DNA of 56,626 bases, from positions 1-56,626 of the forward strand of contig JAJPIX010000035.1 of assembly GCA_021324545.1 (NCBI GenBank), read 5' to 3'. Both the position numbers and the translations under genes were made by a program. Of the stretch, positions 1-56,626 are shown piece by piece. The notes beneath the pieces are model-generated. The model searched no databases, had not been told where the DNA came from, and saw nothing but the letters and a program-made list of their open reading frames with translations. This DNA is from Alphaproteobacteria bacterium (lineage in GTDB: Bacteria > Pseudomonadota > Alphaproteobacteria > Micropepsales > Micropepsaceae). Every line of letters starts with the position of its first letter. Positions within the stretch are counted from its first letter, which is position 1.

Positions 1-1
1 C

Positions 2-1453
2 GGCGGCGACGGGATCCATGCCGTGGAGAGCGCGGAAGGCGGCTCCTTCGCCACCTACCGCCTGAACGCGCAGGCCAATGGCACGGAGGGCATCGTGGAA
101 TATGGCGCGGCGCTGAATTACTTCCACACCAACGGCGTTTCCGCCGCGGACGCGCGCAACGGCAACAGCGAAACCGACGGCTACGGCAATTTCGGCGCCA
201 CGGTGAACACGCGCACGCATGTCACCCCGTGGTTGAGCCTGGACCTGCGCGGCTACATGACGGACGCGCGCGACGATTTCGACGGATTCCCGCCACCCAC
301 CTTCACATTCCAGGACGATGCCGAATATGCCCGCAACCGGTTCTATGCGGGTTATGCGGGGCTGAACGCCGACCTTCTGGACGGCAGGTTCCACAACCGC
401 GTGGCCGTTACATCCTCGCTCAACGACCGCAAGGATTTCGACCCTTCGCAGCCCTTGCCGCTCGATTTCTACGCGAAGGGCGGCGATACGACCTACGAAT
501 ATCAGGGCGTGGTGGATTTTTCGCCGGAGGACGAACTCACCTTCGGCGCCGAAGACGACCGCACCACGATCAACTCGGCATCGCCATCGAGCTTCGATCC
601 GCACCCTTCGCCGCTCAAGGCATCCATGCGCAACGACGGCTATTACGCGCAAATGCAGTCAACCCTCTTCCGCCAGCTCACGCTGACGGGCGGCGTGCGG
701 TATGACGACAACGACAGGTTCGGCAGCCACGCATCGCTCAAGCTGGCGGCGGCCTGGCAAATCCCGGAGAGCGGCACGACGCTTCACGCCAACTATGGCG
801 ACGGTTTCAAGGCGCCGACCCTGTTCGAGCTGTTTTCCGAATTTTCCAATCCCTTGCGCACCCTTTCGCCGGAAGTGGCGCATGGCTGGGAAGCGGGCGT
901 GGATCAGAAGCTCTTCGGCGATGTCGCGCTTGTTTCGCTTGCCTATTTCAACCGGCGCACCACGGACGAGATAGACTTCTTCTCATGCTTCGGCGTGGTC
1001 TCGCCCGCCTGCAAGCTCAGGCCGTTCGGTTATTACGACAACATCGACCGCGTTCGCGCGCGCGGCATCGAGATGGCCGCAATCTTGCGCCCGGCCGAGG
1101 GATTGACCCTGAGCGCCAACGCGACATGGCTCGACGACGTGAATCTCGTGACCGACACCGATCTGGCGCGGCGTCCGCACTGGCAGGCCAACGCCGATCT
1201 GCGCTGGCAGGCCACGGACGCGCTTTCGCTCGGCACCACGGTGGAATATGTGGGCCGGCGCTTCGATTCCGCCGGCGAATTCAACCCGCTTGCGGCCTAT
1301 ACGCTGGTCAATGCCTACGCGGCCTATGACCTCGGCCGGGGATATGAGCTGTTCGCGCGCGCCGAAAATCTGGCCGACCGGCATTACCAGCCGGTGGCGG
1401 GTTATGGCGCAGAAGGCCGCGCCGTTTACGGTGGCATCAGGGCGGCTTTCTAA
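2..1453 (+). CDS. TonB-dependent outer-membrane receptor, BtuB-like (5' end outside window)
   Basis: This is the C-terminal part of a TonB-dependent receptor; the reading frame is open to the window edge, so the plug domain and signal peptide lie upstream. What is visible is a 22-strand-barrel type sequence: alternating aromatic/polar strands, the typical 'GDGFKAPTLFELF' segment of BtuB/FepA-type barrels around residue 265, and a C-terminal strand ending in Phe. Such receptors import cobalamin, iron chelates or other large ligands across the outer membrane using TonB energy. The closing segment 'YQPVAGYGAEGRAVYGGIR' resembles BtuB-type receptors, so cobalamin is a guess, not a demonstration. 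The internal GTG at 23 is not the real start. The next gene follows after 65 bp on the same strand. Confidence 0.88.
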   Translation, partial: GGDGIHAVESAEGGSFATYRLNAQANGTEGIVEYGAALNYFHTNGVSAADARNGNSETDGYGNFGATVNTRTHVTPWLSLDLRGYMTDARDDFDGFPPPTFTFQDDAEYARNRFYAGYAGLNADLLDGRFHNRVAVTSSLNDRKDFDPSQPLPLDFYAKGGDTTYEYQGVVDFSPEDELTFGAEDDRTTINSASPSSFDPHPSPLKASMRNDGYYAQMQSTLFRQLTLTGGVRYDDNDRFGSHASLKLAAAWQIPESGTTLHANYGDGFKAPTLFELFSEFSNPLRTLSPEVAHGWEAGVDQKLFGDVALVSLAYFNRRTTDEIDFFSCFGVVSPACKLRPFGYYDNIDRVRARGIEMAAILRPAEGLTLSANATWLDDVNLVTDTDLARRPHWQANADLRWQATDALSLGTTVEYVGRRFDSAGEFNPLAAYTLVNAYAAYDLGRGYELFARAENLADRHYQPVAGYGAEGRAVYGGIRAAF

Positions 1454-1518
1454 TCGCGCATCGGGCGTGGCAGACTTTCCGGCGGGGGCCGCTGTTTTCC
1501 GGCTTCCGCCGGACCGGA

Positions 1519-4500
1519 ATGACCATAAAACGCATCCTAATCGCCAATCGCGGCGAGATCGCCATCCGTATCGCCCGCGCGGCAGACGAGCGCGGCCTTG
1601 AATCCGTGGCGGTTTATTCGCAGGACGATGCCCGGTCGCCGCATGTGCGCGCGGCCACGCGCGCGCACGCGCTGCATGGCAGCGGGCCCGCGGCCTATCT
1701 CGACATCGCGCGGGTGATCGCCGCAGCCAAATCCACCGGTTGCGATACGATCCATCCCGGTTACGGGTTCTTGAGCGAGAACCCGCTGTTCGCGCAGGCC
1801 TGCGCGGAGACGGGCCTTGTCTTCATCGGGCCATCGCCCAACGTTCTGGCGGCGTTCGGCGACAAGACGCGGGCGCGCGGCATCGCGCAGCGTTATGGCG
1901 TTCCCGTTCTTCCCGGCACGCCGGGCGCGGCGAGCCTGGACGATGCGCGCGCCTTCATGGCCGCACAGCGCGGCGGTGCGATCGTGATCAAGGCGCTGGC
2001 GGGCGGGGGCGGACGCGGCATCCGGATCGTGAGCGATCCGGCCACGCTGGACGAGGCCTATGCGCGTTGCCGTTCGGAAGCGCGCGCCGCTTTCGGCAAC
2101 GATGCGGTGTACGCCGAAGCCTTCATGGACCGCGCGCGGCACATCGAGGTGCAGGTTGCGGGCGACGGGGAAAGCGCCGTGCATCTGTGGGAACGCGACT
2201 GCACGCTGCAGCGCCGCCAGCAAAAGATCATCGAGATCGCGCCGGCGCCGGCGCTGGATCAGAAGATCCGCCAGCAGCTTCTGGATGCCGCCGTCTGGCT
2301 GGCCGACGATGTGAAGCTGAAAGGGCTTGCGACAATCGAATTTCTCGTGCGTCCGAAGGCGGGCCATGGCGAAGCGCCGTTCTTTTTCGTGGAAGCCAAT
2401 CCGCGCATCCAGGTGGAGCACCCGGTCACCGAAGAGATCACGGGCATCGATCTGGTGTCGCTTCAAATCGATCTTGCGGACGGCCGTTCCCTGCGCGAGC
2501 TCGGCCTGAAGCAGAGCGAAGTTCCCCATCCGCGCGGCGTGGCCATCCAGCTTCGCGTCAACCTGGAGAAAATCGCCGGCGACGGAACGGTATCGCCGTC
2601 CGCCGGCACGCTGTCGCGCTTTGCTCCGCCCACCGGACCCGGCGTGCGTGTCGATACGGCCGGCTGCGAAGGCTTTGCGGCCAACCCCGCCTTCGATCCC
2701 CTGATCGCCAAGGTCATCGTGTCGGCGCCGGAACTTCCCATGGCGCTTGCGCGCGCCGAGCGCGCGCTTTCGGAATTTGCGATCGAAGGGGCCTCAAGCA
2801 ACCTTGCATTCCTGCGCGCCATCCTCCGGTTGCCCGAGGCCGGGTCGGCGCAATTCCACACCCAGATTGTGAACGAGAACCTTGCGGCGCTTCTTGCGGC
2901 CGCATCGGCCCTCTGCCCCGCAGGCCCCGATATGGCGGCATCGCCCGAAGCCGCACCGGCGCCGCCGGGAACGGTTGCCATTCGCGCGCCCATGCAGGGA
3001 AAGATCGTCAGCCTCGATGTGGCGGCCGGCGACCTTGTGCCCGCAAACGCGGCGGTTGCCGTGATCGAGGCGATGAAGATGGAGCACATCATCACGGCGT
3101 CCCAATCGGGCCGCGTGCACGGGCTGGCGGCGGCGGCCGGGTTGGTGGTGGCGGAGAACGAGGCGATCCTGTTTCTGGAACCATGCGACGTTGCGGCCGA
3201 TGCGGCGCGCCAGGACGTGCCGCCCGATCCCGGCGCCGTCCGCCCCGATCTTGCGGAAGCGATCGAACGCCACGCCACAGGCGCGGATGCAAACAGGCCC
3301 GAAGCGGTGGCGCGCCGGCGCAGGACAAACCAGCGCACGGCGCGCGAGAATGTCGCCGATCTCTGCGATCCGGGAAGCTTCATCGAATATGGCGCGCTCG
3401 CGGTTGCGGCGCAGAGACGAAGGCGCGCGCTGGACGACCTTCTGAAAAACACGCCGGGCGACGGGATCATCACCGGCATCGGAACCGTGAACGCGGCGCT
3501 CTTCGGAGAGAATTCCGCGCGCTGTGCTGTGCTGGCCTACGACTACACCGTGCTGGCGGGTACGCAGGGCGCGATGAACCACAAGAAGAAGGACCGGCTG
3601 CTGAAGATTGCCGAAGAATGGCGGCTGCCGGTGGTCGTGTTCACCGAAGGCGGCGGCGGGCGGCCCGGCGACACCGATGTGTTGGGCGTGGCGGGGCTGG
3701 ATGTTCCCACCTTCCGGCAATATGCGAAGCTGAGCGGGCTTGTGCCGCGCGTCGCCATCAATTCCGGCCGGTGTTTTGCCGGCAACGCGGCGCTTGCCGG
3801 ATGCAGCGACGTCATCATCGCCACGGCGAATTCCAACATCGGCATGGGAGGCCCCGCCATGATCGAAGGCGGAGGGCTTGGCACCTATGCGCCCGAAGAG
3901 GTGGGGCCGATGGCCGTGCAGGTGCCCAACGGCGTCGTGGATGTGGCGGTTGCGGATGAAGCGGAGGCTGTGGCGGCGGCGAAAAAATATCTCGCCTATT
4001 TTCAGGGCGCGATCGGCGGCTGGCAGGCGGGGGACCAGAAGATGCTGCGCACGCTCATCCCCGAAAACCGCCTGCGGGTTTACGACATCCGCCGCGTGAT
4101 CGCGGCGCTTGCCGACGCGGATTCGGTTCTGGAACTGCGCGGGGGCTTTGCGCCGGGCATGATTACCGCGCTTGTGCGCATCGAGGGCGAGCCGTTCGGC
4201 CTGATCGCCAACAACCCCATGCACCTGGCAGGCGCCATCGACGCGCCCTGCGCCGACAAGGCCGCACGCTTCCTTCAGCTCTGCGACGCCTTCGGCCTGC
4301 CCCTCCTTTCGCTCTGCGATACGCCCGGCTTCATGGTGGGCCCGGAGGCGGAGAAAACCGCGCTCGTGCGCCGCGTCAGCCGCATGTTCGTGACGGGCGC
4401 CGATCTCGGCGTACCCATGTTCACGGTGGTGCTGCGCAAGGGATACGGGCTTGGCGCGCAGGCGATGGCGGGCGGCAGCTTTCATGCGCCTTTTTTCATC

Positions 4501-4788
4501 GTGTCGTGGCCCACCGGCGAATTCGGCGGCATGGGGCTCGAAGGCGCAGTCCGCCTCGGCTACCGCAAGGAGCTCGAAAGCGCGCCCACGCCGGAAGCGC
4601 GCGAGGCGCTGTTCCGGAAGATGGTGGAGCAATCCTACGCGCGCGGGAAAGCCATCAACATGGCGGCGTTCCTGGAAATCGACGACGTGATCGATCCGGC
4701 CGATACGCGCCGCTGGATCATGCGCGGGCTTCGTTCGGCGCCGCGCCGCGAGACGGCCGGGCGGCGGCGAATTGTGGATACCTGGTGA
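1519..4788 (+). CDS. Single-chain biotin-dependent acyl-CoA carboxylase (BC-BCCP-CT fusion)
   Basis: One 1089-residue chain carries all three parts of an acyl-CoA carboxylase. Residues 1-450 are a biotin carboxylase (start 'ILIANRGEIAIRI', ATP-grasp glycine loop 'AGGGGRGIRI', then 'ERDCTLQRRQQK' and 'NPRIQVEHPVTE'). Residues about 485-555 are the biotin carrier with EAMKMEH, so K520 should be biotinylated. Residues about 590-1089 are a carboxyltransferase of the propionyl/acetyl-CoA carboxylase beta type. Most bacterial enzymes split these functions over two or more subunits; the one-chain form is known as the long-chain acyl-CoA carboxylase (LCC) type. Substrate cannot be read from sequence: acetyl-, propionyl- or longer acyl-CoA are possible. 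It starts 65 bp after the receptor gene and its stop directly abuts the convergent cheR stop. Confidence 0.93.
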   Translation: MTIKRILIANRGEIAIRIARAADERGLESVAVYSQDDARSPHVRAATRAHALHGSGPAAYLDIARVIAAAKSTGCDTIHPGYGFLSENPLFAQACAETGLVFIGPSPNVLAAFGDKTRARGIAQRYGVPVLPGTPGAASLDDARAFMAAQRGGAIVIKALAGGGGRGIRIVSDPATLDEAYARCRSEARAAFGNDAVYAEAFMDRARHIEVQVAGDGESAVHLWERDCTLQRRQQKIIEIAPAPALDQKIRQQLLDAAVWLADDVKLKGLATIEFLVRPKAGHGEAPFFFVEANPRIQVEHPVTEEITGIDLVSLQIDLADGRSLRELGLKQSEVPHPRGVAIQLRVNLEKIAGDGTVSPSAGTLSRFAPPTGPGVRVDTAGCEGFAANPAFDPLIAKVIVSAPELPMALARAERALSEFAIEGASSNLAFLRAILRLPEAGSAQFHTQIVNENLAALLAAASALCPAGPDMAASPEAAPAPPGTVAIRAPMQGKIVSLDVAAGDLVPANAAVAVIEAMKMEHIITASQSGRVHGLAAAAGLVVAENEAILFLEPCDVAADAARQDVPPDPGAVRPDLAEAIERHATGADANRPEAVARRRRTNQRTARENVADLCDPGSFIEYGALAVAAQRRRRALDDLLKNTPGDGIITGIGTVNAALFGENSARCAVLAYDYTVLAGTQGAMNHKKKDRLLKIAEEWRLPVVVFTEGGGGRPGDTDVLGVAGLDVPTFRQYAKLSGLVPRVAINSGRCFAGNAALAGCSDVIIATANSNIGMGGPAMIEGGGLGTYAPEEVGPMAVQVPNGVVDVAVADEAEAVAAAKKYLAYFQGAIGGWQAGDQKMLRTLIPENRLRVYDIRRVIAALADADSVLELRGGFAPGMITALVRIEGEPFGLIANNPMHLAGAIDAPCADKAARFLQLCDAFGLPLLSLCDTPGFMVGPEAEKTALVRRVSRMFVTGADLGVPMFTVVLRKGYGLGAQAMAGGSFHAPFFIVSWPTGEFGGMGLEGAVRLGYRKELESAPTPEAREALFRKMVEQSYARGKAINMAAFLEIDDVIDPADTRRWIMRGLRSAPRRETAGRRRIVDTW

Positions 4789-5634
4789 TCAGCCTGCGAG
4801 GCGCGCCATGCGCGCGTTCGCCTGCGCCGCCCTGACATAGACGCCGCGCACGTCGTCCACCGGCGCGAAGGCCGAAGACGCGCCGGCAAGTGATTCCGTC
4901 GCGCCCAGAACCAGCCAGCCGTCCGGCGCCAGCGAATCTGCCAGACGGTCGATCACGCGCATTTTCGTGGTCATGTCGAAATAGATGAGCACATTGCGGC
5001 AGAAGATGACGTCGAGCGCGCCGAGCCAGCCGAAGCTGTCCAGCAGGTTGAACTGGCGGAACGAAACCATGCGGCGCAAACGCTGGGCGATGCGCCATTG
5101 CTCGCCTTCCTGCGCGAAATGGCGCACGAGGCGCTGGATCGGAAGGCCGCGCTGCACTTCGAACTGCGAATAGAGGCCCTCTTTCGCCCGGGCGATCGCC
5201 GCCGAGCTGAGATCGGTTGCGTGGAGGTCTACCGTCCAGCCGGCTTCCGGCAGCCGCAGATCGTCAAGAATCATCGCCAGCGAATAGGCTTCCTGGCCGT
5301 TGGCCGCGCCAGCGCACCAGATGCGCAGGCGGCGCTGGCCGGCGCGCCGCGCCAGCAGCATCGGCAGGATCGTGTTCTGGAAATATTCGAAGGCGTGCTT
5401 GTCGCGGAAGAAGGAGGATTCGTTTGTCGTCATCGCTTCGGTGACGGCGCCAGCGATCGTCTCGCGGCCGTGGCGAAGCTCGGCGACCAGGCTTGCGACC
5501 TCGCGAAAGCCGAAGCGCTGCGCCACCGGCAGGAGCCTGCTTTCGACAAGCGGCAGCTTGTCCTGGCGCAAGTGCAGTCCGGAACGCCGCCGCAGCAGAT
5601 CGGCGAGAAAATCGAAATCGGCGCCATCCATCAC
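4789..5634 (-). CDS. cheR: CheR-type protein-glutamate O-methyltransferase
   Basis: 281 residues with the two CheR parts: an N-terminal helical domain (residues 1-75) and a SAM-binding methyltransferase domain. Motifs seen are 'TTNESSFFRD' near residue 90, 'RIWCAGAANGQEAYSLAM' as SAM motif I, and 'DVIFCRNVLIYFD' near 215. CheR enzymes methylate glutamates of chemoreceptors to tune signalling. The ATG overlaps the stop region of the upstream response-regulator gene by 4 bp, so the two are translationally coupled. No receptor, CheA or CheB gene is in the window, so this is an orphan or secondary set that may serve a pathway other than swimming. Confidence 0.93.
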   Translation of the reverse strand: MMDGADFDFLADLLRRRSGLHLRQDKLPLVESRLLPVAQRFGFREVASLVAELRHGRETIAGAVTEAMTTNESSFFRDKHAFEYFQNTILPMLLARRAGQRRLRIWCAGAANGQEAYSLAMILDDLRLPEAGWTVDLHATDLSSAAIARAKEGLYSQFEVQRGLPIQRLVRHFAQEGEQWRIAQRLRRMVSFRQFNLLDSFGWLGALDVIFCRNVLIYFDMTTKMRVIDRLADSLAPDGWLVLGATESLAGASSAFAPVDDVRGVYVRAAQANARMARLAG

Positions 5635-5996
5635 AACATTCCGACTTCGGCCAGCTTGGATTCGATGATTTCGCGGTCGAAGGGCTTCATGATGTATTCG
5701 CTGGCGCCGGCGCCGAGCGCTTCGGTGATGTGGGCAACGTCGTTTTCCGTCGTGCAGAACACGACGACGGGCGATTTGCCCTCGTGCTCGCGCCTGAGCG
5801 CGCGCAGGAATTCGATGCCGTTCATGGTCGGCAAATTCCAGTCCAGCAGGATCAGGTCGGGCATCTGCCGGCGGCAGATTTCCAGGGCTGCGGCGCCGTC
5901 TTCGGCTTCGTCGGTCTCGAAGCGCAAATCCCCCAGAATCCGGCAGGCAACTTTGCGGATCACGCGGCTGTCGTCGACGACCAGGCAGTGCTTCAT
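5631..5996 (-). CDS. Single-domain CheY-like response regulator
   Basis: 121 residues, one receiver domain and nothing else. The acidic pocket is D8/D9, the phosphoacceptor is D52 in 'LILLDWNLP', the switch Thr lies in 'FCTTEN', and the conserved Lys is K104 in 'YIMKPF'. With no output domain it must act by protein-protein contact, as CheY, DivK or CpdR do. It sits between chpT and cheR on the same strand and overlaps cheR by 4 bp. It may take phosphate from ChpT or from a CheA elsewhere; the sequence does not decide this. Confidence 0.92.
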   Translation of the reverse strand: MKHCLVVDDSRVIRKVACRILGDLRFETDEAEDGAAALEICRRQMPDLILLDWNLPTMNGIEFLRALRREHEGKSPVVVFCTTENDVAHITEALGAGASEYIMKPFDREIIESKLAEVGML

Positions 5997-6054
5997 GGCG
6001 GGCCCTCCGAAAGGGAAAGCCTAGGCCCGAGAGGGTAAATGGGTTCTGAAGCCG

Positions 6055-6672
6055 CTAGCCCGCGGCCAGCTCCACCGCGCCGTCCCGCGCGCGGACCGAG
6101 AGGTCCGCGTTCAGATTCCGCGCGATCCGGCAGGTGAGATAGGCCTGGATGGTGCGTCCATCGAGCGGGCCGGACGGTTCGCCCTGAAGCGCCTTTTCCA
6201 CGTCGTCCAGCAGCCGCGCATTCGGGCCCGTGGCCGCAATCCTGAAAGCCGGGGATTGCGCATCGCCGGCGGTTCCCACCCTGACCTGCCCGCCCCTCGG
6301 CAGGCTGTCGCTGGCCAGCAGCGCCGAATTCATCAGGAGCTTGGCCCAATCCTTGGGCCACGTGATATTGGCCGCTTCCCAGACGAGTTCCACCTTGCCG
6401 CCCTGCAGCAGACCCCCGACCATCCGGCCCACCTCGCTCAGATCGAGCTCGGCCCCCGCCGCCCCGGCCGCGCCGAAGGCGATGCGCGCAAACTGCAGCC
6501 GCGCGGCCGCCTGGGCGGCGCTGGAGGCGACCAGCTTCAGCGCATCGGCGCGCATGGCCGCATCGCGCTCATCTTCCAGCACTTCCAGACCGTTGACCAC
6601 CGCACCCACAGGGCTCACAAGGTCATGGCATACCCGCGACACCAGAAGGGCAGCGAATTCCAGTTCGTTCAT
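6055..6672 (-). CDS. chpT: ChpT-like histidine phosphotransferase
   Basis: 205 residues. The N-terminal helix carries 'VSRVCHDLVSPVGAVVNGLEVL', with H16 as the likely phosphorylated histidine, followed by a degenerate histidine-kinase-like ATPase fold that lacks clear ATP-binding boxes. This is the layout of ChpT, the dimeric phosphotransferase that passes phosphate from CckA to CtrA and CpdR in the alphaproteobacterial cell-cycle relay. The response-regulator and cheR genes follow on the same strand after 58 bp, so the three are likely co-transcribed. The divergent cysQ start lies about 70 bp away. Name is inferred from the H-box signature and length. Confidence 0.85.
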   Translation of the reverse strand: MNELEFAALLVSRVCHDLVSPVGAVVNGLEVLEDERDAAMRADALKLVASSAAQAAARLQFARIAFGAAGAAGAELDLSEVGRMVGGLLQGGKVELVWEAANITWPKDWAKLLMNSALLASDSLPRGGQVRVGTAGDAQSPAFRIAATGPNARLLDDVEKALQGEPSGPLDGRTIQAYLTCRIARNLNADLSVRARDGAVELAAG

Positions 6673-6742
6673 GGGTTGCCGTGGCCTCCATGGTTTCCAG
6701 TTTACAATCTGCGAACACGGCTCTTAAGGAATGTTTAAGCCT

Positions 6743-7543
6743 ATGAAAAGTGCGCAGCCTTCCGAATTTCTGACCATGCTTGCCGAAGTTGCCTGGCATG
6801 CGGGCGAAATCCTGCTCAGCCACTACGAGAAGCTGGATATCGTGGCCCGCAAAAAGGAAGACAATTCCCCCGTCACCGACGCCGACGAGGAGACCGAGGA
6901 ATTCATCCTGGCGCGGCTTGCGCATCTGGCGCCGGGCACCGCCGTAATCGCGGAAGAAGAAGTGGCGCAGGGCCGAATTCGCGCCATCGGCGAGCGATTT
7001 TTCCTCGTGGACCCGCTGGACGGCACCAAGGAATTCCTCAACCGCAACGGCGAGTTCACGGTGAATATCGCCGAGATCATCCGCAGACGGCCGGTGCGCG
7101 GGGTTGTCTATGCGCCCGTCAAGAACCGGCTCTTCATGGGCGAAGTGCCCGGACAGGCTTTCGAGATCAAGACCGAATATCATGTGCTGCCGAATTTCAC
7201 CGCGGCCGCGCGCATTTCCGCGCGCCTGCCGGATGCGGACGGGCTGGTGGCGGTCGCCAGCCGTTCCCACCGCGACCTACAAACGGACGAATATCTGAAG
7301 CGGTTCCGGGTGAAGGAATTCGTCAGCGCCGGATCGTCGCTCAAATTCTGCCTGGTGGCCGCCGGCGAAGCCGACATCTATCCGCGTCACGGCCGCACGA
7401 TGGAATGGGATATCGCCGCGGGCCACGCGGTGTTGGCCGCCGCCGGCGGAAGCGTGAGCCAGCTCAACGGGCGGGCCATGATGTACGGCAAGGCCGAAGA
7501 AGGATTCGCAAACCCGTATTTCGTGGCCCGCGGCCTGACCTAG
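6743..7543 (+). CDS. cysQ: 3'(2'),5'-bisphosphate nucleotidase CysQ
   Basis: Member of the inositol-monophosphatase superfamily. Metal-binding motifs seen are 'SPVTDADEETEEF' near residue 50, 'EEEVAQGR' near 75 and the signature 'FFLVDPLDGTKEFLNRNGEFTVN' near 90; the late 'EWDIAAGHAVLAAAGG' completes the active site. CysQ removes the 3' phosphate from PAP made in sulfate assimilation, which fits a genome region that also holds a sulfate uptake operon 6 kb away. The ATG at 6743 (266 aa) is preferred: an in-frame ATG at 6731 directly abuts the AAGGA box, leaving no room for ribosome binding. Confidence 0.92.
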   Translation: MKSAQPSEFLTMLAEVAWHAGEILLSHYEKLDIVARKKEDNSPVTDADEETEEFILARLAHLAPGTAVIAEEEVAQGRIRAIGERFFLVDPLDGTKEFLNRNGEFTVNIAEIIRRRPVRGVVYAPVKNRLFMGEVPGQAFEIKTEYHVLPNFTAAARISARLPDADGLVAVASRSHRDLQTDEYLKRFRVKEFVSAGSSLKFCLVAAGEADIYPRHGRTMEWDIAAGHAVLAAAGGSVSQLNGRAMMYGKAEEGFANPYFVARGLT

Positions 7544-7547
7544 CCGC

Positions 7548-7808
7548 TCAGAAATCCCGGCCCGTCCGGTTCGAATAGAACAGAAGCGCCATCAGCCCGC
7601 CGCCGACCAGAATCGTAAAAAACACGCCTGCGACCAGAAAGATCCAGCCGGCGGTGGATATTTCCACGCCGCTCATGCGGCCCCACGCCCAGATCGCATA
7701 CCAGATCGCGGCCGCCAGAAAGAGCGCAAGAACGACGAGCGCAATCCAGCCCCAGGGGCCAAGACGGCTGCCGGACGCGGATCGGGGCGGGCGCGAAGAA
7801 TCGTTCAT
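7548..7808 (-). CDS. Small two-helix membrane protein
   Basis: 86 residues with a Ser/Arg/Pro-rich N-terminus and two clear hydrophobic segments ('WIALVVLALFLAAAIWYAIWAW' and 'GWIFLVAGVFFTILVGGGLMALLFY', roughly residues 22-43 and 54-78), then a short polar tail. No known function; I do not recognise the family. It is convergent with cysQ (4 bp between stops) and divergent from the DUF1134 gene. A TTG nine codons upstream is possible, but the ATG at 7808 is preferred. Confidence 0.7.
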   Translation of the reverse strand: MNDSSRPPRSASGSRLGPWGWIALVVLALFLAAAIWYAIWAWGRMSGVEISTAGWIFLVAGVFFTILVGGGLMALLFYSNRTGRDF

Positions 7809-7904
7809 GAGCCTTGCCGGATTATAAGCTGACAAGCCGCAATTCAGCCACCATCATGGCGCTGGAATTCAAAACGCGTTCGGACCGGTCGAGGAGGCAT
7901 TGGA

Positions 7905-8483
7905 ATGAGTATACGGCATGGCATTTCTTCCGCGCTTGCGGCTCTGGCGGTTGCAGCCCTTTGCGTAACGCCCGCGCTTGCCCAGGACGAGAGCGCCGAC
8001 CAGAAATTTACCCAGAACGAGATTGTGCAGGCCGCCGCGGGCTTCTTCGGCATGACATCGGAAGCGGTGGCCAAGGCCGTGCAGAAGGTGTTTTCCGAAC
8101 AGGGCCTGCCGGACGCCTATATCAAGGGCGACGAAGGGTCGGGCGCATTCATCGCCGGACTGCGTTACGGCTCCGGCTGGCTGATCCGCAAGAACGCGCC
8201 GCCGGAAAAGATTTACTGGCAGGGCCCGTCGGTGGGCTTCGATTTCGGCGGGAATGCGTCGAAGGCTTTCATCCTGGTCTACAATCTGGGGCCTTCGGAC
8301 AGGCTGTTCCAGCGCTTTCCCGACATCGAAGGCAGCTTCTATTTCGTCGCAGGCCTTGGCGTGAATTACATGCGCGCCGGCGACATCACGATCGCGCCGA
8401 TGCGCACGGGCGTGGGCCTGAGGGCCGGGGTGAATGCGGGCTACATCACCTTCACCCGCGAAGCCACCATCAATCCGTTCTGA
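7905..8483 (+). CDS. DUF1134 (EipA-family) exported envelope protein
   Basis: 192 residues with a signal peptide cleaved after 'TPALAQ' (about residue 27). The rest matches the DUF1134 pattern: 'EGSGAFIAGLRYGSGWL', 'IYWQGPSVGFDFGGNASKAFILVYNLG', 'FPDIEGSFYFVAGLGVNY' and the closing 'TFTREATINPF'. The family is characteristic of Alphaproteobacteria; in Brucella it is called EipA and is needed for envelope integrity, with a small beta-barrel fold. It stands alone and is convergent with secF (one base between stops). Confidence 0.85.
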   Translation: MSIRHGISSALAALAVAALCVTPALAQDESADQKFTQNEIVQAAAGFFGMTSEAVAKAVQKVFSEQGLPDAYIKGDEGSGAFIAGLRYGSGWLIRKNAPPEKIYWQGPSVGFDFGGNASKAFILVYNLGPSDRLFQRFPDIEGSFYFVAGLGVNYMRAGDITIAPMRTGVGLRAGVNAGYITFTREATINPF

Positions 8484-8484
8484 G

Positions 8485-9426
8485 CTAGCGCGCGGCGGCG
8501 GCTTCTTCACCCCCGCGCGGCGCGTGCGGATGGGGAAGATAGAGAAGCAGCGCGGCGGCCACATAGGTTGAGGAGAAGGTGCCCACCACGATTCCAAACA
8601 GGATCGCGGCCGTGAAATCGAACAGGGCGGGCCCGCCGAACAGGAGCAGCGGCAGGATGGAGGTGGCGGTGGCCCCGCTGGTGAGGATTGTCCGCGTCAG
8701 CATCTGGTTGGTGGAAAGATTGATCAGCTCGCCGAGCGGCATTCGCTTGTAACGCCGCCGGTTTTCGCGGATCCGGTCGAACACTACGACGGTGTCGTTG
8801 ATCGAATAGCCGGCCAGCGTGAGCAGGGCCGCGATCGCGTTCAGCCCGAATTCCATGTGAAGCAGCGAATAGAGTCCCGCCGTGACAAGCACGTCGTGGC
8901 CGGTTGCGACGACGGCGCCGATGCCGTACTGCCATTCGAACCGCACGGCGACGTAGATGGCAATCACCACGATGGCGAGCGCGGTGGCAATCACCCCGTC
9001 CTGGAAAAGCTCCTGGCTGACCTTGGGTCCCACGACTTCCGCCCGCCGGAAGGAATAGGTCTTGCCGAGCCTTGCCTTGATCGCGGCAACGGCGCGCTCT
9101 TCGGCCTGGCCGCCCTTCGGCTGCACCCGAATCAGGACGCAGGAATTGACCGGGTGATCGCATTCGCCGCCGCCGAAAAACTGCAGCTGGGAATCGGCAA
9201 AGCCGAGGCTGTTGATTTCGCTCCGCATCTGGCTGATTTCGACGACATGCGGCGCCTTGACCTCCATGAGGACCCCGCCGGTGAAATCGATGCCGAGGTT
9301 GAAGCCGTGAACGGCGATGGAGATGATCGTGGCAAGCAGCAAAAGCCCGTCCACGGCGAAGGCGTAGTAGCGGGCGCCGACGAAATCGATATCGGAGTTG
9401 TCCGGCAAAAATTTGAGAAGGGGCAT
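8485..9426 (-). CDS. secF: Protein translocase subunit SecF
   Basis: 313 residues with six expected membrane helices. 'GFNLGIDFTGGVLMEV' is the SecD/SecF signature near residue 40, followed by a periplasmic domain and the second conserved block 'LTLAGYSINDTVVVFDRIREN' near 225. SecDF uses the proton gradient to help pull exported proteins across the inner membrane. The ATG at 9426 gives the normal SecF length; a GTG 19 codons upstream is less likely. Unlike the usual yajC-secD-secF order, the gene upstream here is a divergent permease, so secD must lie elsewhere. Confidence 0.93.
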   Translation of the reverse strand: MPLLKFLPDNSDIDFVGARYYAFAVDGLLLLATIISIAVHGFNLGIDFTGGVLMEVKAPHVVEISQMRSEINSLGFADSQLQFFGGGECDHPVNSCVLIRVQPKGGQAEERAVAAIKARLGKTYSFRRAEVVGPKVSQELFQDGVIATALAIVVIAIYVAVRFEWQYGIGAVVATGHDVLVTAGLYSLLHMEFGLNAIAALLTLAGYSINDTVVVFDRIRENRRRYKRMPLGELINLSTNQMLTRTILTSGATATSILPLLLFGGPALFDFTAAILFGIVVGTFSSTYVAAALLLYLPHPHAPRGGEEAAAAR

Positions 9427-9561
9427 CGTGTTCTGTAAGGTCGGAAGGCCGCGGGAGACATAGCGGCTGGGAACCGCCGCCACAAGGTTGGGGTCGAGAA
9501 TTAACGAACCCCGGGTGGCGGGCGGCGTTTAACATCCGAAGCTGAAGGCACTTTGTACGGA

Positions 9562-11472
9562 ATGGCCGAAATTCCCGAACCGGACGTCGTTGAAGGGCCG
9601 CCGCCGCAGACCGCGAAGCCGCCCCCCGAACTGCAGACCATCTTCATGGGCGCGGTTCTGGCCGCCCTTGTGGTTGCAGGGCTCTATTTCGGCCAGCCGG
9701 TTCTTGTGCCGGTGGCGCTGGCCATCCTTCTGTCGCTCGCCCTTGGGCCGCTTGTGACCTTGCTGCAGCGGCTTCATCTGGGGCATGTGCCTTCGGTGCT
9801 CCTGGGCATCCTGTTCGCGGTGGCCGTGATCGTGGCGCTTGGCACGTTCATCGGCAGCCAGTTTGCGGGACTCGTGTCGGAGCTTCCGCATTACCAGACC
9901 AACCTTACCGCGAAGATCCGCTCGATCGAAGGCACGGCGCGCAACAGCACAGTGGTTCAGCGCGCCTCAAGCACGGTGCAGAACATCGCCCACCAGATCC
10001 TGAACTCCGAGCAAAGCACCGCAACGCGGACCGGCCTGAGCCGGCGCGCGCAAAAGCCCATACCGGTGGTGATCAGCCAGCCCAATCCCGAACCGCTCGC
10101 CATATTGCAGGCGATTGCGGGGCCCCTGCTCGAACCGTTCGGCACGCTTGCCATCGTCATCGTGTTTGCGGGCTTCTTTCTGCTGCAGAAGGACGATCTG
10201 CGGGACCGGTTCATCCGGCTGGCCGGTTCGCGCGACCTGCAACGCGCAACGCATCTCGTCAACGAAGGCGCCGAACGGCTGAGCCGCTATCTCATGCTGC
10301 AGACCGCCGTGAACGCCTGCTTCGGCATCGTGATCGGCGCGGGCCTGTGGCTGATCGGCGTGCCGCTGCCCGGCCTGTGGGGGCTGATCGCGGCAATCAT
10401 GCGGTTCGTGCCCTATGTGGGCGTGCCGATCGCCGCGCTGCTGCCCATTCTTCTTTCGCTCGCGGTGGATTCCGGCTGGTCCATGGTGGCGTGGACGATC
10501 CTGCTTTTTGCAATCGTCGAACCGATCACCGGACAGATGATCGAGCCGCCGCTCTATGGCCGCAACATGGGCATGTCGGCGGTGGCGGTCGTGCTTGCGG
10601 CGACGTTCTGGACATGGATCTGGGGGCCGGTGGGACTTCTGCTCTCGACGCCGCTGACCATGTGCCTTGTGGTGCTCGGCCGGCATACGCCGCAGCTTCA
10701 GTTTCTGGACATCATGCTTGGCGACCGCCCGCCGCTGACCAGGGATGAGAGCTTCTATCTGCGCATGCTTGCCGGCGATCCGGACGAGGCGGCAAACCGC
10801 GCCGAAGCGTTCCTGAAAAAACATTCGCTCGCTGAATACTACGATCAGGTCGTGATGAAGGCGCTTGCGCTGGCGCAGCGCGATGTCAATCGCGGCACGC
10901 TCGACAAGGCCGAATGCGAGCGCATCCACACGATGATCCTGGGCCTGATCGAGAATTTGGCCGAACGCGAGGAGGCCCAGCCCGTCCGCGACAGCGAGCT
11001 TGCCGCTTCGTGGCGCAACCGGCCCGTCCTTTGCGTCGCCGGACGCGGGCCGCTGGACGAAGCGGCAGCGGCCCTGTTCGCGGACTTGCTGAAAAACGCG
11101 GGAATTGGCGCCCGCGCGGTTTCCGCCGATCAGGCCTCGCCCGCCAATATCAACAACCTCGATCTTCAGGGCGTTGAAGCCATCTGCGTGTCGTATCTCG
11201 AGCCCGGCAATTTCAAGAGCGCGCGGTATCTGGTGCGCCGCCTGCACAAGCGCGCGCCACACGCCGTGGCCATCGCCGGATACTGGGGCCTTCCGGGCGA
11301 TGCCACGCGCTATCTCGATTCGATCGAAGCGACCGAATGCGAGCTTGTGGTCACGACCCTGAGCGAGGCAATGCTCGCCATCCAGAATCTCGCGCGCAAG
11401 GCGGCGCAAAATCCCCTGCCCTCGGGCGAAGGCCCAAAGCCCACGCTGCGCGATTCAACCGTGGCGGCCTAG
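9562..11472 (+). CDS. AI-2E/PerM-family permease with extra C-terminal domain
   Basis: 636 residues from the ATG at 9562 (a TTG three codons earlier is less likely). Residues 20-370 form the AI-2E transporter fold: paired N-terminal helices, a long amphipathic linker, then the helical core with 'AIMRFVPYVGVPIAALLPILLSLAVDSGW' and 'IVEPITGQMIEPPLYGRNMGMSAVAVVLAATFWTW-type' segments. Residues about 385-480 are soluble and helical. Residues about 485-610 look like a Rossmann-type alpha/beta domain ('RPVLCVAGRGPLDEAAAALF', 'VEAICVSYLEP', 'PHAVAIAGYWG'), broadly similar to cobalamin-binding-like folds but without a DxHxxG motif. Substrate unknown. Its TAG overlaps the convergent cyclophilin stop at CTAG. 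Confidence 0.85.
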   Translation: MAEIPEPDVVEGPPPQTAKPPPELQTIFMGAVLAALVVAGLYFGQPVLVPVALAILLSLALGPLVTLLQRLHLGHVPSVLLGILFAVAVIVALGTFIGSQFAGLVSELPHYQTNLTAKIRSIEGTARNSTVVQRASSTVQNIAHQILNSEQSTATRTGLSRRAQKPIPVVISQPNPEPLAILQAIAGPLLEPFGTLAIVIVFAGFFLLQKDDLRDRFIRLAGSRDLQRATHLVNEGAERLSRYLMLQTAVNACFGIVIGAGLWLIGVPLPGLWGLIAAIMRFVPYVGVPIAALLPILLSLAVDSGWSMVAWTILLFAIVEPITGQMIEPPLYGRNMGMSAVAVVLAATFWTWIWGPVGLLLSTPLTMCLVVLGRHTPQLQFLDIMLGDRPPLTRDESFYLRMLAGDPDEAANRAEAFLKKHSLAEYYDQVVMKALALAQRDVNRGTLDKAECERIHTMILGLIENLAEREEAQPVRDSELAASWRNRPVLCVAGRGPLDEAAAALFADLLKNAGIGARAVSADQASPANINNLDLQGVEAICVSYLEPGNFKSARYLVRRLHKRAPHAVAIAGYWGLPGDATRYLDSIEATECELVVTTLSEAMLAIQNLARKAAQNPLPSGEGPKPTLRDSTVAA

Positions 11473-12368
11473 TTCACGCGCCGCACGGGAACCGCCACGG
11501 CGCAGATGTCGAGAACCTGCGGCACGGGACGGTGGTAGAATTCCGGCGCGGGATGCAGCCGCTTCTTTTTTTCAGCGGCGAATGACGGCGAATCCGTTCT
11601 CAAGACCTGATAGTGCGGCCGCTGCGCGGCTGGAAGATCCGACGCCAGCCGGATGCGGATGATCCGGTCGCGCCTGCTCCTGTCCTGAATGACGCCGGAC
11701 TCCACCGCCGGATCGCCGCGATTGAGCTTCTGGATGAACTGCATCCCGTCGATCACGCGGCCGAAGGCGGTGAGCTGGCGGTCGAGCCTGCGCGGCGACT
11801 GCCCGATCACAATGTAGAATTCCGTGGTCGCGGTGTTCTCATCATTGTCGCGCGCGAAGGCGAAGGTGCCGGGGCAATGGAGAATCCACATGCGGCCGGT
11901 TTTCGGATCGCGGCCCACGGGAAGGCCGTTCACATGGCCCACCTGCGGGGCAAAAAGATCGGCATTTCCAAGCGGCGTGAACACCACATCGTTTCCGGCC
12001 GGGCGATCGAATTCCGCCTTGAGCGGCGGCCATTTCTTCAGCGCTGCGGCATCCTTCGGATAATCCTTCGTGGCGGCGGTGCCTTCGCCGATGCCGCCCT
12101 GCGCCACGAAGCCGTCGATCACGCGATAGAAGCTCTTGCCATCGTAAAAACGCGCGCGGACCAGCGCGCGCACCCGCGCCACATGGTTGGGCGCAAATTC
12201 CGGCGCAAGCTCAATCGCCGTTGTGCCGTATCTTGTTTCGACGAGCAGAAGGTTGTCCGGGCTGATGTCGCGCCAGGCGCCTGGCGGGAATTGCGGCGCA
12301 TCGGCCGCATGCCCGCCCGCAAAAAGGAACAGCCCGCCCAAAAGTGCCCGCAGGGAAACCCGTTTCAT
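11469..12368 (-). CDS. Exported cyclophilin-type peptidylprolyl isomerase
   Basis: 299 residues. A signal peptide ('ALLGGLFLFAGGHA', cleavage near residue 22) precedes a cyclophilin domain: 'TTAIELAPEFAPNHVARVRALV', 'YDGKSFYRVIDGFVAQGG', 'TEFYIVIGQSPRRLDRQLTAFGRVIDGMQFI'. Such enzymes speed cis-trans proline isomerisation, here in the periplasm. It is longer than the usual 170-residue core, with an insertion around residues 105-165 and a C-terminal tail. Divergent from the CPBP gene, convergent with the permease. Confidence 0.88.
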   Translation of the reverse strand: MKRVSLRALLGGLFLFAGGHAADAPQFPPGAWRDISPDNLLLVETRYGTTAIELAPEFAPNHVARVRALVRARFYDGKSFYRVIDGFVAQGGIGEGTAATKDYPKDAAALKKWPPLKAEFDRPAGNDVVFTPLGNADLFAPQVGHVNGLPVGRDPKTGRMWILHCPGTFAFARDNDENTATTEFYIVIGQSPRRLDRQLTAFGRVIDGMQFIQKLNRGDPAVESGVIQDRSRRDRIIRIRLASDLPAAQRPHYQVLRTDSPSFAAEKKKRLHPAPEFYHRPVPQVLDICAVAVPVRRVN

Positions 12369-12502
12369 GTCGCCCCCAAGGATCGCCTAACCTGCTGAAA
12401 TCCCGTCTAGTGTCCACGCATGCGCAAAGCGGCAAGAGGGATTTTCATTGCAGCTTCGGCCGGGCGCACCCAGATGGAGTGTAGCGGAAAAGAGGGCGCG
12501 TC

Positions 12503-13378
12503 ATGAACAATCCCGAAACCGGCGCAACCGGCGTCTGGCGGTTCTGGCCCTTGCGGCTTGTGCTGTTCTTCCTTGTTCTGGTTGCGCTGTATGCGGGTGC
12601 GCAAGTCATGATGATGCTGCTGCCCAAGGCGCTTCCGGGCATTTCCCCGCAAGCCATCGGGGTGGGCGCAGCGCTGGCGGGCTGTCTGGCGATCCTCGCC
12701 GCCTATCGCCTTCTTGTGCGCTGGACCGAACGGCGCAGGGCCGATGAGCTTTCGGCGCTGCAGGCCATTCCTCAATTGCTTGGCGGCACAGCGATCGGGT
12801 TTGTGCTGTTTGCGGCCGTATATGCGGTTCTGTTCGCCCTTGGCGCGGTGAGCTTCCATGGCTGGAACGGCGCGCAGGGCCTTGCCATTGCGGCCGCCAC
12901 ATCGCTTCTGGCCGGCGTGGGCGAAGAAGCGATATTCCGGGGCGCCGTCTATCGCCTGTTCGAAAACGGCTTTGGCACATTCGCCGCGATCGTGTTTTCC
13001 GGCGCATTGTTCGGACTGATTCACGCGGCGAACAAGGGCGCCACGCCGGAAAGCACGGCGGCCATTGCGCTGGAAGCGGGAATTCTTCTGGCGGCGGCCT
13101 ATCTTGTCACGCGTTCGCTGTGGCTGCCCATCGGCCTGCATTTCGGCTGGAATTTCACCGAGGGCGGAATTTTCGGCGCCGCAGTCTCCGGCGGACAGTC
13201 GCACGGGCTGGTCAACGCCACGCTTTCCGGCCCCCAACTGATCACAGGCGGCGCATTCGGGCCGGAGGCTTCCATCCCGGCAGTTTCCGTCTGCCTGGTG
13301 GCGGCCATTGTGATGCTGACGATTGCCGCGCAGCGCGGCGAATGGCGCGCCCTTGCCTTTCGCCTTCGTGCCAGCTGA
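12503..13378 (+). CDS. CPBP-family intramembrane metalloprotease
   Basis: 291-residue polytopic membrane protein with about eight hydrophobic segments. The CPBP/Abi active site is visible: 'GVGEEAIFRGAVYRLFE' (E141, E142, R146), 'FSGALFGLIHAAN' (His near 174) and 'PIGLHFGWNF' (His near 211). The family includes CAAX-prenyl proteases and bacteriocin-immunity proteins; most bacterial members have no known substrate. It stands alone, and its stop lies in a short tandem repeat shared with the end of cysA. Confidence 0.87.
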   Translation: MNNPETGATGVWRFWPLRLVLFFLVLVALYAGAQVMMMLLPKALPGISPQAIGVGAALAGCLAILAAYRLLVRWTERRRADELSALQAIPQLLGGTAIGFVLFAAVYAVLFALGAVSFHGWNGAQGLAIAAATSLLAGVGEEAIFRGAVYRLFENGFGTFAAIVFSGALFGLIHAANKGATPESTAAIALEAGILLAAAYLVTRSLWLPIGLHFGWNFTEGGIFGAAVSGGQSHGLVNATLSGPQLITGGAFGPEASIPAVSVCLVAAIVMLTIAAQRGEWRALAFRLRAS

Positions 13379-13413
13379 TCAGAGCCAGCTCATCAGGGCC
13401 ATCTCATCAGGGG
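13372..13413. repeat. Three tandem 14-bp repeats at convergent gene ends
   Basis: Three units of 14 bp follow each other: CAGCTGATCAGAGC, CAGCTCATCAGGGC and CATCTCATCAGGGG. The stop codon of the CPBP gene (plus) is in the first unit and the stop codon of cysA (minus) is in the third. On the minus strand the second and third units each read TGATGA. No terminator hairpin is evident. Confidence 0.8.
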
Positions 13414-14186
13414 ACGTGAAGGTTGGTGCGATTGGGCCGCAACGGAATGACGGCCGGGGCCGGCGCGCTCTGCCCCAGGAATTCGGCGACGAAAGGCGTC
13501 GCCGGCGCGTTGCGGATGTGGCCGGGCGTGCCGATCTGCTCGATCCGGCCCTCATTCATCACCGCCACGAGATCGGCCAGCTCCAGCGCCTCTTCCTGAT
13601 CGTGAGTGACAAAGATTGTGGTAATTCCCGTGCGGTTGTGCAGCTCGCGCAGCCAAAGGCGCAGGTCCTTGCGCACCCTGGCGTCGAGCGCGCCGAACGG
13701 CTCATCCAGCAGAAGCATGCGCGGCTCAATGGCAAGGGCGCGCGCCAGCGCCACGCGCTGGCGCTGGCCGCCGGAAAGCTGGCTGGGGTAGCGCTTGCCG
13801 AAACCTTCGAGCTGCACCAGCGCCAGAAGCTCTTCCACCCGCCGCGCGATCTCCGCGCGCGGCGGCCGCGTTTTGCGGCCGCGCACCTCAAGTCCGAAGG
13901 CGACATTCCTGGCCACCGTCATGTGCCGGAACAGGGCGTAGTGCTGGAACACGAAGCCGGCCCTGCGCTCGCGCGCCGGCTTGGCAAGCCAGTCCTCGCC
14001 GTCGAAGGTGACGTGGCCCAGCTCGGCGAATTCGAGCCCGCCCAGAATGCGCAGAAGCGTCGTCTTGCCCGAGCCGGACGGGCCCAGAAGCGCCAGAAAG
14101 CATCCCTTGGGCGCGGCGAAACTGACACCCTTCAGCGCGGGAAAGCGCCCGAAGCGCTTGGCGATGGACTCGACGATGAGAGACAT
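13407..14186 (-). CDS. cysA: Sulfate/thiosulfate ABC transporter ATP-binding protein CysA
   Basis: 259 residues. ATPase with Walker A GPSGSGKT (35-42), a Q-loop region '[14 protein letters not shown]', ABC signature LSGGQRQR near 132, Walker B '[13 protein letters not shown]' and the switch His in 'TTIFVTHDQ'. It powers sulfate import with CysT and CysW. The family is usually about 330-360 residues with a C-terminal TOBE regulatory domain; here the chain ends soon after 'AEFLGQS', so the TOBE domain is missing. The open frame continues upstream over cysW in a wrong frame, but the ATG at 14186, just past the cysW stop, is the family start. Confidence 0.92.
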
Positions 14187-14197
14187 ACCCCACTCCG

Positions 14198-15052
14198 CTA
14201 GTGCCGATGGACGGCGGCGATCTCGTCTGCGTACCGCCACTCCAGAAACGTCTTCAGGATCAAAGTGACCAGGGCCAGAAGCGCCAGAAGCGAGGCCACG
14301 GCGAAGGCGCCGACATACTGGTAATCGTTGTAGAGAACCTCGACCTGCAGCGGCATGGTGTTGGTCAGGCCCCGGATATGGCCGCTGACGACGGACACCG
14401 CACCGAATTCGCCCATCGCCCGCGCATTGCAGAGCAAAACGCCATAGAGCAGGCCCCATTTGATGTTGGGCAATGTCACGCGGCGGAATGTGCTCCAGCC
14501 CGAAGCGCCCAGCGACACCGCGGCCTCTTCCTCTTCGCGGCCCTGATCGCTCATCAACGGGATCAGCTCGCGCGCGACGAACGGAAAGGTCACGAAGATC
14601 GTCGCCATGACGATGCCGGGCAATGCGAAGACGATCCTGATGTCGTGATCGCGCAGCCAAGGGCCGAGCCAGCCCTGCATGCCGAAGATCAGCATATAGA
14701 CAAGGCCGGAGATCACGGGCGAAACCGAGAACGGCAGATCGATCAGCGTGGTGAGAAGGCTTTTCCCCGGAAAATCGAACTTGGTGATCGCCCATGCCGC
14801 CGAGATGCCGAAAATGGCGTTCAGCGGCACGGCAATCGCGGCCACGATGAGGGTAAGCCTGATTGCCTGAAGCGCGTCATAATCCCTGATGGCGGCAAGC
14901 GCCGCGCTCCAGCCCCCGGCCAATGCCTGACTGAACACCACAACCAGGGGCAGAACGAGAAAAAGCGCAATGAAGATCGCCGCGATCGTGACAGCGGCGA
15001 TGCGCACAAGCGGGTGGTCTTCGGTGGCGCCGCGGGGCTGAAGAGGCGTCAT
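14198..15052 (-). CDS. cysW: Sulfate ABC transporter permease CysW
   Basis: 284-residue inner-membrane permease with six hydrophobic segments and the EAA loop '[25 protein letters not shown]'. It starts with an extended polar N-terminus and shows the CysW-like '[25 protein letters not shown]' block near residue 205. The ATG at 15052 lies 4 bp past the cysT stop; a TTG further upstream is not needed. Forms the membrane channel with CysT; downstream cysA follows after 11 bp. Confidence 0.91.
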
Positions 15053-15056
15053 CGTC

Positions 15057-15905
15057 TTACCGCTTTGCAAAGACGAAATATTGCAGGCCGTTCAGCGCCA
15101 GCAGGATCGAGAACGACACCGCCAGCATGACAAGGCCGATGGCGGCGGCGCCTCCATAATCGTACTGCTCGAGCTTGATGATGACGAGGAGCGGCGCGAT
15201 TTCGGACTTCATCGGCAGATTGCCGGCGATGAAGATCACCGAGCCATACTCGCCGACCGCACGGGCGAAAGCCAGCGAACCGCCGGTGACGAGCGCCGGC
15301 GCAAGAGCGGGCAGCACGACGCGCCGGAGCGTCTGGAACCGCGTGGCGCCCAGTGTGGCCGAAGCCTCCTCCGCTTCGCGGCCAAGACCGGCCAGAACCG
15401 GCTCAAGCGTGCGAACGACGAACGGCAGGCCGATGAAGGTGAGCGCCACCACCACGCCCAACGGCGTGAACGCGACTTTCAAACCGAGGGCGGCCAGCGG
15501 CGCGCCGATCCAGCCGGTTTGCGCGTAAAGCGTGGCCAGCGCAATGCCCGCCACCGCCGTCGGCAGCGCGAACGGCAGATCCACCAGCGCGTCCACCAGC
15601 CGCTTGAGCGGAAAGCGGTAGCGCACCAGCGCCCAGGCCACGATCGGTCCGAAGACGATGTTCAGCATCGCCGCGATTGCCGCCGCCCCGAACGAAAGCT
15701 CAAGCGCCGCAAGAACCCGCGGCGCCGTCACAGCAGCAACAAAACCGGCAATGCCCAACGACCACGGCCGCAAGGCAAGCGCCGTCAGCGGGATGAGAAC
15801 CAGCGCCGACAGATAGAAGAGCGCGAACCCAAGCGTCAGCCCGAATCCGGGCAGCGCGCTTGGGCTTCGCCAGCTTGCGCGTGCGGTCAGGCTTGCGGCG
15901 GTCAT
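15057..15905 (-). CDS. cysT: Sulfate ABC transporter permease CysT
   Basis: 282-residue permease paralogous to CysW. It has six membrane segments, the EAA-type loop '[25 protein letters not shown]' and '[29 protein letters not shown]', which is the typical CysT (CysU) sequence. The ATG overlaps the cysP stop (ATGA, 4 bp), showing translational coupling. The frame stays open into cysP, but that part is a shadow. Confidence 0.92.
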
Positions 15906-16909
15906 TGACCCGGCTTGTAGATCTGGTCGAACACGCCGCCATCGGCGAAATGGGTGGTTTGCGCCCTGGCCCAGCCGCCGAAATCTTCGTCGATCGTGTA
16001 AAGCCTGAGCTTGGGAAACTGTTTCGCGTATCTCGCCGCCACCGCCGGGTCGCGCGGGCGATAATAATTCTTCGCTTCGATTTCCTGTGCCTGCGGCGTG
16101 TAGAGAAATTGCAGATAGGCCTCGGCCACCTTGCGCGTGCCATGCCGATCGACATTGGCATCCACCACTGCGACCGGCGGCTCGGCCAGCACGGACGAGG
16201 AGGGATAGATGATTTCGAACCTGTCCCTGCCGAGCTCGTCGAGCGCAAGGTACGCCTCGTTCTCCCATGACAGGAGAACATCGCCGATGCCGCGCTGCAC
16301 GAAGGTTGTGGTGGCGCCGCGCGCGCCGGTATCGAGCACAGGCACGTGCCTGTAGAGATCAGCCACGAACGCCCTGGCTTTTTCGGCATTGCCGCCAGGC
16401 TGATGCGCAGCCCATGCCCAGGCCGCCAGATAGGCCCAGCGGGCGCCGCCGGAGGTTTTCGGATTGGGCGTGATCACCTGGATGCCCGGCTTCACCAGAT
16501 CCGGCCAATCCTTCACATGCCAGGGGTTGCCCTTGCGTACCAGGAACACGATGGTCGAGGTATAAGGCGCGCTGTTGCCGGGCAGGCGTTTCTGCCAATC
16601 GGGCTTTATGACCTTCGCTTTCTGCGCGATGGCGTCGATGTCATAGGCCAGCGCCAGTGTCACCACATCGGCATCCAGACCGTCGATCACCGCGCGCGAT
16701 TGCGCACCCGAGCCGCCGTGGCTTTGATCGATGGTCACGGTGTCACCGGTCCTGGCTTTCCACTCGGCGGCAAAAGCGGCGTTGATCGCCTTGTAGAGCT
16801 CGCGCGTCGGATCGTAGCTGACGTTCAGAAGATGGACGTCCGCTGCGTGCGCGGCACCGAACGAAAGCGCGGCAATAGCGGCAAGCAGGAGCGTGCGGAT
16901 GCCCTTCAT
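15902..16909 (-). CDS. cysP: Periplasmic sulfate-binding protein
   Basis: 335 residues with a signal peptide ('[16 protein letters not shown]', cleavage near residue 22). The mature start '[27 protein letters not shown]' and '[35 protein letters not shown]' are the Sbp/CysP signatures that form the sulfate site; '[17 protein letters not shown]' follows. It hands sulfate or thiosulfate to CysTW. A good AAAGGA ribosome site lies 7 bp before the ATG. The porin gene ends 18 bp upstream, so both belong to the same transcript. Sbp and CysP cannot be told apart with certainty by eye. Confidence 0.92.
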
Positions 16910-16927
16910 GGCGCGTTCCTTTCCGGA

Positions 16928-18379
16928 TCAGAATGCGACCTGGGTGCGGAGCGACACGGCGTCGAGACGCGCATCAAGGCTTGCGCCAAGCGGATCGAGC
17001 CGGTTCACGTCCGTGTGCTGATAATCGAGCATGAAGCGGATGGCGGTGTTGGGATACCAGCTGATGCCGGCGGTCCAGATTTTCTGCTCGCCGCCGCGCA
17101 CGCCGCCAGCCGGTGTGGGCAGAAGCGCAATTCCCGCGTTGTCATTGAGATCAAGAACGCTGTAGCGCGCTGCGATCTCCCGGGCGCCCGTGCCCGCATG
17201 ACCGAGCGTAAAGGGATCGGCGGGCTTCGGCGCGGAGAACGCGCCGCGCGCGGGGTTCCACGTGCGCGCTTCGCCGGTCAGAACCCAGCTTGCCTGCGCG
17301 TACCAACCGGCGAACGAGGCATCGCCAAGCCCGCCCGTCCTGTTGACGTGAATGTTGTAATAGCCGCCCTGGCCGTAGAGGCTGCGCCAGTTGCCGGCTG
17401 CCTCCGCGCCCCAGTGCCAGACCTTGTCCGCCAGCAGCGTTCCCGTGCTCACGAGCCTGATGCTGTTATCGTCCACATTCAGTTCCGGCCGTTCGCTGAG
17501 CGAAATTCCGTTGGGCGAATTGGGTCCGGGCGCGATGTCGGGAAGCCTGAAGACGTAGCTTGCGTCGGCGCCGAGCGCCAGATTGGCGTCCCCCGTGTTC
17601 ACCAGCCTGTAGGCTGCGCGGCCCACCAGCGCCTGCTGTTCGTCGAATTGCGCGCCGGTTCCCACAACGCTTCCCGTGTAGGACAGCGCCGCGAAGTAGT
17701 TGTCGCCATAGGCAAAGACGGTTGCCGCGTCGCGGCCGTCGCCGCCGGCAATGCTGCGCGCCACATCGGTCGGCTGCGCGCGCTCGAGGAACAGGAAGTC
17801 GGTCGGCGATGTGGTGTCCTCGAAACTCTCCGGGGGCGCGTAGGCGCCGATGCGGAAATGGAACGGTGCAAGCCCGTTGTACTGGATATAGGCGCTGGTG
17901 ATGCTTGTGCCTTCGACGCCGGAGCCGCCGAAATCGTAGATGAATTCATACGCCCAATCGGTGAACAACGTGCCGTCGGCGCCGAAGCGGGCCCGGCGAA
18001 AATTGCTGCCGCTGGAAAAATCGATTCCGGCCGGCATTTCGCCCTGCGCGTAATAGGCGGTGTCATATTGCACCATCAGGCGCGGCTCGAAACTGAATGC
18101 GCCGTCGGCGGTCTTGAGCACCGGCTTGCCGCCATTGAGCGACAGCCGGACATCGCCTGCTCCCTGCGATTGCTGGCGAAGATCGGCATATTGCTGGCTC
18201 TGGCTGCGCTTCAGATCCTGAACCTCGGCCTGAAGCGATGAAATTTCGCTTTCGAGACTCTGCAGCCGCGCATTGGCATCGGCCGGCGATGATGCGCCGG
18301 CAGCCGCGCCGGACACGGAAACGAAAACGGCAACGCCCGCCATCAGGCCGGCGCGCAGGATTTTCATGGTGAAGCTCAT
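16928..18379 (-). CDS. OprO/OprP-type outer-membrane porin of the sulfate operon
   Basis: 483 residues: signal peptide (cleavage near 'SGAAA'), a coiled-coil stretch rich in Leu/Gln/Glu at residues 40-75 ('LQSLESEISSLQAEVQDLK'), then a beta-barrel ending in Phe. The barrel shows the OprO/OprP pattern 'FSFEPRLMVQYDTAYY', 'FRRARFGADGTLFTDWAYEFIYDF', 'APFHFRIGAYAPPESFEDTTSPTDFLFLERA'. OprP itself is a phosphate-selective trimeric porin; here the gene leads the sulfate transporter operon, so an anion (sulfate) role is inferred from position. A second in-frame ATG lies at 18367. The operator-like palindrome is about 90 bp upstream. Confidence 0.88.
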   Translation of the reverse strand: MSFTMKILRAGLMAGVAVFVSVSGAAAGASSPADANARLQSLESEISSLQAEVQDLKRSQSQQYADLRQQSQGAGDVRLSLNGGKPVLKTADGAFSFEPRLMVQYDTAYYAQGEMPAGIDFSSGSNFRRARFGADGTLFTDWAYEFIYDFGGSGVEGTSITSAYIQYNGLAPFHFRIGAYAPPESFEDTTSPTDFLFLERAQPTDVARSIAGGDGRDAATVFAYGDNYFAALSYTGSVVGTGAQFDEQQALVGRAAYRLVNTGDANLALGADASYVFRLPDIAPGPNSPNGISLSERPELNVDDNSIRLVSTGTLLADKVWHWGAEAAGNWRSLYGQGGYYNIHVNRTGGLGDASFAGWYAQASWVLTGEARTWNPARGAFSAPKPADPFTLGHAGTGAREIAARYSVLDLNDNAGIALLPTPAGGVRGGEQKIWTAGISWYPNTAIRFMLDYQHTDVNRLDPLGASLDARLDAVSLRTQVAF

Positions 18380-18465
18380 GGCCCCTCATCCCTTGTTTGA
18401 CCGTCCCAGCTGTGCGCGCCACAGGGCCGGTCTGCACTGATCTCGATCAATTGCGCTTAATCTCT

Positions 18466-18485
18466 ATAATCTCAATCGAGATTAT
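18466..18485. promoter_or_regulatory. 20-bp palindromic operator-like site before the sulfate operon
   Basis: Perfect 8-bp arms ATAATCTC and GAGATTAT flank AATC. On the minus strand the site lies between a TTGACT -35 box (plus positions 18488-18493) and a TTATAG-like -10, which is where a repressor would block polymerase. Extra copies of the half-site ATCTCNAT occur at 18440-18447 and 18460-18467. The Rrf2 regulator gene is directly upstream, making it the first candidate to bind here. Confidence 0.7.
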
Positions 18486-18487
18486 GG

Positions 18488-18493
18488 AGTCAA
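18488..18493 (-). promoter_or_regulatory. Predicted -35 box of the sulfate operon promoter
   Basis: Reads TTGACT on the minus strand, with TTATAG about 18 bp downstream as a fair -10. The palindromic operator fills the spacer. Prediction by eye only. Confidence 0.5.
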
Positions 18494-18497
18494 GAGG

Positions 18498-18515
18498 CCG
18501 GATGAAAAAATCCGG
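18498..18515 (-). terminator. Short hairpin after the Rrf2 gene
   Basis: Stem CCGGAT/ATCCGG with a T-rich 6-nt loop on the minus strand, 7 bp after the regulator stop codon. The T-run is in the loop and not after the stem, so it is a weak terminator at best. It may separate regulator and operon transcription. Confidence 0.35.
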
Positions 18516-18521
18516 AAGCGG

Positions 18522-18947
18522 TCAGCGCTTGCGGGGATTGGCGGCGGCCGCGGCGATCGTGCTGGATTCCAGCACGGCAGCGGTTGCATCCCTGGCTTTC
18601 ACCAGCGTCTTGTGAAGGGCGCAGGTTTTTTCATCGACACAGCCGTCGCAGCGGTGATGCGCGGTGACGCTCGCGCATGGGGCCAGCGCCAGCGGCCCGT
18701 CGCTGATTCGGATGACGTCGGCAAAAGTGATCTGATCGGCGGGCCGGCCCAGCAGATAGCCGCCCTGCCGGCCGCGCAGGCTTTTCACGATCCCGCGCTT
18801 TTTCAGTTCCAGCAGGATCTGTTCCAGAAACTTCTTCGGCACATCGGCCTTTTTTGCGATGTCCGCCGTGAGCATGGGCTCGGTGTCGCCATGCCGCGCA
18901 AGCGCGATCAGGGCATGCAGCGCGTAACGGGCCTTTTGCGAGAGCAT
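18522..18947 (-). CDS. Rrf2-family transcriptional regulator
   Basis: 141 residues. The N-terminal winged helix starts 'MLSQKARYALHALIALA' and contains the Rrf2 hallmark 'KKFLEQILLELKKRGIVKSLRGRQGGYLL'. The C-terminal half has four cysteines, C91, C100, C103 and C109, close to the spacing used by IscR and relatives to hold a Fe-S cluster, so the protein may sense Fe-S status, redox state or a sulfur metabolite. CymR, an Rrf2 member of Gram-positives, controls cysteine metabolism, which makes control of the downstream sulfate operon plausible. Role inferred from position. Confidence 0.88.
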   Translation of the reverse strand: MLSQKARYALHALIALARHGDTEPMLTADIAKKADVPKKFLEQILLELKKRGIVKSLRGRQGGYLLGRPADQITFADVIRISDGPLALAPCASVTAHHRCDGCVDEKTCALHKTLVKARDATAAVLESSTIAAAAANPRKR

Positions 18948-18964
18948 GGAACAATTCCGGTTAC

Positions 18965-19004
18965 CCGACCGGACATATCGGCTTTTGGGGGTTGACCGTC
19001 AACC
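18965..19004 (-). promoter_or_regulatory. Predicted promoter of the Rrf2 gene with a 15-bp palindrome
   Basis: On the minus strand TTGACG and GATATG are 17 bp apart and about 30 bp before the ATG, a good sigma-70-type promoter. The -35 lies in an inverted repeat, GGTTGAC/GTCAACC around one base (18990-19004), a possible autoregulatory site. The palindrome is unlike the ATCTCNAT sites of the operon promoter. Confidence 0.45.
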
Positions 19005-19011
19005 GGCGCGA

Positions 19012-19605
19012 TCAGAATCGCCGCACATAGGAGACGGACCAGACATCGGCGTTGCTGCCGATGGCCTCCTGCCCCGGGCGGGTATCCTGCGTGACCGCCT
19101 GGCGCGTGTAATCCAGCCGGATGCCGTTCATGCCATCGAAAAAGAACTGGCCGCCCGCGCCATAGTTGAAGCTCTGCTCGTCGAAGCCGTTAAAGAACGC
19201 CTGCGAGGCGGTGTAATGCGAAAAGCCATAGCCCGCGCGGGCGAACAGATCCACGTTCTGCGAAACGGGCAGGTAGCCGACCGCGTAAATGCCTTCGGCA
19301 TTGCCCAGCCGGCTGTTCACGCGAAAAATCGCGATGGAGCAGATGGGACCCGCGCAGGGCGGAAAATAGGTGAAGGTATCGGTGTTGACGCCGACATTGA
19401 GCTCGCCCTCAAGCCCGAAATAGCTGCCAAAGCGCGCGCCCACACGGCCGGAAACGCTCCCGAGTGTCACCTGATCTCCGTCCAGCCGGCTGTAGCCCAA
19501 GGTGCCGTACCAGCCGACCGGTTCGAAGGCCTGTGCGGCGACACCGGTTGCACCCAGGAGAACAAGCGGCAGACTTGCGCAAACCGCGCGCAAAACGAAT
19601 TTCAT
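19012..19605 (-). CDS. Outer-membrane beta-barrel protein (small, OmpA/OmpW-like size)
   Basis: 197 residues from the ATG at 19605. Signal peptide ends near 'GVAAQA' (residue 26). The mature protein alternates short strands and loops ('VGWYGTLGYSRLDGD', 'VSGRVGARFGSYFGLEGELNVG', 'NVDLFARAGYGFSHY', 'GIRLDYTRQ') and ends in 'VSYVRRF', the pattern of an eight-stranded barrel with a C-terminal Phe. Two cysteines in 'CAGPIC' may form a disulfide. Function unknown. The open frame upstream of the ATG is a shadow of hpnI. Confidence 0.8.
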   Translation of the reverse strand: MKFVLRAVCASLPLVLLGATGVAAQAFEPVGWYGTLGYSRLDGDQVTLGSVSGRVGARFGSYFGLEGELNVGVNTDTFTYFPPCAGPICSIAIFRVNSRLGNAEGIYAVGYLPVSQNVDLFARAGYGFSHYTASQAFFNGFDEQSFNYGAGGQFFFDGMNGIRLDYTRQAVTQDTRPGQEAIGSNADVWSVSYVRRF

Positions 19606-19749
19606 GGAACGCCCCTTCTTCGAACCGGGCCAAGATAGGGCGCGCATCGTGAACGCGCGATGAATGGCGCTCATATCGCAAGGCCATTGCAACGGTGTAT
19701 AAAGTTTAACGTTGGGCTCAACCGTCTTGCCAATCGCGTTCGTGGACCG

Positions 19750-20883
19750 ATGTTCCAGCAAATCCTTCTGGTGCTGATCGTTGCAGGCGGGGTGTTTTAT
19801 GCGGCAAGCGTGATCGGCGCGCTGTTCTGGATCCGGCGCCGCGAACCGGAACCGGACAGCCTGCCGCCCGTCACCGTGCTGAAGCCGCTTTACGGCCTGG
19901 AAAAGGAGCTTGCAGAAAACCTTCGCAGCATCTGCGCGCAGACCTATCCGGAATTCCAGGTGGTGCTGTCGGTGCAGCGCGCCGATGACCCCGCCATTCC
20001 GCTCATGCGCGCGGCCGCGGCGGAATTCGGCAGCCAGCGGGTGACGCTCAGCATCGCCGACCAGACGCCGCGCCTGAACGGCAAAGTGGAAAACCTGATG
20101 AATGCGCTGGCGCAGGCGCGCCACGACGTGATCGTGATCAGCGACAGCGACGTGCGCGTGCTGCCCGATTACCTGCGCAGGCTTGCGCCGCGCGCGATGG
20201 GCACGGGCGTTGGCTCGGTCTGCACGCTCTATCGGGCCAGCCGCGCGGAGCGGCTGCAGGAGAAACTGGAGCTTCTCACCATCAACGCCGACTACCTGCC
20301 CTATGTGATTTTCGCGACCATGACGCACGCCGCAAATTTCTGCCTTGGCGCCAGCACGGCGTTGCGGCGCAGCGTGCTCGACCGCATCGGCGGCTTCGAA
20401 AGCCTGCGCAACACCATGGTGGAGGATGCGGAAATGGGGCGGCGCATCGCGGCGGCAGGCTTTTCAACGCTTGTGGTCCCCGAGATCGTCGAGCTTGTCG
20501 TCGATCTGCCCCACTGGCGAGACTGGTGGGTGCATCAGGTCTATTGGGACCAGAACGCGCGATACGTGCATCTGCCGGGCTATTTCGGCCTTCTGGCGCT
20601 CAAATTCGTGCCCTGGGCGTTTCTGTTCGCCATTTCGGCGCTGTTCAGCCCGGCCAGTCTTGCCGTTCTTGGCGGCGCGATCGCTGCCCGGCTTGTCTTT
20701 GGCGCGCTGTTTCTGCGCTTCGTGTTGCGCGACCGCGACGGGCTGCGTGCGCTCTGGCTTCTGCCGCTGCGTGACGTGCTGAGCGTATTTCACTGGCTGG
20801 CGGCGCTTGTGCGGGGCAGTTTCGAACGCCGCGGAATCCGCTTTGGCGTTACCCGCGAGGGCCAGGTGATTTCGGGCGGCTAG
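19750..20883 (+). CDS. hpnI: Hopanoid glycosyltransferase HpnI
   Basis: 377 residues from the ATG at 19750. An N-terminal membrane helix is followed by a GT21-like (ceramide glucosyltransferase type) domain: 'PPVTVLKPLYGLEKELAENLRSICAQTYPEFQVV', 'VIVISDSDVRVLPDYLRRL', 'AANFCLGASTALRRSVLDRIGGF' and 'HQVYWDQNARYV'; three hydrophobic segments end the chain. HpnI adds N-acetylglucosamine to bacteriohopanetetrol; HpnK then deacetylates it. hpnK is the convergent neighbour, with 4 bp overlap at CTAG. The two genes being convergent, not co-directional, is unusual. Confidence 0.87.
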   Translation: MFQQILLVLIVAGGVFYAASVIGALFWIRRREPEPDSLPPVTVLKPLYGLEKELAENLRSICAQTYPEFQVVLSVQRADDPAIPLMRAAAAEFGSQRVTLSIADQTPRLNGKVENLMNALAQARHDVIVISDSDVRVLPDYLRRLAPRAMGTGVGSVCTLYRASRAERLQEKLELLTINADYLPYVIFATMTHAANFCLGASTALRRSVLDRIGGFESLRNTMVEDAEMGRRIAAAGFSTLVVPEIVELVVDLPHWRDWWVHQVYWDQNARYVHLPGYFGLLALKFVPWAFLFAISALFSPASLAVLGGAIAARLVFGALFLRFVLRDRDGLRALWLLPLRDVLSVFHWLAALVRGSFERRGIRFGVTREGQVISGG

Positions 20884-21662
20884 CCCCCAAGCCGGCCGAG
20901 CGTCACATCGGCGCCGCGCAGGTCATGCGGGAAATCCTCGCCCGCGAAATACCGGTGTTCGTCTTCGCGCGCGCGCGCAACGCCATCGCGCGACAGAAGC
21001 ACCTCGTCCACAAAGCCGGGGTGGCACATCACAATGGAGCCGGAGGTTGCGTTTTCGATCATCCGGCAGAAAAGCGCCCGATAAGGCGCTGTCTCGCGAA
21101 AACTTCGCACGCCCCGAAATCCTCCGTTCGTGCGCAAGCCAAGCTGCGCGGCGCGGCGTTGAAGCGGGCGCGACATCTGCGACAGGAAGAAGGATTCGAT
21201 TGCGGCCGGCCGCCTTAGCATGGCGGCGCCGGCCGGTTCGCGCGTGAGGCGGACATAGGCGCCGAATTGCCTGGCGGCCCGCGCGACCGCATCGGCGACA
21301 GCGGGAATCAGATGGACATGCTGATGACCGTCGAGATAGGCGGGCGGGCAACGCATGGCCGCCACGAAGGCTTCGACCTGCCGTTCCACCTCTGCGGCGA
21401 CCGCCCTTCGGTCCATGCGGCCAAGCCATCCGCGGATCAAAACCGACCTGAGCGGCCGGTTGTGGGTGAGCGTGACATGCAGCCCGATATCGGCGCGGCC
21501 GAGATAGGGTTTCAGCTTCGGCGCATCGGCTGCGAATTCGGGAAACACTGTCATGCAGCTCGCCGCCGTAAGCCGCCGCTTTTCCAGCAATTCCAGAATC
21601 GCCCGGTTCACGCCGGGCGACAGGCCGAAATCATCCGCACAAAGAACGATCGTTCGCGTCAT
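20880..21662 (-). CDS. hpnK: Hopanoid-associated deacetylase HpnK (YdjC/ChbG family)
   Basis: 260 residues of the ChbG/HpnK fold. 'IVLCADDFGLSPGVNRAILELLE' opens the active site; 'IGLHVTLTHNRPL' and 'YLDGHQHVHLIPAVADAV' hold the metal-binding His residues. HpnK removes the acetyl group from the N-acetylglucosaminyl hopanoid made by HpnI, a step towards glucosaminyl- and cyclitol-ether hopanoids. No other hpn gene (squalene cyclase, hpnJ) is in the window. Confidence 0.88.
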   Translation of the reverse strand: MTRTIVLCADDFGLSPGVNRAILELLEKRRLTAASCMTVFPEFAADAPKLKPYLGRADIGLHVTLTHNRPLRSVLIRGWLGRMDRRAVAAEVERQVEAFVAAMRCPPAYLDGHQHVHLIPAVADAVARAARQFGAYVRLTREPAGAAMLRRPAAIESFFLSQMSRPLQRRAAQLGLRTNGGFRGVRSFRETAPYRALFCRMIENATSGSIVMCHPGFVDEVLLSRDGVARAREDEHRYFAGEDFPHDLRGADVTLGRLGG

Positions 21663-21761
21663 GCCAGGCAGACCTTACAACGCGCGGCCGCCTTCCTGCA
21701 GCCATGATAACCCTTCAAGTCCGGCGCGGGCTCCGATACGCTCTGGCCACAGGGGGACGCC

Positions 21762-22646
21762 ATGCGCCGGCCGCAAGCCAGGAATTTCCGCACGACACAG
21801 GACATCCGGCGCTTTCCGCACGGGCGGATCGAAACCGTTTCGCACGCCGAAACCAGCATCGGTCACTTCGTGATTGAGCCCGGCTGGCGCTGGTCGCGCG
21901 ACGTGGCGCCGATCGCGGGCACGCGCACCTGCCAGATGCATCACACCGGCGTGGTGCTGAAAGGCAGGCTGCATCTGCAAACCGACGACGGCGAAGCGTT
22001 CGAATTCGGCGTGGGCGATGTCTATGACATTCCGCCCGGGCACGATGCCTGGGTGGTGGGCGACGAAGCGTTCGAGGCCATCGAGTTCGCGAGCGCGCGC
22101 ATTTTCGCCATGCCAGCCGATGGCGACCGCGTGCTGGCGGCGGTGCTTGTCACCGACATCGTGGATTCCACCGCGCATCTGAAGCGGCTGGGCGATGCGG
22201 CCTGGCGCGAGATTCTGCTGGAGCACAATCATCTGGTGCGCGCGGCGCTGAACCGGTTCCGCGGGCGGGAAATCCAGACCACCGGCGACGGATTTCTGGC
22301 GATGTTCGACGGCCCGGCACGCGCGGTGCGCTGCGCGCGCGCGATCGGACCGGCGGTGGCGCATCTGGGCATCGCCATTCGCGCGGGCGTTCACACTGGC
22401 GAAGTGGAAGTGCTCGCCGACAATGTGAGGGGCCTTGCCGTGCACGAGGCCGCGCGCGTGGCGGCCGTTGCCAAGGCGGGCGAAGTGCTGGTGTCCACCA
22501 CCACGAAAAGCCTGCTGGCGGGATGCGACCTTACGTTTGAGTCGGCCGGGCAATTCGAGCTGAAAGGCCTTGACGGACCGCGGGAACTGTTCCGGGTGCC
22601 ATCAGGGCAACAGGCTGCACCCGCCGGGGCTACCCCCCAGATATAG
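21762..22646 (+). CDS. Cupin domain fused to class III adenylate/guanylate cyclase
   Basis: 294 residues. Residues about 30-125 form a cupin ('GTRTCQMHHTGVVLKGRLHLQTDDGE', 'FGVGDVYDIPPGHDAWVVGDE'), a small barrel that often binds a metal or small ligand. Residues 127-290 are a class III cyclase domain: 'LVTDIVDSTAHLKRLGD' with the metal Asp D132, 'QTTGDGFLAMFD' with the second Asp, and the closing 'VHEAARVAAVAKAGEVLVSTTTKSLL'. It is soluble, with no signal peptide or membrane helix. Most likely a sensor that makes cAMP when the cupin is occupied or empty; ligand unknown. A GGGGA ribosome site precedes the ATG. No obvious operon partner. Confidence 0.86.
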   Translation: MRRPQARNFRTTQDIRRFPHGRIETVSHAETSIGHFVIEPGWRWSRDVAPIAGTRTCQMHHTGVVLKGRLHLQTDDGEAFEFGVGDVYDIPPGHDAWVVGDEAFEAIEFASARIFAMPADGDRVLAAVLVTDIVDSTAHLKRLGDAAWREILLEHNHLVRAALNRFRGREIQTTGDGFLAMFDGPARAVRCARAIGPAVAHLGIAIRAGVHTGEVEVLADNVRGLAVHEAARVAAVAKAGEVLVSTTTKSLLAGCDLTFESAGQFELKGLDGPRELFRVPSGQQAAPAGATPQI

Positions 22647-22751
22647 CGGCCCGAGGCGGCCCAAAGCATTCGTTTGTCGTTTTTTTCGCGTTGGGCGCAG
22701 GCAATTTCCGCTGATCCGCTGCCGATGATTCGCAACCCGGATGCCCGGCCC

Positions 22752-22967
22752 CTATTCGTCTGCGTCAGGTAGTGCGGCAGCAGGCGTCGGGGGACAGGGT
22801 TGCGCGCCGGACGCGGCGCGGCGACGGTCTGTTTCGATCTCGTCGGCCACGCGATCCAGATAGTCAGCAAATTTCAATCTGCCCGCCCTGTCGCCGGTGC
22901 AGCCTACGTTTGCCAGTGCCCGGTACCATTCGGCCAAATCGCGCAGCCCTTCCGGATTGTTTGACAT
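22752..22967 (-). CDS. Small soluble protein of 71 residues
   Basis: Acidic/helical small protein: 'NPEGLRDLAEWYRALANVG', then 'RLKFADYLDRVADEIE' and a Pro/Ala-rich tail. The ATG at 22967 has a strong AAGGAG box 8 bp upstream, which decides the start over the longer frame. I do not recognise a named family. Divergent from the Cyc2-like gene. Confidence 0.65.
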   Translation of the reverse strand: MSNNPEGLRDLAEWYRALANVGCTGDRAGRLKFADYLDRVADEIETDRRRAASGAQPCPPTPAAALPDADE

Positions 22968-22984
22968 CGGATCGCTCCTTCCAA

Positions 22985-23055
22985 TTGCAGCATCGCACTG
23001 CAAGGGCCGTACGCGTTGATTGCCCTCAACCATGATCGTAGGTGTTTGTACCTAC
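22985..23055. promoter_or_regulatory. Two inverted repeats between the small ORF and the Cyc2-like gene
   Basis: TTGCAG and CTGCAA, 7 bp apart, at 22985-23003; GTAGGT and ACCTAC, 6 bp apart, at 23038-23055. Both are perfect in their arms and lie in the shared control region of two divergent genes. They may be operators; no clear -10/-35 pair was found. Confidence 0.35.
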
Positions 23056-23176
23056 CCGCTGAACACGATTGCCGGCGATTCCGCCCGCGCAATCACGTCT
23101 CATTCTGACGCTGATCAATAACAGCCACGCCGGCATGGTTATCGTTGCCGCCGGAGATTGCAGAGCGGGTGCATCC

Positions 23177-24511
23177 ATGAATCGAATCAGGCAGGCGGGA
23201 TTTGTTTCTGTCGCGGCGGTTGCGCTGCTGGCGACCGGCGAGGCCCAGGCTGTGCCCGCTTTTGCCGTGCAGACGGGACTTCAATGTGCGGCCTGCCATG
23301 TCGGCGGTTTCGGCCCGCAGCTGACGCCCCTGGGCAGGCAGTTCAAGATCGGCGGCTATACCATGCGAGCCACGCCGGGGTTCACCCCGCCGGTGTCCGC
23401 CATGGTGATGGCCTCCTATGTGAACACGGCCAAAGGCCAGAACCCGCCGCCGGCCCCGCATTACGCGCCCAACGACAATGTCACGCTGGATCAGGCGAGT
23501 CTCTTCATCGCCGGCGGCTATGGCGACCACTTCGGAAGCTTTGCGCAATTCACCTATGACGGAATCGGCCGCGCCTTTGCGTGGGACAATCTCGATCTGC
23601 GTGCGGTCGATCGCGAAACCGTCGCCGGACAGGATGTCGTGCTCGGCCTTGTGCTGAACAACAACCCCGGCGTGGAGGACGGCTGGAATACGCTCGCCGC
23701 CTGGGGCTTTCCGTATTCCGGCTCGGATCTCGTTCCGGCGCCGTCGGCGGGCCCCATGATCGCGGGCGGGCTTGGCCAGACCGTGCTGGGGCTGAACGCC
23801 TATGCATGGTGGAATTCGTCGATCTATACGGAAGCGGGCTTCTACTGGACGCCCGGCCACAATTTCCTGAGCGCGCTGGGCGCGGACTCATCCGACCCCG
23901 GCCCGCTTGCGAGCGCCGCCCCCTATCTGAGACTTGCCTATCAGAAGGATTACGGCGACCAGAATTTCGAGATCGGCGCCTTCGGATTCTTCCCCGATCT
24001 CTATCCCGGCAACGATCATTCGACGGGCAAGACCGATCACTACCGCGATCTCGGCCTGGACGCGACGTACCAATATGTGGGCACCGGCGACAACATCTAC
24101 CAGGTGAACGCGATCTATACGAACGAGCATCAGGCGCTTGATGCCTCTTCGGCGCTGGGCGCATCGGCCAGAAGCGACACGCTGAATGACCTGCGCTTCG
24201 ACGGATCGTACTACTGGCACAACGAGATCGGCGGTACGATCCAGTATTTCACGACCTGGGGTTCGGCCGATCCGCTGCTCTATGCCGACAATTCCACCCT
24301 GAAACCGGACAGCTCGGGCTTTGTGTTCCAGGTGGACGGCACGCCTTTCGGCAGCGAACCGTCGAGCCTGGGAACAAGGTTCAACATCCGCGTGGGCGTT
24401 CAGTACATCGCCTACACGAAGTTCAACGGCGCGTCCTCCAATTACGACGGCCTGGGCCGCAACGCATCCGACAACAATGCACTGCGCCTGTTCATCTGGG
24501 GCGCATTCTGA
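23177..24511 (+). CDS. Cyc2-like fused monoheme cytochrome-porin
   Basis: 444 residues from the ATG at 23177. The signal peptide ends at 'GEAQA'. The mature start 'VPAFAVQTGLQCAACH' carries one c-type haem motif (C37, C40, H41), followed by 'GPQLTPLGRQFKIGGYT'. That order (PxFAxQTG, CxxCH, PQLTPxGRxFKxxGY) is the signature of Cyc2, the outer-membrane cytochrome-porin of Fe(II) oxidisers. From residue 70 on the chain reads as a beta-barrel ending in 'LRLFIWGAF'. Such proteins are thought to carry electrons through the outer membrane. A HiPIP gene follows after 25 bp. Cyc2-like proteins are also found in bacteria not known to oxidise iron, so the electron donor is open. Confidence 0.78.
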   Translation: MNRIRQAGFVSVAAVALLATGEAQAVPAFAVQTGLQCAACHVGGFGPQLTPLGRQFKIGGYTMRATPGFTPPVSAMVMASYVNTAKGQNPPPAPHYAPNDNVTLDQASLFIAGGYGDHFGSFAQFTYDGIGRAFAWDNLDLRAVDRETVAGQDVVLGLVLNNNPGVEDGWNTLAAWGFPYSGSDLVPAPSAGPMIAGGLGQTVLGLNAYAWWNSSIYTEAGFYWTPGHNFLSALGADSSDPGPLASAAPYLRLAYQKDYGDQNFEIGAFGFFPDLYPGNDHSTGKTDHYRDLGLDATYQYVGTGDNIYQVNAIYTNEHQALDASSALGASARSDTLNDLRFDGSYYWHNEIGGTIQYFTTWGSADPLLYADNSTLKPDSSGFVFQVDGTPFGSEPSSLGTRFNIRVGVQYIAYTKFNGASSNYDGLGRNASDNNALRLFIWGAF

Positions 24512-24536
24512 ACAGCAACATCACAGGAGTCCGGAC

Positions 24537-24824
24537 ATGAGCAACCGCATCGAGAAATCGCCCGAAACACACACGGTTTTTTGCCTGTCGCGCCGCCGGA
24601 TGCTCGAAGGCGCGGCATTGGGCGGCGCCATCGTGCTGATGGCGGCAAGCACTCAGCCGGCCAGCGCCAAGATGACGGAAGCCGCAGCCGGATATCAGGG
24701 CGAGCCCAAGGGCGATTCAAGCTGCGGCAACTGCACGCTCTTCCGCCAGCCTTCCGGCTGCCTGATCGTGGACGGAAACATCAGCCAGAACGGCTGGTGC
24801 CGGTTCTATTCGAAGAAGAGCTAA
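24537..24824 (+). CDS. High-potential iron-sulfur protein (HiPIP), Tat-exported
   Basis: 95 residues. Twin-arginine leader 'LSRRRMLEGAALGGAIVL' (R19, R20) with cleavage near 'QPASA', so it folds with its cluster in the cytoplasm and is exported. The mature part has four cysteines C63-x2-C66-x8-C75-x12-C88 with 'NGWC', the HiPIP pattern for one [4Fe-4S] cluster. HiPIPs carry single electrons in the periplasm at high potential. A CAGGAG box precedes the ATG. Directly downstream of the Cyc2-like gene, it is the natural electron acceptor, as HiPIPs are in iron oxidation systems such as pioABC. Confidence 0.92.
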   Translation: MSNRIEKSPETHTVFCLSRRRMLEGAALGGAIVLMAASTQPASAKMTEAAAGYQGEPKGDSSCGNCTLFRQPSGCLIVDGNISQNGWCRFYSKKS

Positions 24825-24841
24825 GCTCGGCGCACATCGCA

Positions 24842-24916
24842 TGGCGCTCCCACGGGGAATCGAACCCCGGTTTCAGCCTTGAGAGGGCCGCGTCCTGACC
24901 GCTAGACGATGGGAGC
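24842..24916 (-). tRNA. tRNA-Glu (CTC)
   Basis: 75 nt with a full cloverleaf: acceptor stem GCTCCCA/TGGGAGC, anticodon stem CGGCC/GGCTG (one G-T pair) with loop CTCTCAA, so anticodon CTC reads GAG. T loop TTCGATT follows a GGGG stem. The 3' CCA is encoded. It lies 17 bp past the HiPIP stop, on the other strand. Confidence 0.95.
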
Positions 24917-24959
24917 ATCGGCGGCGAACGCCGCTTATAGCTTTCGCCCGCGCGGACGA

Positions 24960-25385
24960 TCAAGCGAGCGCCGGTTCCGCAAGCCGCAGCGCCTGAAAGT
25001 TTCCGCCGCGCGCTGCGAAGGCGGCCATTTCGCTGCGGCCGGGCGCGGCCGCCACGATCAGCCAGACAAAACCATCCGTCCCCGGATTTTCGCGATCGTG
25101 CAGCGAAGGTTCGGGCCTGCCGTCCGGATGGGAATGATAGCAGCCGACAATTGCGCCGCCTCTCGCGCGCGCCGCGCGCACGGCGCGGATGTGTTCGGCG
25201 GGATCTATGGCGAAGCGTTGCCGGCCGGCCGCGATGTTGCGCGCCGGATGGATTGCCGTCGCAATGATGCGTCCGTCCCCGCGAAAGCCTTCGATCAGAC
25301 CGCAACATTCGCGCGGATAGGCATCGTGCGCGGCGCCTTCGATGAGCCGGCGCAATGGGGCGGGCAGAAACAGTTCTCCGATCAC
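24960..25385 (-). CDS. M67-family JAMM/MPN metallopeptidase
   Basis: 141 residues, one JAB/MPN domain. The zinc-site motif is complete: E26 in 'YPRECCGLIEG', then H84-x-H86-P with S94 and D97 (HxHPx6SxxD). Prokaryotic members cut isopeptide or C-terminal extensions from ubiquitin-like sulfur carriers such as MoaD, ThiS or CysO. No carrier or adenylating enzyme is next door. Its start overlaps the upstream gene's stop by 4 bp, so it is co-expressed with the small membrane protein. Confidence 0.9.
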   Translation of the reverse strand: MIGELFLPAPLRRLIEGAAHDAYPRECCGLIEGFRGDGRIIATAIHPARNIAAGRQRFAIDPAEHIRAVRAARARGGAIVGCYHSHPDGRPEPSLHDRENPGTDGFVWLIVAAAPGRSEMAAFAARGGNFQALRLAEPALA

Positions 25386-25702
25386 CGCGGCTTGGGCTTG
25401 ATCTGGCCGACCAGACGGCCGGTTTCGGAATCGAAGATGTCCACCTCGCTGCCGGCATCGGAATGTACGCCGAGGATCAGCCGGTTGCCCGCCACCTGCA
25501 ACGAGAGGATTTTGGCGCCGGCCGGCAGCTCATAGCGCGCGGCGGTTTGGGGCGCTCCGCCCGTCTGGGTGGAATGGCCCGTCAGCCGCATGACAAAGCC
25601 CACGACCAGCGCGGCGAAGGCAAGACCGATCAGCACCCCAAGAGTGATGACGATGGCCTTCATCAGGCGATAGTTTGGCGGCGCACCGGGAGCGCTCTCC
25701 AT
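25382..25702 (-). CDS. Small single-pass membrane protein (DUF6476-like)
   Basis: 106 residues: a short polar start 'PPNYRLMKAIVI', one membrane helix ('VITLGVLIGLAFAALVVGFVM', about residues 17-38) and a periplasmic beta-rich domain ('AKILSLQVAGNRLILGVH', 'VDIFDSETGRLVGQIK'). The layout resembles the alphaproteobacterial DUF6476 family, from memory also found beside rluD. A GAGG box 8 bp before the ATG supports this start, which overlaps the start codon of rluD on the other strand (CCATGG). Function unknown. Confidence 0.75.
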   Translation of the reverse strand: MESAPGAPPNYRLMKAIVITLGVLIGLAFAALVVGFVMRLTGHSTQTGGAPQTAARYELPAGAKILSLQVAGNRLILGVHSDAGSEVDIFDSETGRLVGQIKPKPR

Positions 25703-26729
25703 GGCAGAACCCTCAGACACCGTTTCGCCCGCGCGGGGCGCATCCTGGCTTTCCGCCACGGTGGGCGAAGATTGCGCCGGCTGGCGCCTGGACCGCTTCT
25801 TGACGAAATCGCTGTCGGACATGAGCCGCTCGCGCCTGCAAATGCTGATTGAAGAGGGCGCGGTCAGCCGCGCGGGGCGGACCATAAAAGACGGCAATAC
25901 CAGGGTCAAACCGGGCGAGACATATGTGGTGCGCGTGCCCCCGGCCAGGCCCGCCGCGCCCGAGGCACAGGCCATTCCGCTCGATGTGGTTTACGAAGAC
26001 GACGACCTGATCGTGATCGACAAGCCGGCGGGACTTGTGGTGCATCCTGCGGCAGGAAATCCGGACGGCACGCTCGTCAACGCGCTCATCGCCCACTGCG
26101 GCGCGTCGCTCAGGGGCATTGGCGGGGTGGAGCGGCCCGGCATCGTCCACCGGCTGGACAAGGATACAAGCGGCCTGCTTGTGGCCGCGAAAAATGAACG
26201 GGCCATGCGAAGCCTTGCCCGGCAATTCGCCAACCACACGATCGAGCGCGCCTATCATGCGATCGTGTGGGGCGCGCCGCGCGCGGGCTTCGGCCTGATC
26301 GAAGGCGACATCGGCCGGAACCCCTTCGACAGAAAGCGCATGGGGATCCTGCGCAGCGGCGGCAAGCCGGCGCGCACGCGCTATCGCGTGCTGGAAACAT
26401 TCGGGCCCAAGACGCGGCCGCTCGCGAGCCTTGTCGAATGCCGCCTGGAAACCGGGCGCACGCATCAGATTCGCGTCCACCTGACGCACCTTGGCCATCC
26501 CCTGATCGGCGATTCATCCTATGGCCGGGCGCGCCAGGCCCCGCGCGCCAAAAACCCCGCCGAGGAAAAGGCCTATTCCGCGATGGAGAATTTTCCGCGC
26601 CAGGCGCTGCACGCGCTTGTGCTTGGCTTCCAGCATCCGAGCCTGCACAGGACCATGCGATTTGAAGCGCCGTACCCGGAGGATTTTGCCGGATTGCTTG
26701 CCGCGCTCCGAGGGTTGCAACCCGGTTAA
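25701..26729 (+). CDS. rluD: RluA-family 23S rRNA pseudouridine synthase (RluD type)
   Basis: 342 residues. Residues 25-75 are an S4 RNA-binding domain ('RLDRFLTKSLSDMSRSRLQMLIEEGAV'); residues 95-330 are the pseudouridine synthase, with 'VIDKPAGLVVHPAAGN' and the catalytic motif 'HRLDKDTSGL' (D153), then 'ETGRTHQIRVHLTHLGHPLIGD'. RluD makes pseudouridines in helix 69 of 23S rRNA. Within the RluA family RluC and RluD cannot be split with certainty by eye; the S4 domain and the position before rpoH favour RluD. The ATG overlaps the divergent gene's ATG. Confidence 0.9.
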   Translation: MAEPSDTVSPARGASWLSATVGEDCAGWRLDRFLTKSLSDMSRSRLQMLIEEGAVSRAGRTIKDGNTRVKPGETYVVRVPPARPAAPEAQAIPLDVVYEDDDLIVIDKPAGLVVHPAAGNPDGTLVNALIAHCGASLRGIGGVERPGIVHRLDKDTSGLLVAAKNERAMRSLARQFANHTIERAYHAIVWGAPRAGFGLIEGDIGRNPFDRKRMGILRSGGKPARTRYRVLETFGPKTRPLASLVECRLETGRTHQIRVHLTHLGHPLIGDSSYGRARQAPRAKNPAEEKAYSAMENFPRQALHALVLGFQHPSLHRTMRFEAPYPEDFAGLLAALRGLQPG

Positions 26730-26750
26730 CAGATATTATCTCTTATTTCG

Positions 26751-26774
26751 GTCACAATCGGGGCCGACTGTGAC
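26751..26774. promoter_or_regulatory. Imperfect 24-bp palindrome upstream of rpoH
   Basis: Arms GTCACA and TGTGAC at the ends, with inner TCGG and CCGA; 10 of 12 positions pair. It lies about 75 bp before the rpoH start, where a regulator or the folding of a leader RNA could act. No known site name assigned. Confidence 0.4.
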
Positions 26775-26849
26775 GCCTTGGGGCGTTCAAGAAATACGGT
26801 TTGACGATCCGCTCCGGATGCAGGACCGGCTGACAAAGGGTAACGCGAA

Positions 26850-27755
26850 ATGAGCAGCCGCGGTATTCCCGCGCTATATGGCGAAGGCGGACTTGCCCGC
26901 TATCTTGCCGAGATCCGGAAGTTCCCGCTTCTGGAACCGGAAGAGGAGTACATGCTCGCCAAGCGCTGGCGCGAGCATGAGGACCCCGAAGCCGCGCGCA
27001 AGCTGGTCACTTCCCATCTGCGACTCGTCGCCAAGATCGCGATGGGCTATCGCGGCTATGGCCTGCCGCTGGCGGAAGTGGTGGCCGAAGGCAATGTCGG
27101 CCTGATGCAGGCGGTGAAACGCTTCGAGCCCGACAAGGGGTTCCGCCTTGCCACCTATGCGATGTGGTGGATCAGGGCCGCAATCCAGGAATACATCCTG
27201 CGGTCGTGGAGCCTTGTGAAGATGGGCACCACGGCGGCGCAGAAGAAGCTGTTCTTCAACCTGCGCAAGGCCAAGAGCAAGATCAATGCCATCGAAGAAG
27301 GCGACCTGACGCCGGAACACACCAAGGAAATCGCCCGCCAGCTTGCGGTGTCGGAAGAAGAAGTCACCAACATGAACCGGCGGTTGACGGCGCCCGATTC
27401 CTCGCTCAACGCGCCATTGCGTTCCGATTCCGAATCCGAATGGCAGGACTGGCTGGCCGACGACACGCTCGATCAGGAAAGCCGCCTTGCCGAGCGCGAG
27501 GAGCTGGGCGAACGGCACGAGCTTCTGGCGCATGCGCTGGGCGAGCTGTCGGAGCGGGAGCGCGCCATCATCGAAGCGCGCCGGCTGCAGGACGAACCGG
27601 TGACGCTGGAGGATCTGTCGCAGAGATACGGCATTTCCCGCGAACGCGTGCGCCAGATCGAAGTGCGGGCTTTCGAAAAGCTCCAGGCAGCCATGAAAAA
27701 GGCCCTGTCGGAAAAGCGCAGCGGCACGATTCAGGCAACGCAAGCGGCCCAATAA
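26850..27755 (+). CDS. rpoH: RNA polymerase heat-shock sigma factor RpoH
   Basis: 301 residues. Region 1.2 'LARYLAEIRKFPLLEPEEEYMLAKRW', region 2 'VAEGNVGLMQAVKRFEPDKGFRLATYAMWWIRAAIQEYIL', the RpoH box 'QKKLFFNLRKAKSKI', and region 4 'LEDLSQRYGISRERVRQIEVRAFEKLQAAM' are all present. The RpoH box separates it from RpoD. It directs polymerase to heat-shock promoters (chaperones, proteases including the ftsH found later in this window). It follows rluD by 120 bp and probably has its own promoter there. Confidence 0.96.
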   Translation: MSSRGIPALYGEGGLARYLAEIRKFPLLEPEEEYMLAKRWREHEDPEAARKLVTSHLRLVAKIAMGYRGYGLPLAEVVAEGNVGLMQAVKRFEPDKGFRLATYAMWWIRAAIQEYILRSWSLVKMGTTAAQKKLFFNLRKAKSKINAIEEGDLTPEHTKEIARQLAVSEEEVTNMNRRLTAPDSSLNAPLRSDSESEWQDWLADDTLDQESRLAEREELGERHELLAHALGELSERERAIIEARRLQDEPVTLEDLSQRYGISRERVRQIEVRAFEKLQAAMKKALSEKRSGTIQATQAAQ

Positions 27756-27868
27756 CCATTAACTTCCAAAAGCCATGAACGAACAGGCTGGCGGCCATGC
27801 GCAAGCCAAGGGTTTCTGGGCGCGCCGGCCGCACGATATGTATGGGGGACGACGGCGGAACAACGGCA

Positions 27869-28681
27869 ATGAAACTGAAGATCTGGCAAGTGGACGCGTT
27901 TGCGTCAAAGCCGCTTGAGGGCAATCCGGCAGCCATTGTGCCCCTGGCAAAGTTTCCCGATGCGGCTGTGATGCAGAAGATCGCGGGCGAGAACAATCTG
28001 TCGGAAACGGCCTTCATCGTGTTCACCGCGCCCGGGCAATACGACCTGCGCTGGTTCACGCCGGAAGCGGAAGTGGAGCTGTGCGGGCACGCCACGCTTG
28101 CGACCGCATGGCTTCTGTTCGAGGAACTGGATACCGAACTGAAACAGGTGACATTCAACACCCGCTCCGGCCCGCTCACGGTGGACCGCGGGCGCGACGG
28201 CAATCATGTGATGTCGCTGCCCGCCGATCCGGTTTCGCCCTTCGTCGCGCCGGCGGGTTTTGCGAAGGCGCTTGGCGAGGCGCTGGGCATTGCGCCGCCG
28301 TCTGAAATCCACAAGGGCCGCTACATCATGGCGGTCTGGGACAAGGCGGCCGATATCCGCGCCATCAAGCCATCGGGCGATGTCGGCCGCGTTCTGCGCG
28401 GCGCGGGAAGCTGGGGCCTGATCGCCACCGCTCCCGGCGATGGCGGATATGATTTCGTGTCGCGCTTTTTTGCGCCCGACAAGGGCGTGTTCGAAGACCC
28501 GGTCACCGGTTCGGCGCATTGCGCGCTGACGCCCTATTGGGCTAAACGGCTTGGCAGGAAAAGGCTCAAGGCGCGGCAGGCATCGCCGCGCGGCGGCGAT
28601 GTCATCTGCGCGGACGAGGGCGAGCGCATACTGCTTTCGGGCCCGTGCGCGCTCTATCTCCGCGGCGAGATCGTGATCTAG
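27869..28681 (+). CDS. PhzF-family isomerase
   Basis: 270 residues from the ATG at 27869, where the family start 'MKLKIWQVDAFASKPLEGNPAAIVPL' begins; in-frame starts upstream are unlikely. The catalytic Glu is E46 in 'ENNLSETAF', matching E45 of PhzF. 'YDLRWFTPEAEVELCGHATLA' and 'EDPVTGSAHCALTPYW' complete the two-lobed diaminopimelate-epimerase-like fold. Outside phenazine makers the substrates of these enzymes are mostly unknown, and no phenazine genes are present here. Confidence 0.9.
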   Translation: MKLKIWQVDAFASKPLEGNPAAIVPLAKFPDAAVMQKIAGENNLSETAFIVFTAPGQYDLRWFTPEAEVELCGHATLATAWLLFEELDTELKQVTFNTRSGPLTVDRGRDGNHVMSLPADPVSPFVAPAGFAKALGEALGIAPPSEIHKGRYIMAVWDKAADIRAIKPSGDVGRVLRGAGSWGLIATAPGDGGYDFVSRFFAPDKGVFEDPVTGSAHCALTPYWAKRLGRKRLKARQASPRGGDVICADEGERILLSGPCALYLRGEIVI

Positions 28682-28699
28682 CCTTCGCGTACAAATTCC

Positions 28700-29185
28700 C
28701 TAAAGGTCGCTGCCGTAATAGCTGTACTGCAGAAGCAGCGACAGCACCCAGCCGTTCTTGCCTTCCCAGCGCACATCATCGATCAGCCATTTGCCGTTCT
28801 GTTTCTGGAAATAGAAGTCGGCGGTGCCGGGGCTGTCCTTGCCGAGGATTGTAAGCGTGACCGTTTCGCGGTCTTTGCGGAAATCGTCCACATGTCCAGC
28901 AACCTTGATGTGGCTCACGTCCACGGTGTCCTGCGCGTTCGTCCAGTAATCGCTGTCCAGCCGGCCGACTTCACCTTTTGCATCGGACGCATCGGCCGCA
29001 ATGAGGCCCGCGAGCCTGGGCGTCAGTACATCGGCGTCTTTCGGCCGCCAGTCGCCGTTGCTTTTGATGTGCGCGTAAATGGCGTTGATGATCGCAACGG
29101 GATCGGACGGCGCCGAAGGCGCGGCGGCGAGCGCAGGCGCGGCGGCCACGGTGAATGCAAAAGCAAACAGGTATCGGTTTTTCAT
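28700..29185 (-). CDS. Exported protein, DUF3828-like (copy 2 of a tandem pair)
   Basis: 161 residues. Signal peptide ends near 'PALAAA' (residue 22). The mature part reads 'AIINAIYAHIKSNGDWRPKDADVLTPRLAGLIAAD' and later 'ADFYFQKQNGKWLIDDVRWEG', the pattern of secreted DUF3828-type proteins of the NTF2-like fold. It shares this layout and many positions with the gene just upstream, showing tandem duplication. Function unknown. Confidence 0.75.
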   Translation of the reverse strand: MKNRYLFAFAFTVAAAPALAAAPSAPSDPVAIINAIYAHIKSNGDWRPKDADVLTPRLAGLIAADASDAKGEVGRLDSDYWTNAQDTVDVSHIKVAGHVDDFRKDRETVTLTILGKDSPGTADFYFQKQNGKWLIDDVRWEGKNGWVLSLLLQYSYYGSDL

Positions 29186-29204
29186 GTCAGCCTCCGCAAA
29201 AAAA

Positions 29205-29708
29205 TCAGTAGGGATAGCGCTTGTCGGGATTGGGCAGGAAATCGGAGCCGTATTTCAGGACCAGCGACAGCGTCCAGCCGTCGGGCCCCGGCCAGCGGAT
29301 ATCGTCGATCAGCCAGCGGCCGTTCATCCGCTCGAAATAAAAATAGACGCGGGCAGGCTTGCCAAAATTCGTCATGGTGGCTGTTACGATCACGCGATCG
29401 CTGCGAAATTCGTCCTTGCGCGCGGAGACCGTGACATCCTTCAGGTTCACCGCCTGTCCGTTCACCCAGGCGTCCCAGTCGAGCCGGCCGACGCCCCCGC
29501 CCTTTTCGCCATCGGCCCGGTCGGCTGCGAACAGCGCGGCGAGCCTCGGCGTATAGACGTCGTCCGGTTCGGTGTAATTGTCGGGATCTTTCTGAAAGCT
29601 GGCGTAAACGCCGCGAACGAATGTCGCGGGGTCGGATATTGCGGTCGCCGCGCGCGCGCCCGTTGCAAGGAAAACCGCGGCAATCGCCGCCGCGAATGGA
29701 ATCTGCAT
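29205..29708 (-). CDS. Exported protein, DUF3828-like (copy 1 of a tandem pair)
   Basis: 167 residues with signal peptide ('VFLATGARA', cleavage near residue 20). The mature part, 'FVRGVYASFQKDPDNYTEPDDVYTPRLAALFAAD' and 'VYFYFERMNGRWLIDDIRWPGPDGWTLSLVLKY', lines up along its whole length with the downstream neighbour 19 bp away. Both are likely on one transcript. Function unknown; periplasmic location inferred. Confidence 0.75.
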   Translation of the reverse strand: MQIPFAAAIAAVFLATGARAATAISDPATFVRGVYASFQKDPDNYTEPDDVYTPRLAALFAADRADGEKGGGVGRLDWDAWVNGQAVNLKDVTVSARKDEFRSDRVIVTATMTNFGKPARVYFYFERMNGRWLIDDIRWPGPDGWTLSLVLKYGSDFLPNPDKRYPY

Positions 29709-29765
29709 GCAAGCCCCCGAACGGGCGCAAGGCTAGCGCGTTGACCGCGCGGGCTGCAAACACTA

Positions 29766-29822
29766 GAAGAGTCGCGGGCCACGCCGCCCCAACGCGGCGC
29801 GTCATTCTGGAAGGAATGAATC
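29766..29822 (+). promoter_or_regulatory. serC leader RNA element
   Basis: Two hairpins precede serC. The first is CGCCGC/GCGGCG (29782-29787 and 29794-29799). The second is TCATTC/GAATGA (29802-29807 and 29814-29819), whose loop and 3' arm hold the ribosome site GGAAGGA, ending 3 bp before the ATG. This matches the description of the Rfam serC leader of Alphaproteobacteria, whose final stem overlaps the serC ribosome site. It would shut off translation when folded. Confidence 0.8.
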
Positions 29823-30971
29823 ATGACCGGTTCAAAGCCGGCCGTGCGCCCCGCACGGCCTTTTTTTTCGTCCGGACCCTGCGCCAAACGGCCGGGCTGG
29901 AGTTTGCAGGCGCTCGACGGCGCTTTTCTTGCCCGCTCGCACCGGGCCAAAGGCGGCATTGCCAAACTGAAAGAAGCGCTGGATCGCACCAGGGCGCTGT
30001 TGCGCATTCCCGCCGATCACCGCGTGGCCATCGTGCCGGCGTCGGACACGGGCGCGGTGGAACTGGCGATGTGGAATCTGCTGGGGCCAAAGCCTGTCGA
30101 TCTTTTCGCGTGGGAAAGCTTCGGCGAGGACTGGGCCACCGACACGGTCAAGCAGCTCAAGCTCGACGCGCATGTCTATAAAGCGCCGTACGGCGAGCTG
30201 CCCGATCTGAACAAGGCCGAGCCGGGTCACGACATCGTGTTCGTCTGGAACGGCACCACGTCGGGCGTGCGGGCGCCCAACGCCGATTTCATTGCGGAAG
30301 ACCGCGAAGGCATCGTGATCTGCGATGCCACCAGCGCTGCCTTCGCCATGCCGCTGCCGTGGGAAAAGCTCGATGCGGTGACATTTTCCTGGCAGAAGGC
30401 GCTGGGCGGGGAAGCCGCGCACGGGATGCTTGTGCTTTCGCCCAATGCGGTGGCGCGCATCGAGGCGCGCAGCCCGCATTGGCCGATGCCGAAAATCTTT
30501 CGCATCGCCAAGGGCGGCAAGATCAACGAGGCGCTGTTCGCGGGCGAGACGCTGAACACTCCATCCATGCTCGCGCTGGAGGACTGGCTCGACACGCTGA
30601 AATGGGCCGAAGGCGTGGGCCTTGACGGGCTGTTTGCGCGCGTAAACGCCAATGCCGCAGCGCTTGGCCGCTGGGTGAAGGAAACGGACTGGATCGATTT
30701 TCTGGCGAAAGAGGAGCGTTATCGCTCCACCACCTCCGTGTGCCTGCAGATCACCGATCCCGCCTTCGTTCTGAAAGACGAAGAGACGCAACGCAAGATC
30801 ATCAAGAAAATGGTGGCGCTGCTGGAAGAAGAACGCGCGGCCTACGATGTGGGCGGTCACCGCAACGCGCCGCCGGGCTTGCGCATATGGTGCGGCGCCA
30901 CCGTGGACACCGCCGACATCGTCGCGCTCACGCCCTGGCTCGATTGGGCCTGGGGTGCGGTGAAGGAATAG
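29823..30971 (+). CDS. serC: Phosphoserine aminotransferase SerC
   Basis: 382 residues of the alphaproteobacterial SerC type. It starts 'KPAVRPARPFFSSGPCAKRPGWS', has 'GIVPxSDTGAVE-like' 'VPASDTGAVELAMWNLLG', and the PLP lysine K192 in 'TFSWQKALGGE'. It turns 3-phosphohydroxypyruvate and glutamate into phosphoserine. serA follows 3 bp downstream, so the two serine-synthesis steps form one operon, headed by the serC leader. The codons 6-16 also form an intrinsic-terminator signal (see separate entry). Confidence 0.95.
   Translation: MTGSKPAVRPARPFFSSGPCAKRPGWSLQALDGAFLARSHRAKGGIAKLKEALDRTRALLRIPADHRVAIVPASDTGAVELAMWNLLGPKPVDLFAWESFGEDWATDTVKQLKLDAHVYKAPYGELPDLNKAEPGHDIVFVWNGTTSGVRAPNADFIAEDREGIVICDATSAAFAMPLPWEKLDAVTFSWQKALGGEAAHGMLVLSPNAVARIEARSPHWPMPKIFRIAKGGKINEALFAGETLNTPSMLALEDWLDTLKWAEGVGLDGLFARVNANAAALGRWVKETDWIDFLAKEERYRSTTSVCLQITDPAFVLKDEETQRKIIKKMVALLEEERAAYDVGGHRNAPPGLRIWCGATVDTADIVALTPWLDWAWGAVKE
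29840..29868 (+). terminator. Intrinsic-terminator-like hairpin inside the start of serC
   Basis: A perfect 9-bp stem GGCCGTGCG/CGCACGGCC with loop CCC is followed by eight T. It lies 17-45 bp after the serC ATG, inside the coding sequence. A ribosome initiating at serC would cover it; without translation it could stop transcription. Confidence 0.7.
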
Positions 30972-30974
30972 GCG

Positions 30975-32555
30975 ATGCCGCGCGTTCTGATCGCCGACAA
31001 GCTTTCGCCTGCCGCGCTGGACATTTTCAGGCAGCGCGGCGTGGAGGCCGACGTGAACACGGGCCTGAGCAAGGAGGAATTGCTCAAGATCGTGGACTGG
31101 TATGACGGCATTGCCGTTCGTTCGGCCACCAAAATCACGGCCGATGTCATCAGGGCCGCAAAGCGCCTAAAGGTCGTGGGCCGCGCCGGAATCGGCGTGG
31201 ACAACATCGACGTGCCGGCCGCCACCGCTGCGGGCGTCATCGTGATGAACACGCCCTTCGGCAACTCCATCACCACGGCGGAGCACGCGATTGCCCTGAT
31301 GATGGCGCTGGCGCGGCAGCTTCCCGCCGCCAATGCCTCAACCCATGAAGGCCGGTGGGAAAAGAACCGCTTCATGGGCACGGAGCTCTACGGCAAGACG
31401 CTGGGACTTGTGGGTTGCGGCAACATCGGAAGCATCGTGGCCGACCGCGCCCACGGCCTGAAGATGAAGGTGATCGCCTACGATCCCTATCTCTCGCCCG
31501 AACGGGCCGCCGATCTTGGCGTCGAGAAAGTCGAACTGAACGATCTTCTGTCGCGCGCCGATTTCATTTCGCTGCACACGCCGCTCACGCCGGAAACGAA
31601 GAACATCATTTCGGCGGATGCCATCAACCGCATGAAAAAGGGCGCGCGCCTCATCAATTGCGCCCGCGGCGGGCTGGTGGACGAAAAGGCGCTCAAGGCT
31701 GCGCTCGATTCGGGCCATCTGGCGGGCGCCGCGCTTGACGTGTTCGAGGAAGAGCCCGCCAAATCCAACCTGCTCTTCGGCAGCGACAAGGTGGTGGCGA
31801 CGCCACATCTTGGCGCATCCACGGCGGAAGCGCAGGAAAACGTGGCGGTGCAGGTGGCCGAGCAGATTTCTGATTATCTTCTGACCGGCGCCATCACCAA
31901 TGCGCTCAACATGCCGGCGATTACGGCCGAAGAAGCGCAGAAGATCAGGCCATGGATCGCGCTTTCGGAAAAGCTTGGCACCTTTGTGGGCCAGCTCATC
32001 GACACCAGCATCGAGTCGGTCGAGATCCTGTGCGAGGGAACGGCCGCGGACCTGAAAATGCGCGCGCTCACGCAGGCCGCGCTGGCCGGGCTGCTCAAGC
32101 CGGCGCTTGCCGATGTGAACATGGTCAATGCGCCCGTGGTGGCCAAGGAACGGGGCATCAAGGTGAGCGAGACACGCCGCCCGCGCGAAGGAATCTATGA
32201 AGGCTACATCAAGGTCACCGCGCATCTTGACGGCGGCTCGACGCGGCGCGCGGCAGGCACGGTCTTCGCCGACGGGCGACCGCGCCTGATCCAGGTGAAG
32301 GACATCAGCCTCGATTCGGCCTTCGCGCCGCACATGCTTTACGTCGTGAACGAGGACAAGCCCGGATTCATCGGAAAGCTCGGCACGCTGCTCGGTGACG
32401 CGCAGGTCAACATCGCCTCATTCGCGCTGGGGCGCAGCGCGCCGGGCGAGGAAGCCATCGCGCTGGTGGAGGTTGACGAGGCGGTGCCGGACAGGGTGTT
32501 GGCCGAAATTCGCCGTCTGCCGCTTGTGCGCCACGCCAAGGCCCTTGCTTTCTGA
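30975..32555 (+). CDS. serA: D-3-phosphoglycerate dehydrogenase SerA
   Basis: 526 residues, the long form. Residues 1-310: catalytic and NAD domains, with 'LVGCGNIGSIVADRAHGL' as the nucleotide loop, 'LINCARGGLVDEKAL' and the catalytic His in 'TPHLGAST'. Residues about 320-450: the allosteric substrate-binding (ASB) domain. Residues about 455-526: an ACT domain ('HMLYVVNEDKPGFIGKLGTLLGDAQVNIASFALGR'), which in this family binds serine for feedback control. First step of serine synthesis; co-transcribed with serC. Confidence 0.96.
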   Translation: MPRVLIADKLSPAALDIFRQRGVEADVNTGLSKEELLKIVDWYDGIAVRSATKITADVIRAAKRLKVVGRAGIGVDNIDVPAATAAGVIVMNTPFGNSITTAEHAIALMMALARQLPAANASTHEGRWEKNRFMGTELYGKTLGLVGCGNIGSIVADRAHGLKMKVIAYDPYLSPERAADLGVEKVELNDLLSRADFISLHTPLTPETKNIISADAINRMKKGARLINCARGGLVDEKALKAALDSGHLAGAALDVFEEEPAKSNLLFGSDKVVATPHLGASTAEAQENVAVQVAEQISDYLLTGAITNALNMPAITAEEAQKIRPWIALSEKLGTFVGQLIDTSIESVEILCEGTAADLKMRALTQAALAGLLKPALADVNMVNAPVVAKERGIKVSETRRPREGIYEGYIKVTAHLDGGSTRRAAGTVFADGRPRLIQVKDISLDSAFAPHMLYVVNEDKPGFIGKLGTLLGDAQVNIASFALGRSAPGEEAIALVEVDEAVPDRVLAEIRRLPLVRHAKALAF

Positions 32556-32601
32556 CCAGCCGCACATACCTCTCTTGCGTTGCCCGCGTCGGAGGGGAGC
32601 G

Positions 32602-33213
32602 ATGACGCCGGAAAACGCGATGTCTGCTGTGCTGATCGGCTGGTACGCGACCTGGATCATCGCCGCGCGCTGGGCCAACAGGACCCAGAAACATCCCGGC
32701 AGCCTGCGCGAGCTGCCCTATTTCTTTCTGGAATCGACGGGCCTTTCCATCCTGCTGTTTTATCCGCTCGTGATGATGCTGCAGCCCTACGTCCCGCCGG
32801 TTCTGCAGGTCTGGTTTCAGCGCTTTTGGCAACTGCCCGTCAACGCGGGATGGGTGGCGGTTGGCGTGGCCGGCGCCGGCCTTCTGTTCTGCTGGTGGGC
32901 GCGCATCCATCTGGGCAAATTGTGGTCGGGATTCATCACGCGCAAGGAAGGCCACCGCATCGTGGATTCCGGGCCTTACGCGGTTGTCCGCCATCCGATC
33001 TACACCGGCGCGCTTACGGCAGCTTTGGCCGCGGCCGCAATTCGCGGCACGCCGTTGGCGCTGGCGGGCCTTGCGCTGCTGACCGTTGCCTACCAGATGA
33101 AGACGCGGCTGGAAGAAAAATTCCTTAGCGAGGAGCTCGGCGCCGAGGCCTATGCCGCCTATCGCCGCCGCGTGCCGCGGCTTGTTCCCTTCGCGCGCCC
33201 TGGTGAAGCATGA
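32602..33213 (+). CDS. Isoprenylcysteine carboxyl methyltransferase-like membrane protein, copy 1
   Basis: 203 residues from the ATG at 32602, with a GGAGGGGA ribosome site. About four to five membrane helices, then the ICMT/PEMT signature: 'LLFCWWARIHLGKLWSG', 'GHRIVDSGPYAVVRHPIYTG' (SAM-binding RHPxYxG) and 'EEKFLSEELGAEAYAAYRRRVPRLVPF'. Eukaryotic relatives methylate prenylated cysteines; bacterial ones methylate lipids, isoprenoids or unknown targets. It heads a row of three paralogues; the next ATG overlaps its stop (ATGA). Confidence 0.87.
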   Translation: MTPENAMSAVLIGWYATWIIAARWANRTQKHPGSLRELPYFFLESTGLSILLFYPLVMMLQPYVPPVLQVWFQRFWQLPVNAGWVAVGVAGAGLLFCWWARIHLGKLWSGFITRKEGHRIVDSGPYAVVRHPIYTGALTAALAAAAIRGTPLALAGLALLTVAYQMKTRLEEKFLSEELGAEAYAAYRRRVPRLVPFARPGEA

Positions 33214-33836
33214 ACTGGATTGCGCAAATGCCGCCGGAATACGCGATCTATATTCCCTGGTTTGCCTGGTATGCGAGCTGGATCGCAGCCGCGGCCTGGG
33301 CGAACAGGACGGAAAAGACGCCCGGAAACCTGCGTCAGTTGCCGTACCGGATTTGCGAATTTTCCGCCTTCTTTTGCGTTCTGGCGTTTGTGGGGCGCGC
33401 GGACCACGCAAGCCCCATCGGCATCCGCGACATCACGCCTGCGACGCTGGCCGGCGGCCGGTTGTGGCATCTGCCTGTCAATGTGGAATGGGCGCTGGTC
33501 GGGGTTGCGGCGGCGGCGTTTCTGTTCTGCTGGTGGGCGCGCATCCATCTGGGACGATTCTGGTCGGGCTTTGTCACCCGCAAGGAAGGCCATCGCGTGG
33601 TGGACACGGGGCCCTATGCCATTGTGCGCCATCCGATCTATACGGGCGTGATCGCCGCGGCGATGGCGACCGCTGCCATCAAGGCGACGCCGCTTTCGCT
33701 GTTCGGCGTTCTTCTGTTCATCGTCGCCTATCTTCTGAAAGGCGGGCTTGAAGAACGCTTCCTGCGCGAAGAGCTGGGCGCAGAAGCGTATGATGCCTAT
33801 CGCAGGCGCGTGCCGATGCTCCTTCCCTTTGCGTGA
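33210..33836 (+). CDS. Isoprenylcysteine carboxyl methyltransferase-like membrane protein, copy 2
   Basis: 208 residues. Same plan as copy 1: N-terminal 'WFAWYASWIAAAAWANRTEKTPGNLRQLPYR', 'FLFCWWARIHLGRFWSGFVTRKEGHRVVDTGPYAIVRHPIYTG' split over two parts, and 'EERFLREELGAEAYDAYRRRVPMLLPFA'. A DNA stretch coding FCWWARIHLG is identical in copies 1 and 2 over more than 20 bases. Translationally coupled to copy 1 by a 4-bp overlap. Substrate unknown. Confidence 0.87.
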   Translation: MNWIAQMPPEYAIYIPWFAWYASWIAAAAWANRTEKTPGNLRQLPYRICEFSAFFCVLAFVGRADHASPIGIRDITPATLAGGRLWHLPVNVEWALVGVAAAAFLFCWWARIHLGRFWSGFVTRKEGHRVVDTGPYAIVRHPIYTGVIAAAMATAAIKATPLSLFGVLLFIVAYLLKGGLEERFLREELGAEAYDAYRRRVPMLLPFA

Positions 33837-33840
33837 GCCC

Positions 33841-34434
33841 ATGAACTGGATCGACTGGATCTACTACCGCCCGGGGCTTGCACTGGCCGGGTTGTGGCTC
33901 GCGTGGGCGGTCTCATGGCTTGCGGCCGCCATCTGGAGCAGCCGCGCCGAGAAGCGCGCGAGCTTTGGCAGCGAGCTGTGGTACCGCCTTGTCCTGATCG
34001 CGGGCGGCGTGATTTTCGCCGTTCCGTCCGAACGGCCCGGCCAGATCCGCCTGTGGCCCCTGATGAGCCTTGACGCCGTTTGGGCGTGTATTGCCGTTGC
34101 GCTTGCGGGTTTTCTGTTCTGCTGGTGGGCGCGCATCTATCTGGGAGAACTCTGGTCAGGCTGGATCACGAAAAAACCGGGCCATCGCATCGTGGACACC
34201 GGCCCCTATGCCATCGTGCGCCATCCGATCTACACGGGGCTTCTGATCGCCATTTTTGCAACCATGGCGGCCAAGGGAACGCTGCTGGGGCTCGCCGGGG
34301 CTGTGCTTATCGCACTCAGCATCTGGATGAAGGCAAGGCTCGAAGAAAAATTCCTGCGCGATGAGCTTGGCGCCGCCGCCTATGACGATTATCGCCGCCG
34401 GGTGCCCATGCTGGTGCCGTTCGGTCCGCGATAG
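33841..34434 (+). CDS. Isoprenylcysteine carboxyl methyltransferase-like membrane protein, copy 3
   Basis: 197 residues from the ATG at 33841, 4 bp after copy 2. Same core ('FLFCWWARIYLGELWSGWITKK', 'GHRIVDTGPYAIVRHPIYTG', 'EEKFLRDELGAAAYDDYRRRVPMLVPF') but a more diverged N-terminal half, so it may have a different partner or substrate. All three share the SAM-binding end and differ mostly in the membrane part. Confidence 0.87.
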   Translation: MNWIDWIYYRPGLALAGLWLAWAVSWLAAAIWSSRAEKRASFGSELWYRLVLIAGGVIFAVPSERPGQIRLWPLMSLDAVWACIAVALAGFLFCWWARIYLGELWSGWITKKPGHRIVDTGPYAIVRHPIYTGLLIAIFATMAAKGTLLGLAGAVLIALSIWMKARLEEKFLRDELGAAAYDDYRRRVPMLVPFGPR

Positions 34435-34462
34435 GCCGCCACTTGGCCTTGGCGTTCGGGCG

Positions 34463-34485
34463 CTGTAACCTCCCCTGTAACCTCC
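34463..34485. repeat. Short direct repeat before purA
   Basis: CTGTAACCTCC occurs twice with one C between, 15-37 bp before the purA ATG. On the minus strand it reads as two GGAGG-containing units. Meaning unknown. Confidence 0.5.
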
Positions 34486-34499
34486 GAGATTCCTGAGCA

Positions 34500-35795
34500 A
34501 TGGCGAATGTGGCCGTGATCGGCGCCCAATGGGGCGACGAAGGCAAGGGAAAGATTGTGGACTGGCTGTCGGCGCGCGCCGACGTGGTGGTGCGCTTCCA
34601 GGGCGGCCACAACGCCGGCCACACCCTCGTCATCGACGGCAAGACCTTCAAGTTGAGCCTGCTTCCCTCCGGAGTGGTGCGGCCGGGGAAATTGGCCGTG
34701 ATCGGCAACGGCGTCGTGGTGGACCCGTGGGCCTTCGTCTCCGAAATCGAAAAGCTGAAGGCGCAGGGTGTGGCAGTGACGCCGGAAAACCTGCTGGTGG
34801 CGGAAAACGCCGCGCTCATCCTTCCGCTGCACCGGGAACTGGACGAGGCGCGCGAAAGCTCCAACAGCGTGCAGAAGCTGGGCACGACCAAGCGCGGCAT
34901 CGGCCCCGCTTACGAAGACAAGGTGGGCCGGCGGGCGTTGCGGGTGATCGATCTCAAGGATTTTTCCACCCTGCCGCCCAAAATCGAACGGCTGCTTGCG
35001 CATCACAATGCGCTTCGGCGCGGCGTTGGCGCGGAAGAAATCAACGCGAACGCGCTGCTGCAATCGCTGAAAGACATCGCGCCCAGGATTTTGCCGTTCG
35101 CAGGTTCGGCCTGGCGCAAGCTCGATGAAGCGCGGCGGGACGGAAAACGCATCCTGTTCGAGGGCGCGCAGGCCGTCCTGCTCGACATCGATCATGGCAC
35201 TTATCCCTATGTCACCTCCTCCAACACCGTGGCCGGACAGGCGGCGGCGGGATCGGGCGTTTCCCCGCGCGACATCGGCTATGTGCTGGGAATCGTGAAG
35301 GCTTACACCACGCGCGTGGGCGAAGGGCCGTTTCCGACGGAACTCACCGACAGCATCGGCGAAAAGCTGGGGGAGCGCGGCGCGGAATTCGGCACGGTGA
35401 CGGGCAGGAAGCGCCGTTGCGGCTGGTTCGATGCGGTGCTTGTGCGCCAGACGGCGATCACCGGCGGGGTCGAAGGCATCGCGCTCACCAAGCTCGACGT
35501 GCTGGACACCTTCGACGAGATCAAAATCTGCGTCGGTTACCGGCTTGACGGCAAGAACATCGATCATCTCCCCGCCGATGCGGGCGAGCAGGCGCGCTGC
35601 AAGCCGATCTACGAAACCTTCGAGGGCTGGACGCAATCCACGCGCGGCGCACGCAGCTGGGCCGATTTGCCGGCGCAGGCCGTGAAATATGTGCGGCGCG
35701 TGGAAGAGCTGACCGGCGCGCCCGTGGCGCTGCTGTCCACCAGCCCGGAGCGCGACGACACCATCTTGGTGCGCGATCCTTTTGCGGATCGCTGA
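34500..35795 (+). CDS. purA: Adenylosuccinate synthetase PurA
   Basis: 431 residues, the normal length. '[11 protein letters not shown]' holds D13, and '[11 protein letters not shown]' holds H41, both identical in place to the E. coli catalytic residues; '[14 protein letters not shown]' and '[13 protein letters not shown]' are further signatures. It joins IMP and aspartate with GTP in AMP synthesis. No clear ribosome site precedes the ATG. It follows the methyltransferase triplet by 65 bp. Confidence 0.96.
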
Positions 35796-37596
<1,801 letters not shown>

Positions 37597-37600
<4 letters not shown>

Positions 37601-38943
37601 GCGGCGACTTCCCGGATGGCGGCTGCGATCTCGCGCACAATGCTGCGGATTTCGCGCTCGTCCTCGCCCTCGGCCATGATGCGGATCACCGGTTCGGTGC
37701 CGGACTTGCGCACCAGCACGCGGCCTTTGCCACTGAGCCGGGCTGCACCGGCGTCAATCTGCGATTTCACGCGCGCATCTTCCAGCGGCGAGCCGTTGCG
37801 GAAGCGGACATTTTCCATCACCTGCGGCAGGGGCTCGAACAGATGGGCGGCCTGGCTTGCGGGTTTTCCTTCTTCCGCCAGCACCGCAAGCACCTGCAGC
37901 GCGGCGATCAGGCCGTCGCCCGTGGTAGTGAAGTCACTCAGAATGATATGGCCGGATTGTTCGCCGCCGACATTCAGGCCGCCCTTGCGCATGTCTTCCA
38001 GCACATAGCGATCGCCCACCGGCGCACGCACGAGCTTCAGGTTCATGGATTGCAGATAGCGATCAAGGCCCGCATTGGACATGACCGTTCCGACCACGCC
38101 GCCGCCCTTCAGGCGCCCGGACTTGTTCCAGGAGCGCGCCATGAGCGCCAGAATCTGGTCGCCGTCGATGATGCGGCCCGTTTCATCGGCCATGATCGCG
38201 CGGTCGGCATCGCCATCGAGCGCAACACCGAAATCGGCGCGCATTTCGCGCACCTTGGCCTGCATCGCGGCCGGCGCGGTGGACCCGCAGTCCTGATTGA
38301 TGTTGAAGCCGTTGGGTTCGACACCGATCTTGATGACTTCGGCGCCCAACTCCCACAACACTTCGGGCGCCACCTTGTAAGCGGCGCCGTTGGCGCAATC
38401 GATCACCACGCGCATGCCATCGAGCCTGAGCCTTTTGGGAAAGGTGCTCTTGGCATATTCGATGTAGCGGGCCTGGCTGTCGTCCACACGCTTGGCGCGG
38501 CCAAGCTTGGCAGGCGCCGCCAGCCCTTCTTCGAGCCCGTTGGTCATCAGGCGCTCGATTTCGGCTTCGCGCTCGTCCGACAGCTTGTAGCCGTCGGGCC
38601 CGAAGAACTTGATGCCGTTGTCCTGGTATTCGTTGTGCGAGGCGGAAATCATGACGCCGAGGTCGGCGCGCAGCGAGCGGACAAGCATCGCGACGGCCGG
38701 CGTTGGCAGAGGTCCGAACTGGAAGACGTCCATGCCGACGGCGGTGAAGCCCGCCACCAGCGCGGGCTCGATCATGTAGCCGGAAAGGCGCGTATCCTTG
38801 CCGATCACCACGCGATGCCGATAATCGCCGCGCGTGAAGATGCGGCCCGCCGCCATGCCCGCTTTCATGGCGATCTCCGGCGTCATGGGGAACGCGTTGG
38901 CGCGGCCCCGGATGCCATCGGTACCGAACAGCTTGCGGGTCAT
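37597..38943 (-). CDS. glmM: Phosphoglucosamine mutase GlmM
   Basis: 448 residues. '[14 protein letters not shown]' opens the family; the phosphoserine is S102 in '[14 protein letters not shown]', the same number as in E. coli; '[13 protein letters not shown]' binds the metal; '[15 protein letters not shown]' binds the sugar phosphate. It converts glucosamine-6-P to glucosamine-1-P for peptidoglycan and LPS. 85 bp separate it from folP. Confidence 0.96.
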
Positions 38944-39028
38944 CTAATCCCTCGTGGCACAGCCCTGAGACAGCATAGCAAAAAATGGACCGGCCGCGGG
39001 TGCAGCCGTTGCTAAACGGCTGGATTTC

Positions 39029-39850
39029 CTACGCTTCGCCCTTGGGCCCGGCAAGCGCCTTCCCGACCAGAAGCCCATCCCGGAGCGCCGCGGGATCATG
39101 GGTGCGGATGTAATCGGCACCCCGGCTTGCCGCGAAAAGCTCGGCTGCCAGCGTGGCCGCACCGGCGGCATCCGCGGAACGGCCTGTAACAGCGCGTAAG
39201 AAAGATTTACGCGAAACGGAGACCAGCACCGGCAGCCCGAACGCCGACCTGAGGTCGGGCAACCGCCGCAGCACGGTAAACGATGTCTGCGGGTTGGTCC
39301 CCACGAAAAAGCCCATGCCGGGGTCGAGAACCAGCCGGTCTCTCGCGACGCCTGCCCGGGTGAGCGCGGCAATGCGCTGGTCGAAGAACGACTTGATGCG
39401 ATCCATGATCTCATCCGGCGGCACGTCGATCTTCCCGGCGCGGCCGCGGCTCTGCACCGCATGCATGACGATCAGCTTTGCGGGCGCTGTGGCGAGAAAC
39501 GGATAGAGCTGGGGTTCGGGAAAGCCCTGAATGTCGTTCAGATAGTCCACGCCCTGCGAGATCGCCCAGCGCTGCACGGCGGGCGAGAAGCTGTCGACGG
39601 AAATGGCGCGGCCTTCGCGTTTCAGCGCCGCCACAACCGGCGCGAGCCGCGCGATCTCCGCATCCGGCGGAACAGGCTTCGCGGCCGGATTGCTGGCCGC
39701 GGCGCCAAGATCGAGAATATCGGCGCCGTCATTCGCCAGCTTGTGCGCGTGTTCAATCGCGGCAGACGCATCGAGAAAACGTCCGCCGTCGGAGAACGAA
39801 TCCTCCGTGATATTCACAATGCCAAGAACCTTTGGCGTCACAAGGCTCAA
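39029..39850 (-). CDS. folP: Dihydropteroate synthase FolP
   Basis: 273 residues, TIM barrel. '[20 protein letters not shown]' and '[15 protein letters not shown]' are the pterin and pyrophosphate loops, 'VDSFSP' and '[20 protein letters not shown]' follow. It joins pABA to the pterin in folate synthesis and is the sulfonamide target. The start is a TTG overlapping the ftsH stop (TTGA) or a GTG three codons later at 39841; I cannot choose firmly. Confidence 0.93.
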
Positions 39851-41766
39851 TGGCCCGGCTGCGGCTCCGGCGTGATGATGCCGGGCGTGCGCGGACGACC
39901 GGCCGCCGGAACGCTTGGCCCCGCGCCGCGTTGCGGTTCGGGATCCTGATAGGGCTCGCGGACCGGCTGGATGCCCTTGAGCAGCGCCACGATTTCATCG
40001 CCCGTCAGCGTTTCATATTCGAGAAGGCCAAGGGCGATGATATGCAGGTCGCGGGTCTTTTCCGTGATGATCTTCTTCGCGCGATTGTAGGATTCATCGA
40101 TGATGCGGTGAATTTCCGCATCGATCTTCTGGGCGGTGGCCTCCGAGACATTCTGCTGGCGCGCGATCGTGTGGCCCAGGAAAACCTCGTCCTGATTTTC
40201 GGCGTAGGCGATCGGGCCCAGATCGTCGCTCATGCCGAAGCGGGTCACCATGGCGCGCGCCATGCGGGTCGCCTGATCGATGTCGCTCATCGCGCCGGTG
40301 GTGACTTTATCGTGGCCGAAGATGATTTCCTCGGCGATGCGCCCGCCGAACGCCACGCACAAATCCGCCAGCATCTTCTCGCGCGTCACCGAAAGCTGGT
40401 CGCGTTCCGGCAGGCGCATGACAAGGCCGAGCGCCCGCCCGCGCGGAATGATCGTCGCCTTGTGGATCGGATCGGAGCCCTTCACGTTCAATGCCACAAG
40501 CGCATGGCCGCCTTCGTGATAGGCCGTGAGTTTCTTTTCTTCTTCGGTCATCGCCATGGACCGGCGCTCGGCACCCATCAGCACCTTGTCCTTGGCGTCT
40601 TCGAGCTCGGACATGGTGACGACGCGCTTGCCGCGGCGGGCCGCCAACAGCGCCGCCTCGTTCACGAGATTGGCGAGATCGGCGCCGGAAAAACCGGGCG
40701 TGCCGCGCGCGATGATGCGCGGCTCTACATCGGGCGCGAGCGGAACCTTGCGCATGTGCACGCGCAAAATCTTCTCGCGGCCGGTGAGATCGGGATTGGG
40801 AACCACCACATGCCGGTCGAAACGGCCCGGCCGCAGCAGCGCCGGATCGAGCACGTCAGGCCGGTTGGTGGCGGCGATCAGGATCACGCCTTCGTTGGAT
40901 TCAAAGCCGTCCATCTCGACGAGCAACTGGTTGAGCGTCTGTTCGCGCTCATCGTTGCCGCCGCCAAGGCCCGCGCCGCGATGCCGGCCGACCGCATCGA
41001 TTTCATCGATGAACACGATGCAGGGCGCGTTCTTTTTCGCCTGCTCGAACATGTCGCGCACGCGGCTTGCGCCCACGCCCACGAACATTTCGACGAAATC
41101 CGAGCCTGAAATCGTGAAGAACGGAACATTGGCTTCGCCGGCAATGGCGCGCGCCAGGAGGGTCTTGCCCGTTCCCGGCGGGCCGACAAGCAGCACGCCC
41201 TTCGGAATGCGGCCGCCGAGCCGCTGGAATTTCTGCGGGTCTTTCAGGAAGTCGACGACTTCCTTGAGTTCGTCTTTGGCTTCGTCAACGCCGGCCACAT
41301 CCTCGAACGTCACGCGGCCCGTGCGTTCGGTCAGAAGCTTTGCGCGGCTCTTGCCGAAGCCCATCGCCTTGCCGCCGCCCGACTGCATCTGGCGCAGGAA
41401 GAATATCCACACCGCGATCAGAAGCAGCATCGGGAACCAGTTGATGAAGACGCTCATCAGGCTGAAGGAGCCGTCATCCGCCGGCTTCACGCTGATGCTC
41501 ACGTGGTGATCGAGCATCTGCTTGGTGAGATCGGGATCGTCGGGTGTGTAGGTCGTGAACTGCTGGCCGTTGGCCAATTGACCGGTGATCTGGTTGCCCT
41601 GGATGGTGACAGCGCGCACCTCATTGCGCGAGACATGCTCGCTGAATTCGGTGAAGTTCATCGCCGAAGTCGCCGGATGGCTACCCGTTCCCTGGAAGAG
41701 GTTGAACAGCGCCACCAACAGCAGGGCGATGATGATCCAAAGCGCCAGATTGCGGAGATTGTTCAC
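39847..41766 (-). CDS. ftsH: ATP-dependent membrane protease FtsH
   Basis: 639 residues. Two N-terminal membrane helices (about 7-25 and 105-125) surround a periplasmic domain; the AAA ATPase has Walker A GPPGTGKT (195-202) and Walker B '[12 protein letters not shown]'; the zinc site is HEGGH (417-421). FtsH degrades misfolded membrane proteins and regulators such as RpoH. The start codon is GTG, with AAAGGA 7 bp before it. The C-terminal tail is Pro/Gly-rich. Followed by folP and glmM, a conserved order. Confidence 0.97.
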
Positions 41767-41950
41767 GAGCGTCCTTTCGTGAGGCGAACACAGCCTCGCC
41801 AGCCTTAGATAGTCACCTTGTTAACGCATTGCCAGCCACGAAAACGTTAAGAAATTTAAGGTGCGGGGGCAATTGCGGCCTCAAAAGGGGATTAATGGAT
41901 GATTGGTCCGGTCAGGACACCGGTTTGCCGCCCGATTGCCTGAAAAAGCC

Positions 41951-42946
41951 CTATTTTCTTCCCTTCCTTCGCGGCGGTTCCGGCTGGATCAGAAGCGTTT
42001 GCGACTGAAAAACAGCCAGACGCTTGGGCGCCGGGCCGATTTTGCAGCCATGAAGCGTTCGCCCGCCCCCCAACCGGCCGGTTCCGATCCACAGAAGAAG
42101 CCGAGACAGGCTCTCAAAGCGTGGGCGGTAGGCCGCGCCGGAAACGCGCTGTAAGAGGGTTGCAAGGCTGCGAAGCGCCAGTTCGGCCGGGGCGGCCGCG
42201 AATGCTTTGGCATTCACCAGCGCATATTCGCGCTCCAGCCTTGCGTAGCGGCCGATCAGCGCCTCGCTGACCAGATCAAGGGCGTCGCGCGCGCGGCGGA
42301 GATGGCCCGCGGCGTCGGCGATTCGCTCCGCGGACAGCCCGGCGTCCGCCAGCGCCGGAAGAAGGGCGCGAAAGCGTGTGCGGGCAAAACGCGGATCGCT
42401 GTTCATGGGATCCTCGGTCCACCGCTCGCGCGCCATGTGCAAATAATGACGCAGCTCCGCGCGGCTGAATTCCAGAAGCGGCCTGACCAGGACAATCTCT
42501 GCGAAACCGGGAATCGGGAACGGTGCGATCGGGCTCATGGCGGAGAGCCCATCGACGCCGCTGCCGCGCGCGAGACGAAGAAGAAAGGTTTCGGCCTGGT
42601 CCTCCCGGTTATGGGCAAGATACAGGGTGCGGATTCGGTGCTTGCGGCACCATTCGCCCATCAGACGATAACGCGCCTGCCGCGCGGCATTTTCGATATC
42701 GGCTTTCGGCCGGACGCCTTCCCAAGACAGCACATGCGCCTCCAGGCCCTTGCGCCTGGCGGCTTCTGCAACCCTTCGCGCCACCGCGGCTGAATTCTTC
42801 TGCAGGCCGTGATCGACGGTCAGGATTACCGGAGGCTTGCGGCGATGTGCGCTCGCCCAACGGACAAGGAGCAGCATCAGCGCAAGTGAATCCCCGCCGC
42901 CCGAGACGGCGACGGCGGCCGGCCACGGCGGCCCCAATACCGCCAT
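41951..42946 (-). CDS. tilS: tRNA(Ile)-lysidine synthase TilS
   Basis: 331 residues from the ATG at 42946. The PP-loop SGGGDS is at residues 15-20; 'ILTVDHGLQKNSAAVARRV', 'LYLAHNREDQAETFLLRLARGSG' and 'WTEDPMNSDPRFARTRFR' are TilS signatures. It changes C34 to lysidine so that tRNA-Ile reads AUA. Family resemblance seems to reach about 10 codons upstream of the ATG ('PLDERFAER'), where no ordinary start codon exists until a TTG at 43063 inside cpoB; the true start is uncertain. Confidence 0.9.
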   Translation of the reverse strand: MAVLGPPWPAAVAVSGGGDSLALMLLLVRWASAHRRKPPVILTVDHGLQKNSAAVARRVAEAARRKGLEAHVLSWEGVRPKADIENAARQARYRLMGEWCRKHRIRTLYLAHNREDQAETFLLRLARGSGVDGLSAMSPIAPFPIPGFAEIVLVRPLLEFSRAELRHYLHMARERWTEDPMNSDPRFARTRFRALLPALADAGLSAERIADAAGHLRRARDALDLVSEALIGRYARLEREYALVNAKAFAAAPAELALRSLATLLQRVSGAAYRPRFESLSRLLLWIGTGRLGGGRTLHGCKIGPAPKRLAVFQSQTLLIQPEPPRRKGRK

Positions 42947-42974
42947 GCGTTCGGCAAAACGTTCGTCGAGCGGC

Positions 42975-44042
42975 CTAGCGGCAGCCGGCGTCCTTGCGCG
43001 CGGCCGCGGCCTGGCCCGAGATGTTCTTCGAGGCGTTCGGGTATTTGCTGGCGAGCGCGGCAAGAGCGGTGCAACCTTCCTGCTTCTGATTCATTGCGAT
43101 CAGCGACTGGCCAAGCCGGAGCATGCTTTCAGGCGCCCTTGCGCTGGCCGGAAAACGCTTGATCTCTTCCGCAAATGTACGCGCGGCCGTGGGATAATCC
43201 TTCTGCACGAACGCGATGTCACCAACCCAGTAGATCGCCTGCGGCGTCAGGGGGTCCTTGGGATTGGCGTCGGCAAATGCGCGAAACGCGCTGCGCGCCT
43301 GGTCATACTGGGCCTTGGCAAGCAAATCCATCGCGGCGTTGAAACTGCCGTTCGCATCGCCGCCCGATCCACTGGACGGCGGAAGCGAAGCCTGCTGGCG
43401 TCCGGCGGCATTGGCTTCGGCCGGCGTCAGCGAACCGAGCACGCCCGGGGGCGGCGCCAGATGCGCCGGCCCTTCGGCACCACCCGCCGGTTCGCCGGAC
43501 GGCATCGCTGCCGCACCCTGATCCGGCGCGGACTGCTGGTTGCCGCCCGGATTGCAGGGAAGCGCCGGCTGATCCCCGGCCCCCGCAGACAATTGTTGTC
43601 CCGCCATGCTGCAGAGCTTGTAGTCGAAATCCTTCTGCATGCGATCCATGCGCGTGTTGAGCTGGTCGATGCGATGCTGGAGCTGCTCGATCTGGCCGGT
43701 CAGCTGCTGCAGCGATTGCTCGAGTTCACCCACGCGCTGGTTCAGCTGGGTGATCGAAGCATCCTGCGCCTGTTCGCGCTGCTGTTCTTCTTCATCCGGA
43801 CCGAAGAGCCCGGCAACCTGGATGCCCAGCCGGCGCTGATCGGCCCGGACTTGCGATTGCAGCGCGCGCGCCCGTATTTCGGCGGCGCTCAGCCTGTAAA
43901 CGAGATTCTGGCCGGCGGCCCCTCCGCCCTGATCGGCGAGCACGCCATTGCCGACGATCAGCAGCCCGGCCAACGCGCCGCCGGCGGCGGCAAAACGCAG
44001 CGCCTTCTGCATACGTGTGTTCGTTTCACGCATTTGAGCCAT
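42975..44042 (-). CDS. cpoB: Tol-Pal-associated protein CpoB (YbgF)
   Basis: 355 residues. A signal peptide ('ALRFAAAGGALAGLLIVGNGVLA') is followed by a coiled coil (residues 85-130, 'QLNQRVGELEQSLQQLTGQIEQLQHRIDQLNTRM'), a Pro/Ala/Gly-rich linker with three cysteines in the region, and TPR repeats from about 235 ('AQYDQARSAFRAFADANPKDPLTPQAIYWVGD'). CpoB links outer-membrane constriction with cell-wall synthesis. A second ATG at 44012 would also give a good signal peptide. It follows pal after a terminator. Confidence 0.9.
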   Translation of the reverse strand: MAQMRETNTRMQKALRFAAAGGALAGLLIVGNGVLADQGGGAAGQNLVYRLSAAEIRARALQSQVRADQRRLGIQVAGLFGPDEEEQQREQAQDASITQLNQRVGELEQSLQQLTGQIEQLQHRIDQLNTRMDRMQKDFDYKLCSMAGQQLSAGAGDQPALPCNPGGNQQSAPDQGAAAMPSGEPAGGAEGPAHLAPPPGVLGSLTPAEANAAGRQQASLPPSSGSGGDANGSFNAAMDLLAKAQYDQARSAFRAFADANPKDPLTPQAIYWVGDIAFVQKDYPTAARTFAEEIKRFPASARAPESMLRLGQSLIAMNQKQEGCTALAALASKYPNASKNISGQAAAARKDAGCR

Positions 44043-44117
44043 CCGTTAGCTGAAATCGCCTCCGCCAAAACCTTGAAAAGCAAATGACTTTGCCCAAATT
44101 GAGGCCGGCCCGAAATG

Positions 44118-44148
44118 AAAAAGGCGCCTCCGGGAAGGGAAGCGCCTT
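44118..44148 (-). terminator. Intrinsic terminator after pal
   Basis: On the minus strand an 11-bp stem (AAGGCGCTTCC with GGAGGCGCCTT, one G-T pair) and loop CTTCCC is followed by TTTTT. It lies 20 bp past the pal stop and 75 bp before cpoB. Confidence 0.8.
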
Positions 44149-44167
44149 CTTCGGCTGACAGGCGGCC

Positions 44168-44674
44168 CTATGACGAAGGACCGCCGGTTACCACGGTGAC
44201 GCCGCGGCGATTTTGCGCCCAGCATTCCTCGGTCGACTCCGTGCAGATCGGACGCTCCTTGCCGTAGGAAATCGTATCGATGCGCGCAGGCGACACGCCG
44301 TTCGCCACCAGCACCTGCTTGACGGCGTTGGCCCGGCGCGCGCCGAGCGCGAGATTGTACTCGCGCGTGCCGCGCTCGTCGCAATGGCCTTCGACGGTGA
44401 CATGCACGCCGGGATATTTCTGCAGCCACGCAGCCTGGCGCTGCAGCGTGTTCTGGTCTTCCGGCTGAATGTCGTAGCGGTCGTAGGCAAAATGCACGGT
44501 ATCGCCGACATTGACACGCAGGTCCTCCTCGCTGCCCGGAACGACGTTGGAGGTCGTCATGGGCGCCGAAGGCCCGGGCGGCGCTTCGCTGGCCGCGGGC
44601 GGCTTGGATTCACATGCGGCGAGCAGAAGCGCCGCGCAGACGGCGGAAAGCTTGAGGGCGGTCGAGTATCTCAT
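44168..44674 (-). CDS. pal: Peptidoglycan-associated lipoprotein Pal
   Basis: 168 residues from the ATG at 44674. The lipobox 'LLLAAC' gives C21 as the lipidated residue. The OmpA-like peptidoglycan-binding domain starts near residue 55: 'VHFAYDRYDIQPED', 'VTVEGHCDERGTREYNLALGARRANAVKQVL', 'ISYGKERPICTESTEECWAQNRRGV'. Pal anchors the outer membrane to the wall and works with TolB. Confidence 0.96.
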   Translation of the reverse strand: MRYSTALKLSAVCAALLLAACESKPPAASEAPPGPSAPMTTSNVVPGSEEDLRVNVGDTVHFAYDRYDIQPEDQNTLQRQAAWLQKYPGVHVTVEGHCDERGTREYNLALGARRANAVKQVLVANGVSPARIDTISYGKERPICTESTEECWAQNRRGVTVVTGGPSS

Positions 44675-44808
44675 GAACACAACTCCATCTCGGCAATAAG
44701 CTCCTGGTGCGGCGGAGCCATGCCATAACTCTCTGGGGGCGTGCACCGGTTCCATAAACCACTGGCGATTGCCGTGGAAAAGCGGCGGAAAATACTAAGA
44801 GCCACCTC

Positions 44809-46119
44809 CTACTGGATCAAGGGCGACCAGGCCGGGTCTGACGCCGCACCGGGCGTCAACACGCGCTGTTCGTTGCGTCCGGTGATGTCCACCGACCATA
44901 TCTGCGCGCCGCGGCCGTTGCGTTCGCTGCGCGTGAACATCAGCACGCGGCCGTTGGGCGCCCAGGTGGGGCCCTCGTCCTCCCAGCCGTCCGTGATGAC
45001 ACGCTCGCCCGAGCCGTCGGGGTGCATGACACAGATGCGGAAGGCGCCGCCATCCTGTTTGGTAAATGCGATGAGATCGCCGCGCGGGCTCCAGACAGGC
45101 GTGCCGTTCTTGCCGCCGCCAAAGCTGATGCGATGCTGGTTGGAGCCGTCGGCATTCATCACATAAACCTGCTGGCTGCCGCCGCGGTCGGATTCAAAGG
45201 TGATTTGCGTCCCGTCGGGCGAATAGGACGGCGAGGTATCGATCGCCGGGTCGGCCGTGAGCCGGGATACGCTGCGGGTGCGCAGATCCATCACATAGAT
45301 GTCGGAATTGCCGCCCTGTTCCAGGCTCATGACCACCTTGTTGCCGTCGGGCGAAAAGCGCGGGCTGAACGTCATGTTGGGAAAGTTGCCCAGCATCTCC
45401 TGCCGCCCGGTTTCCAGATCGAAGAGATAAACGCGCGGACGGTTTTCCGCGTATGACATGTAGGCGATCATCTGCGCGGTGGGATTGAAGCGCGGCGTCA
45501 GCACGAGATAGCTGCCGTTCGTGAGGAACTGCGGATTGGCGCCGTCTTCATCCATGATCGCAAGCCGCTTGATGCGATGCGTGGCCGGGCCGGACTCCGA
45601 AATGAAGACGATGCGGGTATCGAAATAGCCCTTTTCGCCCGTGATCCGTTGATAAATGGCATCGGAGATCATGTGCGCGATGCGCCGCCAGTTTTCCGGG
45701 GTCGTGGAATATTGCTGGCCCAGCATCTGGTTTTCGCCGAACACGTCCCACAGGCGGAAATCCACGCGCAACCGGCCATCCGGCTGATTGGCGGCCGATG
45801 CCGTTACCAGCGCCTGCGCGTTGATCACGCGCCAGTTCGCAAAATTCGGCGGGACGTTCACGTCCCTGATCTGGTCGACAAAAGATTTCGGATCGAGCGC
45901 CTTGAACAGGCCCGAACGGTTGAGGTCGGCCCGCACAACGCCCGCAATCTGCGCGCCCACCGGGCCGCCGAGAAAATCGGGAATGGCGATCGGCAGCGGC
46001 TGCACCACGCCCTGATTGACGTCGACATGCAGCTGGGCGCTCGCGGGCGCGGCAAAGGCCAGAGCGGCCAATGCGGCGGCAGCGAAAACCAGCGCGCGTG
46101 AAACCGCAGATTTCATCAT
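44809..46119 (-). CDS. tolB: Tol-Pal system protein TolB
   Basis: 436 residues starting MMK (two ATGs in a row). Signal peptide ends at 'APASA' (about residue 28). The N-terminal D1 domain ('[12 protein letters not shown]') precedes a beta-propeller with WD-like '[25 protein letters not shown]' and '[16 protein letters not shown]' repeats. It is the periplasmic partner of Pal. 134 bp lie between it and pal; 11 bp separate it from tolA. Confidence 0.96.
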
Positions 46120-46130
46120 TCGTCTCTCCA

Positions 46131-47000
46131 TTAATCTGCGCCAAGCATCTTGCGCGGATCGAATGTCACCGTGATATCCCGCCATAATGAATACCTGTCC
46201 GCGGGCAACTTGTACGGCGCGCAGACAAAGATCGCCCGCTTGGCCGCATCGGCCGCCGCACGCATGAACGGATTGGACGCGACGGCAGCGGCGGAGTCTG
46301 CCGTCAATTGTGGCGGCTGTGCGACGCTTCCGTCCGGATTGAGAAAAACTTCCATTTCCACGATGAGCTGCTCGGGATGGGGGGCGCCGACCGGCGCCGT
46401 CCAGCATTGGGAAATCTGGTTCCGCAGCGCATCCACCAGGTCCATCGTCATGGCGTTCATCTGCCCGATGCCCTTAACCGTGCGCGTGCCCGGCTTGGCA
46501 TTGGAGGTCGTGGCCGGGGCGGATGTGAGCTTGTTCAGCAGCGCCGCGAATTGATCCGATTTCGGCTTTTGCGGTTTCGCGGGCGCGGGCTGCTGCTGCG
46601 GCTTCAATTGCGGAACCGGCGTGGGTTCGGGCGGCTTCAGGGCAGGTTCGGAAGGCGACTCGTCGGGCGCGGGCTCCGCCTGATCCTCCTGCTGCGGAAT
46701 AACCGGCGTCTGAACATCCAGCGGGTGCGCCTGAGCTTCGACGGGTTCCGGCCTGATTTGCGGCGCGGGCCGCGCGGTCGGGGCAATGTTGGTTTTTTCC
46801 CCGATGGTAATGAGATCGACCGGGATGCTGGGCGGCGACTCGTCGGAAATGTCGAGCGAATGCGTGAAGGTAAAGAACGTCGCGGCGATCAGTCCGCCGT
46901 GCAGCAACAGGGAGCCCGCCCAGGCCAGCGGCGAGCGGCGGTCGCCCGCGCGGCTTGCGAGCGAGATCCTACTTCTTTTCCGGGCGAGGCTTTGCGACAT
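46131..47000 (-). CDS. tolA: Tol-Pal system protein TolA
   Basis: 289 residues. One N-terminal membrane helix ('[22 protein letters not shown]', about 29-50), a long Pro/Glu/Gln-rich stretch (70-160) and a C-terminal domain with '[35 protein letters not shown]'. The middle is Pro-rich, not the Ala/Lys helix of E. coli TolA, as is common in Alphaproteobacteria. It spans the periplasm and couples TolQR energy to Pal. Overlaps tolR by 32 bp. Confidence 0.92.
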
Positions 47001-47415
47001 CGGTCACAAGTCCGATATGCGTGAAACCGGCGGAGCTGATCAGCGCCATCACCTGCATCACGCGGCCGTAATCCACGGACCTGTCGCCGCGGACGAAAAT
47101 GCGCTGATCGTAGCCGTTGGCGGCAATGGCCGTGAGCTTCGGCACAAGCTCGTCTTCGGAAACGACCGTGTTCTGAAGATAGATGCGGCCGTTCCGCCTG
47201 ATCGTCACCGACAGCGGTTCACGATCCTGGCCGAGCGCCTGCGCGCGCGTCTTCGGCAGATCGACGGGCACGCCCACGGTGAGCAGGGGCGCCGTCACCA
47301 TGAACACGATCAGGAGCACGAGCATCACATCCACAAAAGGCGTGACGTTGATTTCCGCCATGGGGCGGATGCGGCCCCTTCGCCCGGACTCGATTCGCCT
47401 GATCCCAGCAGCCAT
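46969..47415 (-). CDS. tolR: Tol-Pal system protein TolR
   Basis: 148 residues, ExbD/TolR family. 'MAEINVTPFVDVMLVLLIVFMVTAPLL' contains the single helix and the proton-path Asp; 'VPVDLPKTRAQAL' and 'VFVRGDRSVDYGRVM-like' 'IFVRGDRSVDYGRVMQVMALI' follow. The ATG shares one base with the tolQ stop. Works with TolQ as a proton-driven motor. Confidence 0.95.
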   Translation of the reverse strand: MAAGIRRIESGRRGRIRPMAEINVTPFVDVMLVLLIVFMVTAPLLTVGVPVDLPKTRAQALGQDREPLSVTIRRNGRIYLQNTVVSEDELVPKLTAIAANGYDQRIFVRGDRSVDYGRVMQVMALISSAGFTHIGLVTDVAKPRPEKK

Positions 47416-48296
47416 CAGCGCACCTTGTCGTCGAGCTGGCGGGACAGAATGGCGGAAAATTCGTCGGCAAAGGCTTCGAGCCGCGTGCCGTAACGATTAA
47501 TTTCGTTGATGAACTTGTTGTAGAAAATCACCGCCGGAATGGCCGCAAGCAGCCCCATGGCGGTGGCGAACAGGGCTTCGGCAATGCCGGGCGCCACCAC
47601 GGCGAGCGTGGTGTCATGGCGGGCGGCGATGGCCGAAAACGAATTCATGATGCCCCAAACGGTGCCGAACAGACCTACAAACGGCGCAGTGGCGCCGACG
47701 GTTGCAAGAAAGCCGAGCTGACGCTCCAGTCCGTCGGTTTCGCGCGTGATTGTTACCGTCATCGCCTTGTCGATGCGGTCCTTGACGCCGGGCAGCATGG
47801 ATTCGCGCGGCGCCTGCCCGCCTTCGAAGGCGCGGCGCCACTCGCGCAGGCCCGAAACGAACACCGCCGCCAGCGGATGTTCGGGCCGCGCAAACTGCTG
47901 ATAGAGCTCGTCCAGCGAAAGGCCCGACCAGAAAATCTTTTCGAACTTGTCGGCGCGGCGGCGGATGGAGCCGAGCGCGAGCCATTTGTTGATGATGATC
48001 GTCCACGACCACAGCGATGCCAGCAGCAGAAGAATGAGCACGGTTTTGACCAGCGGATCGGCGCGCATGAAGAGCGGCACAACCGAAATGCTGGTGGCGT
48101 CGGGCGCGGCTTCGCCGCCGGTCTGCTGCACATCCACATTGGTTGTGGGCGCGGAGAGAGGCTGCGTGTCGGCAACCGGGCTTGTGGGGGCGGCGCGCGG
48201 CGTGCGTTGCGCAAGCGCGGTATCCGCGAGCCCCGCCGTTCCCATGGATATGACCACGGCCGAGATGATCGCGGCTGCGAAACGCTTCAGGGACAT
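47415..48296 (-). CDS. tolQ: Tol-Pal system protein TolQ with N-terminal extension
   Basis: 293 residues from the ATG at 48296. The core (from about residue 80) has three helices: 'VKTVLILLLLASLWSWTIIIN', 'LGFLATVGATAPFVGLFGTVWGIMNSF' and 'GIAEALFATAMGLLAAIPAVIFYNKFI', as in TolQ/ExbB. TolQ of E. coli is 230 residues; here about 65 extra residues precede the core: a signal-peptide-like start ('FAAAIISAVVISMGTAGLADTALA') and a Pro/Thr/Ala linker. The extension is more like that of ExbB proteins. The gene's place before tolR decides the name. Confidence 0.92.
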   Translation of the reverse strand: MSLKRFAAAIISAVVISMGTAGLADTALAQRTPRAAPTSPVADTQPLSAPTTNVDVQQTGGEAAPDATSISVVPLFMRADPLVKTVLILLLLASLWSWTIIINKWLALGSIRRRADKFEKIFWSGLSLDELYQQFARPEHPLAAVFVSGLREWRRAFEGGQAPRESMLPGVKDRIDKAMTVTITRETDGLERQLGFLATVGATAPFVGLFGTVWGIMNSFSAIAARHDTTLAVVAPGIAEALFATAMGLLAAIPAVIFYNKFINEINRYGTRLEAFADEFSAILSRQLDDKVR

Positions 48297-48403
48297 GAAA
48301 ACCTCTTGAGCCGAAAGCGCCTTGCGCGCGGCCTGGAACGCATCGTGGGTTATAGCCTTGCGCAAAAACTCATTGAAAGGTGGCCGAATTTTGACGCCAA
48401 TCG

Positions 48404-48862
48404 TTAAGTGTCTGTTTCGACGAGATAAGGCGCAAGTTTTGCCCGCACGGATTCGGGAATGCGCCGGGGCTTGCCCGACAGCGTGATGATGCAGGCTTCC
48501 ACGCGGCCGTGGGTGAGCAGCGCGCCGCCGGAATAGATTTTCTGGTCCGCCGACATGCGCGCGCCGGATATGGCGGTGCAGGCGGTGTGGACCTCCAGCA
48601 TGTCGTCGAGGCGGGCGGCGCGGTGGAATTCAAGCGAGAGCTTGCGCAAGGCCCAGGCTGTCGGTTCCGCATCATCGAGCCTTGCCAGCGGGATGCCGGC
48701 GGCGCGAAAGAACTCCGAACGGCCGCGTTCCATGAAGCGCAGATAGTTGGCGTGATAGACCACGCCGGAAAGATCGGTGTCCTCGTAATAAATGCGCACC
48801 GGCAGGACATGGACCCTGCCGCGAAACCAGCCTGGCGGATTTTCCCGGTCCGTCACTGACAT
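48404..48862 (-). CDS. ybgC: Acyl-CoA thioesterase YbgC
   Basis: 152 residues, hotdog fold. 'VRIYYEDTDLSGVVYHANYLRFMERGRSEFF' is the 4-hydroxybenzoyl-CoA thioesterase/YbgC signature with catalytic D30. 'SADQKIYSGGALLTHGRVEACIIT' ends the fold. It is the usual first gene next to tolQ; substrate in the cell is not settled. 107 bp separate it from tolQ. Confidence 0.94.
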   Translation of the reverse strand: MSVTDRENPPGWFRGRVHVLPVRIYYEDTDLSGVVYHANYLRFMERGRSEFFRAAGIPLARLDDAEPTAWALRKLSLEFHRAARLDDMLEVHTACTAISGARMSADQKIYSGGALLTHGRVEACIITLSGKPRRIPESVRAKLAPYLVETDT

Positions 48863-49068
48863 TTCCGGCCCTTCGGGCAGGGCGGCTTTGCCGCGGGCGC
48901 GGGCGGAAGCGCGTTGACCATGAACGGCTGGCTGGCCGGCGGCGGCGGCGGGGATGGCGCGTCGAGAAAATCCTTCATCGCCACGCCGAAATCGCCCCAG
49001 AAGTTGAAGGTGACAAGCGTGAGCCCGACGGCGAACGCAAGGATCAGAACATGCCAGACGATCCGCAT
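48853..49068 (-). CDS. Small one-helix protein between ruvB and ybgC
   Basis: 71 residues from the ATG at 49068: one hydrophobic helix ('VWHVLILAFAVGLTLVTFNFWG', about 4-25), then a Pro-rich tail 'SPPPPPASQPFM' and a Cys near each of the last residues ('PPCPKGRKC'). It starts 7 bp after the ruvB stop and overlaps the ybgC start by 10 bp, so it is well embedded in the operon. Unnamed; likely an inner-membrane protein. Confidence 0.7.
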   Translation of the reverse strand: MRIVWHVLILAFAVGLTLVTFNFWGDFGVAMKDFLDAPSPPPPPASQPFMVNALPPAPAAKPPCPKGRKCQ

Positions 49069-49075
49069 AGGGATT

Positions 49076-50122
49076 TCAGCTTTCTTCCCCTTCGGCGAAC
49101 AATCCGAACTGCGCGGGGCTTTCCGGTGGCACGGGCAAACCCAGATGCGCGAAGGCCGCCGGCGCCAGCATGCGGCCGCGGGGCGTGCGCTGCACAAAAC
49201 CCTGCTGCAGCAGGAACGGTTCCACGGTTTCCTCGATCGCATCGCGCGCTTCGCCAAGCGCGGCCGCGATGGTTTCGATCCCGACCGGGCCGCCGCCAAA
49301 GCTTTCCGCAATCAGCCTGAGATACCGCCTGTCGAAGGCATCCAGGCCGCGGACATCCACCTCCAGCCGCGTCAGCGCCGCATCGGCCGTCTTTGCATCG
49401 ATCCTGGCGTGGCCGGCAACGGAGGCAAAATCGCGCACGCGCTTGAGCAGGCGGCCGGCGATGCGCGGCGTGCCGCGGGCGCGGGAGGCGATCTCTCTTG
49501 CGCCGTCGGCTGCGAGATCAAGCCCGAGCACGCGCGCGCCGCGTTCCACGATGGCGAGCAATTCCTCCGCCGAATAGAAGTTGAGGCGGATGGGGATGCC
49601 GAACCGGTCGCGCAGCGGCGTGGTGATGAGTCCAGCGCGCGTGGTGGCGCCGATCAGGGTGAAGGGCTTGAGCTCGATCTTCACGGTGCGCGCCGACGGC
49701 CCTTCGCCGATGATGATGTCGAGCTCGAAATCCTCCATGGCCGGATAAAGGATTTCCTCCACGGCCGGGTTGAGCCGGTGGATCTCGTCGATGAACAGCA
49801 CGTCGTTCTCATCGAGATTGGTGAGGATGGCGGCCAGATCGCCCGCCTTCGCCAGCACCGGGCCGGAGGTGGAGCGGAAATTCACGCCCAGCTCGCGCGC
49901 CACGATCTGGGCGAGCGTGGTTTTGCCAAGGCCCGGCGGACCGGAGAGCAGGACATGATCGAGCGGTTCTTTCCGCTTCTTTGCCGCCGCGATGAAGACG
50001 GACAGATTCTCGCAAGCCTGCTTCTGGCCCACGAATTCGGCCAGCCGCTTCGGGCGCAGCGAGGTTTCCAGCGCGTCTTCTTCGCTGCGGTCTGGCGCGA
50101 CAAGGCGTTCGGGTGTGGCCAT
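49076..50122 (-). CDS. ruvB: Holliday junction branch migration motor RuvB
   Basis: 348 residues. AAA ATPase with Walker A GPPGLGKT (61-68), Walker B '[26 protein letters not shown]', sensor '[20 protein letters not shown]' and the C-terminal winged helix ending '[17 protein letters not shown]'. Drives branch migration with RuvA. Its ATG directly abuts the ruvA stop. Confidence 0.97.
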
Positions 50123-50722
50123 CTAGCGTCCCATGCTCCGCAGGCTTTCCCGGATCAGCACATCGGTGGCCGCATTGCCCATGTCGCGCGCGGCGCGCGC
50201 CACAGCCTCTGCCGCATGGCTTTGAGAATAGCCGAGCTTGACGAGGGCCGCGACGGCATCGGCTTCGGGCCCGCGCGGGGCAAAGGGGACAACCGTGCCG
50301 TCTTCGCCGCTTCGCAGCATCATGGCCGGCGCCTTATCCTTCAGCTCGGTGACGATGCGCAGCGCAAGCTTGGGGCCGACGCCTTGCGCCCTGCCCACCG
50401 TGGCCTTGTCGGAAAGCGCGATCGCCTTTTGCAATTCGTTGGGCGAAAGCGCGGAGAGCACATTGAGCGCCACGCGCGCGCCCACATTCTGCACCGTTTG
50501 CAGCAGCCGGAACCATTCGCGTTCTTCGGCGGTGGAGAAACCATAGAGCCGGATGGCGTCTTCGCCGACCTTCGTTTCGATCATGAGCGAAACATTGGCG
50601 CCGGCCGCAAGCCGCGAGAGCGTGGAGGACGGGCAATGCACCAGATAGCCCACGCCGTTCACATCGAGGATGATGTGGTCTTCGCCGATGTGATCGACCG
50701 TTCCGGTGAGCTTGCCGATCAT
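50123..50722 (-). CDS. ruvA: Holliday junction DNA-binding protein RuvA
   Basis: 199 residues from the ATG at 50722. '[31 protein letters not shown]' is the family start; two helix-hairpin-helix units ('[19 protein letters not shown]', '[19 protein letters not shown]') and the C-terminal RuvB-binding domain follow. The frame continues upstream as a shadow of ruvC. Overlaps ruvC by 4 bp. Confidence 0.97.
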
Positions 50723-51231
50723 GCGAGGGCTTCCAGGATTCTTGCGCGCGTGCCGGCGAAGTGCGCATGGGCGATGGCGCAAGCCAGCGCATCGGCCGCA
50801 TCGGCGGCGGTGAGCCGCGCGGTCGGCAGAAGCCGCCGCACCATCAGAAGCACCTGATCCTTGTCGGCATGGCCGGTGCCGGCCACCGATTTCTTGATGT
50901 GGTTGGGCGCATATTCGGCGATGTCGAGGCCCGCCTGCGCGGCGGCCAGAAGGGCAACGGCGCGCGCATGACCAAGCTTGAGCGCAGCCTGCGGATCCTT
51001 GGCCACAAAGGCCTGCTCCACCGCGATGGCCGAGGGCCGCACGTCCGCGATCACGGCGCAAAGGGCGGCATGCAGCGCGAACAGCCGCGCGCCCAGACCC
51101 GCTTTCGGATTGCTGGTGAGGACCCCATGCGCCACATGCGACAGCCGCGAGCCGGAAATTTCGATGGCGCCCCAGCCCATGCGGGCAAGGCCGGGATCAA
51201 GGCCCAGGATGCGAATCGCGGAGGCGACCAT
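50719..51231 (-). CDS. ruvC: Crossover junction endonuclease RuvC
   Basis: 170 residues, RNase H fold. Acidic residues are in '[14 protein letters not shown]' (D12), '[25 protein letters not shown]' and the final '[18 protein letters not shown]'. Cuts Holliday junctions held by RuvAB. First gene of ruvCAB; yebC lies upstream after 37 bp. Confidence 0.97.
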
Positions 51232-51268
51232 GCCACCTTGTACCGCTTCCGTTCGCGGCGCGCGACCC

Positions 51269-52015
51269 TTAAGCGGCCAGCTTGGCCATCAGGGCATCGG
51301 ACAATTCGTAATTGCCATAGACGTTCTGCACATCGTCATGGTCGTCCAGCGCCTCGAGCAGCTTGACCAGCGATTCGCCGGCGTCATCGGGCACGGGGAC
51401 GGTGTTCTGCGGCCGCCATTCGATTTTGGCCGACTGCGGCTCGCCAAGCCTTGCTTCCAGCGCATCGCGCACCGCGCCGTAATTTTCCAGGCTGACGATG
51501 AATTCATGGGTTTCATCGCCCGAGACGCATTCATCGGCGCCGGCTTCGATGGCCGCTTCCAGCATGGCGTCGTCGCTGCCTTTGGATTTGGGATAGGCGA
51601 TCACGCCCACGCGGTTGAAATTGAACGCCACCGAATTGGGCTCGCCCAGCGCGCCGCCGAATTTGGAGAAGAGCGAGCGCACATCGCCGCCGGTGCGGTT
51701 GCGGTTGTCGGTCTGTGCTTCCACGATCAGCGCAACCCCGCCGGGGCCATAGCCTTCGTAGCGCACTTCCTCGATGTTCTCGGAGCCCGCGCCGGTGGCC
51801 TTGTCGATGGCGCGCTGGATGTTGTCCTTGGGCATGGACTGCGCCTTGGCGGCGATGATGGCCGCGCGCAGGCGCGGATTGTGGGCGGGGTCGGGCATGC
51901 CGAGCTTGGCCGCCACGGTGATTTCGCGCGCGAGCTTGGAAAAGAGCTTGGAGCGGATGGCATCCACCCGGCCCTTGCGGTGCATGATGTTCTTGAACTG
52001 ACTGTGGCCGGCCAT
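51269..52015 (-). CDS. yebC: YebC/PmpR-family protein
   Basis: 248 residues from the ATG at 52015, the family start '[32 protein letters not shown]'. '[30 protein letters not shown]' and '[23 protein letters not shown]' are family signatures. Members act as DNA-binding regulators or, as shown for some, in relieving ribosome stalling. It is the usual neighbour of ruvC. Confidence 0.95.
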
Positions 52016-52111
52016 GCGCGCTTCACATTGCAAAACGAGGCGGTGAGATAGCGGGGGATGCAGGGCCGTTTCAAGGCCGCTTGCGGTTTGCGCGCGCCGC
52101 GCATGCAGAAA

Positions 52112-52150
52112 GGGCCTTGCCTTGCGAGGGGGCGCCCGCAAGGAAGGCCC
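52112..52150 (-). terminator. Long hairpin with short T-run on the minus strand
   Basis: Arms GGGCCTTGCCTTGCG and CGCAAGGAAGGCCC pair over 14 bp with one bulged base; the loop is AGGGGGCGCC. On the minus strand it is followed by TTTCT. No minus-strand gene lies directly upstream that it could end, so it may be a yebC leader structure or a left-over terminator. Confidence 0.4.
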
Positions 52151-52408
52151 AACTGATCGTTCCGCAAGCTCCCAAGGCCGCCGCCGAAGACCCGCTTCAG
52201 GGGCCGATGACGGACGCCTTTGCCCGGCGCCACGGCGAGCGCAAGATCCGGACAATTCGCCTTTCGATCTCCGCGCGCGCTTCGACCATCGTCAAGGGAG
52301 CGCGGGCGGCGGGAAACCAGGCCCGGTTCGCGAGGGCGCCCGCAAGCCGCGCCCATTCGCCTGTATGTTCATGCAGTGTCGGTCAGCTTGGCATCGTTTG
52401 GGCCTGTC

Positions 52409-52430
52409 CTTTCAGCGTTTCACCTGAAAG
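52409..52430. promoter_or_regulatory. Inverted repeat upstream of the R-M gene
   Basis: Perfect 7-bp arms CTTTCAG and CTGAAAG with 8 bp between, about 125 bp before the gene start and next to an AT-rich stretch. Could be an operator or control-protein box for the R-M gene; no controller gene is visible. Confidence 0.4.
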
Positions 52431-52553
52431 AACATATAGCGAACAATGAATAGGATTTCAAGGGCTATCGAAGGAATATTTGTGACAAATTGTCGCCGGG
52501 CGGTGCCCCGGCGCAGGTTGATCGCCGCATGATTCTAAGTTCACCTCATCCGA

Positions 52554-55500
52554 ATGCAGAACGGCACACTCTTCACCGAAGACTTTCTGATGGAAGGCAT
52601 CCGGCAAACGCCGGATTGGCAAGAGTTCGAGGACACCGAATCCAAGAAGATAGAAGCCAGCCTGAGAGAAATATTTGCCCCGTTGGAAAGCGGCGCCGTC
52701 CACAACGAAGCGGATACGGAAGAGCGGGTGATTTACAAGGTTCTGGCCGCACTCGGCTGGGACGGTCTAATCCTTCGCCGCAACACCATGGCTGCGAAGG
52801 GAAGCGAAGATATCCCCGACGGTCTTCTGCTCCCCGATAATTCTGCGCTGACCCTTGCGGACAAGACGAAGAGGCCCGCAGAGAAATTCCGGCACGGCAT
52901 CGTCATCTGCGAGTCAAAAAAATGGGAGCTTGGTCTCGACTCCGGCCAGGGCGATCAGGTGCCCTCCACGCAGATGCTGCGCTATCTCACGCGCGCCGAC
53001 GGCATCTCGGATGGCAAGATTCTGTGGGGCATCCTCACCAATGGCCGCGTGTGGCGGCTTTACTGGCAGAAGGCGAAATCGCGCTCGGAACAGTTCCTCG
53101 AATTCGATCTGGGCGCGCTGCTCGGCATCAAAGGTTACAAGCCCGATCTCTTCGCGCCGAACGCCGAGCAAGCACGGCATCTGCTGACCGTTTTCATCCT
53201 CATGTTCCGGCGCGAAGCGTTTCTGCCGACGCGCGACAAGGGCCGCACGTTCCACGAAGTCGCTCTGGAAGAAGGCAGGCTCTGGGAAGCGCGCGTCGCC
53301 AAGAATCTCAGTACGCTTGTCTTCAATGACATCTATCCCGGCTTTCTGGCGGCTCTGGATGCAGCCAATCCCAAAGCATCGCTGGACGATACCCGGCAAG
53401 CAGCGCTGACATTGCTTTATCGCCTACTCTTTATTCTGTATGCAGAAGATCGAGATCTTCTGCCCAAGCGCGACAAGCGCTATGAAGACTATGGCCTGTT
53501 CAAAGGCGTTCGGCAGGACATTGCGGCGAAAATCGACAGTGGCGCGACATTCAGCGCGAAAGCCACTCACTATTGGGATCATTGCCGCACGCTCTTCCGC
53601 CTGATCGATGAAGGCGACACCGGCATCGGCCTGCCGCCTTACAATGGCGGCCTGTTCGACAAAAGCGCACATGCGCTGCTCGACAATTCGGAAATTCCCG
53701 ATGCGAAGTTTGCGCCGCTTCTGGACAAGCTGTCGCGCACCGGAGACGGAAAGTTCATCAACTATCGCGACCTTTCGGTTCAACAGCTGGGCTCGATCTA
53801 CGAGCGCATTCTGGAATATGAGCCTGTGCGCAAAGATAGAACCATCGAAGTCCGGCTCAATCCGTTCGCGCGCAAAGGCTCCGGCAGCTATTACACGCCG
53901 GACGAGCTGGTTGCGCTCATCGTCGATCAGACAGTCGGCGTACTGGTGCGGGAACGCCGCGAGGCATTCCAGAAAAAAGCAAATGCGCTGAAGAGCGCGA
54001 AGACGCCGGTTGCCGAACGGCTCGAAGAACTGACGCAGCACGACCTGGCCTCCGCGCTTCTCGAACTCAAGGTCTGCGATCCGGCGATGGGAAGCGGTCA
54101 CTTTCTGGTGCATCTGGTCGATTACCTGACCGATGCGGTGATCGAAGCGCTGGCGCAGGCGCCGAAGGATGTTTCCTGGGCCGAATATTCCTCGCCGCTG
54201 GGGGAGCGCATTGCCGCGATCCGCGAACGCATTCTGAATGAAGCCAAGGCCAACAAATGGATCGTCCGGCCGGAACAGCTTGAAGACCGCATGATCGTGC
54301 GGCGCATGGTGCTGAAGCGCGTGATCTATGGCGTGGACAAGAACGAGATGGCCGTGGAATTGGCCAAGGTCTCGCTCTGGCTGCACACATTCACGGTCGG
54401 CGCGCCGCTCTCCTTCCTCGATCACCACCTGCGTTGCGGCGACAGCCTGTTTGGTGAATGGGTGCTGAAGACGGAACGCGAGCTTTCGGAAGCTGCCGGC
54501 ATGTTCGTCCATCAGCAGGTGGTGGCGGCGCGGCAGGCTGCGCGGCTGATGCTGGATATCGAGGCCGCGGCGGATGCGGATATGGCGGAAGTGCGCAAGT
54601 CAGAGGAAGCGTTCGGCGGCGTTCGCGAAGTCACCGATCCGCTTATTCGCCTGTTGAGCTTCTGGCAGGCCTGCCGCTGGATTGCGGACACGAAAGAAAA
54701 GCACCAAACCAAAGATCTGCTTTTGAAAGGCGGCTTCGGCGACATCGACGACCTTCTGTCGGGCCGCGCGAAAATCAAACCGGGCAAAAAAAGCCAGGAA
54801 GCTTCCGAACTCCTTGCCGCCGCCACGGGACTGGCTGCGCAGGAGCATTTTTTGCACTGGGAGGTGGCCTTCCCCGGCGTGTGGGCGGATTGGGAAAGCA
54901 ACGACCCCAAAGGCGGATTTGACGCCATCATCGGCAATCCGCCCTGGGACCGGTTGAAGATGCAGGAGGTGGAATGGTTCGCCGCGCGCAGGCCGGAAAT
55001 TGCGCTGGCCCAGCGCGCCGCCGACCGCAAGCGGATGATCGACAAGCTGAAGAAGGATAAGGACCCGCTTTACGACCAGTACGAATTGGCGGCGGATCGC
55101 GCGGACAAGGCGCTGGAACTTGCGCGCGACAGCGGCGAATATCCGCTGCTCGGGCGTGGCGATGTGAATATCTATTCGTTGTTCGTGGAGCGCGCGCAGC
55201 GGCTGATCAAGCCGGACGGTATCGCGGGCCTGCTCGTTCCCTCCGGCATTGCGTCCGACAAGGGCGCGGCGGATTTCTTCCGTTCCATCGCCACATCCGC
55301 GCGCCTTTCCGCGCTGCTCGATTTCGAAAATCGCGGACGCGAAGGCGAAGACTTTTTCCCGGACGTGGACAGCCGATTCAAGTTTTGCGCCTTTGTGGCG
55401 TCCGGCAAAAAGCGTGAAAGCAGCAAGGCGCTGTGCGGCTTCTTTCTCAACAGTGCAGATGACATTGGCAATCCCGAGCGCGTGTTTCCGCTGACGCCGG

Positions 55501-56582
55501 ACGATTTCGCGCTGGTCAACCCCAACACCGGCACCGCGCCCATCTTCCGCACGCGCCGGGACGCGGACATCACGACGGCGATCTACAAGCGACTGCCCGT
55601 TCTTGTGATACGCAACGGCGATGGCGAGATTATTGAGAGCACCTGGCCGGTTCGCTATTTCACCATGTTCCACATGACGAATGATTCGAATCTGTTCTGG
55701 ACGCGCGAGCGGCTGGAGAAGGAGGGCGCCTATCCCGTCGCGGGCAGCCGCTGGCAGAAGGGCAAGCAATACTTCGTGCCGCTGTATGCCGGAAGAATGA
55801 TCCATCAGTTCGATCATCGTGCGGCCTCGGTCGGCATAAATCCAGACAACATTCATGTCGCGGCACATTCTGAGCGAACAAGTGTTGAAGAACATGCCAA
55901 TCCCGATTTCTATCCGACGCCCCAATTTTGGGTGGACTGGGCAGCGCTCGACTGGAGCAGCGAAAACAATTGGACGTTGGGATTCCGTGACATTGCTCGA
56001 GCAACCGATGAGCGCACGGTGATAGCCGCCATCGTCCCGAAGGCAGGATACGGAAACAAATTACCGCTTCTCGTTAGCAAAAGCACCGACGCTCTTGTGC
56101 TGCTTGCTGCGAACTTGAATTCATTTGCACTGGATTTCGTAGCGCGAAAAAAAATCCAATCCGTCAGCCTCAACTGGTATATCGCCGAGCAGCTGCCGAT
56201 CGTTTCGGATTACACCAGCAAATTCGGCAAGCACAAAGCCTTCGACATCGTGCGCGATCATGTGCTGCGGCTGAGCTATACCGCCAATGATCTGGCCGAT
56301 TTCGCCCGCGACATGGGCCATGTCGACAAGTCCGGCAAAGCTCTGCCGCCGTTCAAATGGGACGAGGAAGAGCGCGCCCATCTTCGCGCGCGGCTGGATG
56401 CGCTCTATTTCATCCTCTACGGGATCACGGATCGCGACGACGTGCGCTACATCCTTTCCACCTTCCCCGGGGTGCGCGAGGACGACATGAAGGCGCATGG
56501 CCGCTACCGCACCGAGGACCTCATCCTTGCCTACATGAACGCTCTGGAAGCGGGGGATGCGGAGACAACCGTCGCAATATAA
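52554..56582 (+). CDS. Eco57I-like restriction-modification methylase with PD-ExK-like N-terminus (type IIG or related)
   Basis: 1342 residues. N-terminal region: P88-D89 and E120-x-K122 ('VICESKKWE') look like a PD-(D/E)xK nuclease. A helical region follows (about 190-470). The N6-adenine methylase core has motif I 'DPAMGSGHFL' (D509) and motif IV NPPW (795-798, 'IIGNPPWDRLKM'). The last 300 residues should hold the target-recognition part. This is the plan of single-chain type IIG enzymes; DISARM-type DrmMI or other defence methylases are alternatives, and the neighbours beyond the edge would decide. No good ribosome site is seen; an ATG at 52590 is an alternative. Base composition falls visibly around 55.8-56.2 kb. 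Confidence 0.85.
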   Translation: MQNGTLFTEDFLMEGIRQTPDWQEFEDTESKKIEASLREIFAPLESGAVHNEADTEERVIYKVLAALGWDGLILRRNTMAAKGSEDIPDGLLLPDNSALTLADKTKRPAEKFRHGIVICESKKWELGLDSGQGDQVPSTQMLRYLTRADGISDGKILWGILTNGRVWRLYWQKAKSRSEQFLEFDLGALLGIKGYKPDLFAPNAEQARHLLTVFILMFRREAFLPTRDKGRTFHEVALEEGRLWEARVAKNLSTLVFNDIYPGFLAALDAANPKASLDDTRQAALTLLYRLLFILYAEDRDLLPKRDKRYEDYGLFKGVRQDIAAKIDSGATFSAKATHYWDHCRTLFRLIDEGDTGIGLPPYNGGLFDKSAHALLDNSEIPDAKFAPLLDKLSRTGDGKFINYRDLSVQQLGSIYERILEYEPVRKDRTIEVRLNPFARKGSGSYYTPDELVALIVDQTVGVLVRERREAFQKKANALKSAKTPVAERLEELTQHDLASALLELKVCDPAMGSGHFLVHLVDYLTDAVIEALAQAPKDVSWAEYSSPLGERIAAIRERILNEAKANKWIVRPEQLEDRMIVRRMVLKRVIYGVDKNEMAVELAKVSLWLHTFTVGAPLSFLDHHLRCGDSLFGEWVLKTERELSEAAGMFVHQQVVAARQAARLMLDIEAAADADMAEVRKSEEAFGGVREVTDPLIRLLSFWQACRWIADTKEKHQTKDLLLKGGFGDIDDLLSGRAKIKPGKKSQEASELLAAATGLAAQEHFLHWEVAFPGVWADWESNDPKGGFDAIIGNPPWDRLKMQEVEWFAARRPEIALAQRAADRKRMIDKLKKDKDPLYDQYELAADRADKALELARDSGEYPLLGRGDVNIYSLFVERAQRLIKPDGIAGLLVPSGIASDKGAADFFRSIATSARLSALLDFENRGREGEDFFPDVDSRFKFCAFVASGKKRESSKALCGFFLNSADDIGNPERVFPLTPDDFALVNPNTGTAPIFRTRRDADITTAIYKRLPVLVIRNGDGEIIESTWPVRYFTMFHMTNDSNLFWTRERLEKEGAYPVAGSRWQKGKQYFVPLYAGRMIHQFDHRAASVGINPDNIHVAAHSERTSVEEHANPDFYPTPQFWVDWAALDWSSENNWTLGFRDIARATDERTVIAAIVPKAGYGNKLPLLVSKSTDALVLLAANLNSFALDFVARKKIQSVSLNWYIAEQLPIVSDYTSKFGKHKAFDIVRDHVLRLSYTANDLADFARDMGHVDKSGKALPPFKWDEEERAHLRARLDALYFILYGITDRDDVRYILSTFPGVREDDMKAHGRYRTEDLILAYMNALEAGDAETTVAI

Positions 56583-56626
56583 AAGCCCTCGCCCCCGCCC
56601 CCTCACCCTGCCCTCTCCCCCTCAAA
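56583..56626. repeat. CCCTC-rich intergenic repeat fragment
   Basis: After the R-M stop the DNA turns into C-rich units such as CCCTCACCCTGCCCTCTCCC, similar to short dispersed repeats seen between genes in many proteobacterial genomes. It is cut by the window edge, so its full form is unknown. Confidence 0.4.

Follow-up and report, generated by a model that had tools for sequence, protein, structure and literature searches.

Can a single one-haem outer-membrane protein and one small carrier provide an entry for electrons into a bacterial cell, and is the outer-membrane protein a Cyc2? These questions are raised by two adjoining genes of an alphaproteobacterium of the family Micropepsaceae, which are located on a stretch of 56,626 nucleotides (contig JAJPIX010000035.1), here called the window. 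A sequence-only reading of this stretch had described a Cyc2-like cytochrome-porin together with a Tat-exported HiPIP and had suggested that the two form a minimal path for electrons from an external donor to the periplasm.

Architecture of the cytochrome-porin

The cytochrome-porin gene (positions 23177 to 24511, plus strand) begins with an ATG at 23177, reaches its stop at 24511, and encodes 444 amino acids, the last of which are WGAF. The N-terminal order is a signal-like leader, AVPAFAVQTG, the predicted haem c attachment site CAACH (residues 37 to 41; positions 23285 to 23299, plus strand), and GPQLTPLGRQFKIGGY, and the final residue of the protein is Phe. Residues AVPAFAVQTGLQCAACHVGGFGPQLTPLGRQFKIGGYTM correspond to the motif order given previously, and the layout claimed for the protein, i.e., the PxFA motif order, a single CxxCH, and the Phe end, was borne out in full by the ORF reading. 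Several positions do not vary in any of the 59 distinct relatives (the window protein counted): both Cys and the His in CxxCH, Pro and Leu in PxL, and FK in GRxFK. Profile searches against Pfam and NCBIfam found nothing similar to the cytochrome-porin at E values of up to 1. The comparison with solved structures yielded no relative; three weak hits and azurin-type chance matches (best E value of 0.016) were discarded.

The AlphaFold model, which is based on a 17-row alignment, has 16 strands and a mean pLDDT of 75. Its fold matches are 16-strand general porins of the OmpC/OmpF type (Z of about 22), and OprP/OprO is also found among them; at the level of a predicted structure, this agrees with the 16-strand barrel expected from the sequence-only reading. 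The cytochrome domain is the least certain part of the model (residues 37 to 49 with a pLDDT under 50), which makes a haem plug inside the barrel a tentative idea.

Sixteen of the related loci stem from named genome contigs, and nine plasmid records contain a homologue of the cytochrome-porin, including those of Acidiphilium, Caballeronia, Methylocystis, and Acidithiobacillus ferrooxidans. Very similar cassettes of a cytochrome-porin and a cytochrome c gene (L038, L039, and L042) are located on plasmids of Acidiphilium and A. ferrooxidans close to transposase genes, with two ORFs annotated for the copy in L042.

Relationship to Cyc2

According to Keffer et al. (2021), Cyc2 is recognized by AXPXFAR[QK][TY], CxxCH, PXL, and a fused 16-strand barrel, and sequences without PXFAR[QK][TY] were removed from the published tree of 1,593 Cyc2 sequences (PMC8406198). 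Compared with this description, which also asks for at least 365 amino acids, the 444-aa protein has its single CxxCH near the mature N terminus and, in the predicted model, the fused 16-strand outer-membrane barrel (PMC8406198). The stretch before CxxCH reads AVPAFAVQT, with Val in place of Arg, and the motif screen of the published tree would therefore have removed the window protein. It shares the absence of this Arg with 36 other rows (37 of 59), and 11 of the 59 rows pass the published screen. PQL follows after five residues (VGGFG) beyond CxxCH, while the published PXL criterion specifies four amino acids (PMC8406198). The distance between CH and PxL is five residues in 44 and three in 15 of the 59 rows; among anchor proteins with the exact Cyc2 consensus, it is four in all 10 QT-form rows and three in all four KY-form rows, so that the PxL spacing cannot be regarded as strict.

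These anchors are proteins of family f188, which belongs to another class, has genomes of 1.2 to 3.1 Mb, and accounts for 65 of the 89 matching genomes. They occur in a QT form (AIPAFARQT or close; L126 to L135 and L137) and a KY form (AIPVFARKY or close; L165 to L168). Of six further stretches examined in other genomes, L169 contained no ORF that passed the filter. The presence of both forms in one lineage fits a report on two Cyc2 types in Zetaproteobacteria (PMC7029218), and we infer that f188 belongs to the latter. An hhalign comparison of the window's family with the QT-form anchors gave a probability of 99.3% with an E value of 1.4e-20 over 263 columns. In the trees, of which the 72-row tree is the quick-search version, the supergroup of the window lies apart from both anchor forms on long branches.

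The proposed Cyc2 identity is thus supported by the architecture and by distant homology to exact-consensus proteins but contradicted by the published motif. Since the motif Arg is replaced by Val and long branches lie between the protein and the anchors, we do not file it as Cyc2 despite the homology; judged by its sequence, we regard it as a Cyc2-like sister branch and not Cyc2 proper. This distinction matters, as Cyc2 serves as a marker gene of iron oxidation: the Arg-less branch shares the plan and the kinds of carriers, may or may not oxidize iron, and is missed by a motif-based screen because the recognition residue is absent.

The HiPIP gene and its association with the cytochrome-porin

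A PioC-like HiPIP of 95 aa (positions 24537 to 24824, plus strand) is encoded on the same strand, 25 bp after the cytochrome-porin stop and behind a putative AGGAG ribosome-binding site at 24525 to 24529. The hallmark of HiPIPs is four Cys with a C-x2-C plus a terminal G-[WY]-C-x2-aromatic, and the window protein conforms to this pattern. Its four predicted cluster Cys (residues 63, 66, 75, and 88; positions 24723 to 24800, plus strand) have the spacing C-x2-C-x8-C-x12-C, are invariant in all seven aligned HiPIPs, and lie in a region that includes GWCRFY. The nearest solved relative is PioC (E value of 8.6e-14), and the Pfam model HIPIP (PF01355) is matched with 21.3 bits (E value of 3.3e-4), just below the gathering cutoff of 22. 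Both the ORF reading and the similarity to PioC confirm the HiPIP that had been assigned here from its Cys spacing. Export by the Tat system is suggested by a leader with SRRRML, the SRR of which is invariant in the seven aligned HiPIPs, all picked for adjoining a cytochrome-porin; the scores of the Tat models are below their cutoff.

The association of the two genes was assessed in 96 genomes of the order, 37 of which contain cytochrome-porin matches (including the fragments in G239 and G387) and 24 HiPIP matches. That a HiPIP gene merely follows an unrelated porin by chance is extremely improbable: 24 of the 38 HiPIP matches have no cytochrome-porin match within 2 kb, but the other 14 do, versus 0.05 expected, with the HiPIP gene downstream, upstream, or divergent relative to the cytochrome-porin gene and with pairs in other families too. 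The cytochrome-porin is present in 20 of the 24 genomes with a HiPIP versus 17 of the 72 others (Fisher P value of 2.9e-7, which overstates independence because these genomes are related to each other). A strict count without weak matches, from which the two cytochrome-porin fragments and four weak HiPIP genomes are excluded, gives 18 of 20 versus 17 of 76. The sequence-only reading had made its proposal dependent on co-conservation of both genes, which these numbers document.

The kind of carrier varies. Next to 59 distinct cytochrome-porins, the neighboring carrier is a HiPIP in 14 cases (four of them also with a dihaem c4), a monohaem cytochrome c in 30, and a dihaem c4 only in six, while none was found in nine, some of which end near a contig end; the carrier has therefore been swapped repeatedly. 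This set was gathered by similarity and is not a random sample. Duplicates of more than 98% identity, truncated duplicates (L080, L082, and L085), L001 (the same gene as L018), and L031, L034, L066, and others without the motif or under about 330 residues had been dropped beforehand. Partner labels were set by hand for L007 (cytochrome 0.8 kb upstream, GPNI form), L048 and L052 (GPNLFD form), L037 (dihaem c 1.8 kb upstream, past the 1.5-kb rule), and L051 (shadow-frame c4 label removed). On the tree of the 59 loci, the HiPIP state changes at least nine times, and forcing six HiPIP-paired rows from the window's branch into one group yields a tree that is rejected with a p-AU of 0.0004, a value to be taken as a guide because the six rows were picked after the tree had been seen. 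A HiPIP as a fixed operon partner was rejected on these grounds: of the two-gene path suggested earlier, the co-conserved pair remains, and the HiPIP becomes one of several interchangeable partners. Dihaem c4 neighbors were seen only beside Arg-bearing forms; the Arg-less forms adjoin a HiPIP or a monohaem c, as do some of the Arg forms. Pairs of tandem HiPIP genes upstream of a cytochrome-porin with an FPEL form were observed in L027 and L111.

Genes for soluble cytochromes c adjoin cyc2 in other bacteria, i.e., for a dihaem cytochrome c in A. ferrooxidans and Ferrovum (PMC10879576) and for a mono- or dihaem cytochrome c in Acetobacteraceae (PMC10715153). No report of a cyc2-HiPIP gene neighborhood was met in the paper listings and passages searched, which included few subscription papers, and published accounts call the part played by HiPIPs next to Cyc2 systems unknown or unresolved (PMC4725956, PMC10715153). 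Sister loci with different carriers, HiPIP or cytochrome c, are a natural means of directly testing the route by which electrons exit an outer-membrane port with one haem, and whether the motif Arg matters for this exit.

Genomic site

The pair lies at the 3' side of a tRNA-Glu(CTC) gene (positions 24842 to 24916, minus strand), which lies 17 bp after the HiPIP gene and serves here as a landmark outside the mechanism. The next gene beyond the tRNA is Prok-JAB; among 22 genus mates that have a match to it, 21 carry tRNA-Glu(CTC) nearby (L139 to L159). At none of these 21 tRNA loci was a motif of the cytochrome-porin or of a HiPIP seen in the 54 to 1,384 bp visible beyond the tRNA. ORFs of at least 60 residues beyond the tRNA in the 21 relatives have no mutual similarity at an E value of 1e-8, and two of them resemble window ORFs located elsewhere, with about 35% identity. 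The pair hence occupies a variable site beside the tRNA 3' end and, because this site differs among genus mates, is accessory. Its transfer or insertion at the tRNA is plausible, and the 3' side of the tRNA-Glu gene is possibly an insertion hot spot; the tRNA 3' end was not found a second time in the window.

In seven distinct relatives (L003, L006, L007, L048, L052, L053, and L055), the cytochrome-porin is located near an etfB-like gene, a label that rests on the reading of the N terminus. The genome of the window contains a monohaem cytochrome c gene beside such an etfB-like gene (L103/L171 on C59) and no cytochrome-porin in that 5-kb stretch. We refer to the etfB-like locus as the older site of the cytochrome-porin.

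Two further observations concern the surroundings of the pair. An OprP/OprO-type porin gene and a gene for an Rrf2-family regulator lie next to each other on the minus strand 4 to 6 kb away (positions 16931 to 18379 and 18525 to 18947), and a single ORF at positions 21762 to 22646 combines a weak cupin match with a following guanylate/adenylate cyclase domain.

Putative control by an FNR/FixK-type regulator

A candidate FNR/FixK-type box, TTGATTGCCCTCAA, is located at positions 23016 to 23029, 147 bp upstream of the cytochrome-porin start, and differs from TTGATnnnnATCAA by one mismatch. When one mismatch is allowed, TTGATnnnnATCAA is found within 360 bp upstream of the cytochrome-porin at 18 of 58 loci (truncated duplicates left out as before), versus 1.33 expected from its density elsewhere in those loci, and exact matches occur upstream in eight of 58 versus 0.55 expected; 19 control half-sites composed of the same letters gave a mean of 0.42 and a maximum of 2. 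Because the box was first noticed in the window, the test is post hoc there, but it is not so for the other loci. Forty of the 58 upstream regions lack the box, and several of the 18 loci with a box are near relatives (L010, L012, L013, and L014). The promoter scan detected no sigma-70-like site.

A Crp/Fnr-type gene lies near the cytochrome-porin of one relative (L005), and the genome of the window itself contains Crp-type genes, one of which adjoins a gene that appears FixJ-like by eye. In Rhodopseudomonas palustris, the pioABC operon, whose HiPIP is PioC, is reported to be controlled by FixK (PMC3050613). From the boxes we infer that a regulator of the FNR/FixK type probably turns on the module when oxygen is low.

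Genome content and physiological role

The genome of the window is 97% complete, and its single cytochrome-porin match is that of the window. A search for the COX1 family revealed one aa3 oxidase (CtaD) and two further matches that were read as NorB type, one by its NorB cytochrome-c-like domain and the other by eye. Subunit I of a cbb3 oxidase would match the COX1 model, and the cbb3 oxidase for which the sequence-only reading had advised looking was not seen in this search. Carbon fixation, likewise named there, found no support through its marker, the RuBisCO large subunit (PF00016), which was not detected in the genome; the same applies to the photosynthetic reaction center (PF00124). Cytochrome c matches number six. 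The absence of RuBisCO and of a reaction center makes growth on Fe(II) alone unlikely by these routes; it speaks against photoferrotrophy and lithoautotrophy of the Calvin type and in favor of a supplementary income of electrons. The pair thus probably serves a heterotroph as a side line of electron uptake at low oxygen.

Based on the computed architecture, homology, co-conservation, carrier-gene exchange, and box enrichment, our best explanation for the pair, with a probability of roughly 0.6, is a minimal outer-membrane electron-entry module. The cytochrome-porin would form a 16-strand barrel in the outer membrane, with its one-haem cytochrome domain at the periplasmic end, and would take single electrons from a small reduced donor entering the pore, either Fe(II) or a soluble reductant. 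These electrons would be handed to the exported HiPIP as a mobile periplasmic carrier and passed on, directly or through a cytochrome c, to the aa3 oxidase, in a module probably induced when oxygen is low. In close relatives, a port of this kind adjoins a monohaem cytochrome c instead, and in the Arg-bearing sister branches a dihaem c4 is also found beside it. The potentials of relatives, 208 mV for Cyc2PV-1 (PMC8406198) and 450 mV for PioC (PMC10879576), would make the transfer from haem to HiPIP downhill and the flow inward.

The reverse direction, in which the carrier and the cytochrome-porin pass electrons outward to Fe(III) or humics at low oxygen, would be in line with the FNR/FixK-type boxes as a sign of low-oxygen use, with Cyc2 isoforms described in Fe(III) reduction by acidithiobacilli (PMC10715153), and with the missing RuBisCO for Calvin-type lithoautotrophy. 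It is nevertheless unlikely, because a PioC-type HiPIP (450 mV) would not readily reduce a haem near 200 mV, and the pairing, as far as relatives' potentials apply, would favor inward flow. Still less probable is a protective or homeostatic oxidation of Fe(II) outside the cell without energy gain: the lack of RuBisCO and the accessory position of the pair at the tRNA could be explained in this way, but the gene for a periplasmic-type carrier beside 50 of the 59 members suits respiratory wiring better than detoxification alone.

Within the electron-entry reading, iron is an assumed donor, and no iron gene was found among the scanned neighbors of the pair. A soluble organic or sulfur reductant, with the loss of the motif Arg marking a change of substrate or partner, is a less probable alternative that draws on the 37 of 59 sequences without Arg, on the restriction of dihaem c4 partners to Arg forms, and on the published view that functions far from tested Cyc2 proteins are uncertain, those of Cluster 3 most (PMC8406198, section 13). 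On the other hand, the neighborhood suggests no alternative donor, and the carriers of Arg-less forms also occur beside some Arg forms. Returning to electron entry, we tentatively extend it to a large branch within the Cyc2 superfamily that lacks the Arg and is screened out by the published motif: its members may be ports with repeatedly exchanged carriers and FNR/FixK oxygen control that supply heterotrophs, such as the RuBisCO-less bacterium of the window, with a low-oxygen side income, possibly from non-iron donors.

Comparison with known systems

Iro, the HiPIP of acidithiobacilli (NCBIfam NF041615), is likewise a small HiPIP, and the window protein matches its model with 46.2 bits (E value of 4.3e-12); since the curated cutoff is 100 bits, it is not an Iro equivalog. 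With Cyc2 of A. ferrooxidans and Mariprofundus ferrooxydans PV-1 (FeGenie clusters 1 to 3), the cytochrome-porin shares one CxxCH near the mature N terminus, AxPxFA-QT-G before and PxL after it, and, according to the predicted model, a barrel of 16 strands fused to the haem part; a soluble cytochrome c neighbor is common to Cyc2 and to many relatives of the window protein. It differs from Cyc2 in the Val at the position of the motif Arg, in the five residues from CH to PxL, in the long branches, and in the HiPIP neighbor. PioABC of R. palustris TIE-1 has a decahaem cytochrome as a separate protein in a 26-strand barrel (PioAB), in contrast to one haem fused to a predicted 16-strand barrel, and the window's genome differs by the lack of a reaction center match. 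Common to both systems are an outer-membrane cytochrome/porin unit together with a small HiPIP, with PioC as the nearest solved HiPIP, and a FixK-type control (PMC3050613), to which the candidate box points on the side of the window.
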